64,000 nt of DNA from Tsukamurella sp. TY48 (GTDB lineage: Bacteria > Actinomycetota > Actinomycetes > Mycobacteriales > Mycobacteriaceae): assembly GCF_019656655.1 (NCBI RefSeq), contig NZ_BPMV01000001.1:2542001-2606000 (forward strand), written 5' to 3'. Positions 1 to 64,000 of this stretch are shown here, piece after piece (within the stretch, counting starts at the first letter, position 1; each line of letters begins with the position of its first letter). Under the pieces are notes generated by a model. The model made no database searches and had not been told where the DNA came from. It was given only the letters and a program-made list of their open reading frames with translations. A program made the position numbers and the translations under genes.

Positions 1-147
1 CACGAGGACATCGCCCGCTACCGCGAGGAATGGCAGGCGCGGGACGTGCGTTTCGGCAGTGTGGACGGTTGGCGTGACGATCAGTACCTGCCCGCCCCGC
101 CGCTGCCCACCACCCGACTCAAGCCACGCAAGAGGAGCTCCCAGTGA
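1..147 (+). CDS. C-terminal end of an unidentified protein (5'-truncated)
   Basis: The reading frame is open from the first base and gives 48 residues before a TGA stop at 145-147. The tail is charged, ends in a basic stretch (KPRKRSS) and has a proline-rich run just before it. No catalytic motif is visible and I do not recognise the family. The stop overlaps the GTG of the next gene (144-146), so the two are probably co-transcribed and translationally coupled. The start lies outside the window. Confidence 0.6.
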   Translation, partial: HEDIARYREEWQARDVRFGSVDGWRDDQYLPAPPLPTTRLKPRKRSSQ

Positions 148-479
148 CCGAACAGCAGGATCAGAACGTCGTCACCCGCAACGACGAGGCGGGGCGCTAC
201 GAGATCGCCGTGAACGGTGAGCTCGCCGGCTTCACCGTGTTCATCGACCGCGGCGAGCAGCGGATCTTCCCGCACACCGAGCTCGATGAGAAGTTCTCCG
301 GCCGTGGGCTCAGCTCGGTCCTGGTGCACGACGCCCTGGTCGACACCCGCGCGGCGGGCAAGCGGGTCGTGCCGGTGTGCCCGTTGGTTGCCAAGTACGT
401 GAGCAAGCACGACGAGGTGGCCGACCTCGTCGATCCCGTGACCCCGGAGATCCTGCAGTTCCTCAGCAGCCGCGGGTGA
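144..479 (+). CDS. Small GNAT-type N-acetyltransferase (YjdJ/Acetyltransf_CG-like)
   Basis: The 111-residue product has the features of the short GNAT-like family: an early strand segment (RYEIAVNGELAGFTVF), an FPHTEL segment, and then the acetyl-CoA loop around GRGLSSVLV near residues 53-61, followed by V(V)PVCPLVAKYV. Proteins of this size are predicted acetyl-CoA-dependent acyltransferases of unknown substrate. The GTG start at 144 overlaps the stop of the preceding gene, which supports both the start and an operon. Family assignment is good, function unknown. Confidence 0.8.
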   Translation: MTEQQDQNVVTRNDEAGRYEIAVNGELAGFTVFIDRGEQRIFPHTELDEKFSGRGLSSVLVHDALVDTRAAGKRVVPVCPLVAKYVSKHDEVADLVDPVTPEILQFLSSRG

Positions 480-530
480 CGCTCGCGGGCGGTCTCGGAC
501 AGGTCGCGGGGCGCTCCGGTTCACAGGAAA

Positions 531-548
531 CTGCCAGCGATCTGTCAG
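531..548 (+). promoter_or_regulatory. Candidate PhoP direct-repeat box upstream of phoP
   Basis: CTGCCAG (531-537) and CTGTCAG (542-548) are 7-bp direct repeats separated by 4 bp, an 11-bp period. PhoP of M. tuberculosis binds 7-bp direct repeats with a 4-bp spacer (GCTGTGA-like on this strand), so spacing and partial sequence fit autoregulation. The box ends 33 bp before the phoP GTG. Confidence 0.4.
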
Positions 549-581
549 ACCGCTCGCCGGGCGGCGGGGCACGATGGCGTT

Positions 582-1289
582 GTGTCCAGTGCGCAAGAGA
601 CGATCCAGCCCAAGGTGCTCGTCGTCGACGATGAGCAGAGCATCCGGGAACTCCTGCAGGTGAGCCTGAAGTTCCAGGGCTTCGACGTGACGGTGGCCCA
701 GGACGGGCCCGCGGCACTCGACCGCGTGCGCACCTTCCGCCCCGATGTGATGGTGCTCGACATCATGATGCCCGGGATGGACGGCCTGGGGCTGCTCAAG
801 CGACTGCGGCAGGACGGTGTCGAGGCGCCCGCGCTGTTCCTCACCGCGCGGGATTCGGTGGAGGACAAGGTGGCCGGGCTCACCCTCGGCGGCGACGATT
901 ACGTGACCAAACCCTTCAGTCTCGAAGAGGTGGTGGCGCGGATCAACGTGCTGTTGCGGCGCAGCGGATTCGGCGAACACGAGGAGATCACCCGCCTGAA
1001 GTTCGCCGATCTCGAGCTGGACGACGAGACGCACGAGGTGTGGAAGGCCGGTGAGCTGGTGGCACTCTCGCCCACCGAGTTCACCCTGCTGCGGTACTTC
1101 ATGGTCAACGCGGGTGTGGTGCTGTCCAAGCCGCGGATCCTCGATCACGTGTGGCACTACGATTTCGGCGGCGATGTGAACGTGGTCGAGTCCTACGTCT
1201 CGTACCTGCGGCGCAAGGTGGATACGGGGGAGACCCGCCTGATCCACACGCTGCGCGGCGTGGGCTACGTCCTGCGCGAGCCGCGGTAG
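582..1289 (+). CDS. phoP: Response regulator PhoP (OmpR/PhoB family)
   Basis: The 235-residue protein has a receiver domain (about 11-125) with acidic pair D16/D17, phosphoacceptor D60 in VLDIMMPGMDG, T88 and K110, then a C-terminal winged helix (about 140-235). Long stretches (VSLKFQGF, DDYVTKPFSLEEVVARI, LSPTEFTLLRYF, YDFGGDVNVVESYVSYLRRK, LHTLRGVGYVLREPR-like end) are near-identical, from memory, to M. tuberculosis PhoP, the regulator of virulence lipids, low-pH response and secretion. It is expected to be phosphorylated by the kinase 5 bp downstream. The GTG start at 582 trims the N-terminal tail relative to the mycobacterial protein. Confidence 0.95.
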   Translation: MSSAQETIQPKVLVVDDEQSIRELLQVSLKFQGFDVTVAQDGPAALDRVRTFRPDVMVLDIMMPGMDGLGLLKRLRQDGVEAPALFLTARDSVEDKVAGLTLGGDDYVTKPFSLEEVVARINVLLRRSGFGEHEEITRLKFADLELDDETHEVWKAGELVALSPTEFTLLRYFMVNAGVVLSKPRILDHVWHYDFGGDVNVVESYVSYLRRKVDTGETRLIHTLRGVGYVLREPR

Positions 1290-1294
1290 CGGCG

Positions 1295-2701
1295 ATGACG
1301 AACCGGACCGGGCTCGCGGCGCGGGTGCCCCTGCGGTTCTCGCTCGTCGCCGTGGTGGTGGGCGTGGTCTTCCTCGGCCTGCTCGTCTCGGGGACCGCGC
1401 TCACCGCGGCGATGAAGGACCAGCTGATCGCCCGGGAGGACCAGACGCTGCGGCAGGCCGCCGATACGTGGGCCCGGCCGAAGCCGCCGAACTTCCCGGC
1501 ACCGCCGCGCGGCGGACCACCCACCCGCTTCTACCAGGCCACCTTCCTGCCCGACGGCAGCCAGCTGCAGATCAGCAACCCGGACTTCACCGACCGTCCC
1601 GATCTCAGCGGCCTCGACCCGCTCGGCAGCGACGCGGCCACGGTGGACTCCGTCGGCGGCGACGGTCCGCAGTGGCGGGTGGTGCAGTCGCACTCGCAGT
1701 ACGGCGTGACCTTCGTGGCGGTCACGCTCACGGAGGTGGACTCCACCATCCGCACGCTGGTCGAACTGGAGCTGCTGATCGGCGGCGCGGTGCTGGTGAT
1801 CGCGGGCGGCGTGGGCTACCTCGTGGTGCGCCGCTCGCTGCGGCCCCTGGAACAGGTCGAGGCCACGGCGGAGGCCATCGCGGCCGGGGATCTCACCCGC
1901 CGCGTTCCCGATGCCCCGCCGAACACCGAGGTGGGCCGGCTGTCCTCGTCGCTCAACACGATGCTGCACCAGGTGCAGGACTCGTTCGGCCAGGTCGCCG
2001 CGTCCGAGGAACGGGCCAGGGCCGACGAGGAGCGGATGCGCCGATTCGTGGGCGACGCCTCGCACGAGCTGCGCACCCCGCTCACCTCGATCCGGGGCTT
2101 CGCGGAGCTGTACCGGCAGGGCGCGACCGATGACACCGACTACGTCATGGCGCACATCGAGGCCGAGGCGCAGCGGATGGGCCTGCTGGTGGAGGACCTA
2201 CTGCTGCTCGCGCGGCTCGATGCGCGCCGCCCCCTGGCCGCAGAGCCGGTCGACCTCGCCGCGGTGGGGGAGGATGTGGTGCGCGCGGCGCAGGCGCGGG
2301 AACCGAAGCGCGACATCGAGATCGACGTGGCCGGAGCCGATGCCGACGGTGCCGTGATGGTGTCCGGCGACCGTGACCGGCTGCACCAGGTGATCACCAA
2401 CCTGGTCTCGAACGCGCTGCGGCACACCCCCGAGGACGCCGAGGTCCGGGTGCGCATCGAGGGACTGCCGGACGCGGCCGTCGTCGAGGTCGCCGATACC
2501 GGACCGGGGATGGAGACCGGTGAGGCCGCACGCGTCTTCGAGCGGTTCTACCGCACCGACTCTTCCCGCAGCCGCGGCAGTGGCGGTGCGGGACTGGGTC
2601 TTTCGATCGTGCACGGCATCGTCGACCGGCACGGCGGCAGCGTCACCGTGAACACTGCGCCCGGTGCGGGCGCGACCTTCACGGTGCGGTTGCCGCGCTA
2701 G
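1295..2701 (+). CDS. phoR: Sensor histidine kinase PhoR
   Basis: The ATG at 1295 sits 5 bp after the phoP stop; the longer frame starting inside phoP is out of context. The 468-residue protein has a transmembrane helix near 14-36, an extracytoplasmic sensor loop rich in Pro and Asp, a second helix near 156-178, a HAMP linker (about 179-232), a DHp box with the phosphorylated H257 (FVGDASHELRTPL), and a HATPase domain with N box (NLVSNALRHTP), G1 (DTGPGM), F box (FERFYRTD) and G2 (GGAGLGLSIV). It is an inner-membrane kinase acting on PhoP. The stop is 4 bp from the convergent HIT gene. Confidence 0.94.
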   Translation: MTNRTGLAARVPLRFSLVAVVVGVVFLGLLVSGTALTAAMKDQLIAREDQTLRQAADTWARPKPPNFPAPPRGGPPTRFYQATFLPDGSQLQISNPDFTDRPDLSGLDPLGSDAATVDSVGGDGPQWRVVQSHSQYGVTFVAVTLTEVDSTIRTLVELELLIGGAVLVIAGGVGYLVVRRSLRPLEQVEATAEAIAAGDLTRRVPDAPPNTEVGRLSSSLNTMLHQVQDSFGQVAASEERARADEERMRRFVGDASHELRTPLTSIRGFAELYRQGATDDTDYVMAHIEAEAQRMGLLVEDLLLLARLDARRPLAAEPVDLAAVGEDVVRAAQAREPKRDIEIDVAGADADGAVMVSGDRDRLHQVITNLVSNALRHTPEDAEVRVRIEGLPDAAVVEVADTGPGMETGEAARVFERFYRTDSSRSRGSGGAGLGLSIVHGIVDRHGGSVTVNTAPGAGATFTVRLPR

Positions 2702-2705
2702 CGGA

Positions 2706-3131
2706 TCAGACGGCGGCGAGCGCCTCGACGATCTTGGTCTGCGCCTCGTCGAGCGACTCGGCCGACGGATTGGGATCGGCCTGGCCGAAGTCGAAGTCGC
2801 TCAGCGTGTACGCCGGGAAGACGTGGATGTGCAGGTGCGGCACCTCGAGCCCCGCGATCACCATGCCGGCGCGGGGCGCATCGAAGGCCACCTTGACGGC
2901 GCGGCCGATTCGGCGGCTCACGTCGGAGAGGTGGTTCCACAGCTCCTCGTCGACCGACTCCCAGTGGTCGACCTCGGCGCGCGGGACCACGAGCACGTGG
3001 CCCTGCGTGAGCGGCGCGATGGTCAGGAACGCCACCACCGAATCGTCCTGGTACACGAACCGGCCCGGGAGCTCGCCGGCGATGATCTTCGAGAAGACGG
3101 TGCCGGAGGCGCCATTCGCATCAGTAGCCAT
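2706..3131 (-). CDS. HIT-family nucleotide hydrolase/transferase
   Basis: The 141-residue protein is the normal length for a HIT protein and carries the signature HLHIH at residues 99-103, preceded by a typical [16 protein letters not shown] segment. The central histidine (101) is the nucleophile that attacks the alpha-phosphate of nucleotide adducts in this superfamily. A HIT gene lies in the same convergent position after phoPR in M. tuberculosis (Rv0759c). The exact substrate cannot be read from sequence. It is followed on the same strand by nothing and preceded by an ArsR-like gene 9 bp away, possibly its operon partner. Confidence 0.9.
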
Positions 3132-3140
3132 ACCGCCAGG

Positions 3141-3605
3141 CTATCGGAGCAGCCCGCCGATGTCCGCCGCGGTGAGCATCGCGATGAGCGCGGGCACCAC
3201 CTTCTGCGCCGCCACACCGTAATTGCCGCGGGCCTGCTTCTCGATGACGTTCGCCGCGGCCAGCGCACCGAGGTGGTGGTACAGCTGGCCCTTCGATCCC
3301 GCGTCCACCAGGTCGAGCAGTTCGGCGGCGGTGCGCGGCCCGCGCAGCAGTTCCTGCACGATCTCGATCCGGGCCGGGTGTCCGAGCGCTCCGAGCACCG
3401 CGGCGATCCGCTCGGCCGGCAGGGCGGCGGCGGCGCCCGCCGAGTAGTCGACGCGCCACGTGACCTCGCCGTGCAGGGAGACCTCGCCGCCGTAGCCCAC
3501 CGCTCCCGCACCGGCGGCGGGTGATTGCGCGGCCGCCGTCCCCAGTGCCGCCTCGAGCGCGGCGACCCGCGCTTCCAGGTCGGCGAGACGATCGTCCTCG
3601 GTCAT
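3141..3605 (-). CDS. ArsR-like winged-helix transcriptional regulator
   Basis: Of the 154 residues, the first 25 or so form a likely coiled coil (DRLADLEARVAALEAAL). Residues from about 65 to 130 form a winged-helix domain of the ArsR type: AVLGALGHPARIEIVQELL, then the recognition region LLDLVDAGSKGQLYHHLGAL and a wing with ARGNYGV. No metal-binding cysteines are present, so it is probably not a classical metal sensor. It lies 9 bp upstream of the HIT gene on the same strand and 9 bp downstream of the serine hydrolase gene, so all three may be one transcript. Confidence 0.82.
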   Translation of the reverse strand: MTEDDRLADLEARVAALEAALGTAAAQSPAAGAGAVGYGGEVSLHGEVTWRVDYSAGAAAALPAERIAAVLGALGHPARIEIVQELLRGPRTAAELLDLVDAGSKGQLYHHLGALAAANVIEKQARGNYGVAAQKVVPALIAMLTAADIGGLLR

Positions 3606-3614
3606 GGGCCTAGA

Positions 3615-4613
3615 TTACGTGCGGAGTGCGCAGGCCACGCGCTCGCGGGCCGCACCGTCGGTCATGGCGGCGAGCAGCATCCGTTGGTGCGGCATCCCCG
3701 CCTCGTCGTCCTTGCGCAGATCCGCCGCCGACGCGCGGCGCACCATCAGCACGCCGACGGTGACGGAACCGTCGGGCCGGCGGCCCTCGAAGGCCTCCGT
3801 CCGGATGCCGGGGAGGGAACCGCCCTTGAACCCGAGGGCGAGCAGGCCGCTCGGTCGCGCGCCCTGGAACTCGAGGAATCGGCGCGCGGTCTCGGAGCCC
3901 GGACCGAACCGGCCGGAGGCGAGGTCGCCGATCAGCCGGGCGAACGATGAGGCCGGCGCCGAGTAGGTGCGGTCCATCGCGGATGCGATGCTCTCGCCCG
4001 CTTCGACGCTCGCGATGAGCCCGTCGTACAGGCCTTTGAGTGAGGGGACGGGGCCCGGCATGCCGTACCGCGTCATGACTTCCTGCAGCGCGGCGTCGCC
4101 TATGTGCGCGCGGATGGCGTCGGGGGCCGCGCTGTCGGAGAACCGGATCATCACATCGGCGAGCTGATGCAGGGAGACGGTGCCGGAGGCGTCGTCGGGC
4201 ACGCCCTTCGTCGCGGGGATCCCCAGGTATTTCAGCGCCTCGACGTGGGCTCCGCCGTCGAGCGGCGTGCCCCGGTAGTCCACGTACCACCGCTGCCAGT
4301 CGGCGATCGGGATCCGCTCGGCGAGATCGATCCGTCCGACCCCCGCCCGGCCGGTGAGGGCGGCGAGATGGATGAGCTTGACCATCGAGGCGGTGGGCAT
4401 GGCCGCGTCGGCACGGTGCCGGACGGTGCCGCCCCGCCCGTCGTCCACCACGAGCGCGACGTCGTCGCGGTGCTGCGCGAGGTAGCCGGTCCAGCCCGCT
4501 GCCGTGCTCGTGTCCGTCGCGGCCGGCGGGGTACAGGGGGCGGCGAGTGCCGCCGGGGCGGGGACGGCGACCAGTATCGCCGCGACGACGGCGGTGATCA
4601 GTGTGCGGCGCAT
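3615..4613 (-). CDS. Exported serine beta-lactamase-like hydrolase
   Basis: The start at 4613 (MRRTLITAVVAA...) is preferred over the longer frame because a GGAGGG ribosome site precedes it and it begins a clean signal peptide ending near AALAA. The 332-residue product has the Ser-x-x-Lys motif SMVK of the penicillin-binding/class A beta-lactamase fold and a later KGG-like segment (FKGGSLPGI) matching the third active-site element; a candidate SDS-like element is SDSAA. It could be a beta-lactamase or a cell-wall hydrolase relative (DUF-type serine hydrolase); a true lactamase role is not established. It diverges from purD with about 90 bp between. Confidence 0.75.
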   Translation of the reverse strand: MRRTLITAVVAAILVAVPAPAALAAPCTPPAATDTSTAAGWTGYLAQHRDDVALVVDDGRGGTVRHRADAAMPTASMVKLIHLAALTGRAGVGRIDLAERIPIADWQRWYVDYRGTPLDGGAHVEALKYLGIPATKGVPDDASGTVSLHQLADVMIRFSDSAAPDAIRAHIGDAALQEVMTRYGMPGPVPSLKGLYDGLIASVEAGESIASAMDRTYSAPASSFARLIGDLASGRFGPGSETARRFLEFQGARPSGLLALGFKGGSLPGIRTEAFEGRRPDGSVTVGVLMVRRASAADLRKDDEAGMPHQRMLLAAMTDGAARERVACALRT

Positions 4614-4705
4614 GAACCCTCCAAGAACGATAGATCGGAATTCCGGAATAACGATACCCATGCTGGTGTCGGGTGTACAGCCCCTGCGCCGGTAAGGTCG
4701 GCGAC

Positions 4706-5941
4706 GTGCGAGTACTCGTCATCGGCACCGGCGGCCGCGAACACGCCCTCCTCGACGCGCTGTCGCGCGACCCCCAGGTCACCGAGTTGCATGCGGCCCC
4801 GGGTAATCCCGGCACCGCGGCGCTCGCCACGAACCACGACGTCGACGCCTCGTCCGGCGACGAGGTCGCGGCGCTGGCCGAGCGGCTCGGCGCCGACCTC
4901 GTGGTGATCGGCCCCGAAGTGCCCCTGGTGCTCGGCGTCGCCGACGCCGTCCGGGCCCGCGGCATCGCCGCGTTCGGCCCCTCCGCGGAGGCGGCGAAGA
5001 TCGAGGGCTCGAAGGCCTTCGCCAAGGACGTCATGGAGGCCGCCGGCGTCCGCACCGCCCGCAGTGAGGTGGTCGACAGCCCCGCGCTCATCGACGCCGC
5101 GCTGGATCGGTTCGGCCCCACCTGGGTGATCAAGGACGACGGTCTCGCCGCAGGCAAGGGCGTGGTGGTCACGGCCGACCGCGCCGAGGCCCGCGCGCAC
5201 GCCGCCGACCTCCTCGAGTCCGGCCGCCCCGCCCTCTTCGAATCCTTCCTCGACGGCCCCGAGGTCTCGCTCTTCTGCCTCGTCGACGGCGAGACCGTGG
5301 TGCCCCTGCTGCCCGCGCAGGACCACAAGCGCGTCGGCGACGGCGACACCGGTCCCAACACCGGCGGCATGGGCGCGTACTCGCCCCTGCCCTGGCTCGC
5401 CGACGGTGCCACCGAGGAGATCGTGGAGACCGTGGTGCGCCCTGTCGCCCGCGAGATGGTGCGCCGGGGCGTGCCCTTCTCGGGGCTCCTCTACGCCGGC
5501 CTCGCGATGGGAGCCGAGGGGCCCGCGGTGGTGGAGTTCAACTGCCGCTTCGGTGACCCGGAGACGCAGGCCGTGCTGAGCCTCCTGGAATCTCCACTGG
5601 GACAGGCGCTGAACGCCACCGCCACCGGTACGCTCGCCGAGCTGCCGCCGCTCCAGTGGCGCGACGGTGCCGCCATCACCGTGGTGCTGGCCGCCGAGAA
5701 CTACCCGGGAACGCCCCGCAAGGGCGATGTGATCACCGGCGCCGACGGTGCCGGGGTCTATCACGCCGGTACCGCGCGCGACGCGGACGGACGGCTCGTG
5801 TCCAACGGTGGCCGTGTGCTCAACGTGGTCGGTGTCGGAGACGACCTCGGCGCGGCCCGCGCGGACGCCTACGCCAAGCTCGACCGGATCAAGCTGCCGG
5901 GCAGTCATTTCCGCACGGACATCGGCCACCAGGCGCTGTAA
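4706..5941 (+). CDS. purD: Phosphoribosylamine-glycine ligase
   Basis: PurD makes glycinamide ribonucleotide in de novo purine synthesis. The 411-residue ATP-grasp enzyme starts at GTG 4706 with [15 protein letters not shown], the typical PurD N terminus; upstream in-frame codons carry no homology. Recognisable blocks are [68 protein letters not shown] and [11 protein letters not shown], in family order and at family length. Other purine genes are spread through the window (purB, purC, purS, purQ, purL). A TetR gene follows. Confidence 0.96.
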
Positions 5942-6022
5942 CGACTGCAATTCTCCGAGTGGGACGAAACCCGCTGGGCTATTTGCGCGAAACCGGCTTT
6001 GCGAGCCGGGTGCCCTGGCACC

Positions 6023-6634
6023 ATGTCCAAGGTGACAGCCGCGACCACTCCCAAGGGCGAGCGCCGGCGCGCGGCTCTGGTGGCCGCCGCCGGAGAGCTC
6101 CTCGTGGAGGGCGGGTTCGAATCCGTGCGGCATCGCGCAGTGGCGCACCGGGCGCACATCCCGTTGGCAGCCACCACGTACTACTTCGAGTCGCTGGGCG
6201 ATCTGCTCTCGAACGCGGTCGCCTACGCGGGCGATCACGACATCGCGGCGGTCCGTGCCCGGGTCGGCGAGGTGAGCCGGCGGCGCCGCGGCGAGGGCGC
6301 GTTGGCCAGGCTGATCGCGAGCGTCTTCTTCGCCTGCGAGACCGAGGCGCAGCGCAGCGCCCTGGTGTCGCGGTACGAGCGGCTCGTGGTGTGCACGCGT
6401 GACCCGCAACTGGCGCAGATGCAGGCGCAGGTCCGCGGCGCCCTCGCCGAGCTGCACGTGGAGGTCCTGGAACGCTCCGGGCGGCGGGCCGACCGCGCCT
6501 GCATCGACCGGTTGATGGCGATCGAGGACGGTGCGGCCCTGGCCGCGTTCACCGATCACGGCACCGATGTGGCTCGCGCCGTCCGCGATGCCGTTGCCGC
6601 GGTGATCGACGATCTGGCACCGATGCTTCCCTGA
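6023..6634 (+). CDS. TetR-family transcriptional regulator
   Basis: The ATG at 6023 gives a 203-residue protein; a TTG 24 bp upstream is possible but unlikely. The N-terminal helix-turn-helix is ERRRAALVAAAGELLVEGGFESVRHRAVAHRAHIPLAATTYYFESLGDLLSNA, where the recognition helix and the TTYYF segment are typical. The ligand domain is all-helical and unassigned. A TetR-like gene (Rv0775) lies between purD and purB in M. tuberculosis, so this is probably its counterpart. Target genes are unknown; it may control itself. Confidence 0.85.
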   Translation: MSKVTAATTPKGERRRAALVAAAGELLVEGGFESVRHRAVAHRAHIPLAATTYYFESLGDLLSNAVAYAGDHDIAAVRARVGEVSRRRRGEGALARLIASVFFACETEAQRSALVSRYERLVVCTRDPQLAQMQAQVRGALAELHVEVLERSGRRADRACIDRLMAIEDGAALAAFTDHGTDVARAVRDAVAAVIDDLAPMLP

Positions 6635-6668
6635 CGGGCGTCCCCGCAGTGCATGAGAGAATCGCGGG

Positions 6669-8096
6669 GTGAGCACTCCCCGCATCCCGAACGTCCTCGC
6701 CAACCGGTACGCCAGCCCGCGCATGCGTGAGCTGTGGTCGCCCGAGTACAAGATCGTGCTGGAGCGGCAGCTGTGGATCGCGGTGCTCAAGGCACAGCGC
6801 GACCTCGGGATCGACGTGCCCGACGGTGCCGTCGAGGCCTACGAGGCCGTGGTCGATCAGGTCGATCTGGATTCCATCGCCGCGCGCGAGCGGATCACCC
6901 GCCACGATGTGAAGGCGCGGATCGAGGAGTTCAGCGAGCTCGCCGGGTTCGAGCAGATCCACAAGGGCATGACCAGCCGCGACCTCACCGAGAACGTGGA
7001 GCAGCTGCAGATCCTGCGCTCGCTCGAGTACGTCCGCGATCACGCGGTGACGGTGGCCGTCCGGCTCGCCGAGCGCGCCGCGCAGTACTCCTCGGTGGTG
7101 ATGGCCGGACGCTCGCACAACGTCGCGGCGCAGGCCACCACGCTGGGCAAGCGGTTCGCCTCGGCCGCGAACGAGCTGCTCGTCGCGATCGCCCGCGTCG
7201 ATGATCTGATCTCCCGCTACCCGTTGCGCGGCATCAAGGGCCCGATGGGCACCTCGCAGGACATGCTCGACCTGCTCGGCGGCGATGCGGCGAAGCTGGA
7301 CGAGCTGGAGGCGCGGGTCGCCGCGCACCTCGGCTTCTCGCAGTCGCTCGTGTCCGTGGGCCAGGTGTACCCGCGCTCGCTCGACCACGACGTGGTGAGT
7401 GCGCTGGTGCAGCTGGCGGCGGGACCGTCGTCCATGGCCACCACCATCCGGCTCATGGCCGGGCACGAGCTGGTCACCGAGGGCTTCCAGCCCGGCCAGG
7501 TGGGCAGCTCGGCGATGCCGCACAAGATGAACACCCGATCGTGCGAGCGCGTGAACGGGCTCACGGTGATCCTGCGGGGCTACGGCTCCATGGCCGCCGA
7601 GATGGCCGGCGCGCAGTGGAACGAGGGCGATGTCTTCTGCTCCGTGATCCGCCGCGTGGCCCTGCCCGACGCCTTCTTCGCGCTCGACGGCCTCTTCGAG
7701 ACCTTCCTGACGGTGCTCGCCGAGTTCGGCGCCTACCCGGCCGTGATCGAGAACGAACTGAACCGCTACCTGCCCTTCCTCGCCACCACCCGCGTACTGA
7801 TGGCCGCGGTCCGGGCCGGCGTCGGTCGCGAGGTGGCGCACGAGGCGATCAAGGAGCACGCCGTCGCCGTGGCCCTGGCTATGCGCGAGGAGGGCCGCGA
7901 GCCCGATCTACTCGACCGTCTCGCCGGCGACTCCCGGCTCGGCCTGTCCCGCGCACAGCTCGATGAGGCGCTGGCCGACCGCGCCGCCTTCACCGGTGCC
8001 GCGGAGGCCCAGGTGGCCCAGGTCGTCTCCGACGTCGAAGCCCTCGCGGCCAAGCACCCCGACGCCGCGAGCTACGCCCCCGCCCCCATCCTCTGA
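6669..8096 (+). CDS. purB: Adenylosuccinate lyase
   Basis: PurB catalyses two fumarate-releasing steps, at SAICAR and at adenylosuccinate. The 475-residue protein begins at a GTG (MSTPRIPNVLANRYAS) and carries the fumarase/aspartase-superfamily signature GSSAMPHKMN, the TSRDLTEN block and the histidine region AGRSHNVAAQATT expected of this enzyme. Length and order fit PurB from Actinobacteria. Its 3' end overlaps by 25 bp the convergent amine oxidase gene, so each 3' end is antisense to the other. Confidence 0.96.
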   Translation: MSTPRIPNVLANRYASPRMRELWSPEYKIVLERQLWIAVLKAQRDLGIDVPDGAVEAYEAVVDQVDLDSIAARERITRHDVKARIEEFSELAGFEQIHKGMTSRDLTENVEQLQILRSLEYVRDHAVTVAVRLAERAAQYSSVVMAGRSHNVAAQATTLGKRFASAANELLVAIARVDDLISRYPLRGIKGPMGTSQDMLDLLGGDAAKLDELEARVAAHLGFSQSLVSVGQVYPRSLDHDVVSALVQLAAGPSSMATTIRLMAGHELVTEGFQPGQVGSSAMPHKMNTRSCERVNGLTVILRGYGSMAAEMAGAQWNEGDVFCSVIRRVALPDAFFALDGLFETFLTVLAEFGAYPAVIENELNRYLPFLATTRVLMAAVRAGVGREVAHEAIKEHAVAVALAMREEGREPDLLDRLAGDSRLGLSRAQLDEALADRAAFTGAAEAQVAQVVSDVEALAAKHPDAASYAPAPIL

Positions 8097-9433
8097 GCTG
8101 CGAGCACCTCGCGGGCTGCCCGCTGGCCCGCAGTGACTGCACCCTCCATGGCGCCGAAATACCGCGTTGCTGTCTCGGTGCCGGCGAAGTGAATCCGGCC
8201 GTGAGGAGCGGCGGGCTCGGTGGGGTGCGAGGTCCACGATCCCGGGGGTAGGAATCCCGCGAAGCACCCCGACGACCAGGGGTCCTCGTTCCACTCGTGG
8301 ACAAGCGACTCGACGGGGCTTCGGACTTCATCCCCGAACCGGTCGACCAGAGCGTGCGTCACGGCGCTGACTCGTTCCTGTTGAGGCAAGTGTAAGAGCC
8401 GTCGTGCGTGTGCTCCCACCACGAATGCGACGAGAGTGCCTTCATCCTCGGTCGAGTGGTCGAACGTCATGGTGACCAGGCCATCGTGTGACATCGACTT
8501 GCCGCTCAGGTTTCGCGTTCGCCAGAACGGCTCTCGGTACAGCAGGTGGTATTTGAGAACCTGACCGTCGGTGAAGTCGTGGAGTACTCGCTGACGAGTA
8601 TCGGAAAGAACTGGTGTGTAATCGATCTGCCCGACGTGCCGTGGCGGAATGGCGACGATCACGCGAGGCGCGACGATCTCGCCGCGGTCGGTCCACACTG
8701 TCACGGAGGATCCGGATGTGATGGCGCGCACGGGTTCCGACAGTCGAATCGAGGATCGCAGCGGTTCGGCGAGTGCATCGCACAGCGAGGAGGCGCCGTC
8801 CGCAAACCGGAGTTGCTGCTTCCCGCTGGCCCGCATGTAGTTCCGGAATCCGTCCGCGGAGCGGATGCACGTCAGGGCGTGTAGCAGGGAGATCTCGGCG
8901 AGATCCGCAGCGAAGATCGAACGGAGGCTCGTCGTCAGCAGTGCGCGGGATTCATGGGGGAGAGGTAGTCCGGCGAGCCATTCTTCAACCGAGAGTGCGT
9001 CGAGACTTCCGGCCCGCTTCGACGACCACGGTCGCTCTGGGGTGATCTGCCGCGACAGGCGGTTCATCAAGGCGATGCCGGCCAGAGCTGATGCAGAGTT
9101 CAGCGGTCCGATGAAGGGCAGGCCGCCCCGCCACGTGCGTACCGCACCACCGAACTGGCCCAGGTGTACACCGTCGTCCCACGTCGGCTTCAAGGCGAGG
9201 CCGTGGCGTCTCGCTAGCACCTGGATCTCGTATTGGCGGGGGCCGACGAACGCAGCTCCCATCTCGACCGGTGCGCCGGACCTGCTGCGGCGGGTCAGAA
9301 TCCTGCCGCCGATACGGTCGCGCGCTTCGACGACGCAGACGTCGGCGCCTGTGCGGCGCAGATCATCCGCCGCCGTGAGGCCGGATAGACCCGCACCCAC
9401 GACGATCGCGTCGTAGCTATCCGTCGATGTCAT
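8072..9433 (-). CDS. Flavin-dependent monoamine/diamine oxidase
   Basis: The start at 9433 (MTSTDSYDAIVVGAGLSGL) is chosen because it begins directly before the FAD dinucleotide motif and overlaps the TetR stop by 4 bp. The 453-residue protein has the GxGxxG motif (residues 13-18), an RIGGR segment (40-44), K294 in VLKYHLLYREPFW and a C-terminal FAD segment GTETATRYFGAMEGAV. C390 in WSSGCFAGFLPPG aligns by eye with the cysteine that binds FAD covalently in mitochondrial MAO. It oxidatively deaminates amines; the substrate could be putrescine or an aromatic amine. Expression is probably controlled by the upstream TetR. Confidence 0.88.
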   Translation of the reverse strand: MTSTDSYDAIVVGAGLSGLTAADDLRRTGADVCVVEARDRIGGRILTRRSRSGAPVEMGAAFVGPRQYEIQVLARRHGLALKPTWDDGVHLGQFGGAVRTWRGGLPFIGPLNSASALAGIALMNRLSRQITPERPWSSKRAGSLDALSVEEWLAGLPLPHESRALLTTSLRSIFAADLAEISLLHALTCIRSADGFRNYMRASGKQQLRFADGASSLCDALAEPLRSSIRLSEPVRAITSGSSVTVWTDRGEIVAPRVIVAIPPRHVGQIDYTPVLSDTRQRVLHDFTDGQVLKYHLLYREPFWRTRNLSGKSMSHDGLVTMTFDHSTEDEGTLVAFVVGAHARRLLHLPQQERVSAVTHALVDRFGDEVRSPVESLVHEWNEDPWSSGCFAGFLPPGSWTSHPTEPAAPHGRIHFAGTETATRYFGAMEGAVTAGQRAAREVLAAQRMGAGA

Positions 9434-10044
9434 CGCGGTCCCCTGGGGGCGGTCGCCGTTGCAGCCGCTGCTGCGAGTGACTGGGTCAGGTGGTGGTGTG
9501 CGGTGTCGACGCGTTCCCGATCTCCGGTGGCGAGTAGGTCGAGGAGAAGGCCGCGGTGTACTGCCAGTGCGGACGTGGCGAGCGTCTCCGCCTGGTCGGT
9601 GGGCACGCCTTCGGTGACGAGGGCTTCGGCGATCAGGTCGACCCAACGCCGCACCGAGCCGTCGAGGAATCCGGGGAGTCGTGCGTCGTCGATCAGCGAC
9701 ATGCCGTAGGCCTCGAAGAAGAGTCGGCCGTACGCCTGCGCCTCCGGACTCGAGCTGGCGCTCCAGAATCGCTCCATCACGTGCTCGAACGATTGGTCGT
9801 CGGTTGTGTCCAACCACTCACCGACCAAGGCCTCCTGGCGTGCGCGCACGCCGTCGAGTGCGTCGGTGATCAACTGCTCCTTGGAGCCGAAGTGGTACAC
9901 GAGTAGGCGTGCGCTGGTACCGATCGCTGCTGCTAATGGCCGCAGCGAGAGATCGGCGAGTCCGTGACGGTAGATGTAGTCGACTGCGGATTCGAGCAGC
10001 TCGGCTTTTCGGGCCGTCATGTTCTGCGAAGTCGATTCCGGCAT
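9430..10044 (-). CDS. TetR-family regulator of the amine oxidase gene
   Basis: The 204-residue protein has an N-terminal helix-turn-helix (ARKAELLESAVDYIYRHGLADLSLRPLAAAIGTSARLLVYHFGSKEQLI), with the recognition helix ending in the usual Y-H-F-x-S-K-E pattern. Its last codons overlap the start of the amine oxidase gene by 4 bp, so the two form an operon. A TGAAAC/GTTTCA inverted repeat 16 bp upstream of its ATG is the likely operator, giving autoregulation and amine-responsive control. The inducer is not known. Confidence 0.88.
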   Translation of the reverse strand: MPESTSQNMTARKAELLESAVDYIYRHGLADLSLRPLAAAIGTSARLLVYHFGSKEQLITDALDGVRARQEALVGEWLDTTDDQSFEHVMERFWSASSSPEAQAYGRLFFEAYGMSLIDDARLPGFLDGSVRRWVDLIAEALVTEGVPTDQAETLATSALAVHRGLLLDLLATGDRERVDTAHHHLTQSLAAAAATATAPRGPR

Positions 10045-10059
10045 GCTGTACCTCTCGGT

Positions 10060-10082
10060 TGAAACGACTGTTTCAGTGAAAC
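10060..10082. promoter_or_regulatory. Inverted-repeat operator for the TetR-amine oxidase pair
   Basis: TGAAAC (10060-10065) and GTTTCA (10070-10075) form a perfect inverted repeat with a 4-bp spacer, and a further GTGAAAC follows at 10076-10082. The site is 16 bp upstream of the TetR start and 63 bp upstream of the divergent purC GTG. Local TetR binding is an inference from position and symmetry. Confidence 0.5.
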
Positions 10083-10144
10083 GGACGTTACATTACTGCT
10101 TCGGGGGCGTCCAGGGAATCGACTGAACCCACTAGGCTGGGGGA

Positions 10145-11038
10145 GTGCGTCCTGAACTGAGCGAATACACGCCGATCTACTCGGGCAAGGTCCGCGAGCT
10201 GTACGCGGTGGACGATGAGCATCTGCTGCTCGTCGCCAGCGACAGGATCAGCGCCTACGACTACATCTTGGATTCGCAGATCCCCGACAAGGGGCGCGTG
10301 CTCACGGCGATGTCGGTGTTCTTCTTCGACGCACTCGGAGTGCCGAACCACCTCGCAGGTCCGGCTGACGACCCGCGCATCCCGGAGTCGGTGCTCGGCC
10401 GCGCCCTGATCACCCGGCGTCTCGACATGGTGCAGGTGGAGTGCGTGGCGCGCGGTTACCTCACCGGCTCGGGCCTCAAGGAGTACCGGACGAACGGCCA
10501 GGTGTGCGGCGTCCCACTGCCCGCCGGTCTCGTGGACGGCAGCCGGATCGACCCGCCGATCTTCACGCCCGCGACCAAGGCGGCGGTGGGCGATCACGAC
10601 GAGAACGTCTCCTTCGACCGCGTGGCCGCGGACGTCGGCGTCGAACTCGCCTCGAAGCTGCGCGATCTGACGCTCGACGTGTACGGGCGCGGCGCGGACA
10701 TCGCCCGCGAGCGCGGAATCATTCTGGCCGACACCAAGTTCGAGTTCGGTCTCACGCCCGACGGTGAGCTGCTGCTCGCCGACGAGGTGCTCACCCCGGA
10801 CTCCTCCCGGTACTGGGACGGCGCCCTGTACGAGCCGGGCCGGGCGCAGCCCAGCTTCGACAAGCAGATCGTGCGGGACTGGCTCACCGGACCCGATTCC
10901 GGCTGGTCGACCGACTCCGACACCCCGCCGCCGGCCCTCCCGGACGATGTCGTCGAGCGCACCCGCGCCCGGTACATCGAGGCCTACGAACGCATCTCCG
11001 GTCTGAAGTTCAGCGACTGGCCGGGCGGCGCAGCATGA
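10145..11038 (+). CDS. purC: Phosphoribosylaminoimidazole-succinocarboxamide synthase
   Basis: PurC joins aspartate to CAIR with ATP to give SAICAR. The 297-residue protein (GTG start) shows the family order [28 protein letters not shown] in short blocks at the N terminus, the [15 protein letters not shown] segment, DTKFEFG near residue 200 and a [12 protein letters not shown] block, all SAICAR-synthase signatures. The length fits the actinobacterial/yeast-type single-domain enzyme. Its stop overlaps the ATG of the oligopeptidase gene by 4 bp, the order also found in M. tuberculosis. Confidence 0.96.
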
Positions 11039-13155
11039 CCGACGCCGTGCAGCCGATCGCCAAGAAGGTCCCCACACAGCGGATCTTCCACGGCGACACC
11101 GTGACCGACGACTACGCCTGGCTCGCCGACACCTCGAACGAGGAGGTGCTCGACTATCTGCGGCAGCACAACGCCTACACCGAGGCGGCGACCTCGGCGC
11201 AGGAACCGCTGCGCGAGAAGATCTTCGGCGAGATCAAGGCGCATACGCAGGAGACCGACATGTCGGTGCCGCAGCGCCGCGGCGGCTACTGGTACTACGC
11301 CCGGACACGGGAGGGCGCCCAGTACGGGATCCACTGCCGCGCACCGATCGCCGGACCGGACGATTGGTCGCCGCCGATCCTGTCCGAACAGCCGCTCCCG
11401 GGCGAACAGGTGGTCATCGACCTCAACGTGGAGGCGGAGGGGCACGAGTACATCGCCCTCGGTGCCGCGTCCATCTCCACCGACGGTGAGCTGCTGGCCT
11501 ATTCGCTGGACACCTCCGGCGACGAGCGATTCACCCTGCGGGTCCGGAACATCGCCACCGGCGAGCCCCTCCCCGATGTGGTGGAGGGCGTCTTCTACGG
11601 AGCCACCTGGGCCCCCGATTCCCGGCATCTCTTCTACACCACCGTCGACGACGCCTGGCGCGCCGACAGCATCTGGCGGCACGAGATCGGTTCTGGTGCG
11701 GAGGATGTACGCGTCTTCCACGAGACCGACCAACGGTTCGGGGTGGGCATCGGCCTGAGCCGCAGCGAGCGGTACCTGATGATCGGGGCATCGTCGACCC
11801 TGAGCTCCGAGACCTGGGTGCTCGACGCCACCGACCCGACCGGCGACTTCCGCGTGCTGATCCCGCGCGAGGAGGACGTGGAGTACTCGGCGGAACACGC
11901 GGTGCTCGACGGCGAAGACCGATTCCTGGTGCTGCACAACCGCACCGGCATCAACTTCGAGCTGGTCTCCGCCCCGGTCCAATCGCCCGAGGACTGGACC
12001 GTGCTCGTGCCGCACCGCGACGACGTACGGCTGGAGTACGTCGACGCCTACGCCCGCACCCTGGCACTCGGCTACCGGCGCGGTGGCCTCCCGCGACTGG
12101 CGCTCGCACAGGCCACCGGCGCACCGTCGTTCGATGAGTGGGACCCGGGCGAGCCCCTCGTCAACGTGGGCCCCGCCGCGAACCCGGAGTGGGATGCGCC
12201 CCGCCTGCGGCTGGCCTACGAGTCCTTCGTGACGCCGGGAACGGTCCTCGAACTCGACCCCGCGACCGGTGCGTCCACCGTTCTCAAGCGCGTGAACGTG
12301 CCCGGCTACGACGCCGCGCTGTACACCGCGGAACAGGTGTGGGTCACCGCACGCGACGGCGCGCAGGTGCCGGTCTCCGTGGTGCGCCGTAAGGACACCC
12401 CGGACGCATCGACGCCGTCGGCTCCCCCCGCCTCCGAAGCGGCCCCCACGCTCCTCTACGGCTACGGCTCCTACGAGGCCACCCTGGACCCGTGGTTCTC
12501 CGTGGCCCGGCTCTCGCTCCTGGACCGCGGCGTGGTCTTCGCGGTCGCCCACATCCGCGGCGGCGGCGAGATGGGGCGTGCCTGGTACGACCACGGCAAG
12601 CAGCTGGAGAAGAACAACACCTTCACCGACTTCGTGGATGTGGCCCGGCACCTCGTGGACTCCGGGCGCGCGACGCCCGACGCGCTGGTCGCGATGGGCG
12701 GCAGCGCCGGCGGCCTGCTCGTGGGCGCGGTGGCGAACCTGGCACCCGAGCTGTTCTCCGGCATCGTCGCCGACGTCCCGTTCGTGGACCCGCTCACCTC
12801 GATCCTCGACCCGTCGCTCCCGCTCACGGTGGGGGAATGGGACGAATGGGGCAATCCGCTGGAGAACGCCGAGGTCTACCGGTACATGAAGGCGTACTCG
12901 CCGTACGAGAACGTCGAGGCCAAGGCCTATCCCGCCCTCCTGGTCACCACCTCGCTCAACGACACCCGCGTGCTCCCCACCGAGCCCGCGAAATGGGTCG
13001 CGAAGCTGCTGGACCTCTCGACCTCGGGTGAGCCGATCCTGCTCAAGACCGAGATGGTGGCGGGTCACGCCGGCGTGAGCGGACGCTATGCGAAATGGCG
13101 GGAGACCGCCTTCGAGTACGCCTGGGTGCTCGACAGGTTGGGTGCCGCGCAGTAG
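11035..13155 (+). CDS. ptrB: Oligopeptidase B (S9 prolyl oligopeptidase family)
   Basis: The 706-residue protein has a seven-bladed propeller N-terminal domain (about residues 70-410) and a C-terminal alpha/beta-hydrolase domain. The catalytic triad is visible: S557 in [10 protein letters not shown]643 in LNDTRV and H678 in AGHAGVSGR. Family members cut short peptides after basic residues in the cytoplasm. No signal peptide is seen. It is coupled to purC by a 4-bp overlap; the link with purine synthesis is positional and conserved in mycobacteria (ptrBa/ptrBb after purC). Confidence 0.93.
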
Positions 13156-13346
13156 CTTCGATTGCATGAAGTCTGCATTCGCAACAGTCCTGGCGGGTGC
13201 CGCCGTGCTCGCGGTCGCCGCCCCGGCGTCCGCCGCACCCTCGCCGACGCCGCTGCCCAACCCCGTCGGCCCGAAGGTGACCTACACCTACATCGGCCCG
13301 TCGACGGCGCCGAACTACCACCGCGAGTACACCATCGTGGTGCACG

Positions 13347-13349
13347 ATT
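13347..13349. repeat. Left copy of the 3-bp target duplication (ATT)
   Basis: ATT at 13347-13349 directly precedes the IS and recurs at 14637-14639 directly after it. A 3-bp duplication is normal for IS3-family transposition, and the interrupted reading frame is restored when one copy is removed. Confidence 0.85.
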
Positions 13350-13391
13350 GGGTCTGCTGAAGGTTTCGTTGTCACTTCAGCTCAGTGATTG

Positions 13392-14267
13392 TTAGGCCGC
13401 GTTGGCGGCTGTGTAGATCATCTCAAATTCGATGGGTGTGAGCTTGCCGAGTGTGCGTTGTCGCCGGCGGCGGTGGTAGGTCCGTTCGATCCAGACGACG
13501 ATTGCCGTCCGCAGTTCCTGGCGGGTGGTCCACTGCTGGCGGTCGAGGACGTTCTTCTGCAGCAGCGAGAAGAACGATTCCATCGCTGCGTTGTCCCCGG
13601 CGGAGCCGACCCTGCCCATCGAACCGCTGAGCTGAAACCTGTTGAGCTGCTCGGTGAACCGGCGTGATCGGAACTGGCTACCTCGATCCGAGTGCACTAC
13701 GCATCCGGCAACCGCGGCAGGGCCACCGCGCCGGGTCACGGCGCTGTTGATGGCGTTGACCGCGATGCGGGTCTTCATCCGTTCGTCGATCGAGTATCCG
13801 ACGATCCGATTCGCATAGACGTCTTTGACCGCGCACAGATACAACTTGCCCTCGCGGGTGTGGTGCTCTGTGATATCAGTGAGCCACAAACGGTTCGGGG
13901 CCTCAGCGGAGAACTCGCGTTCTACCAGGTCGTCATGGACCGGCGGTCCGGGACGTTTGCCGCTGCCGCGCCGGCGGCTGTGCGCGGAGAACAGACCAGC
14001 TTGTGAGCACAGCCGCCACACTCGCCGCTCCGACACACTGTGACCGGCAGCGACGAGTTCGTCGGCGATGAACCGATACCCGAACTCCGGATCATCACGA
14101 TGGACATCGACCGCAGCATTAGTCACCACCGCATCATCGACATCACGGTCACAGACTGGAACAGCGCTCCAGGCATAGAAGGCTTGGCGGGAGAACTTCA
14201 GAACCCGGCAGGTCACCGCGACGGCAATCCCGTCAGCGGCCAGCTCGCGGACCAGCGGGAACATCAT
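13392..14267 (-). CDS. IS3-family transposase OrfB (DDE integrase)
   Basis: The 291-residue protein has an HTH_21-type N-terminal part (about 45-105) and an rve integrase core with the catalytic triad D in WLTDITEH, D in VVHSDRGSQF and E in NAAMESFF. It ends with the typical ERTYHRRRRQRTLGKLTPIEFE motif. It starts at tandem ATGATG codons (14267). In relatives OrfB is fused to OrfA by frameshifting to make the active transposase. Here OrfA and OrfB lie in the same frame, separated by a TGA, because of an apparent one-base insertion in orfA. Confidence 0.93.
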   Translation of the reverse strand: MMFPLVRELAADGIAVAVTCRVLKFSRQAFYAWSAVPVCDRDVDDAVVTNAAVDVHRDDPEFGYRFIADELVAAGHSVSERRVWRLCSQAGLFSAHSRRRGSGKRPGPPVHDDLVEREFSAEAPNRLWLTDITEHHTREGKLYLCAVKDVYANRIVGYSIDERMKTRIAVNAINSAVTRRGGPAAVAGCVVHSDRGSQFRSRRFTEQLNRFQLSGSMGRVGSAGDNAAMESFFSLLQKNVLDRQQWTTRQELRTAIVVWIERTYHRRRRQRTLGKLTPIEFEMIYTAANAA

Positions 14268-14306
14268 TTTGGGGACGAACCGAGCTTCAGATTCGCCTGC
14301 GACAAA

Positions 14307-14564
14307 TCACGCCGCCGCCCGCCGAAGGACTTCATTCTCCTGCTCCAACAGCCGGATCCGCCGCCGCGCTTCCCGCAGCTCCTTCGCCTCGTCCCGGCTC
14401 ACACCGGGACGAACACCGTCATCGACATCGTCTTGCCGCAGCCACCGCCGCAAACACGACTCCGCGATCCCGAAATCCTCCGCTACCTGTTTGAGCGAGA
14501 CCTGCCCCGACCTGGCCACGCGGACCACATCAGCACGGAACTCCTCTGGATACGCCTTCGGCAT
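14307..14564 (-). CDS. IS3-family OrfA, apparently truncated by a 1-bp frameshift
   Basis: The 85 residues form a helix-turn-helix (YPEEFRADVVRVARSG..SLKQVAEDFGIAESCLRRWLRQ) followed by a leucine-zipper-like helix (LREARRRIRLLEQENEVLRRAAA). Relatives continue as Y-L-S-Q-A-N-L and end at a stop overlapping the orfB ATG. Here GCG-TGA-TTTG replaces the expected GCG-TAT-TTG, so the frame stops early, while the neighbouring frame reads LSQANLKLGSSPK and ends at a TGA (14264-14266) overlapping the orfB start. This points to one inserted G near 14308, or a sequencing error. Confidence 0.85.
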   Translation of the reverse strand: MPKAYPEEFRADVVRVARSGQVSLKQVAEDFGIAESCLRRWLRQDDVDDGVRPGVSRDEAKELREARRRIRLLEQENEVLRRAAA

Positions 14565-14636
14565 GGTCGATCATCCTTCCAGCAACAGTCCGCAGACCGC
14601 TACAGATCAGGTGACAACTAGACCTTCAGCAGACCC

Positions 14637-14639
14637 ATT
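14637..14639. repeat. Right copy of the 3-bp target duplication (ATT)
   Basis: ATT directly follows the right inverted repeat and matches the ATT at 13347-13349. Reading on from it, TCG AAC GCC resumes the frame of the interrupted gene. Confidence 0.85.
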
Positions 14640-14980
14640 CGAACGCCACGGTGCTGGCCGGGAGCTACGGCACCGTCGACCGCACGGAGAAGCCCACCGC
14701 CACCGACAGCAAGCGGCTGGACTACCCGACGATCCGCGCCCTGGTCCAGAACGCCGGTTCATTGCCGCCGTCCGCCACCGGCGCCCCGTGCCCGGGAGCA
14801 TCGACCTACAAGGTGAAGTACGAGATCGGGAAGGCCGCGCCCCGCGAGACCGTGGCCTACACCTGCGCGATGGGCGATGCGGGCAACGTCGACGCCCTGA
14901 AGCGGTACATCGCCCCGGTCGAGTCCAAGTTCGACATGCAGAGCCTGCTCAAGTAGCGGCGAACAAGAAGGCGAACAAGA

Positions 14981-15014
14981 AAGTGCCCGGCCCCCCAACG
15001 GGGACCGGGCACTT
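14981..15014. terminator. Strong hairpin, likely bidirectional terminator
   Basis: AAGTGCCCGG (14981-14990) pairs perfectly with CCGGGCACTT (15005-15014), and the C- and G-runs inside can extend the stem. It lies between the ends of two convergent genes (the split exported-protein gene and the MFS gene), where a shared terminator is expected. There is no long U tract, as is common in Actinobacteria. Confidence 0.75.
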
Positions 15015-15032
15015 CTGCGTGTGAGGCGATGG

Positions 15033-16634
15033 TCAGTGCGGCATGACCATCTGCCGCTCGGCGGCCTCGGTGTCCGCCTCGTGGCTACGGGGCAGGAAGA
15101 ACGCCGGGATGATGCACAGCGCCACCAGGATGGCGGCCACCATGTAGGTGTTACCGAACGCGGTCGCCGCGAAGGGCAGGTTCTCGCTCAGGAACTTCGA
15201 GAAGCCGGTCTCGCCCTGGAACAGAGCCAGGCCCTTCTCCCGCATCTCGGGGCTGGCGTTGAAGCCGTACGCGAGCGCACCCGTGTGCTTGCCCGACGCG
15301 GGGTCCACCGGACCGGCGTTGGTGAGCCAGTTGGTGAACAGCACCGAGAAGATCGCGGTACCCATCGACGCGGCGATCTGCTGCACGATGTTGGTCAGCG
15401 TGGAACCGCGGGAGATGGATTCCGGTGCCAGCGTGCGGATCGCGGCCGACATCGTGGGCATCATCGTCATACCCATACCGAGGCCCTGCACGAACAGCGA
15501 GCCCAGGAGCAACCAGTACGGCGTCTCGGGGGTGAGCTGGGTGAAGGCGATCATGCCGCCCGTGATCAGCGCGAGGCCGGTCATGACGAACTTGCCCGGG
15601 CCCATCTTGTCGGTGAGCACACCGGCGATCGGCATGGTGACCATGGCGCCGATGCCCTGCGGGGCGAGCAGCAGGCCCGCCATCAGGGTGGACTCGCCGC
15701 GGATGCCGATGAAGTACTGCGCGTACAGGATCGAGCTGCCGAAGAAGGCCATCGCGAACATCGCGAAGGTGATCATGGCCACCGTCATGTTGCGGTTCTT
15801 GAACAGCCGCAGGTCCAGCAGCGGCAGCTTGGCGCGCAGTGCCCAGAACACGAAGGCGATGATCAGCACCAGGCCGACGGCCGTGGCGGGGATGACCCGT
15901 CCGGTGTACATCGAGGTGTCCTGCTGCGCCTCCGGGATCGACGAGACGCCGAACAGGAACAGGGCGAGGCCGGGGGAGAGCAGGATGAAGCCGACGAGGT
16001 CGAACTTCTGCCCCTTGACGGGCTCGTCCTTATCGAGCACGAACCAGGCGTAGACGATGGCGATCGCGCCGATCGGCACGTTGATCAGGAAGATCCAGTG
16101 CCACGAGAAGGACTCGATCAGCCAGCCGCCGAGGATCGGGCCGCCGATGGGGCCCAGCAGCATCGGGATACCGAGCACGGCCATGACGCGGCCGATGCGC
16201 TCCGGGCCCGCGGCGCGGGTCAGGATCATCATGCCCAGCGGCATCAGCATGCCGCCGCCGAGGCCCTGCAGCACCCGGTACAGGATCAGCATTTCGATCG
16301 AGCCCGCGGTGGCACACAGCGCGGAGCCGGCCACGAACAGCGCGGTGGCCGTCATGTAGAGCCGCTTCGTGCCGAATCGGTCTGCGGCCCAACCGGTCAC
16401 GGGGATGATCGCGGCCAGGGCGAGGGTGTAACCCGTCATCGTCCAGGCGACGGTGGCCGGCGATGCGGTCCACTGCGCCTGGAAGGTGTTCTGCGCGACC
16501 GCCACGATCGTCATGTCCAGGATGGCCATGATCGATCCGAGGACGACCACACCGGCCACCATCAGGACGCGTTTGTCGAGGCCCTCACCCGCGTGCGGGA
16601 TCTCGCTCTTGTCGAGCGTGTTCTCGGTACTCAT
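15033..16634 (-). CDS. MFS drug efflux transporter, DHA2 (EmrB/QacA) type
   Basis: The 533-residue protein has about 14 hydrophobic segments, as DHA2 proton antiporters do. Motif A appears as GWAADRFGTKRLY near residue 81, motif C as GIPMLLGPIGGPILGGWLIE, and the first helix carries the conserved LDMTIVAVA acidic residue. It is expected to export toxic compounds across the cytoplasmic membrane. Its ATG overlaps the MarR stop by 4 bp, so a drug-responsive MarR-pump operon is likely. EmrB (Rv0783c) occupies the matching place after ptrB in M. tuberculosis. Confidence 0.92.
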   Translation of the reverse strand: MSTENTLDKSEIPHAGEGLDKRVLMVAGVVVLGSIMAILDMTIVAVAQNTFQAQWTASPATVAWTMTGYTLALAAIIPVTGWAADRFGTKRLYMTATALFVAGSALCATAGSIEMLILYRVLQGLGGGMLMPLGMMILTRAAGPERIGRVMAVLGIPMLLGPIGGPILGGWLIESFSWHWIFLINVPIGAIAIVYAWFVLDKDEPVKGQKFDLVGFILLSPGLALFLFGVSSIPEAQQDTSMYTGRVIPATAVGLVLIIAFVFWALRAKLPLLDLRLFKNRNMTVAMITFAMFAMAFFGSSILYAQYFIGIRGESTLMAGLLLAPQGIGAMVTMPIAGVLTDKMGPGKFVMTGLALITGGMIAFTQLTPETPYWLLLGSLFVQGLGMGMTMMPTMSAAIRTLAPESISRGSTLTNIVQQIAASMGTAIFSVLFTNWLTNAGPVDPASGKHTGALAYGFNASPEMREKGLALFQGETGFSKFLSENLPFAATAFGNTYMVAAILVALCIIPAFFLPRSHEADTEAAERQMVMPH

Positions 16635-17125
16635 GCGTTCTCTTTCATTGCGGTGAAGAAGGGGTTCGGGGGGATCAGTCCCTGGTCGAGGATCTCGACC
16701 ATCACGTCGTGCAGTCGTCCGCGCAGATCCTCGGGGAGGCGCTCCGCGAAACCCAGCACCTCACGGTGCTTGTCGCTGACCGCGGCCGCAACTGTTTTTC
16801 GGCCGAGGTCGGTGATGGTCAGGTTCTTGATCCGGCGGTCCGAGGCGTCCTCACGCCGATCCACCATCTCGAGCTGAACAAGCTTCTCCACGTTCCGTCC
16901 GGTGGCGGCGACGGACAGTCCCAGATCATCGGCGATCCGATTGATCGGCTGCGGTTCCTCGGCTGCGGTGAGCTGAAGCAGGATGTGGAACTGGTGCGCG
17001 GTGATGTCCGACGACAGCATCGTGCCCAGGCTCTCCTGCGTGACATTGCACATGAGGCGGCCCATGAATTCGCCGAAGACCTCGGTGAGGGCTTCGGGAG
17101 TCACGTTCCCGGAAGTTGCTTGCAC
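16631..17125 (-). CDS. MarR-family regulator of the MFS pump
   Basis: The 164-residue protein has a MarR winged helix: ITAHQFHILLQLTAAEEPQPINRIADDLGLSVAATGRNVEKLVQLEMVDRREDASDRRIKNLTITDLG, with the D-x-R wing motif. I choose the GTG at 17125 because further upstream in-frame codons run into the inverted repeat at 17144-17158, the likely operator; an internal ATG is also possible. The gene is first in an operon with the pump (4-bp overlap) and diverges from the glutathione peroxidase gene. The ligand is unknown. Confidence 0.86.
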   Translation of the reverse strand: MQATSGNVTPEALTEVFGEFMGRLMCNVTQESLGTMLSSDITAHQFHILLQLTAAEEPQPINRIADDLGLSVAATGRNVEKLVQLEMVDRREDASDRRIKNLTITDLGRKTVAAAVSDKHREVLGFAERLPEDLRGRLHDVMVEILDQGLIPPNPFFTAMKENA

Positions 17126-17143
17126 CCCAAAACGGTAACTCTG

Positions 17144-17158
17144 GCGCAACCATTGCGC
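17144..17158. promoter_or_regulatory. Inverted repeat between marR and the peroxidase gene
   Basis: GCGCAA (17144-17149), CCA, TTGCGC (17153-17158) is a perfect inverted repeat with a 3-bp spacer, 19 bp upstream of the marR start and 49 bp upstream of the divergent peroxidase ATG. Its position suits a MarR dimer controlling both directions. Confidence 0.5.
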
Positions 17159-17206
17159 AAATGAGATAGATGTGTCTTGCGTTACATTCGGCGTACGCTG
17201 GCGCTC

Positions 17207-17698
17207 ATGACCGCCCTGGATTCCATCGCCCTGACCTCGCTCGACGGTTCTCCCACCTCGCTCGCCGACTACGCCGGCCGCGCCGTGCTCGTGGTGAACG
17301 TGGCCAGCAAGTGCGGCCTGACCCCGCAGTACGCCGGGCTGGAGGCGCTCGCGACCCGCTACGCCGACCGCGGCCTCACCGTGCTCGGCGTGCCGTGCAA
17401 CCAGTTCGCCGGACAGGAGCCCGGCACCGCCGAGGAGATCGCCACCTTCTGCTCCACCACCTACGGCGTCACGTTCCCGCTGCTGGAGAAGACCGACGTC
17501 AACGGCGACGACCGCAGCCCGCTCTACGCCGAACTCACCACGACGCCCGATGCCGACGGGGAGGCCGGCGACATCACCTGGAACTTCGAGAAGTTCCTCA
17601 TCGCGCCGGATCACGCCACGGTTCAGCGCTTCCGGCCGCGCACGGAGCCCGAATCCGACGAGGTGGTCGGTGCGATCGAGGCCGTCCTCCCGAACTGA
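17207..17698 (+). CDS. Glutathione-peroxidase-family (thioredoxin-dependent) peroxidase
   Basis: The ATG at 17207 gives 163 residues, the usual length. The catalytic set is present: peroxidatic C36 in NVASKCGLT, Q70 in NQFAGQEPG and W125-N126 in ITWNFEKFL. C82 sits where the resolving cysteine of thioredoxin-dependent members lies, which fits an organism without much glutathione, so mycothiol or thioredoxin is a likelier reductant. It is cytoplasmic. Its promoter shares the short intergenic region and inverted repeat with the divergent MarR-pump operon. Confidence 0.92.
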   Translation: MTALDSIALTSLDGSPTSLADYAGRAVLVVNVASKCGLTPQYAGLEALATRYADRGLTVLGVPCNQFAGQEPGTAEEIATFCSTTYGVTFPLLEKTDVNGDDRSPLYAELTTTPDADGEAGDITWNFEKFLIAPDHATVQRFRPRTEPESDEVVGAIEAVLPN

Positions 17699-17766
17699 GG
17701 CTGCCGTTCAGCGACGCGCAACCTTTCGGCCTCCGAACAGAAATCTGAGCGGCCCACACTACGGCC

Positions 17767-18465
17767 ATGAGCTCGCCGCTGTACGTCTCCGTCTCCGCCC
17801 TCTCCGACGTCACCCGGGCGGAGGCGGAGCGGTTCGCCGAGCGGATGGACGACCGCGGCGTGCCGGTCTCGCTGCTGGTCGCGCCCCGGTTGAAGGGCAA
17901 GTACCGGTTGGTCGACGATCCGTCGACCCAGGCCTTCCTGCGTGCGCGCCGGGAAGCCGGCGATGCCATCGTGCTCAACGGCTACGACCAGGCCGCCACG
18001 AAGCGTCGCCGGGCCGAGTTCTCGACGCTGGGGACGCACGAGGCCAAGCTGCGGCTCGCGGCGGCGGACCGGGTGCTGGAGCGAGTGGGTCTGCGCACCC
18101 GGGTCTTCGCGGCGCCGCGCTGGAACGCCTCGACCGGTGCGCTGCTCGCCCTGCCCGACGCCGGATTCCGCGTGAACCTGGGCTACACCGCGATCACCGA
18201 CCTCACCACCGGCGCCGAGGAGAAGGCCCGCGTGCTGGGGATCGGAGACGGATTCCTCAGCGAGCCCTGGTGGTGCCGCGCGCTGCTCGCGCAGGCGAAC
18301 CGCATCGCCCGCCGGGGCGGCGTACTGCGCCTGAGCGTCGACGCCCGGCGGCTCGAATCCTCGACCGTCTCGCGCACCGTGCTCGACGTCGTCGACCTCG
18401 CGCTGCACCACGGGGCGGTACCGACCGTCTACGAGGCGCGCCGCGCGGTACTGGCCGCGGCCTGA
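17767..18465 (+). CDS. DUF2334-like polysaccharide-deacetylase-fold protein
   Basis: The 232-residue protein begins MSSPLYVSVSALSDV and shows the pattern of DUF2334/NodB-fold proteins: VSLLVAPR near 35, a GDAIVLNGYDQ segment near 67 where relatives carry a metal-site Asp/His pair, and a C-terminal RLSVDARRLES block. The residue corresponding to the usual HGxxH is NGYDQ, so deacetylase activity is doubtful. A gene of this type (Rv0787) precedes purS/purQ in M. tuberculosis. Substrate unknown. Confidence 0.6.
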   Translation: MSSPLYVSVSALSDVTRAEAERFAERMDDRGVPVSLLVAPRLKGKYRLVDDPSTQAFLRARREAGDAIVLNGYDQAATKRRRAEFSTLGTHEAKLRLAAADRVLERVGLRTRVFAAPRWNASTGALLALPDAGFRVNLGYTAITDLTTGAEEKARVLGIGDGFLSEPWWCRALLAQANRIARRGGVLRLSVDARRLESSTVSRTVLDVVDLALHHGAVPTVYEARRAVLAAA

Positions 18466-18472
18466 TCCGGCG

Positions 18473-19120
18473 CTAGAACTCCGCGGTGGCCTCCGTGGCC
18501 ACCCGCACCACCTCGGCACCGTCGGGCCGCATGTCCGTGAGCCGGCCGCCGTAGATGGCGTCGCCCTCCGCCGATTGCAGGGCGTCGTGGATCGGCACCG
18601 CCACGGTGGGTGCCACCGCACGGAAGAAGTCGACCGTCTCGCTGATCTTGGACCAGGGCGCGCTCACCGGCAGCCCGAGCACCTCGACGTGCACGTCCTC
18701 CGGGACGTACAGCGCATCGCCCGGGTGGTAGAACCGGCCCGGCCGGGTCTCGTCGCCCAGCAGGAACGAGGTGTTGTCGATCTGCGGGACGTCCGGGTGG
18801 ATGATCGCGTGCTTGCCGCCCACGGCGCGGGCGATGAGATTGCCGATGCCGTAGTCGTGCCCCGCGACGGCGGCGATCCACCGGCCGCCGCGCTGCGCCG
18901 CGGTGGTGGGGTCGGCGAACAACTGTGCCTCGGGATTGGCGTCGACCAGGGCGTCGATGCGGGCCGGATCGATGTGGTCCGGGTGCTGGTGGGTGACCAC
19001 GATCGCGTCCAGTCCGGTGATGCCCTCGAAGCCGTGCGAGAAGTTGCCGGGATCGAAGAGCACCCGAGTGTCGGACATCTCCACGAGGACGCAGGAATGG
19101 CGGAAGTGGGTGAGTCGCAT
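18473..19120 (-). CDS. Metallo-beta-lactamase-fold hydrolase (UlaG-like)
   Basis: The start at 19120 (MRLTHFRHSCVLVEM) opens directly into the first strand of the fold; upstream codons look non-coding. The 215-residue protein has the metal motif HQHPDHID near residue 51, a GHDYGIG segment, FYHPGDALYVP, and a final IHDAL histidine, the set found in UlaG/YcjY-like MBL hydrolases. Substrate cannot be predicted. It is convergent with the DUF2334-like gene (8 bp apart) and divergent from purS. Confidence 0.85.
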   Translation of the reverse strand: MRLTHFRHSCVLVEMSDTRVLFDPGNFSHGFEGITGLDAIVVTHQHPDHIDPARIDALVDANPEAQLFADPTTAAQRGGRWIAAVAGHDYGIGNLIARAVGGKHAIIHPDVPQIDNTSFLLGDETRPGRFYHPGDALYVPEDVHVEVLGLPVSAPWSKISETVDFFRAVAPTVAVPIHDALQSAEGDAIYGGRLTDMRPDGAEVVRVATEATAEF

Positions 19121-19201
19121 GGCCCCAGTATGCGCCGGTAAACTGACCGGGAAAGCGCGATCGACACCCGAGCGCGTTCGATACTTCGTGAGGAGCCGCA
19201 C

Positions 19202-19441
19202 GTGGCGCGGATTGTGGTGGACGTGATGCCCAAGGCCGAGATCCTGGACCCGCAGGGCCAGGCCATCGTGGGGGCGCTGGGGCGCCTGGGCTTCCCCGGT
19301 GTCGCGGATGTGCGGCAGGGCAAGCGGTTCGAGCTCGAGGTCGACGGTGACCTCAGCGACGAGCAGCTCCAGCAGATCGCGTCCGACGTGCTGGCCAACA
19401 CCGTGATCGAGGACTTCACCGTCACCCGGGTCCAGGCATGA
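19202..19441 (+). CDS. purS: FGAM synthase subunit PurS
   Basis: The 79-residue protein (GTG start) has the PurS pattern [36 protein letters not shown] and LANTVIEDF. PurS dimers bridge PurQ and small-type PurL in the complex that converts FGAR to FGAM with glutamine and ATP. It overlaps purQ by 4 bp. The partner purL is in the window but 27 kb away. Confidence 0.95.
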
Positions 19442-20124
19442 GCGCCGCAGGGGGCCGGGTCGGAGTCATCACCTTCCCCGGCACGCTCGACGATGTCGAC
19501 GCGGCGCGTGCGGTCGAGCGCGCGGGCGGCGAGGCCGTCTCGCTCTGGCACAAGGACCACGATCTCAAGGGCGTCGACGCCGTCGTCGTGCCCGGCGGCT
19601 TCTCCTACGGCGACTACCTGCGGGCCGGGGCCATCGCCTCGCTCGCACCCGTGATGACCGAGGTCATCGAGGCCGCGGGCAAGGGCATGCCCGTGCTGGG
19701 CATCTGCAACGGTTTCCAGATCCTGTGCGAGGCCGGCCTGCTCCCGGGCGCCCTGGTGCGCAACGAGGGCCTGCACTTCATCTGCCGCGACGAGTGGCTG
19801 CGCGTCGACAACGCCGACACCGCGTGGACCTCCCGCTACGAGCCGGGTGCCGAGATCCTGATCCCGCTCAAGTCGGGCGAGGGCCGGTACGTGGCCGACG
19901 AGGCCGTGCTCGACGAGCTGGAGGGCGAGGGCCGGGTGGCCTTCCGCTACGCGGGCGGCAACCCCAACGGTTCGATGCGGGCCATCGCCGGCATCACCTC
20001 GGCCAACGGTCGCGTCGTCGGCCTGATGCCGCACCCCGAGCACGCCACCGAGGCGCTCACCGGCCCGTCGGACGACGGTCTCGGCATCTTCTACTCCGCC
20101 CTGGACGCGGTGCTCTCGGTCTGA
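19438..20124 (+). CDS. purQ: FGAM synthase glutamine amidotransferase subunit PurQ
   Basis: The 228-residue class I amidotransferase provides ammonia to PurL. Visible signatures are the oxyanion/strand region [15 protein letters not shown], the nucleophile cysteine in [11 protein letters not shown] and the C-terminal His-x-Glu in MPHPEHA. It overlaps purS by 4 bp on one side and the pepC ATG by 1 bp (20124) on the other, so purS-purQ-pepC is one transcription unit. Confidence 0.96.
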
Positions 20125-21392
20125 TGACTGCCACCACGGTATCGGCCGATGCGGCGGGACTCTGCGCCTTCGTCGATGCGTCACCGTCGCCCTTCCACGT
20201 GGTGGAGACGGTCTCGCTGATGCTGGAGGAGGCCGGTTTCACCCGCCTCTACGAGCACGATCCGTGGTCCGATCTGGGCCGACACTACGTGATCCGCGGC
20301 GGGTCGATCATCGCCTTCGACGCGAGCGCTGCCGGCGGCGAGCGGCTGCTGCCGCTGCGCATCGTCGGCGGTCACACCGACAGCCCGAACCTGCGGCTCA
20401 AGCAGCACCCCGACCTCGTCTCCGAGGGACTGGCGCAGGTGCGGCTCGAACCCTACGGCGGCGCGTGGCTGAACTCCTGGCTCGACCGCGACCTGGGGCT
20501 CTCGGGTCGCATCGCCACCTCCGACGGTGAGCTGCTGGTCCGCATCGACCAGCCCCTGCTGCGGGTGCCGCAGCTGGCGATCCACCTCTCGGAGAACCGC
20601 AAGGGCGTCGAGCTCGATCCGCAGCGGCACGTGAACGCGATCTGGGGCCCGGCGGCGGGCACCGGATTCCTGGAGTACCTCGAGGACACCTTCGAGGTAC
20701 CGCGCGGCGGTCTGCTCGGCTTCGAGCTGATGACGCACGATCTGGCGCCCTCGGCGCTGGTGGGTGCCGGCCGGTCGCTGGTCTCCGCGCCGCGCCTGGA
20801 CAACCAATGCACCTGCTACGCCGGCACCTCCGCCCTCATCGCGGCGGCGGGCGGCGATCAGGCCGTGCCCGTGCTGGCGCTGTTCGACCACGAGGAGGTG
20901 GGCTCGAGCTCCGACCGCGGCGCCGGCTCCGAGTTCCTCCCGACGGTGCTCGAACGCCTGGCCTTGGCGCTCGGCCTGGACCGCGAGGACTTCCTGCGGA
21001 TGATGAGCGTCTCGGTGTGCGCCTCCGGCGATATGGCGCACGCGACGCACCCGAACTACCCCGAGCGGCACGAGCCCGGCCACCGCATCGAGATCGGCGG
21101 CGGCCCGGTGCTCAAGGTGAACCAGAACCTGCGCTACGCCTCGGATTCCGTGGGAGAGGCCGTGTTCGCGCAGGCCGCGCAGCAGGCGGGCGTCCCGTTG
21201 CAGCGCTACGTGCATCGCGCCGATCTGCCCTGCGGCTCGACCATCGGCCCGATCACCGCTACGCGCACCGGCCTCACCACCGTGGACGTGGGCGCACCGC
21301 AGCTCGCGATGCACAGTGCCCGCGAACTCATGGGCGCCGCCGACGTCCCGCTCTACACCGCGGCCCTCGCGGCCTTCCTCGCGCCCGAGTGA
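20124..21392 (+). CDS. pepC: M18-family aminopeptidase
   Basis: The 422-residue protein has the M18 zinc-peptidase blocks in order: [12 protein letters not shown] at the N terminus, [12 protein letters not shown] (metal His and Asp), [18 protein letters not shown] (bridging Asp), [14 protein letters not shown] (catalytic and metal Glu) and the C-terminal [10 protein letters not shown] histidine. It removes N-terminal residues from peptides in the cytoplasm. The ATG overlaps the purQ TGA (TGATG). The same order (purQ then pepC) is seen at Rv0788-Rv0800 in M. tuberculosis with extra genes between. Confidence 0.93.
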
Positions 21393-21428
21393 CGTAGGTC
21401 TCGGGCGCGTCGATTAGTGTTCTGAGGC

Positions 21429-22910
21429 ATGACTTCTTCGCCGCAGACGCCTGCGACACCGTCGAACCCGGACGACGGTGAGCACCTGACCCGAGCCCTG
21501 AGCAACCGCCACATCCAGCTCATCGCGATCGGCGGCGCCATCGGCACCGGCCTGTTCATGGGCTCCGGTAAGACGATCTCGGTGGCCGGACCGTCGGTGA
21601 TCATCGTCTACATGGTGATCGGCTTCATGCTCTACTTCGTGATGCGCGCCATGGGTGAGCTGCTGCTCAGCCGCACCGGGTACCGCAACTTCTCCGATTT
21701 CGCCGGCGACATCCTCGGCCCGTGGGCGGCGCATTTCACCGGCTGGACCTACTGGTTCTGCTGGGTGGTGACCGCGGTGGCCGACGTGGTGGTGATCGCG
21801 TCCGTCTACATCACCTTCTGGGCCAAGGACATTCCGCCGTGGATTCCTGCGGTCGTGGTGATCGTGCTCCTCATCGGCCTGAACCTGCCGACGGTGCGCG
21901 CCTTCGGCGAGACCGAGTTCTGGTTCGCGATGATCAAGATCATCGCGATCGTCGCCCTCATCATCGTGGGCGCCGTGCTGATCATCACCGGCTTCGAGCA
22001 CGACGGCGCGAAGGCCTCACTCACGAACCTGTGGGAGAACGGCGGCATGTTCCCCATGGGCTTCATGGGTTTCGTCGCGGGCTTCCAGATCGCCGTCTTC
22101 GCCTTCGTGGGCATCGAGCTGGTGGGTACCACCGCCGCCGAGACCAAGGATCCCGAGAAGAACCTGCCCCGCGCGATCAACTCGATCCCGATCCGCATCC
22201 TGCTGTTCTACGTGGGCTCGCTCGTGGTGCTGATGTCCGTGGTGCCGTGGGACCGGTTCAGCAAGGACGAGTCGCCCTTCGTCATGCTGTTCACCCTCGC
22301 CGGGCTCGGCGCCGCCGCGCACCTGGTGAACGCGGTCGTGCTCACCTCGGCCATGTCGTCGGCGAACTCGGGCATCTACTCCACCTCGCGCATGGTCTAC
22401 GGCCTCGCCACCGAGGGCGATGCGCCGCGGATGTTCGCCAAGCTGTCCAGCCGCAAGGTGCCGCAGAACGCGCTCTTCCTCACCGGTGTGATGCTGCTGT
22501 CCTCGGTGGTGCTGCTCGGCTTCGGCCTCGATAAGTCGGCCGGGTTCACCGTGGTCACCACCGTCTCGTCGCTGTGCTTCATGTTCGTGTGGACGATCAT
22601 CCTGGCCAGCTACCTGGTGTACCGGTCGCGTCGCCCGCAGGCGCACGCCGAGAGCACCTTCAAGATGCCGCTCGGCACCGTGATGCCGTGGGTGATCTTC
22701 GCCTTCTTCCTGTTCCTGCTGTGGGCCTTCACCCGCGAGACCGACACCCTGCAGGCCATGCTCGTGACTCCGCTGTGGTTCCTGGTGGTCGGCATCGCCT
22801 ACCTGGTGCTGCGCCGCAACCCGGAGCACCAGGCCGCGCGCGAGGCCTTCGCGGCCCGCGTCGAGGAGGAGAAGAAGGCCGCCGCGCAGTGGCGGGCCGC
22901 GCAGGGCTGA
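21429..22910 (+). CDS. cycA: CycA-like D-serine/D-alanine/glycine permease (APC family)
   Basis: The 493-residue protein has 12 hydrophobic segments and long identical stretches, from memory, with E. coli CycA: SNRHIQLIAIGGAIGTGLFMGSGKT (split), YFTGWTYWFCWVV-like, FAFVGIELVGTTAAETKDPE and SSANSGIYSTSRM. It imports D-alanine, D-serine, glycine and related amino acids by proton symport. The C-terminal tail is long and charged (about 30 residues). The stop at 22910 abuts the convergent molybdoenzyme stop with no spacer. Confidence 0.88.
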   Translation: MTSSPQTPATPSNPDDGEHLTRALSNRHIQLIAIGGAIGTGLFMGSGKTISVAGPSVIIVYMVIGFMLYFVMRAMGELLLSRTGYRNFSDFAGDILGPWAAHFTGWTYWFCWVVTAVADVVVIASVYITFWAKDIPPWIPAVVVIVLLIGLNLPTVRAFGETEFWFAMIKIIAIVALIIVGAVLIITGFEHDGAKASLTNLWENGGMFPMGFMGFVAGFQIAVFAFVGIELVGTTAAETKDPEKNLPRAINSIPIRILLFYVGSLVVLMSVVPWDRFSKDESPFVMLFTLAGLGAAAHLVNAVVLTSAMSSANSGIYSTSRMVYGLATEGDAPRMFAKLSSRKVPQNALFLTGVMLLSSVVLLGFGLDKSAGFTVVTTVSSLCFMFVWTIILASYLVYRSRRPQAHAESTFKMPLGTVMPWVIFAFFLFLLWAFTRETDTLQAMLVTPLWFLVVGIAYLVLRRNPEHQAAREAFAARVEEEKKAAAQWRAAQG

Positions 22911-25115
22911 TCAGGCCGACGGTGCCGCGCCGGCCGCGACGGTCCGGTCCGGCTCCGTGCCGGTGGCCGGTTCGACGCGCACCCAGGTGCTGTTGACCGC
23001 TGCGTTCCCCGACAACCGGTCGACCCGCGCCGGATCGTGCAGCGCGTTGACGTTCTGCCCGGCGAGCGCGGCGGCCACGCTCCAGCCGGTGCCCTCGTGT
23101 CCCCAGCCGTGCGGGACCGCCACCGTGCCGGGCCGGATCTCGTCGGAGATCTCCAGCGCGACCTCGATCGCGCCCGACGGTGATGAGATCCGCACGGTGT
23201 CTGCGCCGCTCACGCCGCACCGTTCGGCGTCCGTGGGGTGCATCAGCGCGGTGCACCGGTTCGATCCGGTGACCATCGTGGGCACGTTGTGCAGCCACGA
23301 GTTGTTGCTCTTGAGGTGCCGCCGGCCGATGAGCTTGAGCTCGTAGCCGTCGCTCCCGCGCTTCCCGCCGCCGCGCAGTCCCGACTCCAGGAAGGCTCGC
23401 GCCTCGGCCACGAAGCTCTCCGGCGCCAGCCGGATCCTCCGGCCGCGGGTGGCGATGACCTGCTTCAGTCGCGGCTGCAGCGGGCCGAGGTCGACGCCGC
23501 CCGCCGTGTCCCGGATGCGGGCCACGGTGAGGCCGCGGCGCAGTCCCCGGCGCAGCACGCCGTACGGTCCCGCGGCGACGGCCGCGGCCACCAGCCGGTC
23601 CGGCGGGAAGTGGTCGGTGAGCCTGCGCAGCGGCCGTGCCAGCAGCCGCCGCGCGGGAAGCGGGAGGATCTCGATCAGGAGCCGGTTGATGATCTGCCAG
23701 TCGTCGAGGCCGTCGGCGGGCGGATCGAAGACGGGGTGCGTGTACCGGATGTTGTTGCGCACACTGAAAACCGGGAACAGGACGTTCAGTCCACCCCGCT
23801 CCAGGTGGGAGATCGGCGGGAGGATGAAATCCGCGTGGCGCGTGGTCTCGGTGATGTAGATGTCCACCGACACCATGAGGTCGAGCCCGGCGAGGCCCTC
23901 GTCGAGGGTGCCGCGATGTGGGATCGACGAGACGGGATTCCCGGCGAAGGTGATCATCGACCGGATCCGGCCGCGGCCGGGCGTGGTGATCTCGTCCGGG
24001 AGTGCCGCGACGGGAAGCTCGCTGCGGAAGGCCTTGTGCCGTCCCGATCGGTCGGTCCACAGTCCGTAGCCGACGGGGATGAACCTGGCCAGGCGGGGCA
24101 CGTCGATCGGCGGCGTGGTGAACATCATCCCGCCGGGACTGTCCAGGTTGCCGGTGAGCACGTTGATCGCGGTGATCAGCCACGTGACCAGGGTTCCGGT
24201 CTCCTGCTGGCAGATGCCGATACGGCAGTACATCGCCGCCGACGATGCGGCGGCGTGATCGCGGGCCAGGGCGGTGATGGTGGCGGCGTCCACACCGGCC
24301 AGCGGGGCCATCGACTCCGGGGTGGCGTGCGCGACCAGCTCGCGCAGTTCGGCGGCGCCGGTGACGCTGCGCGCGAGAACTGCCTCGTCGCAGAGGTTCT
24401 CGGAGAGCAGGACGTGCAGCACGCCCAGGAGTAGGTACGCATCGCCGCCCGGTGCCACCGCCACGTACTGGTCGGCGAGTTTGGCGGTCTCGGTGCGCCG
24501 CGGATCGATCACCACGACCGTGCCGCCGCGGTCGCGGACCGCCTTGATCCGCTTCTTGGCGCCCGGCATCGTCGAGATGGAGCCGTTCGAGACGGCGGGG
24601 TTCGCGCCGATGATCACCAGCCGGTCGGTGCGGTCGATGTCGACGATGGGGACCAGTGCGTTGGAGCCGAACATGCGCCAGGCCGCGAACTCGTGCGGGT
24701 ACTGGTCGATCGACGAGGCGGTGAAGAAGTTGGGGGTGAGCAGTGCGATCCGCAGCATCAGTCCGTGCGCGACGGCGGTGCTGTGGGCGGCCGGATTGCC
24801 GAGGTACATCGCGAGCGCGCGGAAGCCGTGCTCCTTACGGATCGCGCGCAGCCGCGTGCCGATCTCGTCGAAGGCCTCGTCCCAGCCGACCGGTTCGAAG
24901 GTCTCGCCCACCCGCCGCATCGGAGTGCGGACGCGATCGGGGTCGTGGTGCAGGCCGCCCATCGCCGTCGCCTTGGGGCAGATGTAGCCCTTCGACAGCA
25001 CGTCGTCGGGGTCGCCGGCGATCCTGGTGACCTGCTGAAGGTCGTCCACGGTGACCAGGATTCCGCAGTGCGCTTCGCACAGAGTGCAGTGGGTGGGACG
25101 GGTGGTAGTGGGCAT
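22911..25115 (-). CDS. Molybdopterin oxidoreductase with N-terminal 4Fe-4S site
   Basis: The 734-residue protein has a cysteine set C10, C13, C17 and C46 (CTLCEAHC ... GYICPK) for a 4Fe-4S cluster, followed by the molybdopterin guanine dinucleotide domains of the DMSO-reductase family, and a C-terminal dinucleotide-binding domain with NVPTMVTGSNRC and PHGWGHEG. Where other enzymes carry a Cys or Sec metal ligand, this one has TASSIDQYPHE, as in the poorly studied Rv0197-like group. No twin-arginine signal is seen, so it is cytoplasmic. Substrate and redox partner are unknown; formate dehydrogenase or nitrate reductase activity should not be assumed. Confidence 0.85.
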   Translation of the reverse strand: MPTTTRPTHCTLCEAHCGILVTVDDLQQVTRIAGDPDDVLSKGYICPKATAMGGLHHDPDRVRTPMRRVGETFEPVGWDEAFDEIGTRLRAIRKEHGFRALAMYLGNPAAHSTAVAHGLMLRIALLTPNFFTASSIDQYPHEFAAWRMFGSNALVPIVDIDRTDRLVIIGANPAVSNGSISTMPGAKKRIKAVRDRGGTVVVIDPRRTETAKLADQYVAVAPGGDAYLLLGVLHVLLSENLCDEAVLARSVTGAAELRELVAHATPESMAPLAGVDAATITALARDHAAASSAAMYCRIGICQQETGTLVTWLITAINVLTGNLDSPGGMMFTTPPIDVPRLARFIPVGYGLWTDRSGRHKAFRSELPVAALPDEITTPGRGRIRSMITFAGNPVSSIPHRGTLDEGLAGLDLMVSVDIYITETTRHADFILPPISHLERGGLNVLFPVFSVRNNIRYTHPVFDPPADGLDDWQIINRLLIEILPLPARRLLARPLRRLTDHFPPDRLVAAAVAAGPYGVLRRGLRRGLTVARIRDTAGGVDLGPLQPRLKQVIATRGRRIRLAPESFVAEARAFLESGLRGGGKRGSDGYELKLIGRRHLKSNNSWLHNVPTMVTGSNRCTALMHPTDAERCGVSGADTVRISSPSGAIEVALEISDEIRPGTVAVPHGWGHEGTGWSVAAALAGQNVNALHDPARVDRLSGNAAVNSTWVRVEPATGTEPDRTVAAGAAPSA

Positions 25116-25188
25116 GGCTACTCCTCGGTCTGCCCTCCACGGTAAACGCAGCGGGGCTCTCGCGAGGCGAATATGTTAGCAATCATTC

Positions 25189-26406
25189 TCAGTCCTGCTC
25201 CGCGAGCATCGGGGCGTCCGGACCCAGCGGGCGGTGCAGCAGCGAGCCCCGGGTGACCGCCGCCCGGCCGAATCTCGTGCGCAGCTCGTCCATGGCGATG
25301 TCGAGATCGGCGTCGTGCTCGCCGCCGTCGAACGGGAGGGTGAGCTGGACGGCGCCGTGGTTCTCCAGGTTCGCCAGCGAGAGCCCGATCAGCGTGCAGC
25401 CGCGGTCGCGGATCAGGGGCATCGCCTCGTCCAGCAGCCCCCGGGCGGTGGCCAGGACGATCTCCGTACTGTCGGTGGGCTCGCGCAGGGAGCGCGACCG
25501 GGTGATCGAGGTGAAGTCGTCGAACCGCAGCCGGAGCTCGACGGTGCGCGTGACCCGCCCGGCGGCGCGCAGCCGCTCGCCCAGCCGGTCGACGATCGCG
25601 AGCGCGGTGGCCTCGATCTCGGCCTCCGACTTCATCCGGCGGCCGAGTGCGCGCTGTGCGCCGATCGACTTGCGCCGCCGCCCGGTATCGATACGGCGCG
25701 GATCGTGGGCGAGGGAGAGGGCGTACAGGTGCCGGCCGGTGCCGCGACCGAGCAGCGTGGACAGGCCGTGTTCGCCGAGCTCCGCCATCTGCCCGACGGT
25801 GGCGATGCCCGCCTCGTGCAGCCGGGCCTCGGTCTTCGGCCCGACGCCCCACAGCCGCCGCACCGGAAGCGGATGCAGGAATTGCAGTTCGGTGCCGGGG
25901 GCCACCACCAGCAGACCGTCGGGCTTGCCGACGGCGCTGGCCACCTTGGCGAGGAACTTGCTGCGCGCGACGCCCACCGTGATCGGCAGGCCGACCTCGC
26001 GGCGGACCCGCTCGCGGAGGCGCTCCGCGATCCGGGCGGGTGTCCCGTCGATCCGGTGCAGGCCGCCGACGTCGAGGAAGGCCTCGTCGACCGAGATGCC
26101 TTCGACGAGCGGCGAGATGTCGCGGAAGATCTCGAAGACCCGCCGACTGGCCTCCATGTAGGCCTCGAACCGGGGTGGCATGGTGGTGGCGGTGGGGCAC
26201 AGAGCCAGTGCCTCGCGATGCGGCATGGGGGAGCGGACGCCGCGGGCCTTGGCCTCGTAGCTGGCGGCGAGCACCACGCCCGAACCGACGAGCACGGGGC
26301 GGCGCCGCAGCCACGGATGATCCCGCTGCTCGACCGAGGCGTAGAACGAGTCCAGGTCGGCGTGGAGGATCGTGGCCTCCGTGCGGTCCTGCCGTTCGAT
26401 GTGCAT
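25189..26406 (-). CDS. dinB: DNA polymerase IV (Y-family, DinB)
   Basis: The 405-residue translesion polymerase shows the Y-family motifs ILHADLDSFYASVEQ, VLAASYEAKARGV, the catalytic SVDEAFLDV and the helix-hairpin-helix LWGVGPKTEARLHEAGI. A beta-clamp binding motif (VQLTLPF) lies near residue 355, as in the clamp-binding DinB type of mycobacteria. The tail after it is about 45 residues. No LexA box is obvious upstream. It reads towards the molybdoenzyme gene 73 bp away on the same strand. Confidence 0.94.
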   Translation of the reverse strand: MHIERQDRTEATILHADLDSFYASVEQRDHPWLRRRPVLVGSGVVLAASYEAKARGVRSPMPHREALALCPTATTMPPRFEAYMEASRRVFEIFRDISPLVEGISVDEAFLDVGGLHRIDGTPARIAERLRERVRREVGLPITVGVARSKFLAKVASAVGKPDGLLVVAPGTELQFLHPLPVRRLWGVGPKTEARLHEAGIATVGQMAELGEHGLSTLLGRGTGRHLYALSLAHDPRRIDTGRRRKSIGAQRALGRRMKSEAEIEATALAIVDRLGERLRAAGRVTRTVELRLRFDDFTSITRSRSLREPTDSTEIVLATARGLLDEAMPLIRDRGCTLIGLSLANLENHGAVQLTLPFDGGEHDADLDIAMDELRTRFGRAAVTRGSLLHRPLGPDAPMLAEQD

Positions 26407-26474
26407 GCCGCGATGATGCCGCGGGGGTGTGACACGATCGGTGTCGGTGCTGCTCAGCGACCTGGATCATCGAA

Positions 26475-26506
26475 CTGACTCTGTAGTAAGATTACCCGCA
26501 AGTCAG
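26475..26506. promoter_or_regulatory. Nested inverted repeats upstream of the acyl-CoA reductase gene
   Basis: CTGACT (26475-26480) and AGTCAG (26501-26506) are inverted arms around a central GTAA-GA-TTAC (26486-26495). The region is AT-richer than its surroundings and lies 30-60 bp before the GTG start, where a promoter and operator are expected. The binding protein is unknown. Confidence 0.3.
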
Positions 26507-26536
26507 ATACCCGTTCGCCCGTTTGAGGAGCTGAAT

Positions 26537-28417
26537 GTGAACACCTACCTGGTCACCGGGGCCACCGGATTCCTGGGCCGCCGCATCGTCCCGCTACTAC
26601 TGGAGCGCGACCCCGACGCCGTCGTCCACCTGCTCGTGCGCCCCGCCTCCGCACACAAGCTCGACGGCTGGCGCGAACAGTACGGCGAGGACCGCGTGAT
26701 CCCCTTGCTCGGCGATCTCGCCGCGCCCGGTCTCGGCCTCGACGGTGCGCCGCCCGCCGCGGACGCGATCCTGCACCTGGGCGCCGTCTACGACATGGCG
26801 GCCGACGCCGCGGCGAACGAGCGGGTGAACGTGGCGGGCACCCAGTCGGTGATCGATCTGGCCCTGGACCTCGGGGCCGAACTGCACCACGTGTCCTCCG
26901 TCGCGGTGGCCGGGGATCATCGCGGCCCGTTCGGCGAGCACGATTTCGACCTGGGCCAGGGCTTCCCCTCGCCGTACCACCGCACCAAGTTCGAGTCCGA
27001 GAAGCTCGTCCGCGAGGCCGAGGGCCTGCGCTGGCGCGTGTACCGACCCGCCATCGTGGTCGGCGATTCCGAGACCGGCGAGATGGACAAGGTGGACGGG
27101 CCCTACTACTTCTTCAGCACCTTCGCGGCGATGACCCGGGTCCCCTCGGCGCTGCCGGTGGTGCTCCCGGACACGGGCGATACCAACGTGGTTCCGGTCG
27201 ACTACGTCGCCGAGGCCCTGGTCGAGCTGATGCTGCGGCCCGACGGGACCGGCGAGGTCTATCACCTCGTGAACCCGGAGCCGCAGAGCGTGCTCGACAT
27301 CTACCGCGCGGTGGCCCGGCCGGTGGGCGCGCCGCCCGCCGTGGGTCGGGTGCCGCACCGCCTCGTGGACCGGGCGATCCGGGCCAGTGGCCGGGGCCGG
27401 ACGCGGCTCGCGCGGGACACCGCGCTCAAGCAGCTCGGCATTCCGCCGAAGGCCTTCGAGAACCTCGGTTTCACCGCGACCTACACCTCGGAGGAGACCC
27501 GGAAGGCGCTGGCGGGAACCGGAATCGATGTTCCCTCGCTGCGGGACTACGGACCGAAGCTGTTCTCCTACTGGCGGCACAACCTCGATCCCGCGCGGCT
27601 GCGCCGCCGGGATGGTCTCGCCGGACGGCATGTGGTGATCACCGGCGCCTCCGCGGGAATCGGGCGGCAGACGGCGATCGACCTCGCCGCCCGCGGTGCC
27701 CGGACGATCCTGCTGGCCCGCAACGCCGCCGAGCTCGAAGCCACCGCCGAGCAGATCCGCGCCGCCGGCGGAGAGGCCTTCACCTACGTCTGCGATGTCA
27801 CCGACGGTGACGCCGTCGATGCGACGGTGGCGCAGATCCTCGCCGAGCACGACCACGTCGACTACCTGATCAACAACGCCGGGCGGTCGATCCGGCGGTC
27901 GGTGCGCGCCTCCACCGGCCGGATGCACGACTTCGAACGCACCATGGAGGTCAACTACTTCGGGGCCGTGCGCATGATCCTCGCCCTGCTGCCCAGCATG
28001 CGCGAACGGGGCTTCGGGCACGTCGTGAACGTCTCCAGCATCGGTGTGCTGGCCCGCGGTCCGCGGTTCTCCGCGTACGTCGCCAGCAAGGCGGCGCTCG
28101 ACGCCTTCACCGACGTGGCGGCCACCGAGACACTGTCCGAGCACGTCACCTTCACCAACGTCCACATGCCGCTGGTGCGCACCGAGATGATCGCCCCCAC
28201 CGAGGCCTACGACGATGCCAGTGTGATCAGCACCGAGAAGGCCTCGCGGATCATCATGAGCGCCATGCGCCGCCGGCCCACGCAGGTCTTCACCCCGCTG
28301 GGTGCCCTCGGTGCACTCGGTCACGCCTTCACGCCGCGGTTCACCCGCCGCGTCCTGCATCAGGAGTACCTGACCACCGCCGATTCCGCGGCGGCGAAGG
28401 GTGTTTCGGTCGGCTAG
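26537..28417 (+). CDS. Two-domain fatty acyl-CoA reductase (AcrA1/Fcr1-like)
   Basis: The GTG at 26537 has a good GAGGAG site 6 bp upstream and begins MNTYLVTGATGFLG. Residues 1 to about 340 form an extended SDR domain with TGATGFLGRR near residue 7 and YHRTKFESE (Y-x-x-x-K). Residues from about 360 to 626 form a classical SDR with TGASAGIG, NNAGRSIRRS, VSSIG and Y514-x-x-x-K (YVASK). This fusion matches Rv3391 of M. tuberculosis, which reduces fatty acyl-CoA to alcohol for wax esters. It is soluble or peripherally membrane-bound. No wax synthase is in the window. Confidence 0.88.
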   Translation: MNTYLVTGATGFLGRRIVPLLLERDPDAVVHLLVRPASAHKLDGWREQYGEDRVIPLLGDLAAPGLGLDGAPPAADAILHLGAVYDMAADAAANERVNVAGTQSVIDLALDLGAELHHVSSVAVAGDHRGPFGEHDFDLGQGFPSPYHRTKFESEKLVREAEGLRWRVYRPAIVVGDSETGEMDKVDGPYYFFSTFAAMTRVPSALPVVLPDTGDTNVVPVDYVAEALVELMLRPDGTGEVYHLVNPEPQSVLDIYRAVARPVGAPPAVGRVPHRLVDRAIRASGRGRTRLARDTALKQLGIPPKAFENLGFTATYTSEETRKALAGTGIDVPSLRDYGPKLFSYWRHNLDPARLRRRDGLAGRHVVITGASAGIGRQTAIDLAARGARTILLARNAAELEATAEQIRAAGGEAFTYVCDVTDGDAVDATVAQILAEHDHVDYLINNAGRSIRRSVRASTGRMHDFERTMEVNYFGAVRMILALLPSMRERGFGHVVNVSSIGVLARGPRFSAYVASKAALDAFTDVAATETLSEHVTFTNVHMPLVRTEMIAPTEAYDDASVISTEKASRIIMSAMRRRPTQVFTPLGALGALGHAFTPRFTRRVLHQEYLTTADSAAAKGVSVG

Positions 28418-29637
28418 GGCCGGCGGGGGTAGGAAAGGCGTCGCAGCAGTCGTTCGGCGGGACCGCGCTCACCGGCGCGTTCCAGCCGGACGGCGATCGC
28501 CAGCGACGCCGCCCACACCGCCACCGCGAGGACGGCCACCGACCATCCGCTCAGCCGTGCGCCGAGCCCGAAACCCCAGGCGCACAGCAGTGGCGCGAAG
28601 ATCACCGACTGGAACAGGTAGCAGCTCAGGGAGCGCTTGCCCACGGCCTGGATCGCCCAGGCCGCACCGGCGTCCCGGCGGGAGCCGGCCGCCTCGATCC
28701 GCGCGGCCAGCAGGCCGAACAGCGCCACGTAGCCGATGCCGCCGATCAAGCCGCCGAGCGAATGCGGGGCCACGAAGGCCCAGTCGTAGCCCTGGTCGAT
28801 CCCGAGCGCGCCGAGGCTCTGCAGCGCCACCACCAGCCCACTGCCCCATCCGACCGTGAGACCGACGACCGCGATCCGCCGCAGCGTGCGCAGGTGGCGT
28901 CCCGGTTCGTCGAGGAGGCGGGCGCGCGCGGCGAGGATGCCCAGCAGGATCGAGACCGGGATGATCACCCCGAACAGGGCGGTGGGCAGGCCGTAGAGGG
29001 CCCACGCGGCGATGCGCGCCCAGGCGGCGGCGAGGATCCCGGGTTCGGCGTTGGCGTTGAGCGGCCAGGTGTCGCTCACGGCGACGGTGCCACCGGTCCC
29101 CACCGCCGCGGCGGTCAATGCCGGCACCACCGCGAGCAGCACGAGCAGACCCACCAGCGCGCCGCACCACGCGCGGATCGTCCGGTCCGATCGATCGAGG
29201 AAGAGCGCCACCAGCACCAGGCCGCACAGGCCGTAGGCCGCCAGGATGTCCCCGAACCAGAGCAGCAGCGCGTGCACGAAGCCGAACGCCACCATCCACC
29301 AGTGCCGCCGCCGCAGGAGTCGCCGGGCATCGGCCTGCGCGACGCCCGCCTCGGCTTGCCTCCGGTAGAGCTGCACGATGCCGTAGCCGAAGAGGAACGC
29401 GAACATCGGGTACACCCGGCCGTCGATCCCGATGAGTGCGACGGTCTGCGCCACCCGGTCGGCCACCGAGCCGTCGGCGGGGTGCAACCCGAAAGCGCCG
29501 CGCGGCACGCCCCACAGGTACGCGGGCGCATTGGCGATGGCGATGAGCAGCAGCATCAGCCCGCGGGCCAGATCGGGCGCGATGCTGCGGCCGGTCATCG
29601 CGGTGGGTGCCGACGCGACCGGGGGCGGGGTGGTCAT
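28414..29637 (-). CDS. DUF418-family (YeiB-like) integral membrane protein
   Basis: The 407-residue protein has about ten hydrophobic segments and starts with RSIAPDLARGLMLLLIAIANA, the DUF418/YeiB N-terminal pattern. The C-terminal part carries the DUF418 marker region with VGKRSLSCYLFQSVIF. Such proteins are related to acyltransferase-3-type membrane enzymes but have no established reaction. ATG 29637 is used; ATG 29598 (MTGRS) is an alternative. Its 3' end overlaps the acyl-CoA reductase gene by 4 bp (convergent). Confidence 0.85.
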   Translation of the reverse strand: MTTPPPVASAPTAMTGRSIAPDLARGLMLLLIAIANAPAYLWGVPRGAFGLHPADGSVADRVAQTVALIGIDGRVYPMFAFLFGYGIVQLYRRQAEAGVAQADARRLLRRRHWWMVAFGFVHALLLWFGDILAAYGLCGLVLVALFLDRSDRTIRAWCGALVGLLVLLAVVPALTAAAVGTGGTVAVSDTWPLNANAEPGILAAAWARIAAWALYGLPTALFGVIIPVSILLGILAARARLLDEPGRHLRTLRRIAVVGLTVGWGSGLVVALQSLGALGIDQGYDWAFVAPHSLGGLIGGIGYVALFGLLAARIEAAGSRRDAGAAWAIQAVGKRSLSCYLFQSVIFAPLLCAWGFGLGARLSGWSVAVLAVAVWAASLAIAVRLERAGERGPAERLLRRLSYPRRP

Positions 29638-29719
29638 GCCGCCAACTTAGGGGCTGCCCCTGCGGCACGGTCAAGAACGGTCCGGCGTCCTAGGATCGAT
29701 GGGGACGAAGGGAACGCGG

Positions 29720-30556
29720 ATGCCGGAACGCTCGATCGCAGGTAAGCGGATCGCCATCACCGGAGCGGGCGCGGGGATCGGGGCCGCCACCGCGCGGCTG
29801 CTGGCCGCGCGCGGGGCCGCCGTGTGGCTCGGTGACCTGGACCCCGCGGCCGCCGACGCCGTCGCGGGCGAGATCCGCGCCGCGGGCGGTACGGCGGGAA
29901 CGGCGCCGCTCGACGTGGCCGACGAGGCCTCGTTCGCCGCCTTCCTCGACGCCGCGGAGGCCGACGGTCCGCTCGACGTGCTCGTCAACAACGCCGGGGT
30001 CATGTGGGTGGGACCGTTCCTGGACGAATCCGCAGGATCGGTGCAGCGCCAGGTCGCCGTGAACCTGATCGGCCCGATCACGGGGACGCGGCTGGCCGCC
30101 CGCCGGATGGTGCCGCGCGGACGCGGCCTGATCGTGACGGTGGCATCGGCCGCGTCCAAGCTGAGCCCCGCCGGCGAGGCCACCTACAGCGGCACCAAAC
30201 ACGGTGTCTACGGCTTCCTCAAGGCCGCGCGCCGGGAATTGCGCGGCACCGGAGTCGAACTCAGCGTGGTGATGCCCGCGGTGGTCGACACGGCCCTCGC
30301 GGCCGGAACCACCACCGGCGCCGCCGCCCTCCTCACCCCGGAGGCGATCGCGGCGGCGATCGGTGCGACCGTGGCCCGCCCGCGGTTCGAGGTGCACGTG
30401 CCGCGCACCGTCGGGCTGTTGCACCGATTGCAGACTCTCGCACCGCAACCGGTCAAGGACCTGCTGGACGGGTACCTGATCCCCGATCAGGTGCGGACCG
30501 CCGATCGCGCCGTCCGGTCCGGCTACGAAAGGGATGCGCTCGGCGATGCGGACTGA
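29720..30556 (+). CDS. Short-chain dehydrogenase/reductase
   Basis: ATG 29720 is preferred over an ATG 21 bp upstream because AAGGGA stands at the right distance. The 278-residue protein has TGAGAGIGAAT for NAD(P), NNAGV, the catalytic Ser in VASAASK, Y-x-x-x-K in YSGTKHG, and D in LGDLDP near the cofactor ribose, which suggests NAD(H) preference. The substrate is unknown; its C-terminal tail (LLHRLQTLAPQPVKDLLDG) resembles mycobacterial SDRs that act on lipids. The gene precedes the ABC operon by about 75 bp. Confidence 0.86.
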   Translation: MPERSIAGKRIAITGAGAGIGAATARLLAARGAAVWLGDLDPAAADAVAGEIRAAGGTAGTAPLDVADEASFAAFLDAAEADGPLDVLVNNAGVMWVGPFLDESAGSVQRQVAVNLIGPITGTRLAARRMVPRGRGLIVTVASAASKLSPAGEATYSGTKHGVYGFLKAARRELRGTGVELSVVMPAVVDTALAAGTTTGAAALLTPEAIAAAIGATVARPRFEVHVPRTVGLLHRLQTLAPQPVKDLLDGYLIPDQVRTADRAVRSGYERDALGDAD

Positions 30557-30557
30557 G

Positions 30558-30586
30558 TTCCATCCATTCGGGTTCCATTCATTCGG
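30558..30586 (+). repeat. 15-bp-period direct repeat in the ABC-operon leader
   Basis: TTCCATCCATTCGG (30558-30571) recurs as TTCCATTCATTCGG (30573-30586) with one mismatch. It lies 46-74 bp before the first permease start, so it may be a regulatory site for the transporter operon. Confidence 0.45.
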
Positions 30587-30631
30587 CTCGTAAACGTAGC
30601 GGAGCGGGCCCGCGGCGTATTGACTGAGCGC

Positions 30632-31609
30632 ATGGCAGAGGTGGGGGACAGGCGTGCGCGCACCGCGTGGCTCGCGCGCCGGGTCGCCATCGCGGCCCTC
30701 ACCCTGCTGCTGGCGTCCATGGTGATCTTCGCCGTGCTGCACGCGGTGCCCGGCGATCCCGCCGTCGCCCTGGCCGGGGCGGACGCTTCTCCCGCGACGC
30801 TCGCCGCATTGCGCGCCGAGCTCGGACTCGACCAACCGCTGGTGACGCAGTACCTGCACTGGCTCGGGGGCGCCGCGACCGGCGACCTGGGCACCTCCTA
30901 CGTGATCGGCGGGCGCATCGATGCGCTGCTCGGCGACGGTCTGCGGAACACCGCGGCACTCGGGTTCGCTGCGCTGATCATCGCCGTGCTCATCGCCACG
31001 GTGCTCTCCTTCGCCACCGTCGCCTCGTCCGCCCGGTGGGTGCACTCGGCGGTCGCGGGCTTCGAGGTACTGGGAATCGCGGTGCCGCCCTTCGTGACCG
31101 GCGTGCTGCTGGTGGAACTGTTCGCCGTGGTGTGGCCGGTGCTCCCCGCGGGAGGCACGCCGCCGGCCGGCTACTTCGCAGATCCCGGGATCACGGTGCA
31201 GTACCTCCTCCTGCCCGCGCTCTGCCTGGGAATCCCCGTGGCCTCCACGCTGACCCGGTTCTTCTCCGAGGCGCTGCGCACCGAGTGGGCCAAGCCCTAC
31301 GTCCTCACGGCGCGCGCCGCCGGTGTGCCCGCCGCACGCATCCTGGTGCGCGGTGCGGCGCGCAACGCCCTCCCGTCGGTGGTCACCGTGTTCGGCATCC
31401 AGGCCGGGCAACTGCTCGGCTCCGCGGTCCTGGTCGAGGCGATCTTCGCCTGGCCCGGCCTGGGGCAACTGCTCGGGCAGGGGATCGCGGCCCGCGACTA
31501 CCCGGTGGTGCAGGCGGTGCTGCTGCTCGCCGTCACGGTTTTCATCGCGATAGCTCTGCTCACCGACGTGACCTACCGCCTCCTCGATCCCACGCGGAGG
31601 GCCGGATGA
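30632..31609 (+). CDS. ABC transporter permease, DppB/OppB type
   Basis: The 325-residue protein (ATG 30632; a TTG 12 bp upstream is also possible) has six membrane segments, an early LHAVPGDPA block, GDLGTSYV, and the cytoplasmic ATPase-contact EAA loop TARAAGVPAARILVRGAARNALPSVV. These are typical of the first permease of peptide/nickel importers. It forms the channel with the next gene product in the cytoplasmic membrane. It is the first gene of a four-gene operon with 4-bp overlaps. Confidence 0.92.
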   Translation: MAEVGDRRARTAWLARRVAIAALTLLLASMVIFAVLHAVPGDPAVALAGADASPATLAALRAELGLDQPLVTQYLHWLGGAATGDLGTSYVIGGRIDALLGDGLRNTAALGFAALIIAVLIATVLSFATVASSARWVHSAVAGFEVLGIAVPPFVTGVLLVELFAVVWPVLPAGGTPPAGYFADPGITVQYLLLPALCLGIPVASTLTRFFSEALRTEWAKPYVLTARAAGVPAARILVRGAARNALPSVVTVFGIQAGQLLGSAVLVEAIFAWPGLGQLLGQGIAARDYPVVQAVLLLAVTVFIAIALLTDVTYRLLDPTRRAG

Positions 31610-32397
31610 GGCCGCCGCGCACGCTCCTGGTGGGAGCGGTCCTCTTGGCCGCCGTGGTGCTGGCCGGGGTGGCGGCGCCGCTGCTCGCGCCCTTCGACCC
31701 GCTCCGGCAGATCCCCGGTGCGAATCTGTTGCCGCCCGGCGGCGGCCATCCGCTGGGCACCGATGAACTCAACCGCGACGTGCTCAGCCGCGTGCTGTAC
31801 GGCGTCCGCACCAGCCTGATCGTGATCTTCACCGCCGTGCCGATCGCCGCGGCGGCCGGCATCGCGCTCGGCCTGCTGAGCACCACCAGCCGAGCGCTCG
31901 ACACCGTACTGGCGCGCCTGTCCGACGTGGTGCTCGCCTTCCCGGCGCTGATCCTGGCCATCCTCATCACCGCCTTGCGCGGGCCGGGAACCGTCACGGT
32001 GGTGATCGCGATCGCCGTCGCCGAGATCCCGGTCTTCCTGCGCCTCACCCGCGCCGAGGTGCTGCGGCTGCGGGAGACCCCGTACGCCGAGGCCGCCCGC
32101 GTGGCCGGGGCGTCGCGCGGCTGGGTGCTCACCCGGCACGTGCTCCCCAATGCGCTCGAACCGCTCGCCGTGCAAACCGCGCTCGCGCTGTCGCTGGGCG
32201 TCTTCGTAGAGGCGGGACTGAGCTTCGTGGGCGTCGGCGTGCGCCCGCCGGAGCCCTCGCTCGGCTCGGTTCTCGCGGGAGCCGTGCACAACTGGGACGC
32301 CAACGCCGGATACGCATGGGGACCGCTCATCGCCGTCGTCGCACTCTCCCTGGCGCTGCTACTGGTGGCCCGGGGCTTCGCGGGGTGGCGCCGATGA
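31606..32397 (+). CDS. ABC transporter permease, DppC/OppC type
   Basis: The 263-residue protein begins with one transmembrane helix, then the DppC-type HPLGTDELNRDVLSRVLYGVRTSL block, and has the EAA loop EAARVAGASRGWVLTRHVLPNALEPL for contact with the ATPase. The C-terminal GLSFVGVGVRPPEPSLGSVL motif is characteristic of the family. It is the second permease of a peptide- or nickel-type importer and overlaps both neighbours by 4 bp. Confidence 0.93.
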   Translation: MRPPRTLLVGAVLLAAVVLAGVAAPLLAPFDPLRQIPGANLLPPGGGHPLGTDELNRDVLSRVLYGVRTSLIVIFTAVPIAAAAGIALGLLSTTSRALDTVLARLSDVVLAFPALILAILITALRGPGTVTVVIAIAVAEIPVFLRLTRAEVLRLRETPYAEAARVAGASRGWVLTRHVLPNALEPLAVQTALALSLGVFVEAGLSFVGVGVRPPEPSLGSVLAGAVHNWDANAGYAWGPLIAVVALSLALLLVARGFAGWRR

Positions 32398-33959
32398 CCT
32401 CCCCCACGACGCTGCGCATCGCGGCCCTCACGCTCACGGGACCGCAGGGACGGCCGCTGGTCGACCGTCTCGACCTCACCGTGGAGGCGGGCGAGATCGT
32501 GGCCCTGGTCGGCGAATCCGGCTCCGGTAAGTCGCTCACCGGTCGCGCGATCCTCGGCCTGCTGCCCGACGGTGTGCGCGCCACCGGCAGCATCGAACTG
32601 ACCGGGCACCAGGTGATCGGCCGGTCGGAGCGGGAACTGCGTGCACTGCGCGGCCCCGGCGCCGCACTCGTCTTCCAGGAACCGCAGACCGCCCTCAATC
32701 CGTCCCAGCGGATCTGGCGGCAGATCCACGAAGTACTGCGGGCGCACCGGAAGGTGAGCAGCGACGAGGCGAAGCGGCGCACCGTCGAACTCCTGACGGA
32801 TGTGGGGATTCCGGACCCGCAGACCAGGGCGGAGCAGTACCCGCACCAGCTCTCCGGCGGGCAGAAGCAGCGGGTGGTGATCGCGCTCGCCTTGGCGGCG
32901 GAGCCGGAACTGCTGATCGCCGACGAGCCCACCACCGCCCTCGACGTCACCGTGCAGGCACAGATCCTCGACCTCCTCCGCGAACTGCGTGACCGGCGCG
33001 GCCTGGCGGTGCTGCTGATCTCGCACAACCTCGGCGTGGTGGCCGATCTGGCCGACCGGGTCACCGTGGTCCGGGCCGGGGAGACCATCGAATCCGCTCC
33101 CGTGGACGAGTTGTTCGCGGCGCCCCGGGAGGCCTACACCCGCGAGCTGCTGGCCGCCGTCCCTCGGCTGCCCTCGGGCGCGGGCGAGCCGGTCGACCCG
33201 ATCGAGGCCCCCGCCGCACCGGTGGTGCGGGTGCGCGGATTGCGGGTCGCATACGACGGTGCGCCCGCCCTCGACGGCGTCGACCTCACCGTCGGAGCCG
33301 GAGAGGTGGTGGGTCTGGTCGGCGAATCAGGCTCGGGCAAAACTACTCTCGGCCGCGTGCTGCTCGGCCTCGAACGAGCGTCCGGCGGCACCGTCGAGGT
33401 CGCGACGGAGCGGGTCGCCCTGATCCACCAGGACCCGTACGCCGCGCTCGACCCCCGGTGGACCGTGGAACGGATCGTCGCCGAGCCGCTGCGGATCGGC
33501 GGCGAGCGCGACCGGGGCGTGCTGCGCACCCGCGCGGCCGAGCTGATCGACGCGGTGCGGTTGCCCGCCGAGGTGCTGCGGCGGCGCCCGCGCGAGCTGT
33601 CCGGCGGACAGCGGCAGCGGGTGGCCTTCGCCCGCGCCCTCGCGGCTGCACCCGAACTGCTGGTGGCGGACGAACCGACCAGTGCCCTCGACGTCTCGGT
33701 GCAGGCCGCCGTCCTCGATCTGTTCCGGGACCTGCACGCCGAGTTCGGATTCGCGGCGGTGTTCATCACCCACGACCTCGCGGTGGTGGGCGAGGTGGCC
33801 GACCGCGCGGTGGTGCTGCGCCGCGGCGCGGTGGTGGAGCAGGGACCCGCCCGGGCCCTGCTCGCGTCGCCGCGGTCGGACTACGCGCGGGAACTCGTCG
33901 AAGCGGTACCGCTGCCGGATCCGGTGGCCCAGCGGGCACGACGGGAGGAGCGGGCATGA
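32394..33959 (+). CDS. ABC transporter ATPase with two fused nucleotide-binding domains
   Basis: The 521-residue protein holds two complete ATPase domains that are separate genes (DppD and DppF) in many bacteria. Domain 1 has Walker A GESGSGKS near 42, signature LSGGQKQR and Walker B LLIADEPT; domain 2, from about residue 280, repeats GESGSGKT, LSGGQRQR and LLVADEPT. Both have Q-loops and H-loops (SHN in domain 1, THD in domain 2). It powers the importer from the cytoplasmic side. Start and stop overlap neighbours by 4 bp. Confidence 0.94.
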   Translation: MTSPTTLRIAALTLTGPQGRPLVDRLDLTVEAGEIVALVGESGSGKSLTGRAILGLLPDGVRATGSIELTGHQVIGRSERELRALRGPGAALVFQEPQTALNPSQRIWRQIHEVLRAHRKVSSDEAKRRTVELLTDVGIPDPQTRAEQYPHQLSGGQKQRVVIALALAAEPELLIADEPTTALDVTVQAQILDLLRELRDRRGLAVLLISHNLGVVADLADRVTVVRAGETIESAPVDELFAAPREAYTRELLAAVPRLPSGAGEPVDPIEAPAAPVVRVRGLRVAYDGAPALDGVDLTVGAGEVVGLVGESGSGKTTLGRVLLGLERASGGTVEVATERVALIHQDPYAALDPRWTVERIVAEPLRIGGERDRGVLRTRAAELIDAVRLPAEVLRRRPRELSGGQRQRVAFARALAAAPELLVADEPTSALDVSVQAAVLDLFRDLHAEFGFAAVFITHDLAVVGEVADRAVVLRRGAVVEQGPARALLASPRSDYARELVEAVPLPDPVAQRARREERA

Positions 33960-35494
33960 ACGGGATCAGCCGCAGGACGGTGCTGCTCGCGGGCCTCGGC
34001 GCGCTCGGGGCCGGCGCCCTGAGCGGCTGCACGTCCGCGGTCGAACAGGCCCGCGCAGCGAACGCCGCGCCCGGCTCGGACGGCGGCACCCTGGTGCTCG
34101 GCTCGCTCGCCGATCTCGACCCCAAATCGATCTACAGCCAGTCGGTCACCACCATGGCCATCGGGCTACTGGTGTGGGACACCCTGATCCGCTACGACCG
34201 CACGACCCGCACCCCACGTCCGGCAGTGGCCCGCGGATGGGAGTTCGGCCCGGACGGCCGCAGCCTCACCCTGCACCTGCGCGACGATGTGCGCTTCCAC
34301 AGCGGGCGGCCGCTCACGGCCAAGGACGTGGCCTACGCGGTCTCGGTGTACGCCTCGGACGCGGCCGGATCGCAGCTGCAGGGCGCCGCGAAGGCGGTGG
34401 CATCGGTGGAGACACCCGATGCGCACACCGCGGTCCTGCGGCTCTCGCGGCCGGTGCCGAACATCGTCGACCTGCTCGAATTCATGCTCCTCGTGGACTC
34501 GGAATCCGCCTCGGAACTGCGCGCGGGCACCGCCTTCGTGGGCACGGGACCGTTCCGCTTCGCCGGCCGCGAGGTGGCGGCGAACGCTCGGTTCGAGCGC
34601 AACGACGAGTACTGGCGCGGTCCCGCCCGGCTCGACGGTGTGACGCTGCGTGTGGTCCGCGACCCCGGCGCGCTGCTCACCTCCATCCGCGCGGGCCAGT
34701 CCGATCTGGTGCTCGACGCCTCACCGCAGGCGCTGCGCCAGTTCCGTGACCAGTCGCTCTACCGGATCACCACGGGCGACGTCTTCGACGCCGCCTACTA
34801 CGTGGGTGCCAACGCCGGCGACCCCGCACTCGCGGACAAGCGGGTGCGGCAGGCGATCTCGTCCGCGGTGAACCGGGAGCGGATCGCCGCGGAGGTGTTC
34901 GCAGGGGTGGCCGAGCCGAGCGCGGCACCGTGGGCACGCAGCTCACCCGCCTACGATCGCGCCGCGGCCAATCACTACCGCCGCGACCTCGACCGTGCCC
35001 GCGCCCTCCTGGCCGAGGCGGACGGCCCCCGTCGCCTCACGCTGAGCTACCCGACGGGGCTGGCGGTGGCACCGTCGATCGCGGCGATCGTCCAGAACGA
35101 TCTCGCGGAAGCCGGGATCACCGTCGAGCTCGATCCGCGCGAGCAGGCCGCGTTCTCACCCTTCCTGCACACCGGGAAGGCCCAACTGTGGCTGGGCCCG
35201 CACGGCTTCGGTCAGTCGGACCCCGCGACGCTCGCGGGCGGCGCGGCGCCGTTCAAGCCCTCCGGCAACCTGTCGAAGTTCTCCACGCCCGAGTACACGG
35301 CCCTCGTCGCGCGGCTGCAGGACGGTACCGGCCGCCCCGAGGTGCTGCGGGAGTACTCCGACTACCTGCTGGACCAGCAGTTCGTGATCGACCTGGCCGT
35401 CTCACCCGCGACCTACGTCTCGCCCGCGCGGGTGAAGGGCCTGGACTGGAACCTCTACAAGTACATCGACCTGCACGGCACCACGATCCGCTAG
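33956..35494 (+). CDS. Peptide/nickel-type substrate-binding lipoprotein
   Basis: The 512-residue protein belongs to the SBP_bac_5 family. Its N terminus SRRTVLLAG is followed by a hydrophobic stretch and the lipobox LSGC with C25 as the lipidated residue; the paired arginines make Tat export possible. Family markers are ARGWEFGPDGRSLTLHLRDDVRFHSGRPLTAKDV (split), GTGPFRF, and VRQAISSAVNRE. It captures the substrate outside the membrane for the permeases above. The ligand (peptide, nickel chelate or other) cannot be decided from sequence. The 3' end overlaps the convergent sulfotransferase gene by 4 bp. Confidence 0.92.
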   Translation: MNGISRRTVLLAGLGALGAGALSGCTSAVEQARAANAAPGSDGGTLVLGSLADLDPKSIYSQSVTTMAIGLLVWDTLIRYDRTTRTPRPAVARGWEFGPDGRSLTLHLRDDVRFHSGRPLTAKDVAYAVSVYASDAAGSQLQGAAKAVASVETPDAHTAVLRLSRPVPNIVDLLEFMLLVDSESASELRAGTAFVGTGPFRFAGREVAANARFERNDEYWRGPARLDGVTLRVVRDPGALLTSIRAGQSDLVLDASPQALRQFRDQSLYRITTGDVFDAAYYVGANAGDPALADKRVRQAISSAVNRERIAAEVFAGVAEPSAAPWARSSPAYDRAAANHYRRDLDRARALLAEADGPRRLTLSYPTGLAVAPSIAAIVQNDLAEAGITVELDPREQAAFSPFLHTGKAQLWLGPHGFGQSDPATLAGGAAPFKPSGNLSKFSTPEYTALVARLQDGTGRPEVLREYSDYLLDQQFVIDLAVSPATYVSPARVKGLDWNLYKYIDLHGTTIR

Positions 35495-36651
35495 AAGCGG
35501 TCCTTCACCTGCTCCTCGGTGAGTCCGTAGTCCGCCAGTGAGTAACTGTGGTTCGGGCGCCGTGCCCCCGTCCGGCTGGCCTCGTGCATCGCCGACATGG
35601 ACTCCCGCGCCGCGTCGGTCAGTTCGAGGCCGAAGGCGTCGTAGATCCCGCCCACGGTGCCGAGCGGATCGCCCACCAGGTCCCGGTAGTCCACATCCAC
35701 GAACTGACCGCCTCGGCCCGCGGCGGTCTGCCGGGCTCGGGACTCGTCGAAGGCGGCCAGGCCACGGGCCCAGGTGTCCAACTGATCGGCGCCGATGGTC
35801 TCGCCGGTGAACGCGGTCGACCACCCCTCGGTGGCGTGCTGCGCCAGCGAGCAGACCGACGCGATGATCGTCTCCGGCGGGCGATGGGTCTGCACCACCA
35901 GCGCGTCCGGGTACACCTCGAACAGCGCGTCCAACGCGAACAGGTGACTCGGATTCTTGAGCACCCACCGCTTGCCGGGATCGTTGCTCCCGATCAGCTG
36001 CAGGTTGCGCTTGTGCCGCCGGTACGCCGGTGCCCAGTCCTGCTCGGCCAACCAGTGCGCGTACGACGGCACGTGCGCCAGGCACTCGTACGAGACCGAG
36101 TGCACGGACTGGCGCAGCAGCTGCCAGCACTCCTCGACCTCCGACGCCGACATGTAGTGCAGGCCCATGAATTCGGGGTGCTCGGTGTGGTGCTGCGCGT
36201 ACTGCTCATCGAGCAGCGTGTAGACGGGGTTCTCGGCCCAGGTCTCGCGCGCGGGGCGCGGCTGCGGTACCTCGGCGAGCCACATCTGCAGGCCCTGGTT
36301 ACCGGGATCGGCGTCCAGGAGGCGGTGCAGCGCGGTGGTCCCGGACCGGGGGAGCCCGGTGACGAAGACGGGCCGGTCGATCGCGACATCGGCGTGCTGC
36401 GGGTTCGCGGCGAAGGCCGCCTCGCTGATCAGCCGCGCCGACAGGGCGCCGCGGAGGAAGACGCGGGAGATCTTGGAGCCGGTCTCGGTGAGCTCCGCCT
36501 CGTCGCGGTAGGCGTCGAGGAGCACCTGCAATGCTTCGCGGTAGCCGTCGGACGGGTCGCCGAAATCACTGAGTCCGGTGCGGCGGACCGCGGATTCGTG
36601 CAGATCGTCGACGGTGCCGACGCCGCTGCCGGCGCGGTGACTGGTGGTCAT
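35491..36651 (-). CDS. PAPS-dependent sulfotransferase (Sulfotransfer_3 type)
   Basis: The 386-residue protein transfers sulfate from PAPS. The 5'-phosphosulfate loop is GLPRSGTT at residues 99-106; the 3'-phosphate region THRPPETIIASVCSL follows, and WVLKNPSHLFALDALFEVYPDALVV is a family block. It is similar in order and length to Rv3529c-type mycobacterial enzymes, whose acceptor is unproven. It is last in a DUF1214-SDR-sulfotransferase operon, 10 bp after the SDR. PAPS would come from cysD-cysNC, 7 kb away and preceded by the same operator as this operon. Confidence 0.88.
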   Translation of the reverse strand: MTTSHRAGSGVGTVDDLHESAVRRTGLSDFGDPSDGYREALQVLLDAYRDEAELTETGSKISRVFLRGALSARLISEAAFAANPQHADVAIDRPVFVTGLPRSGTTALHRLLDADPGNQGLQMWLAEVPQPRPARETWAENPVYTLLDEQYAQHHTEHPEFMGLHYMSASEVEECWQLLRQSVHSVSYECLAHVPSYAHWLAEQDWAPAYRRHKRNLQLIGSNDPGKRWVLKNPSHLFALDALFEVYPDALVVQTHRPPETIIASVCSLAQHATEGWSTAFTGETIGADQLDTWARGLAAFDESRARQTAAGRGGQFVDVDYRDLVGDPLGTVGGIYDAFGLELTDAARESMSAMHEASRTGARRPNHSYSLADYGLTEEQVKDRF

Positions 36652-36661
36652 GGAATCTCCT

Positions 36662-37438
36662 TCAGACGTGGTATTCGCCGCAGTTGACGTCGAGCGTCTG
36701 GCCGGTGATGCCGGAGGCGGCGGGTGAGGCGAGGAAGAGCACGGCCGAGGCCACCTCGTCCTCGGTGGGCAGTCGTTTCAGGTCGGAGCCGGCGGCGGCC
36801 TCGGCGTACTGGTCATCGAGGGTGGGGCCGCCGTCCTGTGCGGCGCGGTAGTCGAAGTAGGCGCGCAGGGTGTCGCCCCAGATCCAGCCGGGCACCACGG
36901 AATTGATCCGGATGCCCTGCGGGCCCAGCTCGGTGGCCAGCGACTGGGCCAGGGCCAGCTGCGCCGTCTTGCCGGCCTTGTAGCCGCCGTAGCGCAGGTC
37001 GGAGTGGCGGATCACCATGGAGTTCACGTTCACCACCGCGCCCTTCGACGCGGCCAGCGCCTCGCGGAAGGCGAGCACGGTGCGCAGGGCGCCCAGCGCC
37101 ATCAGGTTCACGCTCTCCAGGATGTGCGCCGGATCGGTCTTCACCAGGCGCTGCATCGCGGGATAGGTGAAGGCGTTGTTGATCAGGGCGTCGGTGCGTC
37201 CGAACCGCTCCTGCACCTGCGCGGCGAGGGCGGCGAGGGAGGCCTCGTCGGTGATGTCGGCGGTGATCGCGACGGCGCCGTCGATCTGCGCGGCGGTGGC
37301 CTCCAGCCGTTCGGCCGTGCGGGCGGCGAGCACCACGGTGGCGCCCTCGGCGGCGAACCGGCGGCCCAGCGTGGTGCCGAGCGCCGGTCCGGCGCCGGCG
37401 ATCACGACCACGGCGTCCTGTAGTCCCAGCCCGGACAT
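36662..37438 (-). CDS. Short-chain dehydrogenase in the sulfotransferase operon
   Basis: The start at 37438 (MSGLGLQDAVVVIAGAGPALG) overlaps the DUF1214 stop. The 258-residue protein has a variant cofactor loop AGAGPALG, D in ADITDEASL, NNAF instead of NNAG, catalytic Ser in VNVNSMV and Y-x-x-x-K in YKAGK, and ends with the GQTLDVNCGEYHV pattern of FabG-like SDRs. It is the middle gene of an operon whose order matches Rv3531c-Rv3530c-Rv3529c near the cholesterol-degradation region of M. tuberculosis, suggesting a sterol or lipid alcohol substrate (inference). Confidence 0.88.
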   Translation of the reverse strand: MSGLGLQDAVVVIAGAGPALGTTLGRRFAAEGATVVLAARTAERLEATAAQIDGAVAITADITDEASLAALAAQVQERFGRTDALINNAFTYPAMQRLVKTDPAHILESVNLMALGALRTVLAFREALAASKGAVVNVNSMVIRHSDLRYGGYKAGKTAQLALAQSLATELGPQGIRINSVVPGWIWGDTLRAYFDYRAAQDGGPTLDDQYAEAAAGSDLKRLPTEDEVASAVLFLASPAASGITGQTLDVNCGEYHV

Positions 37439-38595
37439 CAGCCCACCATCCGCTCGCCGATGAGCCGCTGCCGCTCCGCGATCCGCGCGCGCCACCCGGC
37501 CCCGTCGATCGCGTTCCGCGCGTGGAAGGGCAGGTGCCCGGCGACCTCGTCCAGCGGAACCACCTGCGCGGTGGGACCGTCTGTGATCGGGGCGCAGGTG
37601 CGCTGCCAACGGAACTGGAGGTAGCCGCGGCGGTGGCCCAGCGTCTCGATCCAGTTGGCGACGCCGGGATCGTTCTCCGAGACCACGATCCGGATGTTTC
37701 CGTCCGGATCCACCTGGGCCTGACTGCCGTTGAGTGAGGTCTGGTGGTTGATGTAGTCGAGCGAGATGTACCACAGGCTGCCCAGCTGGAAGCCGAGATA
37801 CGGTGCGTCGCCGCGCGGCACGGTGATGATCAGGGCCTGATCGTCGGCCAGGTCGTAGTGGCCCACCGAGCTGAACTGGGTGGCCAGGCCGCCGGGCGTG
37901 AGCCGCGGTGCGGTCAGCGTGTTCACCGGCAGCGGATCGTAGAACCACTTGGGGAACTGCAGCCAGGTCTTCACGCGGTTCACCAGCTGCTTGCCGGCCG
38001 CGGCGTACCGCTTGCGGATCAGTTCGTCCGTGAGGGGCGCCGGGGCGGTGCCGGCGGTGTCCACCCGCGCGATGGCGAAGCTGCCGCGCTGCGCCGACCA
38101 GTCGTCGTACACCTCGCGGATCACCAACTGCGCCTTACCCGGTGGTAGCCGGTAGTAGTCCGGGCCGGGCTCGCCCGGACCGAAGCGCACCTCGAACCGG
38201 CCGCCGGCGTCCACGGTGAGCTCGCGGTCGTCGAAGGCCACCGCGCTGGCGGGCACGTTGTCGTCGGTGTACTCGCCCCCGCCGAGCACCTGGAAGCTCA
38301 CATCGCAGGTGCTGCCGCGGCGGCCGGTGACCACGTACTCATGGGCGCCGTCCACCCGGGCGCCGAAGTACAGGGTGTCGGGGTTGTCGAGCCCCATCTT
38401 GGTGAACGGCCCCGTGCCGCTGAGCAGGAACGGATGGTCCTTGTCGAAGTGGAAGGCGCCGTGCACGCAGGCCGCGATGCCCTGGGCGAGGTACTGCATC
38501 CCCTCCAGGAGGTCGGCCTCGGTCTCGATGTGCGGGGCGGCGGCCACGAGGCCCTCGGCCTCGGAGATCGCCTCGGTGAGCGGCTGGGAGTACAT
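37438..38595 (-). CDS. DUF1214/DUF1254-family protein
   Basis: The 385-residue protein matches the Rv3531c type: an N-terminal helical part (MQYLAQGIAACVHGAFHF), a central KMGLDNPDTLYFGARVDG segment, and a C-terminal DUF1214-like region around GFQLGSLWYISLDYINHQTSLN with RIVVSENDPGVANWIE. No catalytic motif is known for this family. It is the first gene of the sulfotransferase operon and lies next to the divergent IclR gene with an 88-bp shared control region. No signal peptide is visible, so it is probably cytoplasmic. Confidence 0.82.
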   Translation of the reverse strand: MYSQPLTEAISEAEGLVAAAPHIETEADLLEGMQYLAQGIAACVHGAFHFDKDHPFLLSGTGPFTKMGLDNPDTLYFGARVDGAHEYVVTGRRGSTCDVSFQVLGGGEYTDDNVPASAVAFDDRELTVDAGGRFEVRFGPGEPGPDYYRLPPGKAQLVIREVYDDWSAQRGSFAIARVDTAGTAPAPLTDELIRKRYAAAGKQLVNRVKTWLQFPKWFYDPLPVNTLTAPRLTPGGLATQFSSVGHYDLADDQALIITVPRGDAPYLGFQLGSLWYISLDYINHQTSLNGSQAQVDPDGNIRIVVSENDPGVANWIETLGHRRGYLQFRWQRTCAPITDGPTAQVVPLDEVAGHLPFHARNAIDGAGWRARIAERQRLIGERMVG

Positions 38596-38611
38596 TCACA
38601 CCTCGGGAAGT

Positions 38612-38648
38612 GGTTCAAATATGGACCAATGTGGTAGAACTTGTTCCA
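38612..38648. promoter_or_regulatory. Tandem IclR-type operator between the sulfotransferase operon and iclR
   Basis: Box 1, GGTTCAAATATGGACC (38612-38627), is a near-palindrome of 16 bp. Box 2 starts after 5 bp and is weaker (GGTAGAACTTGTTCCA, 38633-38648). The box-1 sequence reappears, with the two half-sites exchanged, upstream of cysD (43362-43377), and the 21-bp spacing is the same. The pair lies 17-53 bp before the DUF1214 start and 35-71 bp before the iclR ATG. Confidence 0.6.
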
Positions 38649-38683
38649 AAACCGTAGGCCCACGGAGCGAAGGGTGTCAAGCA

Positions 38684-39568
38684 ATGACGGAAACCGGCAG
38701 GACCTCGCCGCCGGCCGAGCGGGTGGTGGCCGTGCTGGAATTCCTGGCACGGCACGAGACCGAGCGGTTCGGCCTGTCCGAACTGTCCCGCCGCGTCGGC
38801 CTCAGCAAGCCCACGTGCCTGGGAATCGTTACCACCCTGGTGGATTCGGGCTACCTGATTCGCGACGAGCGGGACAAGAGCTACCGCCTGGGGCCGGCGC
38901 TGATCCCGCTCGGGAGGGCCGCCCGCAAGTCCCTGCGCGCCGACCCCGCGGGCGGCGACATCCTGGCCGGGCTGTGGTCGCGATTCGGCCATCCGGTCTC
39001 GCTGTCGGGGGTGGTCGGCGACCGGGTCACGGTGCTGGACGTGGCCGTCGACCCCGATCGCCCGGCGATGGTCCGGGTGGGCGACAGCTACCCGTTCACC
39101 CCGCCCATCGGACTGATGTACGTGCTCTGGGACCGCACCGGGCGGCTCGAGGAGTGGCTGTCCCGCGATGTGGCCCGAACCGACGGCGACCGGCTGCCCC
39201 GCGTGATCGAGGCCTGCCGCGCCGACGGCTACCTGGTGGAGCTGCTCACCCCCGCCGGGCAGCAGCTGTACCGGCTGATGGCCGGCGTGCCCGGCGACAT
39301 TCCCGCCGAGTTGCGCGCCGTGCTCGGCGAGGTGGTGGCGGGGATCGGCGACCGGGTGTACCTGCGCGGCGAGAACGAGGCGGGCGCGCACACCGTGAGC
39401 GTGATCTCGGCCCCCGTCTACGACGGCGAGGGTGCGCAGGCGATGGTGGCCAGCCTGTACGTCAGCGCCGATCTCGACGAGGCCGGCATCGCCGAACGGG
39501 CCGCAGCCCTGGTGGCCGCGGCGGACCGGATCTCGGCCCGGATCGGCGGCGATCAGAGCCAGCGGTAG
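38684..39568 (+). CDS. IclR-family transcriptional regulator
   Basis: ATG 38684 opens a 294-residue protein with an N-terminal winged helix (AERVVAVLEFLARHETERFGLSELSRRVGLSKPTCLGIVTTLVDSGYLIRDE) and a C-terminal effector domain (about 95-290) in which the usual ligand-pocket residues cannot be assigned. It diverges from the DUF1214-SDR-sulfotransferase operon and most likely controls it through the tandem boxes at 38612-38648. The copy of the box at cysD suggests a wider sulfation regulon. Its 3' end overlaps the convergent response regulator by 16 bp. Confidence 0.9.
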   Translation: MTETGRTSPPAERVVAVLEFLARHETERFGLSELSRRVGLSKPTCLGIVTTLVDSGYLIRDERDKSYRLGPALIPLGRAARKSLRADPAGGDILAGLWSRFGHPVSLSGVVGDRVTVLDVAVDPDRPAMVRVGDSYPFTPPIGLMYVLWDRTGRLEEWLSRDVARTDGDRLPRVIEACRADGYLVELLTPAGQQLYRLMAGVPGDIPAELRAVLGEVVAGIGDRVYLRGENEAGAHTVSVISAPVYDGEGAQAMVASLYVSADLDEAGIAERAAALVAAADRISARIGGDQSQR

Positions 39569-40239
39569 CGCACCTCGGGCCGCCCGCGTCCGCCGTAATC
39601 GGTGACGCGCTCGACCACCCGGTCGTCGGCGAGCCGCTCCAGGTAGCGCCACGCGGTGACGCGGGAGATGCCGGTCCGGCTCGCCACCTCGCCCGCCCCG
39701 ATCGGCTGACCGGCGTCGCGCACCGCGGCGGTGATCAGGGCCAGGGTGGACGGCGCCATGCCCTTCGGGGTCGACGGTGACGGGGCCGGGTCGCGCAGCG
39801 CGGCCAGTGCTGCATCGACATCGCGCTGGTCCGCATCGCCCGCGCCGAGGGTGCGGCGGAACTCGCGGTAGCGCTCCAGCTTCGCGGCGAAGGCCGCGAA
39901 CGTGAAGGGCTTGATCAGGTACAGCATCGCGCCGCGGGCCACGGCCGCGCGCACCGTCTCGATATCGCGTGCGGAGGTGACCATGATGACGTCCGGGCGC
40001 GGGGACATCGTGGCCAGTTCCCGCGCCATGTCGAGACCGCTCCGGTCGGGCAGCCCGACATCGGCCAAGACCAGGTCGACCGGGTTTCCCGCAGCCGCGG
40101 CGCGAGCGGCGGCACGCAGCCCGTCGGTGGCCGTGGCGGCCGAGCCCACCACCGCGAATCCCTCGATCCGCGAGACGTACTCCGCGTGTGCCTGGGCGAT
40201 CCGCAGCTCGTCCTCGACGATCAGTACCCGTAGTGTCAT
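39553..40239 (-). CDS. Response regulator, CitB/DctR (DcuR) type
   Basis: The 228-residue protein has a receiver domain with E9/D10, phosphoacceptor D60 in VLADVGLPDRSG, T/S in VTSARD and K in LIKPF, then a C-terminal helix-turn-helix (VRDAGQPIGAGEVASRTGISRVTAWRYLERLADD). This layout is that of regulators of C4-dicarboxylate or citrate transport. It overlaps the kinase gene by 4 bp and lies close to dctA, the expected target. Its stop overlaps the end of iclR. Confidence 0.9.
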   Translation of the reverse strand: MTLRVLIVEDELRIAQAHAEYVSRIEGFAVVGSAATATDGLRAAARAAAAGNPVDLVLADVGLPDRSGLDMARELATMSPRPDVIMVTSARDIETVRAAVARGAMLYLIKPFTFAAFAAKLERYREFRRTLGAGDADQRDVDAALAALRDPAPSPSTPKGMAPSTLALITAAVRDAGQPIGAGEVASRTGISRVTAWRYLERLADDRVVERVTDYGGRGRPEVRYRWL

Positions 40240-41807
40240 CGTGCCCCCTCGATCGGCAGTCGTACCTCGATGGTCGCGGGATGCACAGCGGCGGTGATGG
40301 TCCCGCCGTACCTTCCGACCAGGCGGTCGACCAGGGCGAGGCCGAGCCCGCGGCCCTGCACCCGCCCCGTCGCATCCTTGGTGGAGTAGCCCCGTGCCCG
40401 AGCGCGTTCGAACTCGCCCGGATCCATCCCCGGTCCGCTGTCCGCCACCGCCAGCGTCCACTCCGGGCCCGTCGCACCGCTCGATACCTCGACCCAGCCG
40501 TCGGGACCCGCGGCGTCGATCGCGTTGTCGATGAGATTGCCCAGCAGTGTGAGCATCTCGGAGGCGTCCACCGGGCCGCTGTTGAGCTCGGAGCCCTCCG
40601 CCACCGTCAGTTCCACACCCGCTGCCGCCGCCTCGGCGGTCTTGCCCACCAAGAGGGCGGTGACCGCCGGTTCGGCCGCGGTGGCGAGCCGGTCGACCAG
40701 CCCCTGCGAGGCGGCCAGATCGGCCGTGGCCACCTCCACGGCCGCATCGCCGCGGCCCAGTTCGATCATCGTGACCACGGCGTGCAGCCGGTTGGCGTTC
40801 TCGTGCGCCTGCGCACTGAGCGCATCGGCGAAGGACCGCACCGAATCGAGTTCGCCCAGTACGTCCTGCAGCTCGGTGCGGTCGCGCACGGTGGTCACCA
40901 CGCCGACCCGCCCCGTCGGTCCCGAGACCGGCCGACGGTTCACCAGCAGCACCCGGTCGGCGGTCACGTGCAGCTCGTCCGTGAGATCGGTGTCGCCGCG
41001 CAGGGATTCGGGGAGGTCGGTGGTGCGCACGGCCCCGTCGGGCAGGTCCAGCAGGCGGCGGGCCTCGTCGTTGACCACGGCGGCGGGGCCGCCGGGGGCG
41101 GTGTCGTCGAAGACGATCACGCCCTCGGTGAGGGTGTGCAGCACCGCGTCGTGGTGCTCGTACAGCTCCCGCAGATCGGCCGGTGCCAGCCCGAGGGTCT
41201 GCCGCCGCACACGACGCTCGATCAACCAGGAGGCGGCGATCGCGACGGCCAGGGCGAGCGCGGACACCAGCAGTACGCCCGGCAGGGTGGCGGCGAGCTG
41301 ATCGCTGAGCCGGGCCCGCGTGACGCCCGCCGAGACCAGCCCGACGAGCCGTCCGGTCCCGTCGTAGACGGGGGTCACGGCGCGGATCGACGGTCCCAGC
41401 GTGCCGGTGTAGGTCTCGGTGAAGGTCTCCCCGGCGAGCGCCCGGTCGATGTTGCCCGAGAAGGGTTCCCCGATCCGGGACGGATCGGCGTGGGTGTAGC
41501 GGGTGCGATCGGGCGCCATCACCACGATGAAGTCCACGCCCAGCCGGCGGGCCAGCGCCGAGGTGCGGTCCTGCAGCGCGGCCGTCGGGTCGGGGGAGGC
41601 GATCGCGCGGGCCGTATCGGGTGACGTGGCGACCGAGACCGCCACCGCCGTGGTCTGCTGCTCCGCCGCCCGGTCGCGCTCGCCGCGGTCGTCCCACACC
41701 ACCAGCGCCGTCACCAGAACGGCCACCGTGATCAGCAGCGCGACCTGCGCCAGGAACACCTGGGTGGCGAGCGACGGCGACCGTCGTGAGTCCACGCGCG
41801 CCGTCAC
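40236..41807 (-). CDS. Sensor histidine kinase, CitA/DcuS/DctB type
   Basis: With the GTG at 41807 the product is 523 residues (GTG 41810 is equally possible; the ATG at 41882 would place the operator inside the gene). It has a transmembrane helix near 17-37, an extracytoplasmic sensory PAS domain (about 40-170, with IRAVTPVYDGTGRLVGLVSAGVT), a second helix near 175-195, a cytoplasmic PAS domain, phosphoacceptor H335 in the CitA-type context QAHENANRLHAV, and a HATPase with NLIDNAIDAAG and GRGLGLALV. It probably senses dicarboxylates and signals to the overlapping response regulator. Confidence 0.9.
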   Translation of the reverse strand: MTARVDSRRSPSLATQVFLAQVALLITVAVLVTALVVWDDRGERDRAAEQQTTAVAVSVATSPDTARAIASPDPTAALQDRTSALARRLGVDFIVVMAPDRTRYTHADPSRIGEPFSGNIDRALAGETFTETYTGTLGPSIRAVTPVYDGTGRLVGLVSAGVTRARLSDQLAATLPGVLLVSALALAVAIAASWLIERRVRRQTLGLAPADLRELYEHHDAVLHTLTEGVIVFDDTAPGGPAAVVNDEARRLLDLPDGAVRTTDLPESLRGDTDLTDELHVTADRVLLVNRRPVSGPTGRVGVVTTVRDRTELQDVLGELDSVRSFADALSAQAHENANRLHAVVTMIELGRGDAAVEVATADLAASQGLVDRLATAAEPAVTALLVGKTAEAAAAGVELTVAEGSELNSGPVDASEMLTLLGNLIDNAIDAAGPDGWVEVSSGATGPEWTLAVADSGPGMDPGEFERARARGYSTKDATGRVQGRGLGLALVDRLVGRYGGTITAAVHPATIEVRLPIEGAR

Positions 41808-41846
41808 CACCCGTCCCGATCGATGCACCGGTTTCGTGCACACAAT

Positions 41847-41862
41847 GAACACAAGAGTGTTC
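41847..41862. promoter_or_regulatory. Inverted repeat between the two-component system and dctA
   Basis: GAACAC-AAGA-GTGTTC is a perfect inverted repeat with a 4-bp spacer, 56 bp before the dctA ATG and 39 bp before the divergent kinase start. It is a good candidate binding site for the response regulator next door. Confidence 0.45.
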
Positions 41863-41918
41863 CAAGTCACAGTGTGCCGCACGATCAGAACTCGTCAAGC
41901 ACGACGAAGGAGATCGCC

Positions 41919-43310
41919 ATGACGGCAGCAACGGACAACGATACTTCCGGCGGGCCGGTGCGCCGCAAGAAGGACAAGACGCACTACCTGTACCTGGCCG
42001 TGATCGTCGCGGTGATCGCCGGTGTGGCGGTCGGCATGCTGTTCCCCGAATTCGGCAAGGGGCTCAAGCCGCTCGGCGACATCTTCGTCGACCTGATCAA
42101 GATGATGATCGCGCCGGTGATCTTCTGCACCATCGTGCTGGGCATCGGCTCGGTGCGCGCGGCGGCATCGGTCGGCAAGATCGGCGGGCTGGCGATGGCC
42201 TACTTCGTGGTGATGTCGACCTTCGCGCTCGGCATCGGCCTCGTCGTCGGCAACCTGCTCAAGCCCGGCACCGGTCTGAACCTGCCCGCCGAGGCGGGCG
42301 GCGGCGCCAAGTACGCCGATCAGGCGCACGAGGCGGGCGGCACCTGGGACTTCATCCGCGGCATCGTCCCGGACACCCTGTTCTCCTCGCTGACCTCGGG
42401 CAGCGTGCTGCAGGCCCTGCTGGTCGCCTTGCTCGTGGGCTTCGCCCTGCAGGCCATGGGTGGCGCCGGTGAGCCGATCCTGCGCGGCGTCGCGATGGTG
42501 CAGAAGCTGGTCTTCCGGGTGCTGGTGATGATCCTGTGGCTGGCGCCGGTCGGCGCCTTCGGGGCCATCGCGGCGGTGGTGGGTGCCACCGGATTCGAGG
42601 CGGTCAAGCAGCTCGCCTGGCTGATGGTGGCCTTCTACGCCACCTGCCTGGTGTTCGTCTTCGTGATCCTGGGCCTGCTGCTGCGCTTCGTGGCGAACCT
42701 GTCCGTGTTCAAGCTCGCCCGCTACCTGGCACGGGAGTACCTGCTGATCGTGGCCACTAGCTCCAGCGAGTCCGCGCTGCCGCGCCTGATCGCCAAGATG
42801 GAGCACGCCGGCGTCGAGAAGTCGACGGTGGGGATCGTGGTGCCCACCGGCTACTCCTTCAACCTCGACGGCACCGCGATCTACCTGACCATGGCCTCGC
42901 TGTTCATCGCCGACGCCATGGGCGCCCCGTTCTCGATCGGGCAGCAGTTCTCGCTGCTGCTGTTCATGATGATCGCTTCGAAGGGCGCCGCGGGCGTCAC
43001 CGGCGCCGGGCTGGCCACGCTGGCCGGTGGCCTGCAGACCCACCGCCCCGACCTGCTCGACGGTGTGCCGGTGATCGTGGGCATCGACCGGTTCATGTCC
43101 GAGGCCCGCGCGCTCACCAACTTCTCCGGCAACGCCATCGCGACGCTGCTGATCGGCACCTGGACCAAGACCATCGACCGTGATCGCACGGTGGAGGTGC
43201 TGGACGGCCGCGCGCCCTTCGACGAGGAGACCATGGTCGACGACCACGATCTGCCCGCGGCCGAGGGCGCACCGTCGGGCGGCGGCGCGGAGGTGGCGCA
43301 GGCCCGTTGA
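41919..43310 (+). CDS. dctA: C4-dicarboxylate:cation symporter DctA
   Basis: ATG 41919 follows a GAAGGAGA ribosome site. The 463-residue protein has about 8 membrane segments plus re-entrant loops and the DAACS signatures: KMMIAPVIFCTIVLG early, the serine-rich ATSSSESALPRLIAKME loop, PTGYSFNLDGTAIYLT, and the C-terminal FSGNAIATLLIGTW. It takes up succinate, fumarate, malate and similar acids. It diverges from the two-component system that probably controls it. Confidence 0.93.
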   Translation: MTAATDNDTSGGPVRRKKDKTHYLYLAVIVAVIAGVAVGMLFPEFGKGLKPLGDIFVDLIKMMIAPVIFCTIVLGIGSVRAAASVGKIGGLAMAYFVVMSTFALGIGLVVGNLLKPGTGLNLPAEAGGGAKYADQAHEAGGTWDFIRGIVPDTLFSSLTSGSVLQALLVALLVGFALQAMGGAGEPILRGVAMVQKLVFRVLVMILWLAPVGAFGAIAAVVGATGFEAVKQLAWLMVAFYATCLVFVFVILGLLLRFVANLSVFKLARYLAREYLLIVATSSSESALPRLIAKMEHAGVEKSTVGIVVPTGYSFNLDGTAIYLTMASLFIADAMGAPFSIGQQFSLLLFMMIASKGAAGVTGAGLATLAGGLQTHRPDLLDGVPVIVGIDRFMSEARALTNFSGNAIATLLIGTWTKTIDRDRTVEVLDGRAPFDEETMVDDHDLPAAEGAPSGGGAEVAQAR

Positions 43311-43340
43311 CAGGCGACGAGAACGCGTTCTAATCTCCAG

Positions 43341-43377
43341 GTATCAGAAATGGACCGATGCGGTCCAAATATGAACC
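43341..43377. promoter_or_regulatory. Tandem IclR-type operator upstream of cysD
   Basis: The strong box GGTCCAAATATGAACC (43362-43377) matches the box upstream of the sulfotransferase operon at 14 of 16 positions, the two differences being an exchange between the symmetrical half-sites. A weaker box (GTATCAGAAATGGACC, 43341-43356) lies 5 bp upstream, giving the same 21-bp spacing. TGGACC-GATGC-GGTCCA (43351-43367) also forms a perfect inverted repeat across the two boxes. The strong box ends 13 bp before the cysD ATG. Confidence 0.6.
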
Positions 43378-43390
43378 ATTGGAGAGAGTG

Positions 43391-44320
43391 ATGAGCGCTC
43401 CCGTCGCCCCGGCCCCCACGACGGTGCCGGCCCATCTGGCCGAGCTCGAAGCGGAGGCGGTGTACATCTTCCGAGAGGTCGCCGCCTCCTTCGAGCGTCC
43501 CGTGCTGCTGTTCTCGGGCGGTAAGGATTCGGTGGTCATGCTGCACCTCGCGGCCAAGGCCTTCTGGCCCGCCGCGATCCCGTTCCCGGTGCTGCACATC
43601 GACACCGGCCACAACTTCGACGAGGTGCTGGCCTTCCGCGACGATCTCGCCGCCCGGATGGGCGTGCGCCTCGAGATCGGCAGCGTGCAGGACGACATCG
43701 ACTCCGGCGCCGTGGTCGAGCAGACCGGACCGGGCGCCACCCGCAACCGGCTGCAGACCGCCACGCTGCTGCGCAGCATCGCCGAGCACCGCTTCGACGC
43801 GGCCTTCGGCGGCGCCCGCCGGGACGAGGACAAGGCCCGCGCCAAGGAGCGCATCTTCAGCTTCCGGGATCGGTTCGGGCAGTGGGACCCCCGCGCGCAG
43901 CGCCCCGAACTGTGGAACATCTTCAACGGCCTGCACGCACGCGGCGAGCACATCCGCGTCTTCCCCCTGTCCAACTGGACCGAGCTCGACATCTGGCAGT
44001 ACATCGCCGCTGAGCGGGTGGACCTGCCGGCGCTGTACTACGCGCACGAGCGCGAAGTGATCGAACGCGACGGCATGCTGCTGTCGGTGGGCCCGCTGGT
44101 GCAGCCCGAGCCGGGCGAGACGCCCGCGGTCCGGACGGTGCGCTTCCGCACCGTCGGCGATGCGACCTGCACGGGCGCAGTCGAATCCGACGCCACCGAC
44201 GCCGAGGCCGTGGTCGCCGAGGTGGCCGCGACCCGGATCACCGAGCGCGGCGCCACCCGCGCCGACGACCGGATCTCCGAGGCCGGGATGGAAGACCGCA
44301 AGAAGGAGGGCTACTTCTGA
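43391..44320 (+). CDS. cysD: Sulfate adenylyltransferase subunit 2
   Basis: CysD makes APS from sulfate and ATP with the GTPase CysN. The 309-residue protein has the PP-loop FSGGKDS (42-47), the [16 protein letters not shown] block, the [14 protein letters not shown] segment and the C-terminal [11 protein letters not shown] and [12 protein letters not shown] motifs. ATG 43391 follows GGAGAGAG. It overlaps cysNC at 44320 (TGATG). The operator box immediately upstream suggests IclR control shared with the sulfotransferase operon. Reduction to sulfide would need cysH, which is not in the window. Confidence 0.95.
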
Positions 44321-46200
44321 TGGAGATGGTGCGGATCGCGACCGCCGGCAGCGTGGACGACGGCAAGTCGACCCTGATCGGACGGCTGCTCTACGAATCG
44401 AAGGCGGTCTTCGAGGACCAGCTCGCGGCGGTCGCCGCGACCACCCGGGCGCGCGGCGAGGCGGGCGTCGACCTCGCGCTGCTCACCGACGGGCTGCGGG
44501 CCGAGCGGGAGCAGGGCATCACCATCGACGTGGCGCACCGATACTTCGCCACGCCCGCACGGAAGTTCATCGTCGCCGATACCCCGGGGCACGAGCAGTA
44601 CACCCGGAACATGGTGACCGGGGCATCGACCGCCGATGTGGCGCTGATCCTCGTGGACGCGCGGCACGGGCTCACCGCGCAGTCGCGCCGGCACACCTTC
44701 CTCACCTCGCTGCTCGGTGTGCAGCACGTGGTGCTGTGCATCAACAAGATGGACCTGGTCGGCTTCGCGCAGGAGCGGTTCGATCAGATCCGCACCGAGT
44801 TCACCGAATTCGCCGCCAAGCTCGAGGTGCACGATGTGGAGTCGATCCCCGTTTCCGCGCTGCTCGGCGACAACATCACCGAACGCTCGCCGAACATGCC
44901 CTGGTACGACGGTCCCTCGCTGCTCTACCACCTGGAGAACGTGCACGTGGTGAGCGACCGGAACCTCATCGACGCCCGGCTGCCGATCCAGTACGTGATC
45001 CGGCCGCAGGGCGCCGCCGCTCCCGGGACCGATCCGCGGGCGCTGCACGACTTCCGCGGCGTGGCCGGCACCGTCGCCTCCGGATCGTTCGCCGTGGGCG
45101 ACGAGGTGGTGGCCCTACCGTCCGGCTTCTCGACGACCGTGACCGAGCTGTACCGGCCCGGCGGCACTCCGGCGACGGAGCTCACGGCCGGGGAGGCGGT
45201 GTGTGTGCGCCTGGCGGACCAGCTCGACATCGGCCGCGGCGACATGCTCTGCCGCCCGGTGAACCGGCCGCAGTCCGCCGCCGACCTCGACACCATGGTG
45301 TGCTGGTTCTCGGACACCGCCGAGCTGGCGCAGGGCGCCGAATACCGGATGCTGCACGCCAACTCGTCGGAACTGGTACGCGTCGAGGAGGTGGACTACC
45401 GGCTGGACACCACCACGCTCCATCGCGACAGATCTGCGACGAATCTGCAGCTCAATGACATCGGACGGGTGCAATTGGCCGCACGGCGTCCCATCCTGTT
45501 CGATCCGTACCGGCGCAACCGCACGACCGGTAGCTTCGTGCTCGTGCACCCGCAGACCAACGAGACGGTCGCGGCGGGCATGATCTCGGGGCCCACCCTG
45601 AAGAACTCCGCCGTGGTGTGGCACGGCGCCGCCCTCGACCGCTCCGAGCGTGCCACCCGCGGCGGCACGCTGTGGCTCACCGGGCTCTCGGCGTCGGGCA
45701 AGTCCACGGTCGCGGCGGAGGTCGAACGCCTCCTGGTGGCCCGCGGCATCCCGGCCTACCGGTTGGACGGCGACAACCTGCGCCACGGCCTCAACTCGGA
45801 TCTCGGCTTCAGCGCCGCGGACCGGGCGGAGAACGTGCGCCGGGTGGGCGCCGTGGCGCAGCTCCTCGCCGATGCCGGGACGGTGGCGGTCGCGGCCCTG
45901 ATCAGCCCCTACCGCGCCGACCGCGAGCGGATCCGGCGCGAGCACGAGGCCGCGGGACTGCCCTTCTGCGAGGTGTACGTGGACACCCCCATCGAGCAGT
46001 GCGAACGGCGCGACCCCAAGGGCATGTACGCCCGGGCGCGGGCGGGTGAGGTGCCCGATTTCACCGGCGTCAGCGCACCCTACGAGGCGCCGGTGGAGCC
46101 CGAACTGGTGCTCCGTCCCTCGGACGGCGAACCCGCCGCGCAGGCACGGCTCGTGGTGGCGCGGTGGCTCGCGGTCAACGCCGCCGCGGGCGGCCTCTAA
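44320..46200 (+). CDS. cysNC: Bifunctional sulfate adenylyltransferase GTPase subunit and APS kinase
   Basis: The 626-residue protein is a CysN-CysC fusion. Residues 1 to about 435 are the elongation-factor-like GTPase: P-loop GSVDDGKS (10-17), switch/G3 DTPGHEQY (87-94) and NKMD (142-145). Residues from about 447 hold APS kinase with a second P-loop GLSASGKS (455-462), [15 protein letters not shown] and the lid region [19 protein letters not shown]. It therefore converts APS directly to PAPS, the sulfotransferase donor. The stop is 9 bp upstream of the purL start, an unusual neighbour. Confidence 0.95.
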
Positions 46201-46209
46201 ACTGGGTGG

Positions 46210-48477
46210 GTGCACGTAGACACGGTCTCTGAAGCCGCCTCCACGCCCGACGTCGACCAGCCCTACCGGGAGCTCGGCCTCAAGGACGACGAGTACCAGC
46301 GGATCCGCGAGATCCTGGGCCGCCGCCCCACCGATGCCGAGCTCGCCATGTACTCGGTGATGTGGTCCGAGCACTGCTCCTACAAGAGCTCCAAGGTGCA
46401 TCTGCGCTACTTCGGCGAGACCACCACCGACGAGATGCGCTCCACCATGCTCGCGGGCATCGGCGAGAACGCCGGCGTGGTGGACGTGGGCGACGGCTGG
46501 GCCGTCACCTTCAAGGTGGAGTCGCACAACCACCCGTCGTACGTGGAGCCCTACCAGGGCGCCGCCACCGGCGTGGGCGGCATCGTCCGCGACATCATGG
46601 CCATGGGCGCGCGCCCGATCGCCGTGATGGACCAGCTGCGGTTCGGCCCGGCCGATGCCCCCGACACCCGCCGCGTGCTCGACGGTGTGGTGCGCGGCGT
46701 GGGCGGCTACGGCAACTCGCTCGGCCTGCCCAACGTGGGCGGCGAGACCGTCTTCGACGCGTCCTACGCGGGCAATCCGCTGGTCAACGCTCTCTGTGCC
46801 GGCGTGCTGCGCACCGAGGACCTGCACCTGGCCTTCGCCTCGGGCCAGGGCAACAAGATCATCCTGTTCGGCGCCCGCACCGGCCTCGACGGCATCGGCG
46901 GCGTCTCCGTGCTCGCCTCGGAGACCTTCGAGGAGGGCAGCAAGCCCAAGAAGCTTCCCGCCGTGCAGGTGGGCGATCCGTTCACCGAGAAGGTGCTCAT
47001 CGAGTGCTGTCTCGATCTGTACCGCGAGAAGCTGGTGGTGGGCATCCAGGACCTCGGCGGTGCCGGCCTGAGCTGCGCCACCTCCGAGCTGGCCGCGGCC
47101 GGCTCGGGTGGCATGCACATCGACCTGGAGAAGGTGCCCACCCGCGCCACCGGCATGACCCCGGCCGAGGTGCTCTCCTCGGAGTCGCAGGAGCGCATGT
47201 GCGCCGTGGTGACGCCGGAGAACGTCGACGAGTTCATGGCCGTGTGCGCCAAGTGGGACGTGCTGGCCACCGTGATCGGCGAGGTCACCGACGGCCCGCA
47301 CCTGGTGATCACCTGGAACGGCGAGACCGTGGTCGACGCCCCGGCTCGCACCATCGCCCACGACGGCCCCGTCTACGAGCGCCCCGTGCAGCGGCCCGCG
47401 TTCATGGACGCGCTCATCGCCGACACCACGGCGGGCCTGCGCCGCCCGGCGTCCGACGACGAGCTGCGCGCCACCGCCCTGAAGATGCTGGCCTCGCCGG
47501 CGCTGTGCTCGCGCAAGTTCATCACCGAGCAGTACGACCGCTACGTGCGCGGCAACACCGTGCTCGCCGAGAACGCGGACGGCGGCGTGCTGCGCATCGA
47601 CGAGTCGACGCAGCGGGGCATCGCGCTCTCGACCGATGCCTCGGGCCGGTACACCTACCTCGATCCGTACACCGGCGGACAGCTCGCGCTCGCCGAGGCC
47701 TACCGCAACGTGGCCGTCACCGGTGCCACCCCGAAGGCCGTCACCGACTGCCTCAACTTCGGCTCGCCCGAGGACCCGGGTGTGATGTGGCAGTTCCAGC
47801 AGGCCGTGCACGGCATCGCCGACGCCTGCGTCGAACTCGGCATCCCGGTGACCGGCGGCAACGTGAGCTTCTACAACCAGACCGGCTCCACCGCGATCCT
47901 GCCGACCCCCGTGGTGGGCGTGCTCGGCGTGATCGACGATGTGCGCCGTCGCATCCCCACGGGCCTGGGCACCGAACCCGGCGAGACGCTGTATCTGCTG
48001 GGCGACACCCACGACGAGTTCGACGGCTCCATCTGGGCGCAGGTCGAGCACGACCACCTCGGCGGCGTGCCGCCGAAGGTGGACCTGCAGCGCGAGAAGC
48101 TGCTGGCCGATGTGCTCACCGCCGCCTCGCGCGACGGCCTCGTCTCCGCCGCGCACGACCTCTCCGAGGGCGGCCTGTGGCAGGCGGTCGTCGAGGGCGC
48201 GCTCGCGGGGGAGACCGGCTGCCGGTTGATCCTGCCCGAGGGTTCGGACGCGTTCGTGCAGCTGTTCTCGGAGTCGGCGGGCCGCGTTCTGGTGGCCGTG
48301 CCGCGCACCGAGGAGACCCGGTTCGCCGCGATGTGCTCCGCCCGCGGTCTGCCCGCGGCGCGGATCGGCGTGGTGGATCAGGGGAGCGACGCCGTCGAGG
48401 TGCAGGGCCGGTTCTCCGTGCCGCTCGCCGAGCTGCGCGCCACCCACGAGGGCACGCTGCCCGCGCTGTTCTCCTGA
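46210..48477 (+). CDS. purL: FGAM synthase, small type PurL
   Basis: The 755-residue ATP-dependent enzyme works with PurS and PurQ; its length is that of the small type, consistent with separate purS and purQ genes. Signatures include [45 protein letters not shown] (split), [14 protein letters not shown] and [15 protein letters not shown]. The GTG start gives MHVDTVSE. It lies 9 bp after cysNC and 27 kb from purS-purQ, so a pepC-to-purL accessory block separates the partners; in M. tuberculosis they are only a few kilobases apart. Confidence 0.96.
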
Positions 48478-48524
48478 TCGCGACGGGGTGCCGTCGCACG
48501 TCGGTGCTACCGTCGGAGAACTGA

Positions 48525-48540
48525 TGTGACGACGGTCACA
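48525..48540. promoter_or_regulatory. CRP/GlxR-type binding site upstream of kynA
   Basis: TGTGA-CGACGG-TCACA is a perfect match to the CRP half-site pair with 6-bp spacing, which is also the consensus of the actinobacterial cAMP regulators (CRP, GlxR). It lies 46 bp before the TTG start of kynA, so it could control the kynurenine operon. Confidence 0.6.
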
Positions 48541-48586
48541 ATTTCGCCCACTGAGGTGTGCGGACGGTGATCGAGAGGGGTGACAT

Positions 48587-49426
48587 TTGCGGGAGATCGA
48601 AGACGGCATCGTCCGGGACTTCAGTGATCGGATGAGCTACGGCTCGTACCTCGACCTGGACACGCTGTTCTCCGCGCAGCACCCGCGCAGCGATCCGCCG
48701 CATCACGACGAGCTGCTGTTCATCATCCAGCACCAGACCTCGGAGCTGTGGCTGCACCTGACCGTGCACGAGCTGCGCGATGTCACCGAACAGCTCAAAC
48801 AGGACCGGCTGGACGTCGCGATGAAGCGGCTGGCGCGGGTCAAGCACATCCAGGAGACCCTGACTCAGCAGTGGTCGGTGCTGGCGACACTCACCCCCAC
48901 CGAATACGCCCAGTTCCGTGGGGCTCTCGCGAATTCCTCGGGCTTCCAATCGGTGAACTACCGTGCCGTGGAGTTCCTGCTCGGCAACAAGCACGAGGGC
49001 ATGCTCGCGATCCACGAGGCCGATCCGGAGGGGCACGCGTTGCTCTCGGAGCTGCTGGTGGAACCCAGTGTGTACGACGAGTTCCTGCGCTACCTCGCGC
49101 GGCGCGGAATGCCCATCCCGCAGGAGATCCTGGATCGTGACGTCTCCCAACCCTGGGAGTTCAACGCGGACCTGGTCACGGTGCTCCGTGATGTCTACGA
49201 GAACGTCGAGGAGAACTGGGACGTCTACGAGGCGCTGGAGGAGCTCGTGGATCTGGAGGACAACTTCCAGTTCTGGCGGTTCCGGCACCTGCGTACCGTG
49301 CAGCGCACCATCGGCTTCAAACACGGCACCGGCGGATCGTCCGGCGTCGGATTCCTCAAGAAGGCACTCGATCTCACCTTCTTCCCGGAGCTGTACGCGG
49401 TGCGCACCGAGGTCCGGGATGCCTGA
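48587..49426 (+). CDS. kynA: Tryptophan 2,3-dioxygenase
   Basis: The TTG start at 48587 has a GAGAGGGG site 6 bp upstream; no upstream in-frame ATG or GTG fits. The 279-residue heme enzyme opens tryptophan to N-formylkynurenine. Family markers are MSYGSYLDLDTLF, HHDELLFIIQHQTSELWLHL (split), FQSVNYRAVEFLLGNK and a C-terminal FRHLRTVQRTIGFKHGTGGSSGV (split) containing the proximal heme histidine. It is first in a four-gene operon and overlaps the amidohydrolase gene by 8 bp. A CRP-type site lies just upstream. Confidence 0.94.
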   Translation: MREIEDGIVRDFSDRMSYGSYLDLDTLFSAQHPRSDPPHHDELLFIIQHQTSELWLHLTVHELRDVTEQLKQDRLDVAMKRLARVKHIQETLTQQWSVLATLTPTEYAQFRGALANSSGFQSVNYRAVEFLLGNKHEGMLAIHEADPEGHALLSELLVEPSVYDEFLRYLARRGMPIPQEILDRDVSQPWEFNADLVTVLRDVYENVEENWDVYEALEELVDLEDNFQFWRFRHLRTVQRTIGFKHGTGGSSGVGFLKKALDLTFFPELYAVRTEVRDA

Positions 49427-50225
49427 CGGCGAGACCGCCTGCGCGCCCGACTGGTTGGACCTGCCGATCGTGGACTTCCACATCCACGAGATGCTGCTCG
49501 GCGGTGCCGACCTCGCCGGTGTCGCCGCCGCCGTCGACCTCGGTGGGCCGGACGGTCCGCGGCGCCCCGACCGGGTGTACGCGGGCCGGTTCCTCACGGT
49601 CCCGGGCGGATACCCGAGCGACCGCGCATGGGCCGCGCCGGGGAGCTGGCGCGAGGTGCGCTCCGCCGCCGACGGTGCGGAGGCCGTCGCGGAACAGATG
49701 GCATCCGGCAGCGCCGTGATCAAGGTGGCGCTCAACGCCGCCGCCGGGCCGGTGCCCGGGCCCGCGGTGCTGACCGCGATCGTCGCCGCCGCGCATGCCG
49801 CGGGCCGCGAGGTGGTGGCCCACTGCGAGGGCGGCACCGTGGGGACCGCGGCGGACGCGGGTGTGGACGTGCTCGCCCACACCCCCTTCGACGAGGCTCT
49901 CGACACCGCGCTCGCACAGGCCTTCCCGTACGTGATCAGTACCCTGGACATCCACGGATGGGGCACCCGCACAGCGGAATCCGCGGCGGCGATCAGTAAT
50001 CTCCGGGTTCTCGCCGAGGCGGGCGCGCAGGTGCTCTACGGCACCGACCTCGGCAACGGGCCGTTGCCGCCCGGCGTCAACCGGCGCGAGCTCGACCTGT
50101 TGGCCGAAGCGGGACTCGGACGCGACGACATCCGCCGCGCCGTCTCCGCGACGGCGGCGCCGCCGGGCCTGCGCGCCGCACTCGAAGCCCTACCCGTGTT
50201 CCGCGACCCCCAGGAGGCCCGATGA
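49419..50225 (+). CDS. Metal-dependent amidohydrolase, candidate kynurenine formamidase
   Basis: The 268-residue protein shows the amidohydrolase metal set: H21 and H23 (DFHIHE), K102 in VIKVAL (carbamylated in binuclear relatives), H135 (AHCEGG), H154 (LAHTP) and D210 (YGTD). It is not a member of the usual KynB or AFMID families. Its place between kynA and kynU, with overlaps on both sides, suggests that it hydrolyses N-formylkynurenine; this is an inference. The start ATG 49419 lies inside kynA. Confidence 0.8.
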   Translation: MPDGETACAPDWLDLPIVDFHIHEMLLGGADLAGVAAAVDLGGPDGPRRPDRVYAGRFLTVPGGYPSDRAWAAPGSWREVRSAADGAEAVAEQMASGSAVIKVALNAAAGPVPGPAVLTAIVAAAHAAGREVVAHCEGGTVGTAADAGVDVLAHTPFDEALDTALAQAFPYVISTLDIHGWGTRTAESAAAISNLRVLAEAGAQVLYGTDLGNGPLPPGVNRRELDLLAEAGLGRDDIRRAVSATAAPPGLRAALEALPVFRDPQEAR

Positions 50226-51448
50226 CCGACGCCGACCCCGCGGCGGCGCTGCGCGCCCGCGCGGCCGACCTCGATGCACACGATCCACTGGCACACTGCC
50301 GCGGCGAGTTCGACGGTGAGATCCGCGCCTATCTCGACGGCAATTCGCTCGGCCGCCCCGTGCGCGCCGCCGCCGATGCGCTCGCCCGGTTCGTGCCGGG
50401 CGAGTGGGGGACCGGGCTCATCCGCAGCTGGGATGACGGCTGGTTCGATCTCCCGCTGACGCTCGGGGACCGGCTCGCTGCAGCGGTCCTCGGTGCCGCC
50501 GCCGGCCAGACCATGGTGGCCGATTCGACCTCGGTGATCCTGTACAAGCTGCTGCGCGCCGCGATCGCCGCGGCCCCCGCGGACCGTCGCGTGGTGGTGC
50601 TGGACCGGGAGAACTTCCCCACCGATCGGTATCTCGCCGAGGGCGTCGCCGCCGAGACGGGTGTCGAACTGCGCTGGATCGACCCGGACCCCGCCGCGGG
50701 TGTCACGGCGGATGATCTGGCCGCCGTCCTGGGATCCGATGTCGCCGTGGTGCTACTGAGCCACGTCTCCTACAAGTCCGGCTACATCGCGGATCTGGAG
50801 GGCCTGACCGCCCTCGCGCACGAGCACGGCGCGCTGGTGCTGTGGGACCTGTGCCACTCGGCCGGGGTCCTCGACGTGCGCCTCGATGCCGCCGATGTGG
50901 ATCTCGCGGTGGGCTGCACCTACAAGTTCCTCTGCGGCGGACCCGGCGCTCCCGCCTTCGGTTACGTGGCCGCGCGGCACCAGGCCGCGCTGACCCAGCC
51001 CATCCAGGGCTGGATGGGGCATGCCGACGCCTTCGGTATGGCGCAGGGCTACCGGCCCGCCGAGGGCATGCGCCGATTCCTCTCCGGCACACCCCCGATC
51101 CTCGCGATGGTGCCGCTCACGGCCGCGCTCGGCCTGATCGAGGAGGTGGGCATCGCCGCGATCCGGGCGAAGTCGATCACCCTCGGCCGCTTCGTGATCG
51201 AGGCCGCGGACGCGCTGCTCGCCGATCTCGGTGTGCGCGTGGTGTCTCCCCGCGACGACGAACGCCGCGGCGGGCACGTGACCGTGGCGCATCCCGGTTT
51301 CCGCGCGGTGACCGCCCGGCTGTGGGAGCGGGACATCGTGCCCGACTTCCGCAACCCGGACGGCATCCGCCTGGGCCTCTCGCCCCTGTCCACCAGCTAC
51401 GGTGAGGCCCTCGACGCCGTCATCGCCATCCGGGAGGAACTCCGATGA
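50222..51448 (+). CDS. kynU: Kynureninase
   Basis: The 408-residue PLP enzyme cuts kynurenine to anthranilate and alanine. The PLP lysine is in GCTYKFLCGGPGAP, with ADSTSVILYKLL (phosphate site), LSHVSYKSGY and LWDLCHSAGV as further family blocks, and YLDGNSLGRP at the N terminus. It overlaps the amidohydrolase (50222-50225) and the permease (51445-51448) by 4 bp each. The operon so gives tryptophan to anthranilate; whether anthranilate is further degraded cannot be told from this window. Confidence 0.94.
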   Translation: MTDADPAAALRARAADLDAHDPLAHCRGEFDGEIRAYLDGNSLGRPVRAAADALARFVPGEWGTGLIRSWDDGWFDLPLTLGDRLAAAVLGAAAGQTMVADSTSVILYKLLRAAIAAAPADRRVVVLDRENFPTDRYLAEGVAAETGVELRWIDPDPAAGVTADDLAAVLGSDVAVVLLSHVSYKSGYIADLEGLTALAHEHGALVLWDLCHSAGVLDVRLDAADVDLAVGCTYKFLCGGPGAPAFGYVAARHQAALTQPIQGWMGHADAFGMAQGYRPAEGMRRFLSGTPPILAMVPLTAALGLIEEVGIAAIRAKSITLGRFVIEAADALLADLGVRVVSPRDDERRGGHVTVAHPGFRAVTARLWERDIVPDFRNPDGIRLGLSPLSTSYGEALDAVIAIREELR

Positions 51449-52812
51449 CATCCGGTCTGCACAAGGGCATGCGCCCGCGCCACCTCGTGATGATGAGCCT
51501 CGGCGCCGCCATCGGTGCCGGCCTGTTCGTGGGCTCCGGTAAAGCCGTCGCCGCGGCCGGCCCCGCCGTGCTCGTCGCCTACCTCATCGCCGGCACCATC
51601 GTGGTGCTCACGATGCGGATGCTCGGGGAGATGGTGGCCGCCGATCCCAACCCGGGTGCCTTCTCCCACTACGCCGGTCGCGCTCTGGGGCCCGGCGCCG
51701 GATTCGCCGTGGGTTGGCTGTGGTGGGTGCAGGAGGCGCTGGTGGTGGCCGCCGAGGCGGTCGCGGCGGCCGCCATCCTGCACGGCCTGATCGGCGGCCC
51801 ACCGCCGTGGGTGTGGGCGCTGGTGTTCATGGTGACCTTCACCGTGATCAACCTGGCCGGCGTCGGTAAGTTCGGCGAGTTCGAATTCTGGTTCTCGCTC
51901 ATCAAGATCGCCTTCGTCGTGCTCTTCCTGATCCTGGGCACCGCCTTCCTGCTCGGCTGGACCAGCGCACCGTCGCCCGGCCTGGAGAACCTGGCCGAGC
52001 TCATGCCCACCGGCTGGCAGGGCGTGATCGCGGCGCTGCTGCTGGTGGCCTTCGCCTTCGGCGGCATCGAATTGGTGGCCGTCGCTGCCGCCGAGACCGC
52101 CGACCCGGAACGCAGTGTGACCCGAGCGATCCGCGCCATCGTCTGGCGCATCCTGATCTTCTACGTGGGCACCGTGACGGTGATCGTGATCGCGCTGCCG
52201 TGGAACGATCCCGCCGTCGCGGAGGGCCCGTTCACCGCCGTGCTCAACGCGGCCGGGATGCCCGCCGTGGCGTCCATGCTGGGCGCCGTCATCGTGGTGG
52301 CCCTGCTGTCCTCGCTCAACGCGAACCTCTACGGCGCCTCGCGGATGATCTTCTCGCTCAGTGAACGCGGCATGGCGCCCCGGAGCGTGAGCCGCCTCGA
52401 CGGGCGCGCCGTGCCGGTGATCGGCGTGATCTGCACCGTGATCCCCGGCTTCCTCGCCGTGCCCGCCACCTACTTCTGGGGGTCGGCGGTCCTGGACAAC
52501 CTGCTCAGCCTCGTGGGCAGCACCCTGATCGTGACCTGGCTGGCCACCATCGCCTCGGAGATCGTGCTGCGCCGCCGCGCCGACCGGGACGGAACGCCGC
52601 TGCCGCTGAAGATGTGGCTGTTCCCCTACCTGTCGTACGCGACGCTGATCGGGGTGCTCGCGATCCTGCTGCTCGGGCTCACGGTGGAGGCGACCCGCGG
52701 ACAGTTCATCAGCACCACCGTGCTCGTGCTGGTGCTGTTCGCGATCGGCACCGTGATGGCCCGCCGCCCGGCGGCCGGCGATCAGGAGCGGCGCGCGTCC
52801 TTGGAGCGGTAG
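51445..52812 (+). CDS. APC-family amino acid permease in the kynurenine operon
   Basis: The 455-residue protein has about 12 hydrophobic segments and the APC N-terminal pattern LVMMSLGAAIGAGLFVGSGKAV, plus AFAFGGIELVAVAAAETADPE in the middle. It is of the AAT subgroup (aromatic and other amino acids, GABA). As the last gene of the kynA-kynU operon with a 4-bp overlap it may import tryptophan or kynurenine or export a product. The 3' end overlaps the convergent GGDEF gene by 31 bp. Confidence 0.88.
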   Translation: MTSGLHKGMRPRHLVMMSLGAAIGAGLFVGSGKAVAAAGPAVLVAYLIAGTIVVLTMRMLGEMVAADPNPGAFSHYAGRALGPGAGFAVGWLWWVQEALVVAAEAVAAAAILHGLIGGPPPWVWALVFMVTFTVINLAGVGKFGEFEFWFSLIKIAFVVLFLILGTAFLLGWTSAPSPGLENLAELMPTGWQGVIAALLLVAFAFGGIELVAVAAAETADPERSVTRAIRAIVWRILIFYVGTVTVIVIALPWNDPAVAEGPFTAVLNAAGMPAVASMLGAVIVVALLSSLNANLYGASRMIFSLSERGMAPRSVSRLDGRAVPVIGVICTVIPGFLAVPATYFWGSAVLDNLLSLVGSTLIVTWLATIASEIVLRRRADRDGTPLPLKMWLFPYLSYATLIGVLAILLLGLTVEATRGQFISTTVLVLVLFAIGTVMARRPAAGDQERRASLER

Positions 52813-54113
52813 AGCCCGGGATCGGCCGCCGCGATGAGGGATTCGACGGTGCTGCGCTGCGGCGCGGAGGTCGTGATGCCGATACTGGCGCCCACGCGCA
52901 CCGGCACCGTGATGTCGTCGCCGCGTGGACCCGGCACCTGCACCTCCAGTGGCCGCGCGAGGGCGCGCTGCACCACGCCGACAGCGTCGCGCGGCTCGAA
53001 CGGTGAGAGCACCAGGACCGCGAACTCGTCGCCGCCCACCCGGTAGAGCGCGCCCTTCCCGGCGAGCGCCGCCTGCAGCCGCTGCGTGGCGGCGATGAGG
53101 AGCTGATCGCCCGTGGCGTGCCCCAGCCTGTCGTTGATGGCCTTGAAACCGTCCAGGTCGATCAGGCAGAACCCCACCGGACCGGTGCGGGTGGCCTTGG
53201 CGACGGCGGACTCCAGGCTTCGCCGGTTCGGGATCCCGGTGAGCGGATCGTGATGGGCCAGATGATCGAGCCGCGCGTGCATCACTCGCAGCTCGGTGAC
53301 GTCGTGGCCCACTCCCACGATGAGTGCGGGACGGTCGTCGTGGGAGCGCACCCGACTCAGCGCCCACCGGCCGACGCTGATGTCGCCACCGCTCACCAGG
53401 GTGCGGTGCTCCAGGAAGCGCGTCACCGACTCGTCGTCGAGTGCGGCCAATTCCTCCAGCGTGTGCGCCACCTCCCGGGGATCGTCGGCGAGGAGGCGGC
53501 GCACATCGTCGCCCTCCGGACCGAGCAGCGCGCGATTCGACTCCATCATCGTCGCCATCATCGGGCTCGCCTCCAGGACCCGGCCGTCCTCGTCGGCGAT
53601 GAAGACGGGGGAGCGGGCGTGCTCGAACATGATTCGGGTCCTGGCCTGCGCCTGGCGCGCGCCCTCCTCAGCCGACCGGCGGGCGAGCTCCGCGGCCCCG
53701 TAGACCAGGGCCTGCCCCTCGAAGATCTTGTCCGTGAGCGCCGCGGTGTAGCCGCCGGTGAATTCCGCGATGAGCAGCGCCGCGCGGCGCCGCGACCGGT
53801 CCGAGGGCTCGGGCGAGAGCACATCGGGGATGGCTGCGACGATCCGTGCACATGCCGTGGCGCCCACCGGCTTGGTGACCTGCAGGGACACCAACAGCTC
53901 GCCGAGTTCGCGCCCCGCATCGGGGACGAACTCCTCCGCCTCCACCGCGTCGAGCACCCGCTCGAATCCCTCCGTGAGAGCGGCCCGGTACGCCGACGCG
54001 GCGATCGGCAGGTACACGTGATCGACCACGGCGCTGATGAACTCGTCCGCGAGGTGTTCGGCGATGCGCTCGCGCCGCACCAGGCCGCTGAGCGGTGGCA
54101 CAGACTCCGACAT
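52782..54113 (-). CDS. PAS-GGDEF protein, predicted diguanylate cyclase
   Basis: The 443-residue protein has an all-helical N-terminal region (1 to about 160), a PAS domain (about 165-285, starting IMFEHARSPVFIADEDGRVLEASP), and a C-terminal GGDEF domain with HDPLTGIPNRRSLESAV and the intact active-site RVGGDEFAVL. No EAL domain and no clear inhibitory RxxD site are seen. No transmembrane segment is visible, so it is probably cytoplasmic. It would make c-di-GMP in response to a signal at the PAS domain. It diverges from the DUF574 gene with 50 bp between. Confidence 0.88.
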   Translation of the reverse strand: MSESVPPLSGLVRRERIAEHLADEFISAVVDHVYLPIAASAYRAALTEGFERVLDAVEAEEFVPDAGRELGELLVSLQVTKPVGATACARIVAAIPDVLSPEPSDRSRRRAALLIAEFTGGYTAALTDKIFEGQALVYGAAELARRSAEEGARQAQARTRIMFEHARSPVFIADEDGRVLEASPMMATMMESNRALLGPEGDDVRRLLADDPREVAHTLEELAALDDESVTRFLEHRTLVSGGDISVGRWALSRVRSHDDRPALIVGVGHDVTELRVMHARLDHLAHHDPLTGIPNRRSLESAVAKATRTGPVGFCLIDLDGFKAINDRLGHATGDQLLIAATQRLQAALAGKGALYRVGGDEFAVLVLSPFEPRDAVGVVQRALARPLEVQVPGPRGDDITVPVRVGASIGITTSAPQRSTVESLIAAADPGLYRSKDARRS

Positions 54114-54163
54114 CCCGGCTCCTCCTGGCGCACGCGGACGCCGTGGGTTAACTTGCCTTCATC

Positions 54164-54997
54164 ATGACAGAGCCCGAGCCGATCACCGACCGATCGCCGT
54201 ACGGACCGCGGATGTTCGGCGTCGAACGCCCCACCGCGGCCCGGTTGTACGACTACTTCCTCGGCGGCACCAGCTACTCCATCGCCGACCGTGCCGTGGG
54301 ACGCGAGATCGAGCGCCGCGCGCCGCACTGGGCGATCGGTGCCCGGCTGAACCGTTCCTACGTGCGTCGCGTGGTGCAGCTCATGGCGAACGCCGGTATC
54401 GATCAGTTCCTCGACCTGGGCTCCGGGATCCCCACCGGCGGCAACGTGCACGACGTGGCGCGCGGCATCCATCCCGGCGCCCGCGTGGTGTACGTCGAGA
54501 AGGAGCTCGTCACCTTCCAGACCGCGCAGTACCTGCTGGAGGGCCACGAGGCGGCGGCCGTCATCAATCTCGACCTTCGTGATCCGGAATCCGTACTGGC
54601 ACATCCCACCACGCAGGGGCTACTCGACCTCTCGCGGCCCGTGGGGCTGATCCTGGTGGGAGTACTGCTGTTCATTCCCCCGGACGAGGCGCAGGAGATG
54701 ATCCAGCGCTACCTGCGGGTGCTCGCCCCGGGGAGTCACGTCGCGATCCTGGTGATCACCGAGGATTTCACCGATGCCGAGGTGGCCAGCGAGATCGACT
54801 GGGTGCGCGAGCAGTACGCGGCGACGGCGGACCGGCTGTACACGTACACGCCGCAGCAGGGACGGGACCTGTTGGCGGGCACCGAGCCGGTGGAGCCGGG
54901 CTTCGTCCGGCACCCGCTGTGGCGGCCGGAACTGCCGCCGTCGCCGGAGCAGCTGCGGTGCGGCCACGGCTACGTGTGCGTGAGCCGGGTGCCCTAG
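54164..54997 (+). CDS. DUF574-family predicted SAM-dependent methyltransferase
   Basis: The 277-residue protein is typical of the actinobacteria-specific DUF574 (PF04672) family: SPYGPRMFGVERPTAARLYDYFLGGTSYS (split) at the N terminus, a SAM-binding strand-loop FLDLGSGIPTGGNVHDVA near residue 88, and VYVEKELVTF. The substrate of these proteins is unknown. It ends at 54997, 17 bp from the convergent rskA stop. Family members are numerous in Actinobacteria, so it is probably a paralogue. Confidence 0.85.
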   Translation: MTEPEPITDRSPYGPRMFGVERPTAARLYDYFLGGTSYSIADRAVGREIERRAPHWAIGARLNRSYVRRVVQLMANAGIDQFLDLGSGIPTGGNVHDVARGIHPGARVVYVEKELVTFQTAQYLLEGHEAAAVINLDLRDPESVLAHPTTQGLLDLSRPVGLILVGVLLFIPPDEAQEMIQRYLRVLAPGSHVAILVITEDFTDAEVASEIDWVREQYAATADRLYTYTPQQGRDLLAGTEPVEPGFVRHPLWRPELPPSPEQLRCGHGYVCVSRVP

Positions 54998-55013
54998 CCC
55001 CGGTCCGACGCGG

Positions 55014-55775
55014 TCAGGATCCGGCGATGTCCAACGTCGCCACGATCTGGTCGGACGGTGTCGTCGCGCCGCCGGGCGCCTCGATCGAGATGCCGAACGT
55101 GGTGGCACCGTCGAGCCCCGGCACCGCAGCCGTCGTGGTGGGCCGGACGTCCTGCTGCGTCATCGTGCCGCGCGAGCGTGCGCCGCCGCCCGGATCCATC
55201 AGCCACATCTGGTAGACGGTGCCGTCCTTCGGAGGCGGGACGTCGTTCATGAGCACCACACCCGCGTTCTTCTCCCGCGAGTACACCAGCGAGATCGTGG
55301 CGTTCCCGACCCGCGCCTGAGTGGTCCGCGCGTCCGGCGCGGCGAGCACCGCACTCGAGTCCGGTGCGCCCGGGGCGGAATCGGTGCCGATGCCGCGGCC
55401 GACGAGCACGCCGACGGCGACGGCGACGATCACCATGGCCGCCGCGGCCAGCGCCTGCATCCGGCGCCGCGAGCGAGCGCCGCGCGCCGGTGTGGACGGG
55501 GCACGCAGCGGTGTGGCGCCGGACTCGCCGACGAGACCGCCGAGAATGCGGTCGAAGGTGCCCGGGGCGGGCTGCTCCGCGAAGGTCTCGGCCTGCGCGG
55601 CCATGGTCTCGCGGACGTCGCGGACCCGGCCGTCGAAATGCCTGCGGGTGTCGGCCTCGGTCGCATCGAGGGAGGCCTCCACGCGGCGGATCTCGTCCGC
55701 CTCCAAGGCGTAGAGGGCGTAGGGCTCGGCGAGGTCCAGCAATTCGTCCGGGGGAAGGGGCGGGGTGGCGTTCAC
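55014..55775 (-). CDS. rskA: Anti-sigma-K factor RskA
   Basis: The 253-residue protein has an N-terminal cytoplasmic anti-sigma domain (DELLDLAEPYALYALEADEIRRVEASLD), a single transmembrane helix at about 107-127 (MQALAAAAMVIVAVAVGVLVG), and an extracytoplasmic C-terminal RskA domain ending in YQMWLMDPGGGARSRG and IVATLDIAG. It holds SigK at the membrane until a redox-type signal triggers its proteolysis. It overlaps sigK by 4 bp, the usual sigma/anti-sigma pairing. Confidence 0.93.
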   Translation of the reverse strand: MNATPPLPPDELLDLAEPYALYALEADEIRRVEASLDATEADTRRHFDGRVRDVRETMAAQAETFAEQPAPGTFDRILGGLVGESGATPLRAPSTPARGARSRRRMQALAAAAMVIVAVAVGVLVGRGIGTDSAPGAPDSSAVLAAPDARTTQARVGNATISLVYSREKNAGVVLMNDVPPPKDGTVYQMWLMDPGGGARSRGTMTQQDVRPTTTAAVPGLDGATTFGISIEAPGGATTPSDQIVATLDIAGS

Positions 55776-56341
55776 GTCGGATCACCCGCCAGCGGGCCGA
55801 GGCACCGTCGCAGTCGGGCGATGCCGTCGCGGATGCGGGTCTTGATGGTGGGCAAGGGAGCGTCCAACTGCTCGGCCACCTCGCGGTAGGTGTGCCCGCC
55901 GTAGTACGCGAGCGTCAACGCATCGCGTTGCGGGGAACTGAGGGTGTCGAGGCAGTCGACCACCGCCGTCGCGTCCTCGTTGCGCTCCGCGGCCTCGGAG
56001 ACCGTGTCGTGCGGGCGCTGGTAGGCGTCGGTGGCGAAGGTGTTCTCCCGGTCGCCGCGGGCGCGTTCGGCCCGCACCCGGTCCACGGCCCGACGGTGCG
56101 CGATGGTCACCAGCCAGGCCTGCGCGGAGCCGCGGTCCGGATCGAAATCCGACGCCTTGTGCCAGGCCTCCAGGTACACCTCCTGGGTGATCTCCTCGCC
56201 GTAGCCGCGATCTCCGATCACCCGGACGGCGGTCCCGAAGACCAGGTGCGCGGTCCGGTCGTAGAGATCGCGGAAGGCGCCGACGTCGCCGCCGGCCACG
56301 CGGGGCAGCAGCGCATCCGCATCGGATCGAGCACGGGCCAT
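55772..56341 (-). CDS. sigK: ECF RNA polymerase sigma factor SigK
   Basis: The ATG at 56341 follows an AAGGAGG ribosome site. The 189-residue protein has sigma region 2 (AFRDLYDRTAHLVFGTAVRVIGDRGYGEEITQEVYLEAWHKA, split) and region 4 (LSSPQRDALTLAYYGGHTYREVAEQLDAPLPTIKTRIRDGIARLR, split). With RskA and the upstream lipid genes this matches sigK (Rv0445c) of M. tuberculosis. A 92-bp gap with a small hairpin separates it from the DUF1295 gene, so it may have its own control in addition to read-through. Confidence 0.93.
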   Translation of the reverse strand: MARARSDADALLPRVAGGDVGAFRDLYDRTAHLVFGTAVRVIGDRGYGEEITQEVYLEAWHKASDFDPDRGSAQAWLVTIAHRRAVDRVRAERARGDRENTFATDAYQRPHDTVSEAAERNEDATAVVDCLDTLSSPQRDALTLAYYGGHTYREVAEQLDAPLPTIKTRIRDGIARLRRCLGPLAGDPT

Positions 56342-56351
56342 CGATGCCCCT

Positions 56352-56369
56352 CCTTCGTTGCACCGAAGG
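56352..56369 (-). promoter_or_regulatory. Small hairpin overlapping the sigK ribosome-binding site
   Basis: CCTTCG (56352-56357) and CGAAGG (56364-56369) are perfect inverted arms with a 6-nt loop. In the mRNA the second arm runs into the GAAGGAGG sequence that precedes the sigK ATG by about 7 nt, so the fold could partly hide the ribosome site. The function is an inference. Confidence 0.35.
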
Positions 56370-56433
56370 GTACCGGGCCCGGGCGGCGGCAGCACCCGGA
56401 CGGTACGGAACCGGGAACCGCACCGCGGCCGGA

Positions 56434-57228
56434 TCAGTGGCGCACACGGCGGGGTGGTCGCGGAACGAAGAAGGACGTGCGGGCGGCGTACTCGTCCCAG
56501 CCGGGGCGCGCACTCATGAACCGCTCGAGCAGGCGGGCGCCGGTGGCGTGGACGAGGAAGTAGGTCATCAGCGCGGGCGAGGCCACGGTGAGCACGCCCG
56601 GCCAGGCGCTCGCGGCGATCAACCAGATGCCCCACCAGGTGCAGGCGTCGCCGAAGTAGTTGGGATGCCGGGTCCACGCCCACAGGCCGCGGTCCATGAT
56701 CATCCCGCGGTGCGCGGGATCGGCCTTGAAGGCCCGCAACTGGTGATCGCCCACGGCCTCGAAGCCGATGCCGGTCAGCGCTGCAGCGAGCCCGGCGGCC
56801 GCCACGATGAGCGCGGCTCCGCTCGTGGGGCCACTCACCGCGGACACCTGCACGGGCAGCGAGATGAACCACTGCGCGGCGCCCTGGACCACGAAGATCT
56901 TGCGGATCACCGTGCCGGTGCCGCCGCCACCGGCACGGTCCAGCATGTCCGTGTAACGCGGATCCTCGCCCTTGCCCGCGGATTTGACCCACATGTGCCA
57001 GGACAGGCGCAGGCCCCACACCGTGACGATCGCGGTGATGATCCAGCCGCGGGTGCGGTCACCGTCGCCGAGGAGCAGAGCGATCCACGCGACCGCCACG
57101 ATCCCCGCGCCCCAGGCCACATCGACCACGTTGTACCTGCCGATGGTCCGGCCCACCGCGAAGGTGATCGCCTGCACCGCCGCCAGCACCACCAGGGAGG
57201 CCGCGGTCACGAGGAGGAAGCCGTTCAT
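56434..57228 (-). CDS. DUF1295 integral membrane protein (steroid-reductase-like)
   Basis: The ATG at 57228 overlaps the upstream gene by 4 bp. The 264-residue protein has six or seven membrane segments and the DUF1295 hallmarks VVDVAWGAGI near 36, a GFEAVGDHQLRAFK stretch and the ICMT/steroid-reductase-like GLWAWTRHPNYFGDACTWWGIW. The family is related to steroid 5-alpha-reductases, but no reaction is established here. It matches Rv0446c of the sigK locus in M. tuberculosis and probably acts on a membrane lipid. Confidence 0.88.
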   Translation of the reverse strand: MNGFLLVTAASLVVLAAVQAITFAVGRTIGRYNVVDVAWGAGIVAVAWIALLLGDGDRTRGWIITAIVTVWGLRLSWHMWVKSAGKGEDPRYTDMLDRAGGGGTGTVIRKIFVVQGAAQWFISLPVQVSAVSGPTSGAALIVAAAGLAAALTGIGFEAVGDHQLRAFKADPAHRGMIMDRGLWAWTRHPNYFGDACTWWGIWLIAASAWPGVLTVASPALMTYFLVHATGARLLERFMSARPGWDEYAARTSFFVPRPPRRVRH

Positions 57229-58511
57229 CGCCGCACCTGCGCACCGAGCACGACCTGCTGCACGTCCAGGTACCCGGAACGGAAGCCCGCCTCGCTGTAC
57301 GCCAGGTAGAACTCCCAGAGGCGTTGGAAGGCGGTGGAATCCGCGGGCGGCGGCAGTGAATCGGGATCGTCGAGGAAGCGTTCGCGCCACAGCCGCAGGG
57401 TCTCGGCGTAGTGCGCACCGAACCGGTGCCGGGCCTGCACGGTGAGGCCCGCGCGCCCCGCGGCGGCGGAGATCGCCTCGGTGGAGGGCAGCATGCCGCC
57501 GGGGAAGACGTACTTCTGGATCCAGGTGTACGTGCGCAGGGTGGCCAGCATGCGATCGTGCGGCATGGTGATCGCCTGCACAGCGATCCGTCCACCGGGA
57601 GCGAGCAATCGAGCCAACGCGGCGAAGTACTCGTCCCAGTGCGCGGCGCCGACCGCCTCGATCATCTCGACCGAGACCACGGCGTCGTACTCGCCGAAGA
57701 CGTCCCGGTAGTCGAGCAGGTCGATTCGGACCGCGTGCGACAGGCCGGCCTCGGCCACCCGCTGCATCGCCAGATCGCGCTGCTCGACCGAGAGGGTCAC
57801 CGAGCGCACCTCGGCGCCGCGGCGGGCCGCCCGCAGGCAGAGCTCGCCCCAGCCGGTACCCACCTCCAGGACCCGGGTGCCGGGACCGACGCCCGCAGCG
57901 TCGAGGAGCCGGTCGATCTTCGCGGCCTGCGCGTCAGGCAGGGCGGACCGCGGGACCTCCGCCACCGCGGGAGCGCGGGTGACACCGGGCGCGCCGTCGG
58001 GGAGTTCCGCGGCGGAGAACAGCGCACTGGAGTAGGTGAGCGTCTCGTCGAGGAAACGCGCGAACAGTTCGTTCGACAGGTCGTAGTGGTGGGACACGTT
58101 GTCCTGCACGTGATCGGGCGTACCGAGCTCGGTGCGCGGCCGCCGCACCGCGGCGAGTGGACGCAGTGCCTGCAGCCAGCGGGGAACGAGGCGGGGCATG
58201 CGCCCCGCGAGCGCGGTGAGCGTCCCGGCCAGGTCGGGGGAGTCCCACTCGCCGGCGACATAGGCCTCGCCGAATCCGATCAGCCGGGAGGTCCCGATCC
58301 GGCGGGCCACCGCATCCGGATCGTGCAGCACGATGGCCGGCCCGGCCGGTGCCGGGTCTCCGGTGCTCGACAGCGACACACCGCAGCGTGCACAGGCGTG
58401 GGTCAACAGGATTCGCGCGCCGCGGCCGAGCAGTGCGGCGCGCGCGCCGGTGGGGGCGGGCACGGTCGGGTGGGGACGGTCGGTGCGTCGGGCCTCGAGT
58501 TCAGCGGTCAC
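57225..58511 (-). CDS. ufaA1: Cyclopropane-fatty-acyl-phospholipid synthase family (UfaA1-like)
   Basis: The GTG at 58511 overlaps the DUF1365 stop by 4 bp. The 428-residue protein has the family blocks NVSHHYDLSNELFARFLDETLTYSSALF (split), the SAM site VLEVGTGWGELCLRAA, VEMIEAVGAAHWDEYF and TWIQKYVFPGGMLPS. Such enzymes use SAM to methylate or cyclopropanate oleoyl chains; UfaA1 (Rv0447c) makes tuberculostearic acid in M. tuberculosis according to published work I recall. It sits in the sigK operon with a DUF1295 and a flavin oxidase, a lipid-modification set. Confidence 0.9.
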   Translation of the reverse strand: MTAELEARRTDRPHPTVPAPTGARAALLGRGARILLTHACARCGVSLSSTGDPAPAGPAIVLHDPDAVARRIGTSRLIGFGEAYVAGEWDSPDLAGTLTALAGRMPRLVPRWLQALRPLAAVRRPRTELGTPDHVQDNVSHHYDLSNELFARFLDETLTYSSALFSAAELPDGAPGVTRAPAVAEVPRSALPDAQAAKIDRLLDAAGVGPGTRVLEVGTGWGELCLRAARRGAEVRSVTLSVEQRDLAMQRVAEAGLSHAVRIDLLDYRDVFGEYDAVVSVEMIEAVGAAHWDEYFAALARLLAPGGRIAVQAITMPHDRMLATLRTYTWIQKYVFPGGMLPSTEAISAAAGRAGLTVQARHRFGAHYAETLRLWRERFLDDPDSLPPPADSTAFQRLWEFYLAYSEAGFRSGYLDVQQVVLGAQVRR

Positions 58512-59284
58512 GGGTTCGCTTCCTGTTCGACGGGGACGGGGACGGGGACGGTGGTGGTGCGGGCGGTGGGCCGGGCGCGGTCGCGGGGCACGAGGGGGAG
58601 GCCGGCCGCCCAGAGGCGGATGCCGTGCACCCGGATCAGGGCCGAGACCACCAGCGGGGCCAGGGGCGCGCGCAGCTGGGAGGCGAGCACGCCGCGCGCG
58701 GTGGCGGGTCTGCGGGTGCCGCGCCACGTGGCGACGAAGGGCGCCTGATCCGGACGTTCGAGCACCACGTCGATCGCCAGCCGCGCACCCGGCTCGGGCA
58801 TCCGCAGCCGGTAGCGGCCCTCCACCGGGTTGAACGGTGAGACGTAGAATTCCTTGTCCACCACGGCGCCCGATTCGGCGCCGGCATCGAGGACGTAGGC
58901 GTGCCGGCCGCCGTAGGTGTTGTGCACCTCCGCGATCACCGCCCGCACCGAACCCGCGCGGTCGTGACACCAGAACACGGTGAGGGGATCGAAGACGTAG
59001 CCGAGGCACCGCGCGTTGAGCAGGGCGGTGATGCTGCCGCCCGGGGGAGCGACGCCGTGCGCGTGCAGGGTCTGCTCGACCCGCGCGCGCAGGGTGTCCG
59101 CGCCGCTGCGCACCGGGGAGAGATGGTCCCGGGCGCGGAAGGTCGCGAGCGGCCGCAGCCAGCGCGGAAGGTCCGGTGGCGCGTCGACGTCGATGAACCA
59201 GCTGGCGCTCCGGTGCCGGAAGGAGTGCCGGACCGGCGAGCGCCGAGCGTGCCCGATCTCGGTGTCGTACAGGGCCGCCCTCAT
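58508..59284 (-). CDS. DUF1365 protein
   Basis: The 258-residue protein starts MRAALYDTEIGHARRSPVRHSF and matches the DUF1365 family (Rv0448c in M. tuberculosis), with FVWCHDRAGSV-like VFWCHDRAGSVRAVIAEVHNTYG and KEFYVSPFNPVEGRYRLR blocks. The family is often found beside cyclopropane synthases and flavin oxidases in a conserved cluster, but no reaction is known. It overlaps both neighbours by 4 bp. Confidence 0.87.
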   Translation of the reverse strand: MRAALYDTEIGHARRSPVRHSFRHRSASWFIDVDAPPDLPRWLRPLATFRARDHLSPVRSGADTLRARVEQTLHAHGVAPPGGSITALLNARCLGYVFDPLTVFWCHDRAGSVRAVIAEVHNTYGGRHAYVLDAGAESGAVVDKEFYVSPFNPVEGRYRLRMPEPGARLAIDVVLERPDQAPFVATWRGTRRPATARGVLASQLRAPLAPLVVSALIRVHGIRLWAAGLPLVPRDRARPTARTTTVPVPVPVEQEANP

Positions 59285-60543
59285 GATCTCGCTCCGGTGA
59301 GCCGTTCCGCCGCCCGCAGGCCCGAGGCCGCGCCGTCCTCGTGGAAGCCCCACCCGTGGTAGGCCCCGGCGAAGGCGAGGACCCCATCGGACAGCTCCGG
59401 GAGGCGCTGCGCCGCGGCCACCGATGCGGTGGTGAACGCGGGGTGTTCGTAGTCCAATTCCGCGATCACCCGGGACGGATCGACCAGTTCGTCGCCCCCG
59501 AGCGTCACCAGCGCGCGGTCGCCGCCCGTGGGCAGGCCCATCAGGCGGGTGAGGTCGTAGGTCACCGAGACCCGCCCCGCGTCGCCGGTCGCCAGGTAGT
59601 TCCAGGAGCCGCGGGCGTTCTCGTGGCGCGGCAGCAGTGAGGTGTCCGTGTGCAGCAGACCGGGATTCGGGGAGTACTCGATCGCGCTCAGGAGCGCGCG
59701 CTGCGCGGGAGTCGGATCGCCCAGCAGGGCGAGCGCCTGGTGCGGGTGCACGGCGACCACCGCACCGTCGAACTGCTCGGTGCGGCCGGTGTCGTCCAGG
59801 ATCCGCACCCCCGAGGCCTCCCGGCGCAGGCTGCGCACCCCGGCACCCGTGCGCACATCCGCGATCCCGGCCGCGATCTTCTCGACGTACTGCGCCGAAC
59901 CACCGACCACGGTGCGCCACTGCAACGATCTCCCCACCGACAGCATCCCGTGATTGGCGAGGAACCGGAACAGGTAGCGCGCCGGGTACTCGCCGACCCG
60001 GCCGGGCGGGCAGGACCACACCGCGGCCACCAGGGGCAGCAGGAAGTGCTGCACCACACGATCACTGAGTTGCTCGCGGCGCACGAACTCGGCGAGGGGG
60101 AGATCCTCCCCGCCCTCGTCCAGGTGCCGGCGCGCGGCACGGTGGAAACGCGGCACCTCCGCGAGCAGGCGCAGGTGCTGGGGGTCCGTGAGGTGCCGGG
60201 CGGTGGGCAGTAGACCGCGCAGGCCCTTGCCGCCCGCGAACTCCACGCCGTGCGCATCGTCGCGGATCGACATCGACATCTCGGTGTCGCGCGTGGCCAC
60301 ACCGAGCTCGTCGAACAGGCCGCACAGCACGGGGTAGGTGGTGTCGTTGTGCACGATGAAACCCGAATCGACGGACACCGGGTGACCCACCCCGAGATCC
60401 ACCTGATGGGTGTGGGCGTGGCCCCCCAGCCGATGATCGCGCTCGTACAGGGTGACCGCCGCGGTCCTGCTCAGGACGTGCGCCGCGACCAGCCCGGCCA
60501 CGCCGCTGCCGACCACCGCCAGCCGCCTGTTCTCCGTTCTCAT
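59281..60543 (-). CDS. FAD-dependent oxidoreductase of the sigK/ufaA1 operon
   Basis: The 420-residue protein has the FAD motif AVVGSGVAGLVAAHVL (near 9-24), ERDHRLGGHAHTH and a C-terminal FAGAYHGWGFHEDGAASGLRAAE segment, as in the amine-oxidase-like protein next to cyclopropane synthases (Rv0449c). Its true substrate is a lipid rather than an amine by context (inference). It is the first gene of the operon; the SigK-type promoter lies a few bases upstream. Confidence 0.88.
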   Translation of the reverse strand: MRTENRRLAVVGSGVAGLVAAHVLSRTAAVTLYERDHRLGGHAHTHQVDLGVGHPVSVDSGFIVHNDTTYPVLCGLFDELGVATRDTEMSMSIRDDAHGVEFAGGKGLRGLLPTARHLTDPQHLRLLAEVPRFHRAARRHLDEGGEDLPLAEFVRREQLSDRVVQHFLLPLVAAVWSCPPGRVGEYPARYLFRFLANHGMLSVGRSLQWRTVVGGSAQYVEKIAAGIADVRTGAGVRSLRREASGVRILDDTGRTEQFDGAVVAVHPHQALALLGDPTPAQRALLSAIEYSPNPGLLHTDTSLLPRHENARGSWNYLATGDAGRVSVTYDLTRLMGLPTGGDRALVTLGGDELVDPSRVIAELDYEHPAFTTASVAAAQRLPELSDGVLAFAGAYHGWGFHEDGAASGLRAAERLTGARS

Positions 60544-60550
60544 GCCCCGT

Positions 60551-60577
60551 ATTCGGAGCCGACGCCCGTGCGGATGG
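60551..60577 (-). promoter_or_regulatory. SigK-type promoter of the FAD oxidase-DUF1365-ufaA1-DUF1295-sigK-rskA operon
   Basis: On the minus strand CCATCC (60572-60577) is followed after 15 bp by CCGAAT (60551-60556). The CCATCC/CGAAT pair is the SigK promoter consensus as I recall it from M. tuberculosis. The -10 element ends 7 bp before the ATG at 60543, so transcription would start at about the first base of the start codon. Confidence 0.65.
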
Positions 60578-60639
60578 GGCGCGATGGCGTGAGATTTCCG
60601 GCATGGCCGCGCACCCCCGGCGGGGCTACCGTGAGGAGC

Positions 60640-61983
60640 ATGGGCATCCGGAGATCAGCAGTCATCGAATCACCCGTCGACGAGGTCTTCGCGTGGTTCT
60701 CCCGGCCCGGGGCGTTCACCCGACTGATGGCGCCCTGGGTGCCGATGCGGCTGGACTCGCAGGCCTCCTCGCTCGCGGACGGAGTCACCGTGATCGACCT
60801 GCCGGGCGGCCTGCAGTGGTTCGCCAAGCATGATCCGAGCGCGTACGTGCCCGGCCGCCGATTCGTCGACGAGGTGGCGGTGGACGGCGCCCGCTCGCTG
60901 CCCGCCGGGCTGTTCCCGTGGCGGCACATCCACGACTTCGAACCCGTGGACCCGCAGCACACCCGGGTGAGCGACGACGTACGGACGCCGGTGCCCGAGC
61001 AACTCCTCTCGGAGGTCATCGAGTACCGGTACCGGCAGTTGGCGGCCGACCTCGCCGCGCACCGTCGGGCCGCGGAGGCGGGACTGGGCCCGTCGACGGT
61101 GGCGGTGACCGGCGCGTCCGGACTCGTCGGCACGGCGCTCACGGCGTTTCTGAGCACCGGTGGACACCGGGTGATCAGGCTGGTGCGCGGGGAGCCCGGC
61201 GCGGATTCCGAGCGCACCTGGAACCCGGAGGCCCCCGACCCGGCGGCGCTCGACGGCGTCGACGCCGTGATCCATCTCGCGGGCGCCGGGATCGCCGGCC
61301 GGTTCACCCGAGAGCACAAGGAGGCCATCGCCGACAGCCGCATCGAACCCACGCGGCTGCTGGCCCGCGCCGCCACCGCAGCGGGCGTGCGGACCTTCGT
61401 GAGCGCCTCCGCCGTCGGCGTCTACGGCCGGGACCGGGGCGACGAGGTGCTCACCGAGGAATCCGCGCCGCCCGCCACCGCCGACTTCCTCTCCGACGTG
61501 GTGCGCCGCTGGGAAGACGCCGCCCGCGAGGGCGCCGGAGACGGTACCCGGGTGGTCTCGGTGCGCACCGGCATCGTCCAATCACCGCAGGGCGGCATCC
61601 TCAAACTGCAACTGCCCCTGTTCCGGGCCGGCCTCGGCGGACGTCTCGGCAGCGGCGAGCAGTGGCAGCCCTGGATCGGGATCGACGACCTCGTCGACAT
61701 CTACCACCGAAGCCTGTGGGACACCACGCTTTCCGGCCCGGTCAACGCCGTCGCCCCGTCCGTTGTGCGCAACGCCGACTACACCCGGGAACTGGGCCAC
61801 GTGCTGCACCGGCCCACCCTGTTCCCCGTGCCCTCCTTCGGTCCCGCGCTGCTCCTCGGCCGCGAGGGCGCACAGGACCTCGCGCTCGCCAGCCAGCGGG
61901 TGCGGCCCGCCGTCCTCGAGGACCGCGGCCATCCGTTCCGCACCCCGGACCTCGGCGGCGCGCTGCGGCACCTGCTGGGCTGA
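60640..61983 (+). CDS. SRPBCC-TIGR01777 epimerase fusion protein
   Basis: With ATG 60640 the product is 447 residues; an in-frame GTG at 60631 is also possible because GAGGAG lies only one base from the ATG. Residues 1-150 resemble the SRPBCC (START-like) fold (SPVDEVFAWFSRPGAFTRLMAPW; VDEVAVDG). From about 160 a Rossmann domain of the TIGR01777 family appears: VAVTGASGLVGTALTAFL, VIHLAGAGIAGRFT, VSASAVGVYG and QPWIGIDDLVDI. This fusion is common in Actinobacteria; the reaction is unknown. It diverges from the sigK-type operon with about 96 bp between. Confidence 0.88.
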   Translation: MGIRRSAVIESPVDEVFAWFSRPGAFTRLMAPWVPMRLDSQASSLADGVTVIDLPGGLQWFAKHDPSAYVPGRRFVDEVAVDGARSLPAGLFPWRHIHDFEPVDPQHTRVSDDVRTPVPEQLLSEVIEYRYRQLAADLAAHRRAAEAGLGPSTVAVTGASGLVGTALTAFLSTGGHRVIRLVRGEPGADSERTWNPEAPDPAALDGVDAVIHLAGAGIAGRFTREHKEAIADSRIEPTRLLARAATAAGVRTFVSASAVGVYGRDRGDEVLTEESAPPATADFLSDVVRRWEDAAREGAGDGTRVVSVRTGIVQSPQGGILKLQLPLFRAGLGGRLGSGEQWQPWIGIDDLVDIYHRSLWDTTLSGPVNAVAPSVVRNADYTRELGHVLHRPTLFPVPSFGPALLLGREGAQDLALASQRVRPAVLEDRGHPFRTPDLGGALRHLLG

Positions 61984-61989
61984 GGACCG

Positions 61990-63498
61990 TCACACCGCCC
62001 AGGTGTGCACCGGCTCCCCCTCGTGCATCAGCTCGACGTAATCGGCGAGCATGCCGCGCAGGGCGCGTTCGCGGGTCTCGCCCGCGGCCTCGCGGGCGGC
62101 GACGGCGGCCCGCTGCCAGGACGATCCGGTCTGCCGCTGCACGCACCGTCCCTCCAGCAGCGTGAGGTACCGATCCCGCGACCGCGAGCCCACCCCGTAG
62201 GCCTTGAGGCCCTCGTCGACCAGCGGCAGTAGGCGGCGCAAGACCAGCTCGTCGGGACGGATCCACCCCACGTTCGGCCAGTACAGGCCCGCATCGAAGC
62301 CGTCGCGGGCCCCGGAGTGCAGGTTCTCGGTGGCGGCGTCGAAGCTCATCTGCGTCCAGATCGGGCGGTCGGCCTCGACCAGCGCACGCACCATCCCGTA
62401 GTAGAAGGCGGCGTTCGCCATCGTGTCCACCACCGTGGGACCCGCGGGGAGCACCCGGTTCTCCACCCGCAGGTGCGCATGGCCGTCGACCACGTCGTAC
62501 ACCGGGCGGTTCCACCGGTACACGGTGCCGTTGTGCATCCGCAGCTCCGGCAGCTCGGGCGCCTCGCCCCGGTCGACCACCTCCAGCGGGTCGACATCGG
62601 TGCATACCGGGAGCAGCGCCGGGAAGTAGCGGGTGTTCTCCTCGAACAGGTCGAAGGTGGAGGTGATCCACCGCTCCCCGAACCACACCCGCGGCCGCAC
62701 CCCCTGATTGCGCAACTCGATCGGCCGGGTGTCGGTGGCCTGCTCGAACAACGGGATCCGCGACTCGTGCCACAGCGCCTTCCCCGCCAGGAAGGGCGAG
62801 TTGGCCGCGATCGCCACCTGCACGCCCGCGATCGCCTGCGCCGCGTTCCAATGGGCGGCGAAATCCTCCGGCGCCACCCGCAGGTGCAGCTGCAGCGAGG
62901 TGCACGCCGCCTCGGGAAGGATCGTGTCCGAGGTGATGTCGAGGCGCTCGCCCACGATCGCCCCCGGCATCGGCGCGCCCTCGATATCGATCTCGATGTC
63001 CTCGCCGCGGGCCGCGAAGACCTGTTCGTTGAGCAGGTCGTAGCGCGGGTTCGCCGAGAACCACTGCTTCGCGAAATGCTCCTCGCCGAGCGTGGGCAGC
63101 ATGCCGATCATCACCAGATGCGAACCGGAGGCGCGGGCCCGTTCATCGGCGCGATTCAACGACGCGCGCAGTGAATCCTCGAGGCTGATCGTGTGCTGAT
63201 CGACGAAGGGGCGCGGCGCCACATTGATCTCGATATTGAACTGACCCAATTCGGTCTGGAAATCGGGATCGGCAATGGCGTCGAGCGCCTCCGCATTGGC
63301 CATCGCCGGCTCCATGCCGTCGTCGACCAGATTGAGCTCCACCTCCATGCCGAGCAGCGGCTCCGGGGGCGCACCGTCGTCCGTGAACAGGCCCTCGGTC
63401 AGCATGCGGGCGATCGCATCGGTCCCGCGCTGCACCTGCCGGCGGAACCGCATCCGGTCCTCGCGCGTGAACACCCTGGCGTCGACATCGGCTCCCAT
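61990..63498 (-). CDS. Glutamate-cysteine-ligase-family (GCS2) carboxylate-amine ligase
   Basis: The ATG at 63498 gives 502 residues; codons upstream look non-coding. Family markers are LLGMEVELNLVDDG (first metal/ATP glutamates), GQFNIEINVAPRPF, and VENRVLPAGPTVVDTMANAAFYYGM. It joins an amino acid carboxylate to an amine with ATP. The organism probably uses mycothiol and ergothioneine; EgtA is a related GCS2 enzyme, but no other egt gene lies nearby, so the substrate is open. It converges on the SRPBCC-epimerase gene (6 bp gap). Confidence 0.8.
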   Translation of the reverse strand: MGADVDARVFTREDRMRFRRQVQRGTDAIARMLTEGLFTDDGAPPEPLLGMEVELNLVDDGMEPAMANAEALDAIADPDFQTELGQFNIEINVAPRPFVDQHTISLEDSLRASLNRADERARASGSHLVMIGMLPTLGEEHFAKQWFSANPRYDLLNEQVFAARGEDIEIDIEGAPMPGAIVGERLDITSDTILPEAACTSLQLHLRVAPEDFAAHWNAAQAIAGVQVAIAANSPFLAGKALWHESRIPLFEQATDTRPIELRNQGVRPRVWFGERWITSTFDLFEENTRYFPALLPVCTDVDPLEVVDRGEAPELPELRMHNGTVYRWNRPVYDVVDGHAHLRVENRVLPAGPTVVDTMANAAFYYGMVRALVEADRPIWTQMSFDAATENLHSGARDGFDAGLYWPNVGWIRPDELVLRRLLPLVDEGLKAYGVGSRSRDRYLTLLEGRCVQRQTGSSWQRAAVAAREAAGETRERALRGMLADYVELMHEGEPVHTWAV

Positions 63499-63665
63499 GC
63501 CCGAAGCCTGACAGAACCCGTGGGCCCGCCGGGGGAGAACCGGGCGAGAAATGGTGATCCGGCCGACACCTATTCGCAATTGCAAGCGCTGGTTTACAGT
63601 GCAGGCGGATGACCATTCGCGCTGACGCAATTCATGAGTCGGTGCAACGAAATTCAGGAGTTCTC

Positions 63666-64000
63666 GTGCGTTCTCTGCGTACCACCCTCGCCGCGGGCAC
63701 GGCCGTCGCCGCCCTGATCGCTCCCCTCGCCGTGGCCCAGGCCGCGCCGGGCGACAAGCCGACGACGCCCGTCGAGCAGCTGCTGCTCGGGGAGGGCGAA
63801 TTCCCCGCCGGCTACGAGATCATGCCCTTCTCCGTGGCCGAGAAGCTCGACATCGTGGCACCGCTGAGCCAGTTCGCCAGCCGTGTGAAGGTGACGCCCG
63901 CCGAGTGCGCGCCCAAGGTGACGCCCGCGCTGCAGGACAAGGCCACCAACCTGCCCATGATCAGCGCCTTCAACGAGCAGATGTCGACCGGTCTGGTGGA
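63666..64000 (+). CDS. N-terminal part of an exported protein, cut by the window end
   Basis: A GTG at 63666, with CAGGAG about 6 bp upstream, opens a frame that stays open to the last base. It encodes a clear Sec signal peptide (MRSLRTTLAAGTAVAALIAPLAVAQA) followed by about 85 residues with one cysteine (VTPAECAPKV). The C-terminal part of the gene lies outside, so no family can be assigned. The 167-bp gap before it contains an AT-richer stretch (63570-63600, including GCAATTGC) that may hold the promoter. Confidence 0.8.
   Translation, partial: MRSLRTTLAAGTAVAALIAPLAVAQAAPGDKPTTPVEQLLLGEGEFPAGYEIMPFSVAEKLDIVAPLSQFASRVKVTPAECAPKVTPALQDKATNLPMISAFNEQMSTGLV

What the first reader, a model, noticed from the sequence alone, without database searches (positions are those of the whole stretch)
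38612..43377. One operator type links a sulfotransferase operon with PAPS synthesis
The sequence shows GGTTCAAATATGGACC at 38612-38627, in the short region between iclR and the DUF1214-SDR-sulfotransferase operon, and GGTCCAAATATGAACC at 43362-43377, just upstream of cysD-cysNC. They agree at 14 of 16 positions, and the two changes are an exchange between symmetrical half-sites, as expected for one palindromic site GGTYCAAATATGRACC. Both have a weaker second box at 21-bp spacing. Established: CysD plus CysNC make PAPS, and PAPS is the donor for the sulfotransferase; IclR proteins often bind tandem sites. Inference: the IclR protein co-regulates donor supply and sulfate transfer to an unknown, perhaps steroid or lipid, acceptor. 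I know of no description of such a regulon.
Basis: partly seen in the sequence, partly recalled or inferred. Interest (0 to 1): 0.85.

Follow-up and report, generated by a model that had tools for sequence, protein, structure and literature searches.

The report
Steroid-linked sulfation module with paired switches
In many relatives of the tuberculosis bacterium, a sulfate-attaching enzyme and the genes that make its sulfate donor carry the same two DNA switch sites, one of them resembling the known steroid-breakdown switch, which suggests that attaching sulfate is a hidden, controlled part of steroid use.

Summary
The two boxes are real and are the only exact matches in this Tsukamurella genome. 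They mark a conserved module: sulfotransferase-SDR-DUF1214 divergent from iclR, then cysD-cysNC. In Tsukamurella iclR, sulfotransferase and this third cysD are present in 14 of 16 genomes and all absent from the same two. In 100 loci of 12 other genera, DUF1214 adjoins iclR in 100 and cysD follows in 91; the palindrome GGTnCAnnnnTGnACC (one mismatch allowed) lies before DUF1214/iclR in 96 of 100 and before cysD in 67 of 91. Exact copies: 141 in these gaps, 0 in the other 1.18 Mb. New here: both gaps also carry a site like that of KstR, the steroid-catabolism repressor (93 of 100, 66 of 91). The genome has a KstR orthologue and a steroid cluster; the sulfotransferase resembles mycobacterial Stf1, whose operon KstR binds. 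Best reading: the IclR protein and KstR gate a sulfation step with its own PAPS supply during steroid use. In 26 of 26 mycobacterial genomes tested the best cysD lacks the box. Binding and the acceptor are untested.

The parts
35491..36651 (-). Stf1-type sulfotransferase (PF13469)
   Evidence: Pfam E 1.8e-58; PDB 2zq5 phmmer E 6.7e-171; present in 14 of 16 Tsukamurella genomes
36662..37438 (-). SDR oxidoreductase
   Evidence: NCBIfam NF005909 345.6 bits, cut-off 258; start of the reading frame chosen by hand
37438..38595 (-). DUF1214-like protein
   Evidence: PF06742 20 bits, below its cut-off of 25; profile matches PDB chain 6ans, E 6.5e-38
38612..38627 (.). IclR-type palindrome GGTTCAAATATGGACC in the divergent DUF1214/iclR control region
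   Evidence: palindrome (<=1 mismatch) in 96 of 100 loci of other genera
38635..38648 (.). KstR-like box TAGAACTTGTTCCA, the only exact TnnAACnnGTTnnA in the window
   Evidence: 14 of 14 in the Tsukamurella alignment; 93 of 100 in other genera at <=1 mismatch to TnGAACnnGTTCnA
38684..39568 (+). IclR-type regulator
   Evidence: HTH_IclR E 2e-9, 37.5 bits, cut-off 22; no Pfam effector-domain hit
39553..43310 (.). DcuR-DcuS (-) and DctA (+) block lying between iclR and cysD; not part of the module
   Evidence: in the 11 other iclR-bearing species whose fetched stretch reaches it, it lies beyond the sulfotransferase, not between iclR and cysD; G004 has it as here
43307..43336 (+). cysD promoter-like TTGACA-18-TAATCT
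   Evidence: the TTGACA is invariant in 14 aligned Tsukamurella sequences, the -10 varies; also in 5 Mycobacteroides-type loci
43319..43332 (.). KstR-like box GAGAACGCGTTCTA between -35 and -10 of cysD
   Evidence: AGAACnnGTTCTA in 13 of 14 Tsukamurella; 66 of 91 in other genera at <=1 mismatch
43341..43356 (.). tandem half-site 21 bp before the cysD palindrome
   Evidence: ACC half kept in 66 of 67
43362..43377 (.). IclR-type palindrome GGTCCAAATATGAACC before cysD
   Evidence: all 14 module-bearing Tsukamurella within one mismatch, 13 exact
43391..44320 (+). CysD, sulfate adenylyltransferase small subunit, one of three copies in this genome
   Evidence: TIGR02039 447.3 bits, cut-off 396.6; three CysD matches in this genome
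44320..46200 (+). CysNC, sulfate adenylyltransferase large subunit fused to APS kinase
   Evidence: NF004035 900.8 bits, cut-off 715

Best explanation
This is a conserved sulfation module. An Stf1-type PAPS-dependent sulfotransferase with an SDR oxidoreductase and a DUF1214-like protein is coupled to its own PAPS-making pair, CysD plus CysNC. Both control regions carry the same two operators: a 16-bp palindrome GGTnCAnnnnTGnACC, read by the adjacent IclR protein (inferred), and a TAGAACnnGTTCTA-type site, read by the steroid repressor KstR (inferred from the motif). At cysD the KstR-like site lies inside the core promoter and the IclR palindrome about 25-40 bp downstream of the -10 box, so both proteins most likely repress. 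The module is switched on when a steroid-derived KstR ligand, and a second ligand of the IclR protein, are present, so that PAPS is made when the sulfotransferase needs it. The acceptor is probably a steroid-derived or steroid-induced hydroxylated metabolite (inferred, the weakest step).
For: Uniqueness of the two boxes in the genome. GGTnCAwwwwTGnACC: 42 sites in 49 genomes (about 273 Mb; 32 of the 49 have one), of which 41 lie at this module. In Tsukamurella, iclR, sulfotransferase and the third cysD are present together in 14 of 16 and absent together in 2, and those two have no exact palindrome. Where the Dcu/DctA block separates iclR from cysD (this genome and G004), both sites stay at cysD. 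In 100 loci of 12 other genera: DUF1214 adjoins iclR 100/100, sulfotransferase 99/100, cysD follows 91/100; palindrome 96/100 and 67/91, KstR-like box 93/100 and 66/91; composition shuffles averaged about 0.6 and 0.2. Exact palindromes: 141 in target gaps, 0 in 1.18 Mb elsewhere. Both site types in the divergent gap in 8 of 8 loci from two further families. KstR orthologue (PDB KstR chains, E about 1e-65) and a steroid cluster with KstD, HsaC and HsaD bearing the same box. KstR binds between Rv3531c and Rv3532 (Kendall 2007, PMC1995591, passages seen), and Rv3529c is Stf1 (PMC8882603, one passage).
Against: No binding, expression or enzyme data. In 26 of 26 Mycolicibacterium-type genomes that keep iclR, the best cysD is elsewhere and boxless, so the donor link is not universal. 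24 of 91 loci with cysD after iclR lack the palindrome there, explained only in part by short gaps (median 54 against 119 bp). In the two further families no palindrome stands before cysD in any of the seven loci that show cysD, and in five of them cysD is 0.6-1.0 kb from iclR. The KstR-like pattern is common: 139 hits within one mismatch in this genome against 104 for its reverse. It is missing from the DUF1214 gap in all 5 Mycobacteroides-type loci, in 11 of 80 named loci (these include the 5) and in all 4 loci of genus g14. The IclR protein has no Pfam effector domain, so its ligand cannot be guessed. Nothing tested shows that the acceptor is a steroid.
Confidence: 0.78

Rival explanations
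1. The palindrome is the IclR operator and the regulon is real, but the AGAACnnGTTC element is a promoter feature or the site of another TetR protein, and the module has nothing to do with steroids.
For: At cysD the element overlaps the -10 box, and in Tsukamurella the one at iclR overlaps a conserved GGTAGAA that may be the iclR -10 box. Five Mycobacteroides-type loci lack it at DUF1214.
Against: It matches the published KstR motif, lies at a narrow distance from the palindrome at both places in many genera, is separate from GGTAGAA in most loci of other genera (start offset 39-48 bp in 87 of 91), recurs at KstD and other genes of the steroid cluster in this genome, and KstR binds before the operon taken as orthologous in mycobacteria.
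Confidence: 0.15
2. The cysD box belongs to general sulfur assimilation: the IclR protein is a sulfur-status regulator and the sulfotransferase operon is a side target.
For: cysD-cysNC is in the target set; cysDNC of M. tuberculosis responds to sulfur limitation (PMC3141025, passages seen).
Against: This genome has two further CysD copies, one beside a sulfite reductase, a PAPS/APS reductase and CysN. Of the other-lineage copies in the genus, 16 were examined and none has the box within one mismatch. The boxed copy is absent exactly where the sulfotransferase is absent. In the Mycolicibacterium-type genomes tested the regulator stays with the sulfotransferase and not with cysD.
Confidence: 0.05
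3. The boxes are conserved for some other reason, for example as a terminator or RNA element, and are not protein-binding sites.
For: Palindromes can be hairpins; no binding was tested.
Against: They are AT-cored, stand in control regions in narrow geometry, and 41 of 42 exact sites in 49 genomes lie beside iclR or its linked cysD. Of the 4 named loci without an adjacent divergent iclR, 3 lack the palindrome.
Confidence: 0.02

Closest known systems
KstR regulon of mycobacteria (Kendall 2007, PMC1995591; passages seen)
   Same: KstR binds a TnnAACnnGTTnnA motif before Rv3531c, the first gene of the operon that I take as orthologous; the same motif stands before DUF1214-SDR-sulfotransferase here
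   Different: A term search of that paper's text found no IclR, cysD, sulphate or sulphotransferase (sulfotransferase also none); here a second operator type and a PAPS-making operon are added
Mycobacterial sulfotransferase Stf1 (Rv3529c); PDB 2zq5 is Stf1 by recall only (the tool labels it 'Putative uncharacterized protein')
   Same: Near full-length similarity to 2zq5, E 6.7e-171
   Different: That the tuberculosis bacterium has no adjacent iclR or cysD, and that Stf1's acceptor is unknown, are recalled and were not searched
CysD-CysNC sulfate-activating complex (cysDNC; PMC3141025, passages)
   Same: Same enzymes and domain fusion
   Different: Here an extra copy, linked to the sulfotransferase and to IclR-type and KstR-like sites
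IclR-family regulators such as KdgR and PcaR/PobR
   Same: Family-type helix-turn-helix; autoregulatory position
   Different: Scores far below the cut-offs of the six NCBIfam models matched and no Pfam effector domain

Membership tests
IclR family | IclR-type winged helix-turn-helix | tested here: met
   PF09339 37.5 bits, cut-off 22
IclR family | IclR effector-binding C-terminal domain | tested here: inconclusive
   No Pfam effector-domain hit at E<=1; the profile aligns over its positions 6-181 to PDB IclR protein 5tjj; structure prediction was not accepted
IclR family | Binds a palindrome in its own control region | not testable with these tools
   Palindrome in the iclR/DUF1214 gap in 96 of 100 loci; binding untested
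KstR regulon | KstR encoded in the genome | tested here: met
   One TetR_C_20 match, E 3.9e-37; best PDB hits are KstR, E about 1e-65
KstR regulon | TnnAACnnGTTnnA in the promoter | tested here: met
   Exact at 38635; one end base off at 43319; conserved
KstR regulon | KstR binding and derepression on steroid | not testable with these tools
   No binding or expression data here; binding shown before Rv3531c
PAPS-dependent sulfotransferase, Stf1 type | Sulfotransferase domain with PRSGTT-type PAPS loop | tested here: met
   PF13469 E 1.8e-58; P101-T106 invariant in 10 Tsukamurella sequences; the loop's role is recalled
PAPS-dependent sulfotransferase, Stf1 type | Sulfates a defined acceptor | not testable with these tools
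   No assay
CysD-CysNC PAPS synthesis | CysD, CysN and fused APS kinase above curated cut-offs | tested here: met
   TIGR02039 447.3/396.6; NF004035 900.8/715 bits

The most novel reading that the evidence does not exclude
PAPS-dependent sulfation is an integral, dedicated step of steroid catabolism in much of the Mycobacteriales. It has its own sulfate-activating enzymes, and KstR and an undescribed IclR regulator act together as a two-key switch on both donor supply and transfer.
Probability: 0.5. Interest if true: 0.85.

Novelty: new variant of a known kind. Interest (0 to 1): 0.73.

Why it matters
The role of the KstR-controlled sulfotransferase operon of mycobacteria is, to my knowledge, unexplained. 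Finding it wired, in many related genera, to a private PAPS supply and a second regulator says that sulfate transfer itself is the operon's job. It names the likely pathway (steroid use) and gives tractable non-tuberculous hosts in which deletion of one gene should make one sulfated compound disappear.

Tried and rejected
Considered and rejected: the second element at 38633 as a copy of the IclR box (5 of its 10 fixed positions differ; it is a KstR-like palindrome). General sulfur control of cysD: the 16 other-lineage copies examined have no box within one mismatch. KstR as the reading frames L238:3615-4340 or L238:16684-17289: no PDB hit. The TetR frame at L239:11367 was set aside on recalled resemblance to KstR2 and the one at L244:5137 on recall too, neither tested. 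The KstR orthologue is in L398. The near-match GGTCTAAATATAGACC on the second contig sits beside a TetR gene and looks like that gene's own site. Literature: 10 searches; 'IclR'+'sulfotransferase'+'PAPS' and 'IclR'+'cysD'+'sulfotransferase' returned no paper; 'KstR'+'sulfotransferase' gave 3, none on this by title and abstract start; one search listed 15 of 379. The library lacks most subscription papers.

Rows set aside: G004's iclR left out of alignment A3 (stop at codon 291); four of the 14 module-bearing Tsukamurella genomes (G007, G009, G010, G013) left out of A1 and A2, and those plus G004 out of A3. In the 401-genome family search 165 genomes had iclR. Two of the 14 other genera with a match (g9, g13) were not fetched. 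The named-genome scan kept the best 80 of 297 relatives. The upstream test and CysD tree used loci from 30 of 33 searched genomes, and the lower-scoring second CysD copies of mycobacteria were not examined. Shuffles keep base composition only.
Full report
Observation. Both boxes are at the stated coordinates and differ as described. They are the only exact matches to GGTYCAAATATGRACC in the genome. With a G+C content of 0.70 assumed, about 0.001 exact matches would be expected. The 21-bp tandem partner holds at cysD only.

Genes. The minus-strand operon is DUF1214-like, SDR, Stf1-type sulfotransferase; iclR diverges from it; cysD-cysNC encode a complete sulfate-activating pair. This genome has two further CysD genes: one beside a sulfite reductase, a CysH-type reductase and CysN, the other beside a second CysN-APS-kinase fusion. 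The boxed pair is therefore an extra copy.

Conservation in the genus. Of 16 Tsukamurella genomes, 14 have iclR, the sulfotransferase and the boxed CysD lineage; the same two, G011 and G012, lack all three and have no exact palindrome. In 12 of the 14, iclR lies directly between the two boxes and cysD follows it. In the window's genome and G004 a DcuR-DcuS-DctA block lies between iclR and cysD, and the cysD promoter has kept its sites. Aligned control regions (14 sequences) show the palindromes and a second element in both gaps: TAGAACyTGTTyCA in 14 of 14 before DUF1214/iclR, and AGAACnnGTTCTA in 13 of 14 between -35 and -10 of cysD (G003 differs; one search agrees).

Wider conservation. A scan of named genomes with DUF1214 gave 80 loci (best of 297). 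A divergent iclR adjoins DUF1214 in 76; 75 of these have the palindrome within one mismatch; of the four without such an iclR, three lack it. The exact KstR motif is in the gap in 69 of 80. The 12 loci with cysD in the fetched stretch are 7 Tsukamurella and 5 Mycobacteroides-type. The five Mycobacteroides-type loci carry the palindrome at cysD (4 exact, 1 with one mismatch) and GAGAACnnGTTCTA in the cysD promoter, but no KstR-like site at DUF1214. In 26 Mycolicibacterium-type genomes the best cysD is elsewhere and has no box within one mismatch; it forms a separate clade from the boxed cysD of Tsukamurella and Mycobacteroides, which group together at 98/94 support.

Family and order. In 401 genomes of the family, 165 have iclR at E<=1e-50, in 15 of 31 genera. 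I fetched 100 loci from 12 of the 14 genera other than Tsukamurella. DUF1214 adjoins iclR in 100, the sulfotransferase is present in 99, cysD follows within 1.5 kb in 91. Palindrome (<=1 mismatch): 96 of 100 and 67 of 91 (exact 80 and 61); KstR-like box (<=1 mismatch): 93 of 100 and 66 of 91; composition shuffles gave means of about 0.6 and 0.2. Exact GGTnCAnnnnTGnACC: 141 in the two gaps, none in 1,175,164 other bases. Measured start to start, the KstR-like box lies 39-48 bp from the palindrome before iclR in 87 of the 91 loci with both, and at 23 bp, the Tsukamurella spacing, in 4; at cysD it lies 42-49 bp upstream of the palindrome in 65 of 65. In three genera (21 loci) cysD follows iclR with no box of its own; there the gap to the CysD homology runs from -4 to 128 bp, and over all loci the median gap is 54 without and 119 with a palindrome, as expected if cysD is there read through from iclR. 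Three more loci in other genera also lack it. In 298 genomes of the order, 42 had iclR. Eight loci fetched from two other families all have sulfotransferase and DUF1214 next to iclR, with palindrome (<=1 mismatch) and KstR-like box in the gap. Seven show cysD downstream (the eighth contig ends), in five of them 0.6-1.0 kb away; none has the palindrome before cysD, five have a KstR-like box there within one mismatch.

Steroid link. The KstR motif TnnAACnnGTTnnA and binding of KstR before Rv3531c come from Kendall 2007 (PMC1995591; passages seen). Rv3529c is named Stf1 in PMC8882603 (one passage). That Rv3531c-Rv3530c-Rv3529c are the orthologous operon rests on annotation order in PMC6429209 (passages) and on the similarity of the sulfotransferase to 2zq5, whose identity as Stf1 I recall; no direct comparison with those three proteins was made. 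The window's genome has a KstR orthologue at 2364.5-2365.1 kb, at one end of a stretch of about 80 kb with KstD, HsaC and HsaD and many KstR-like boxes, one 40 bp before the KstD frame.

Mechanism. Shown: gene order, motifs, their positions and conservation, co-occurrence. Inferred: that the IclR protein reads the palindrome (its gene is the regulator that accompanies the palindrome), that KstR reads the other, that both repress (positions within and just downstream of the core promoter), and that the acceptor is steroid-derived. The last step is the weakest.

Limits. No binding or expression data. The cysD link was not found in the mycobacteria examined outside Mycobacteroides-type genomes. 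The literature searched is open-access only.

Noticed in passing
window 39553-43310: A DcuS-DcuR two-component system with a DctA dicarboxylate carrier lies between iclR and cysD in this genome and in G004; in the 11 other module-bearing Tsukamurella whose stretch reaches it, it lies beyond the sulfotransferase.
   Followed up: partly
G000:C2:103546-103561 (L247): GGTCTAAATATAGACC beside a TetR gene, also found in G001, G004, G009 and G014; probably the operator of that TetR protein.
   Followed up: partly
L246 (G014:C255:13875-13915): Two copies of a related box 25 bp apart, upstream of a reading frame that looks MarR-like (by eye) and an MspA-type porin gene; among the 49 genomes seen in this one only.
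   Followed up: partly
L399 (NZ_LR134464.1): The whole module with purL is annotated on 'plasmid 22' of Tsukamurella tyrosinosolvens NCTC13231; the presence of purL makes the plasmid label doubtful.
   Followed up: no
L132: A mycobacterial locus with two DUF1214 genes, one on each side of iclR.
   Followed up: no
L049 (G010): iclR and cysNC matches are each split into three pieces in one 83%-complete genome, probably assembly errors.
   Followed up: no
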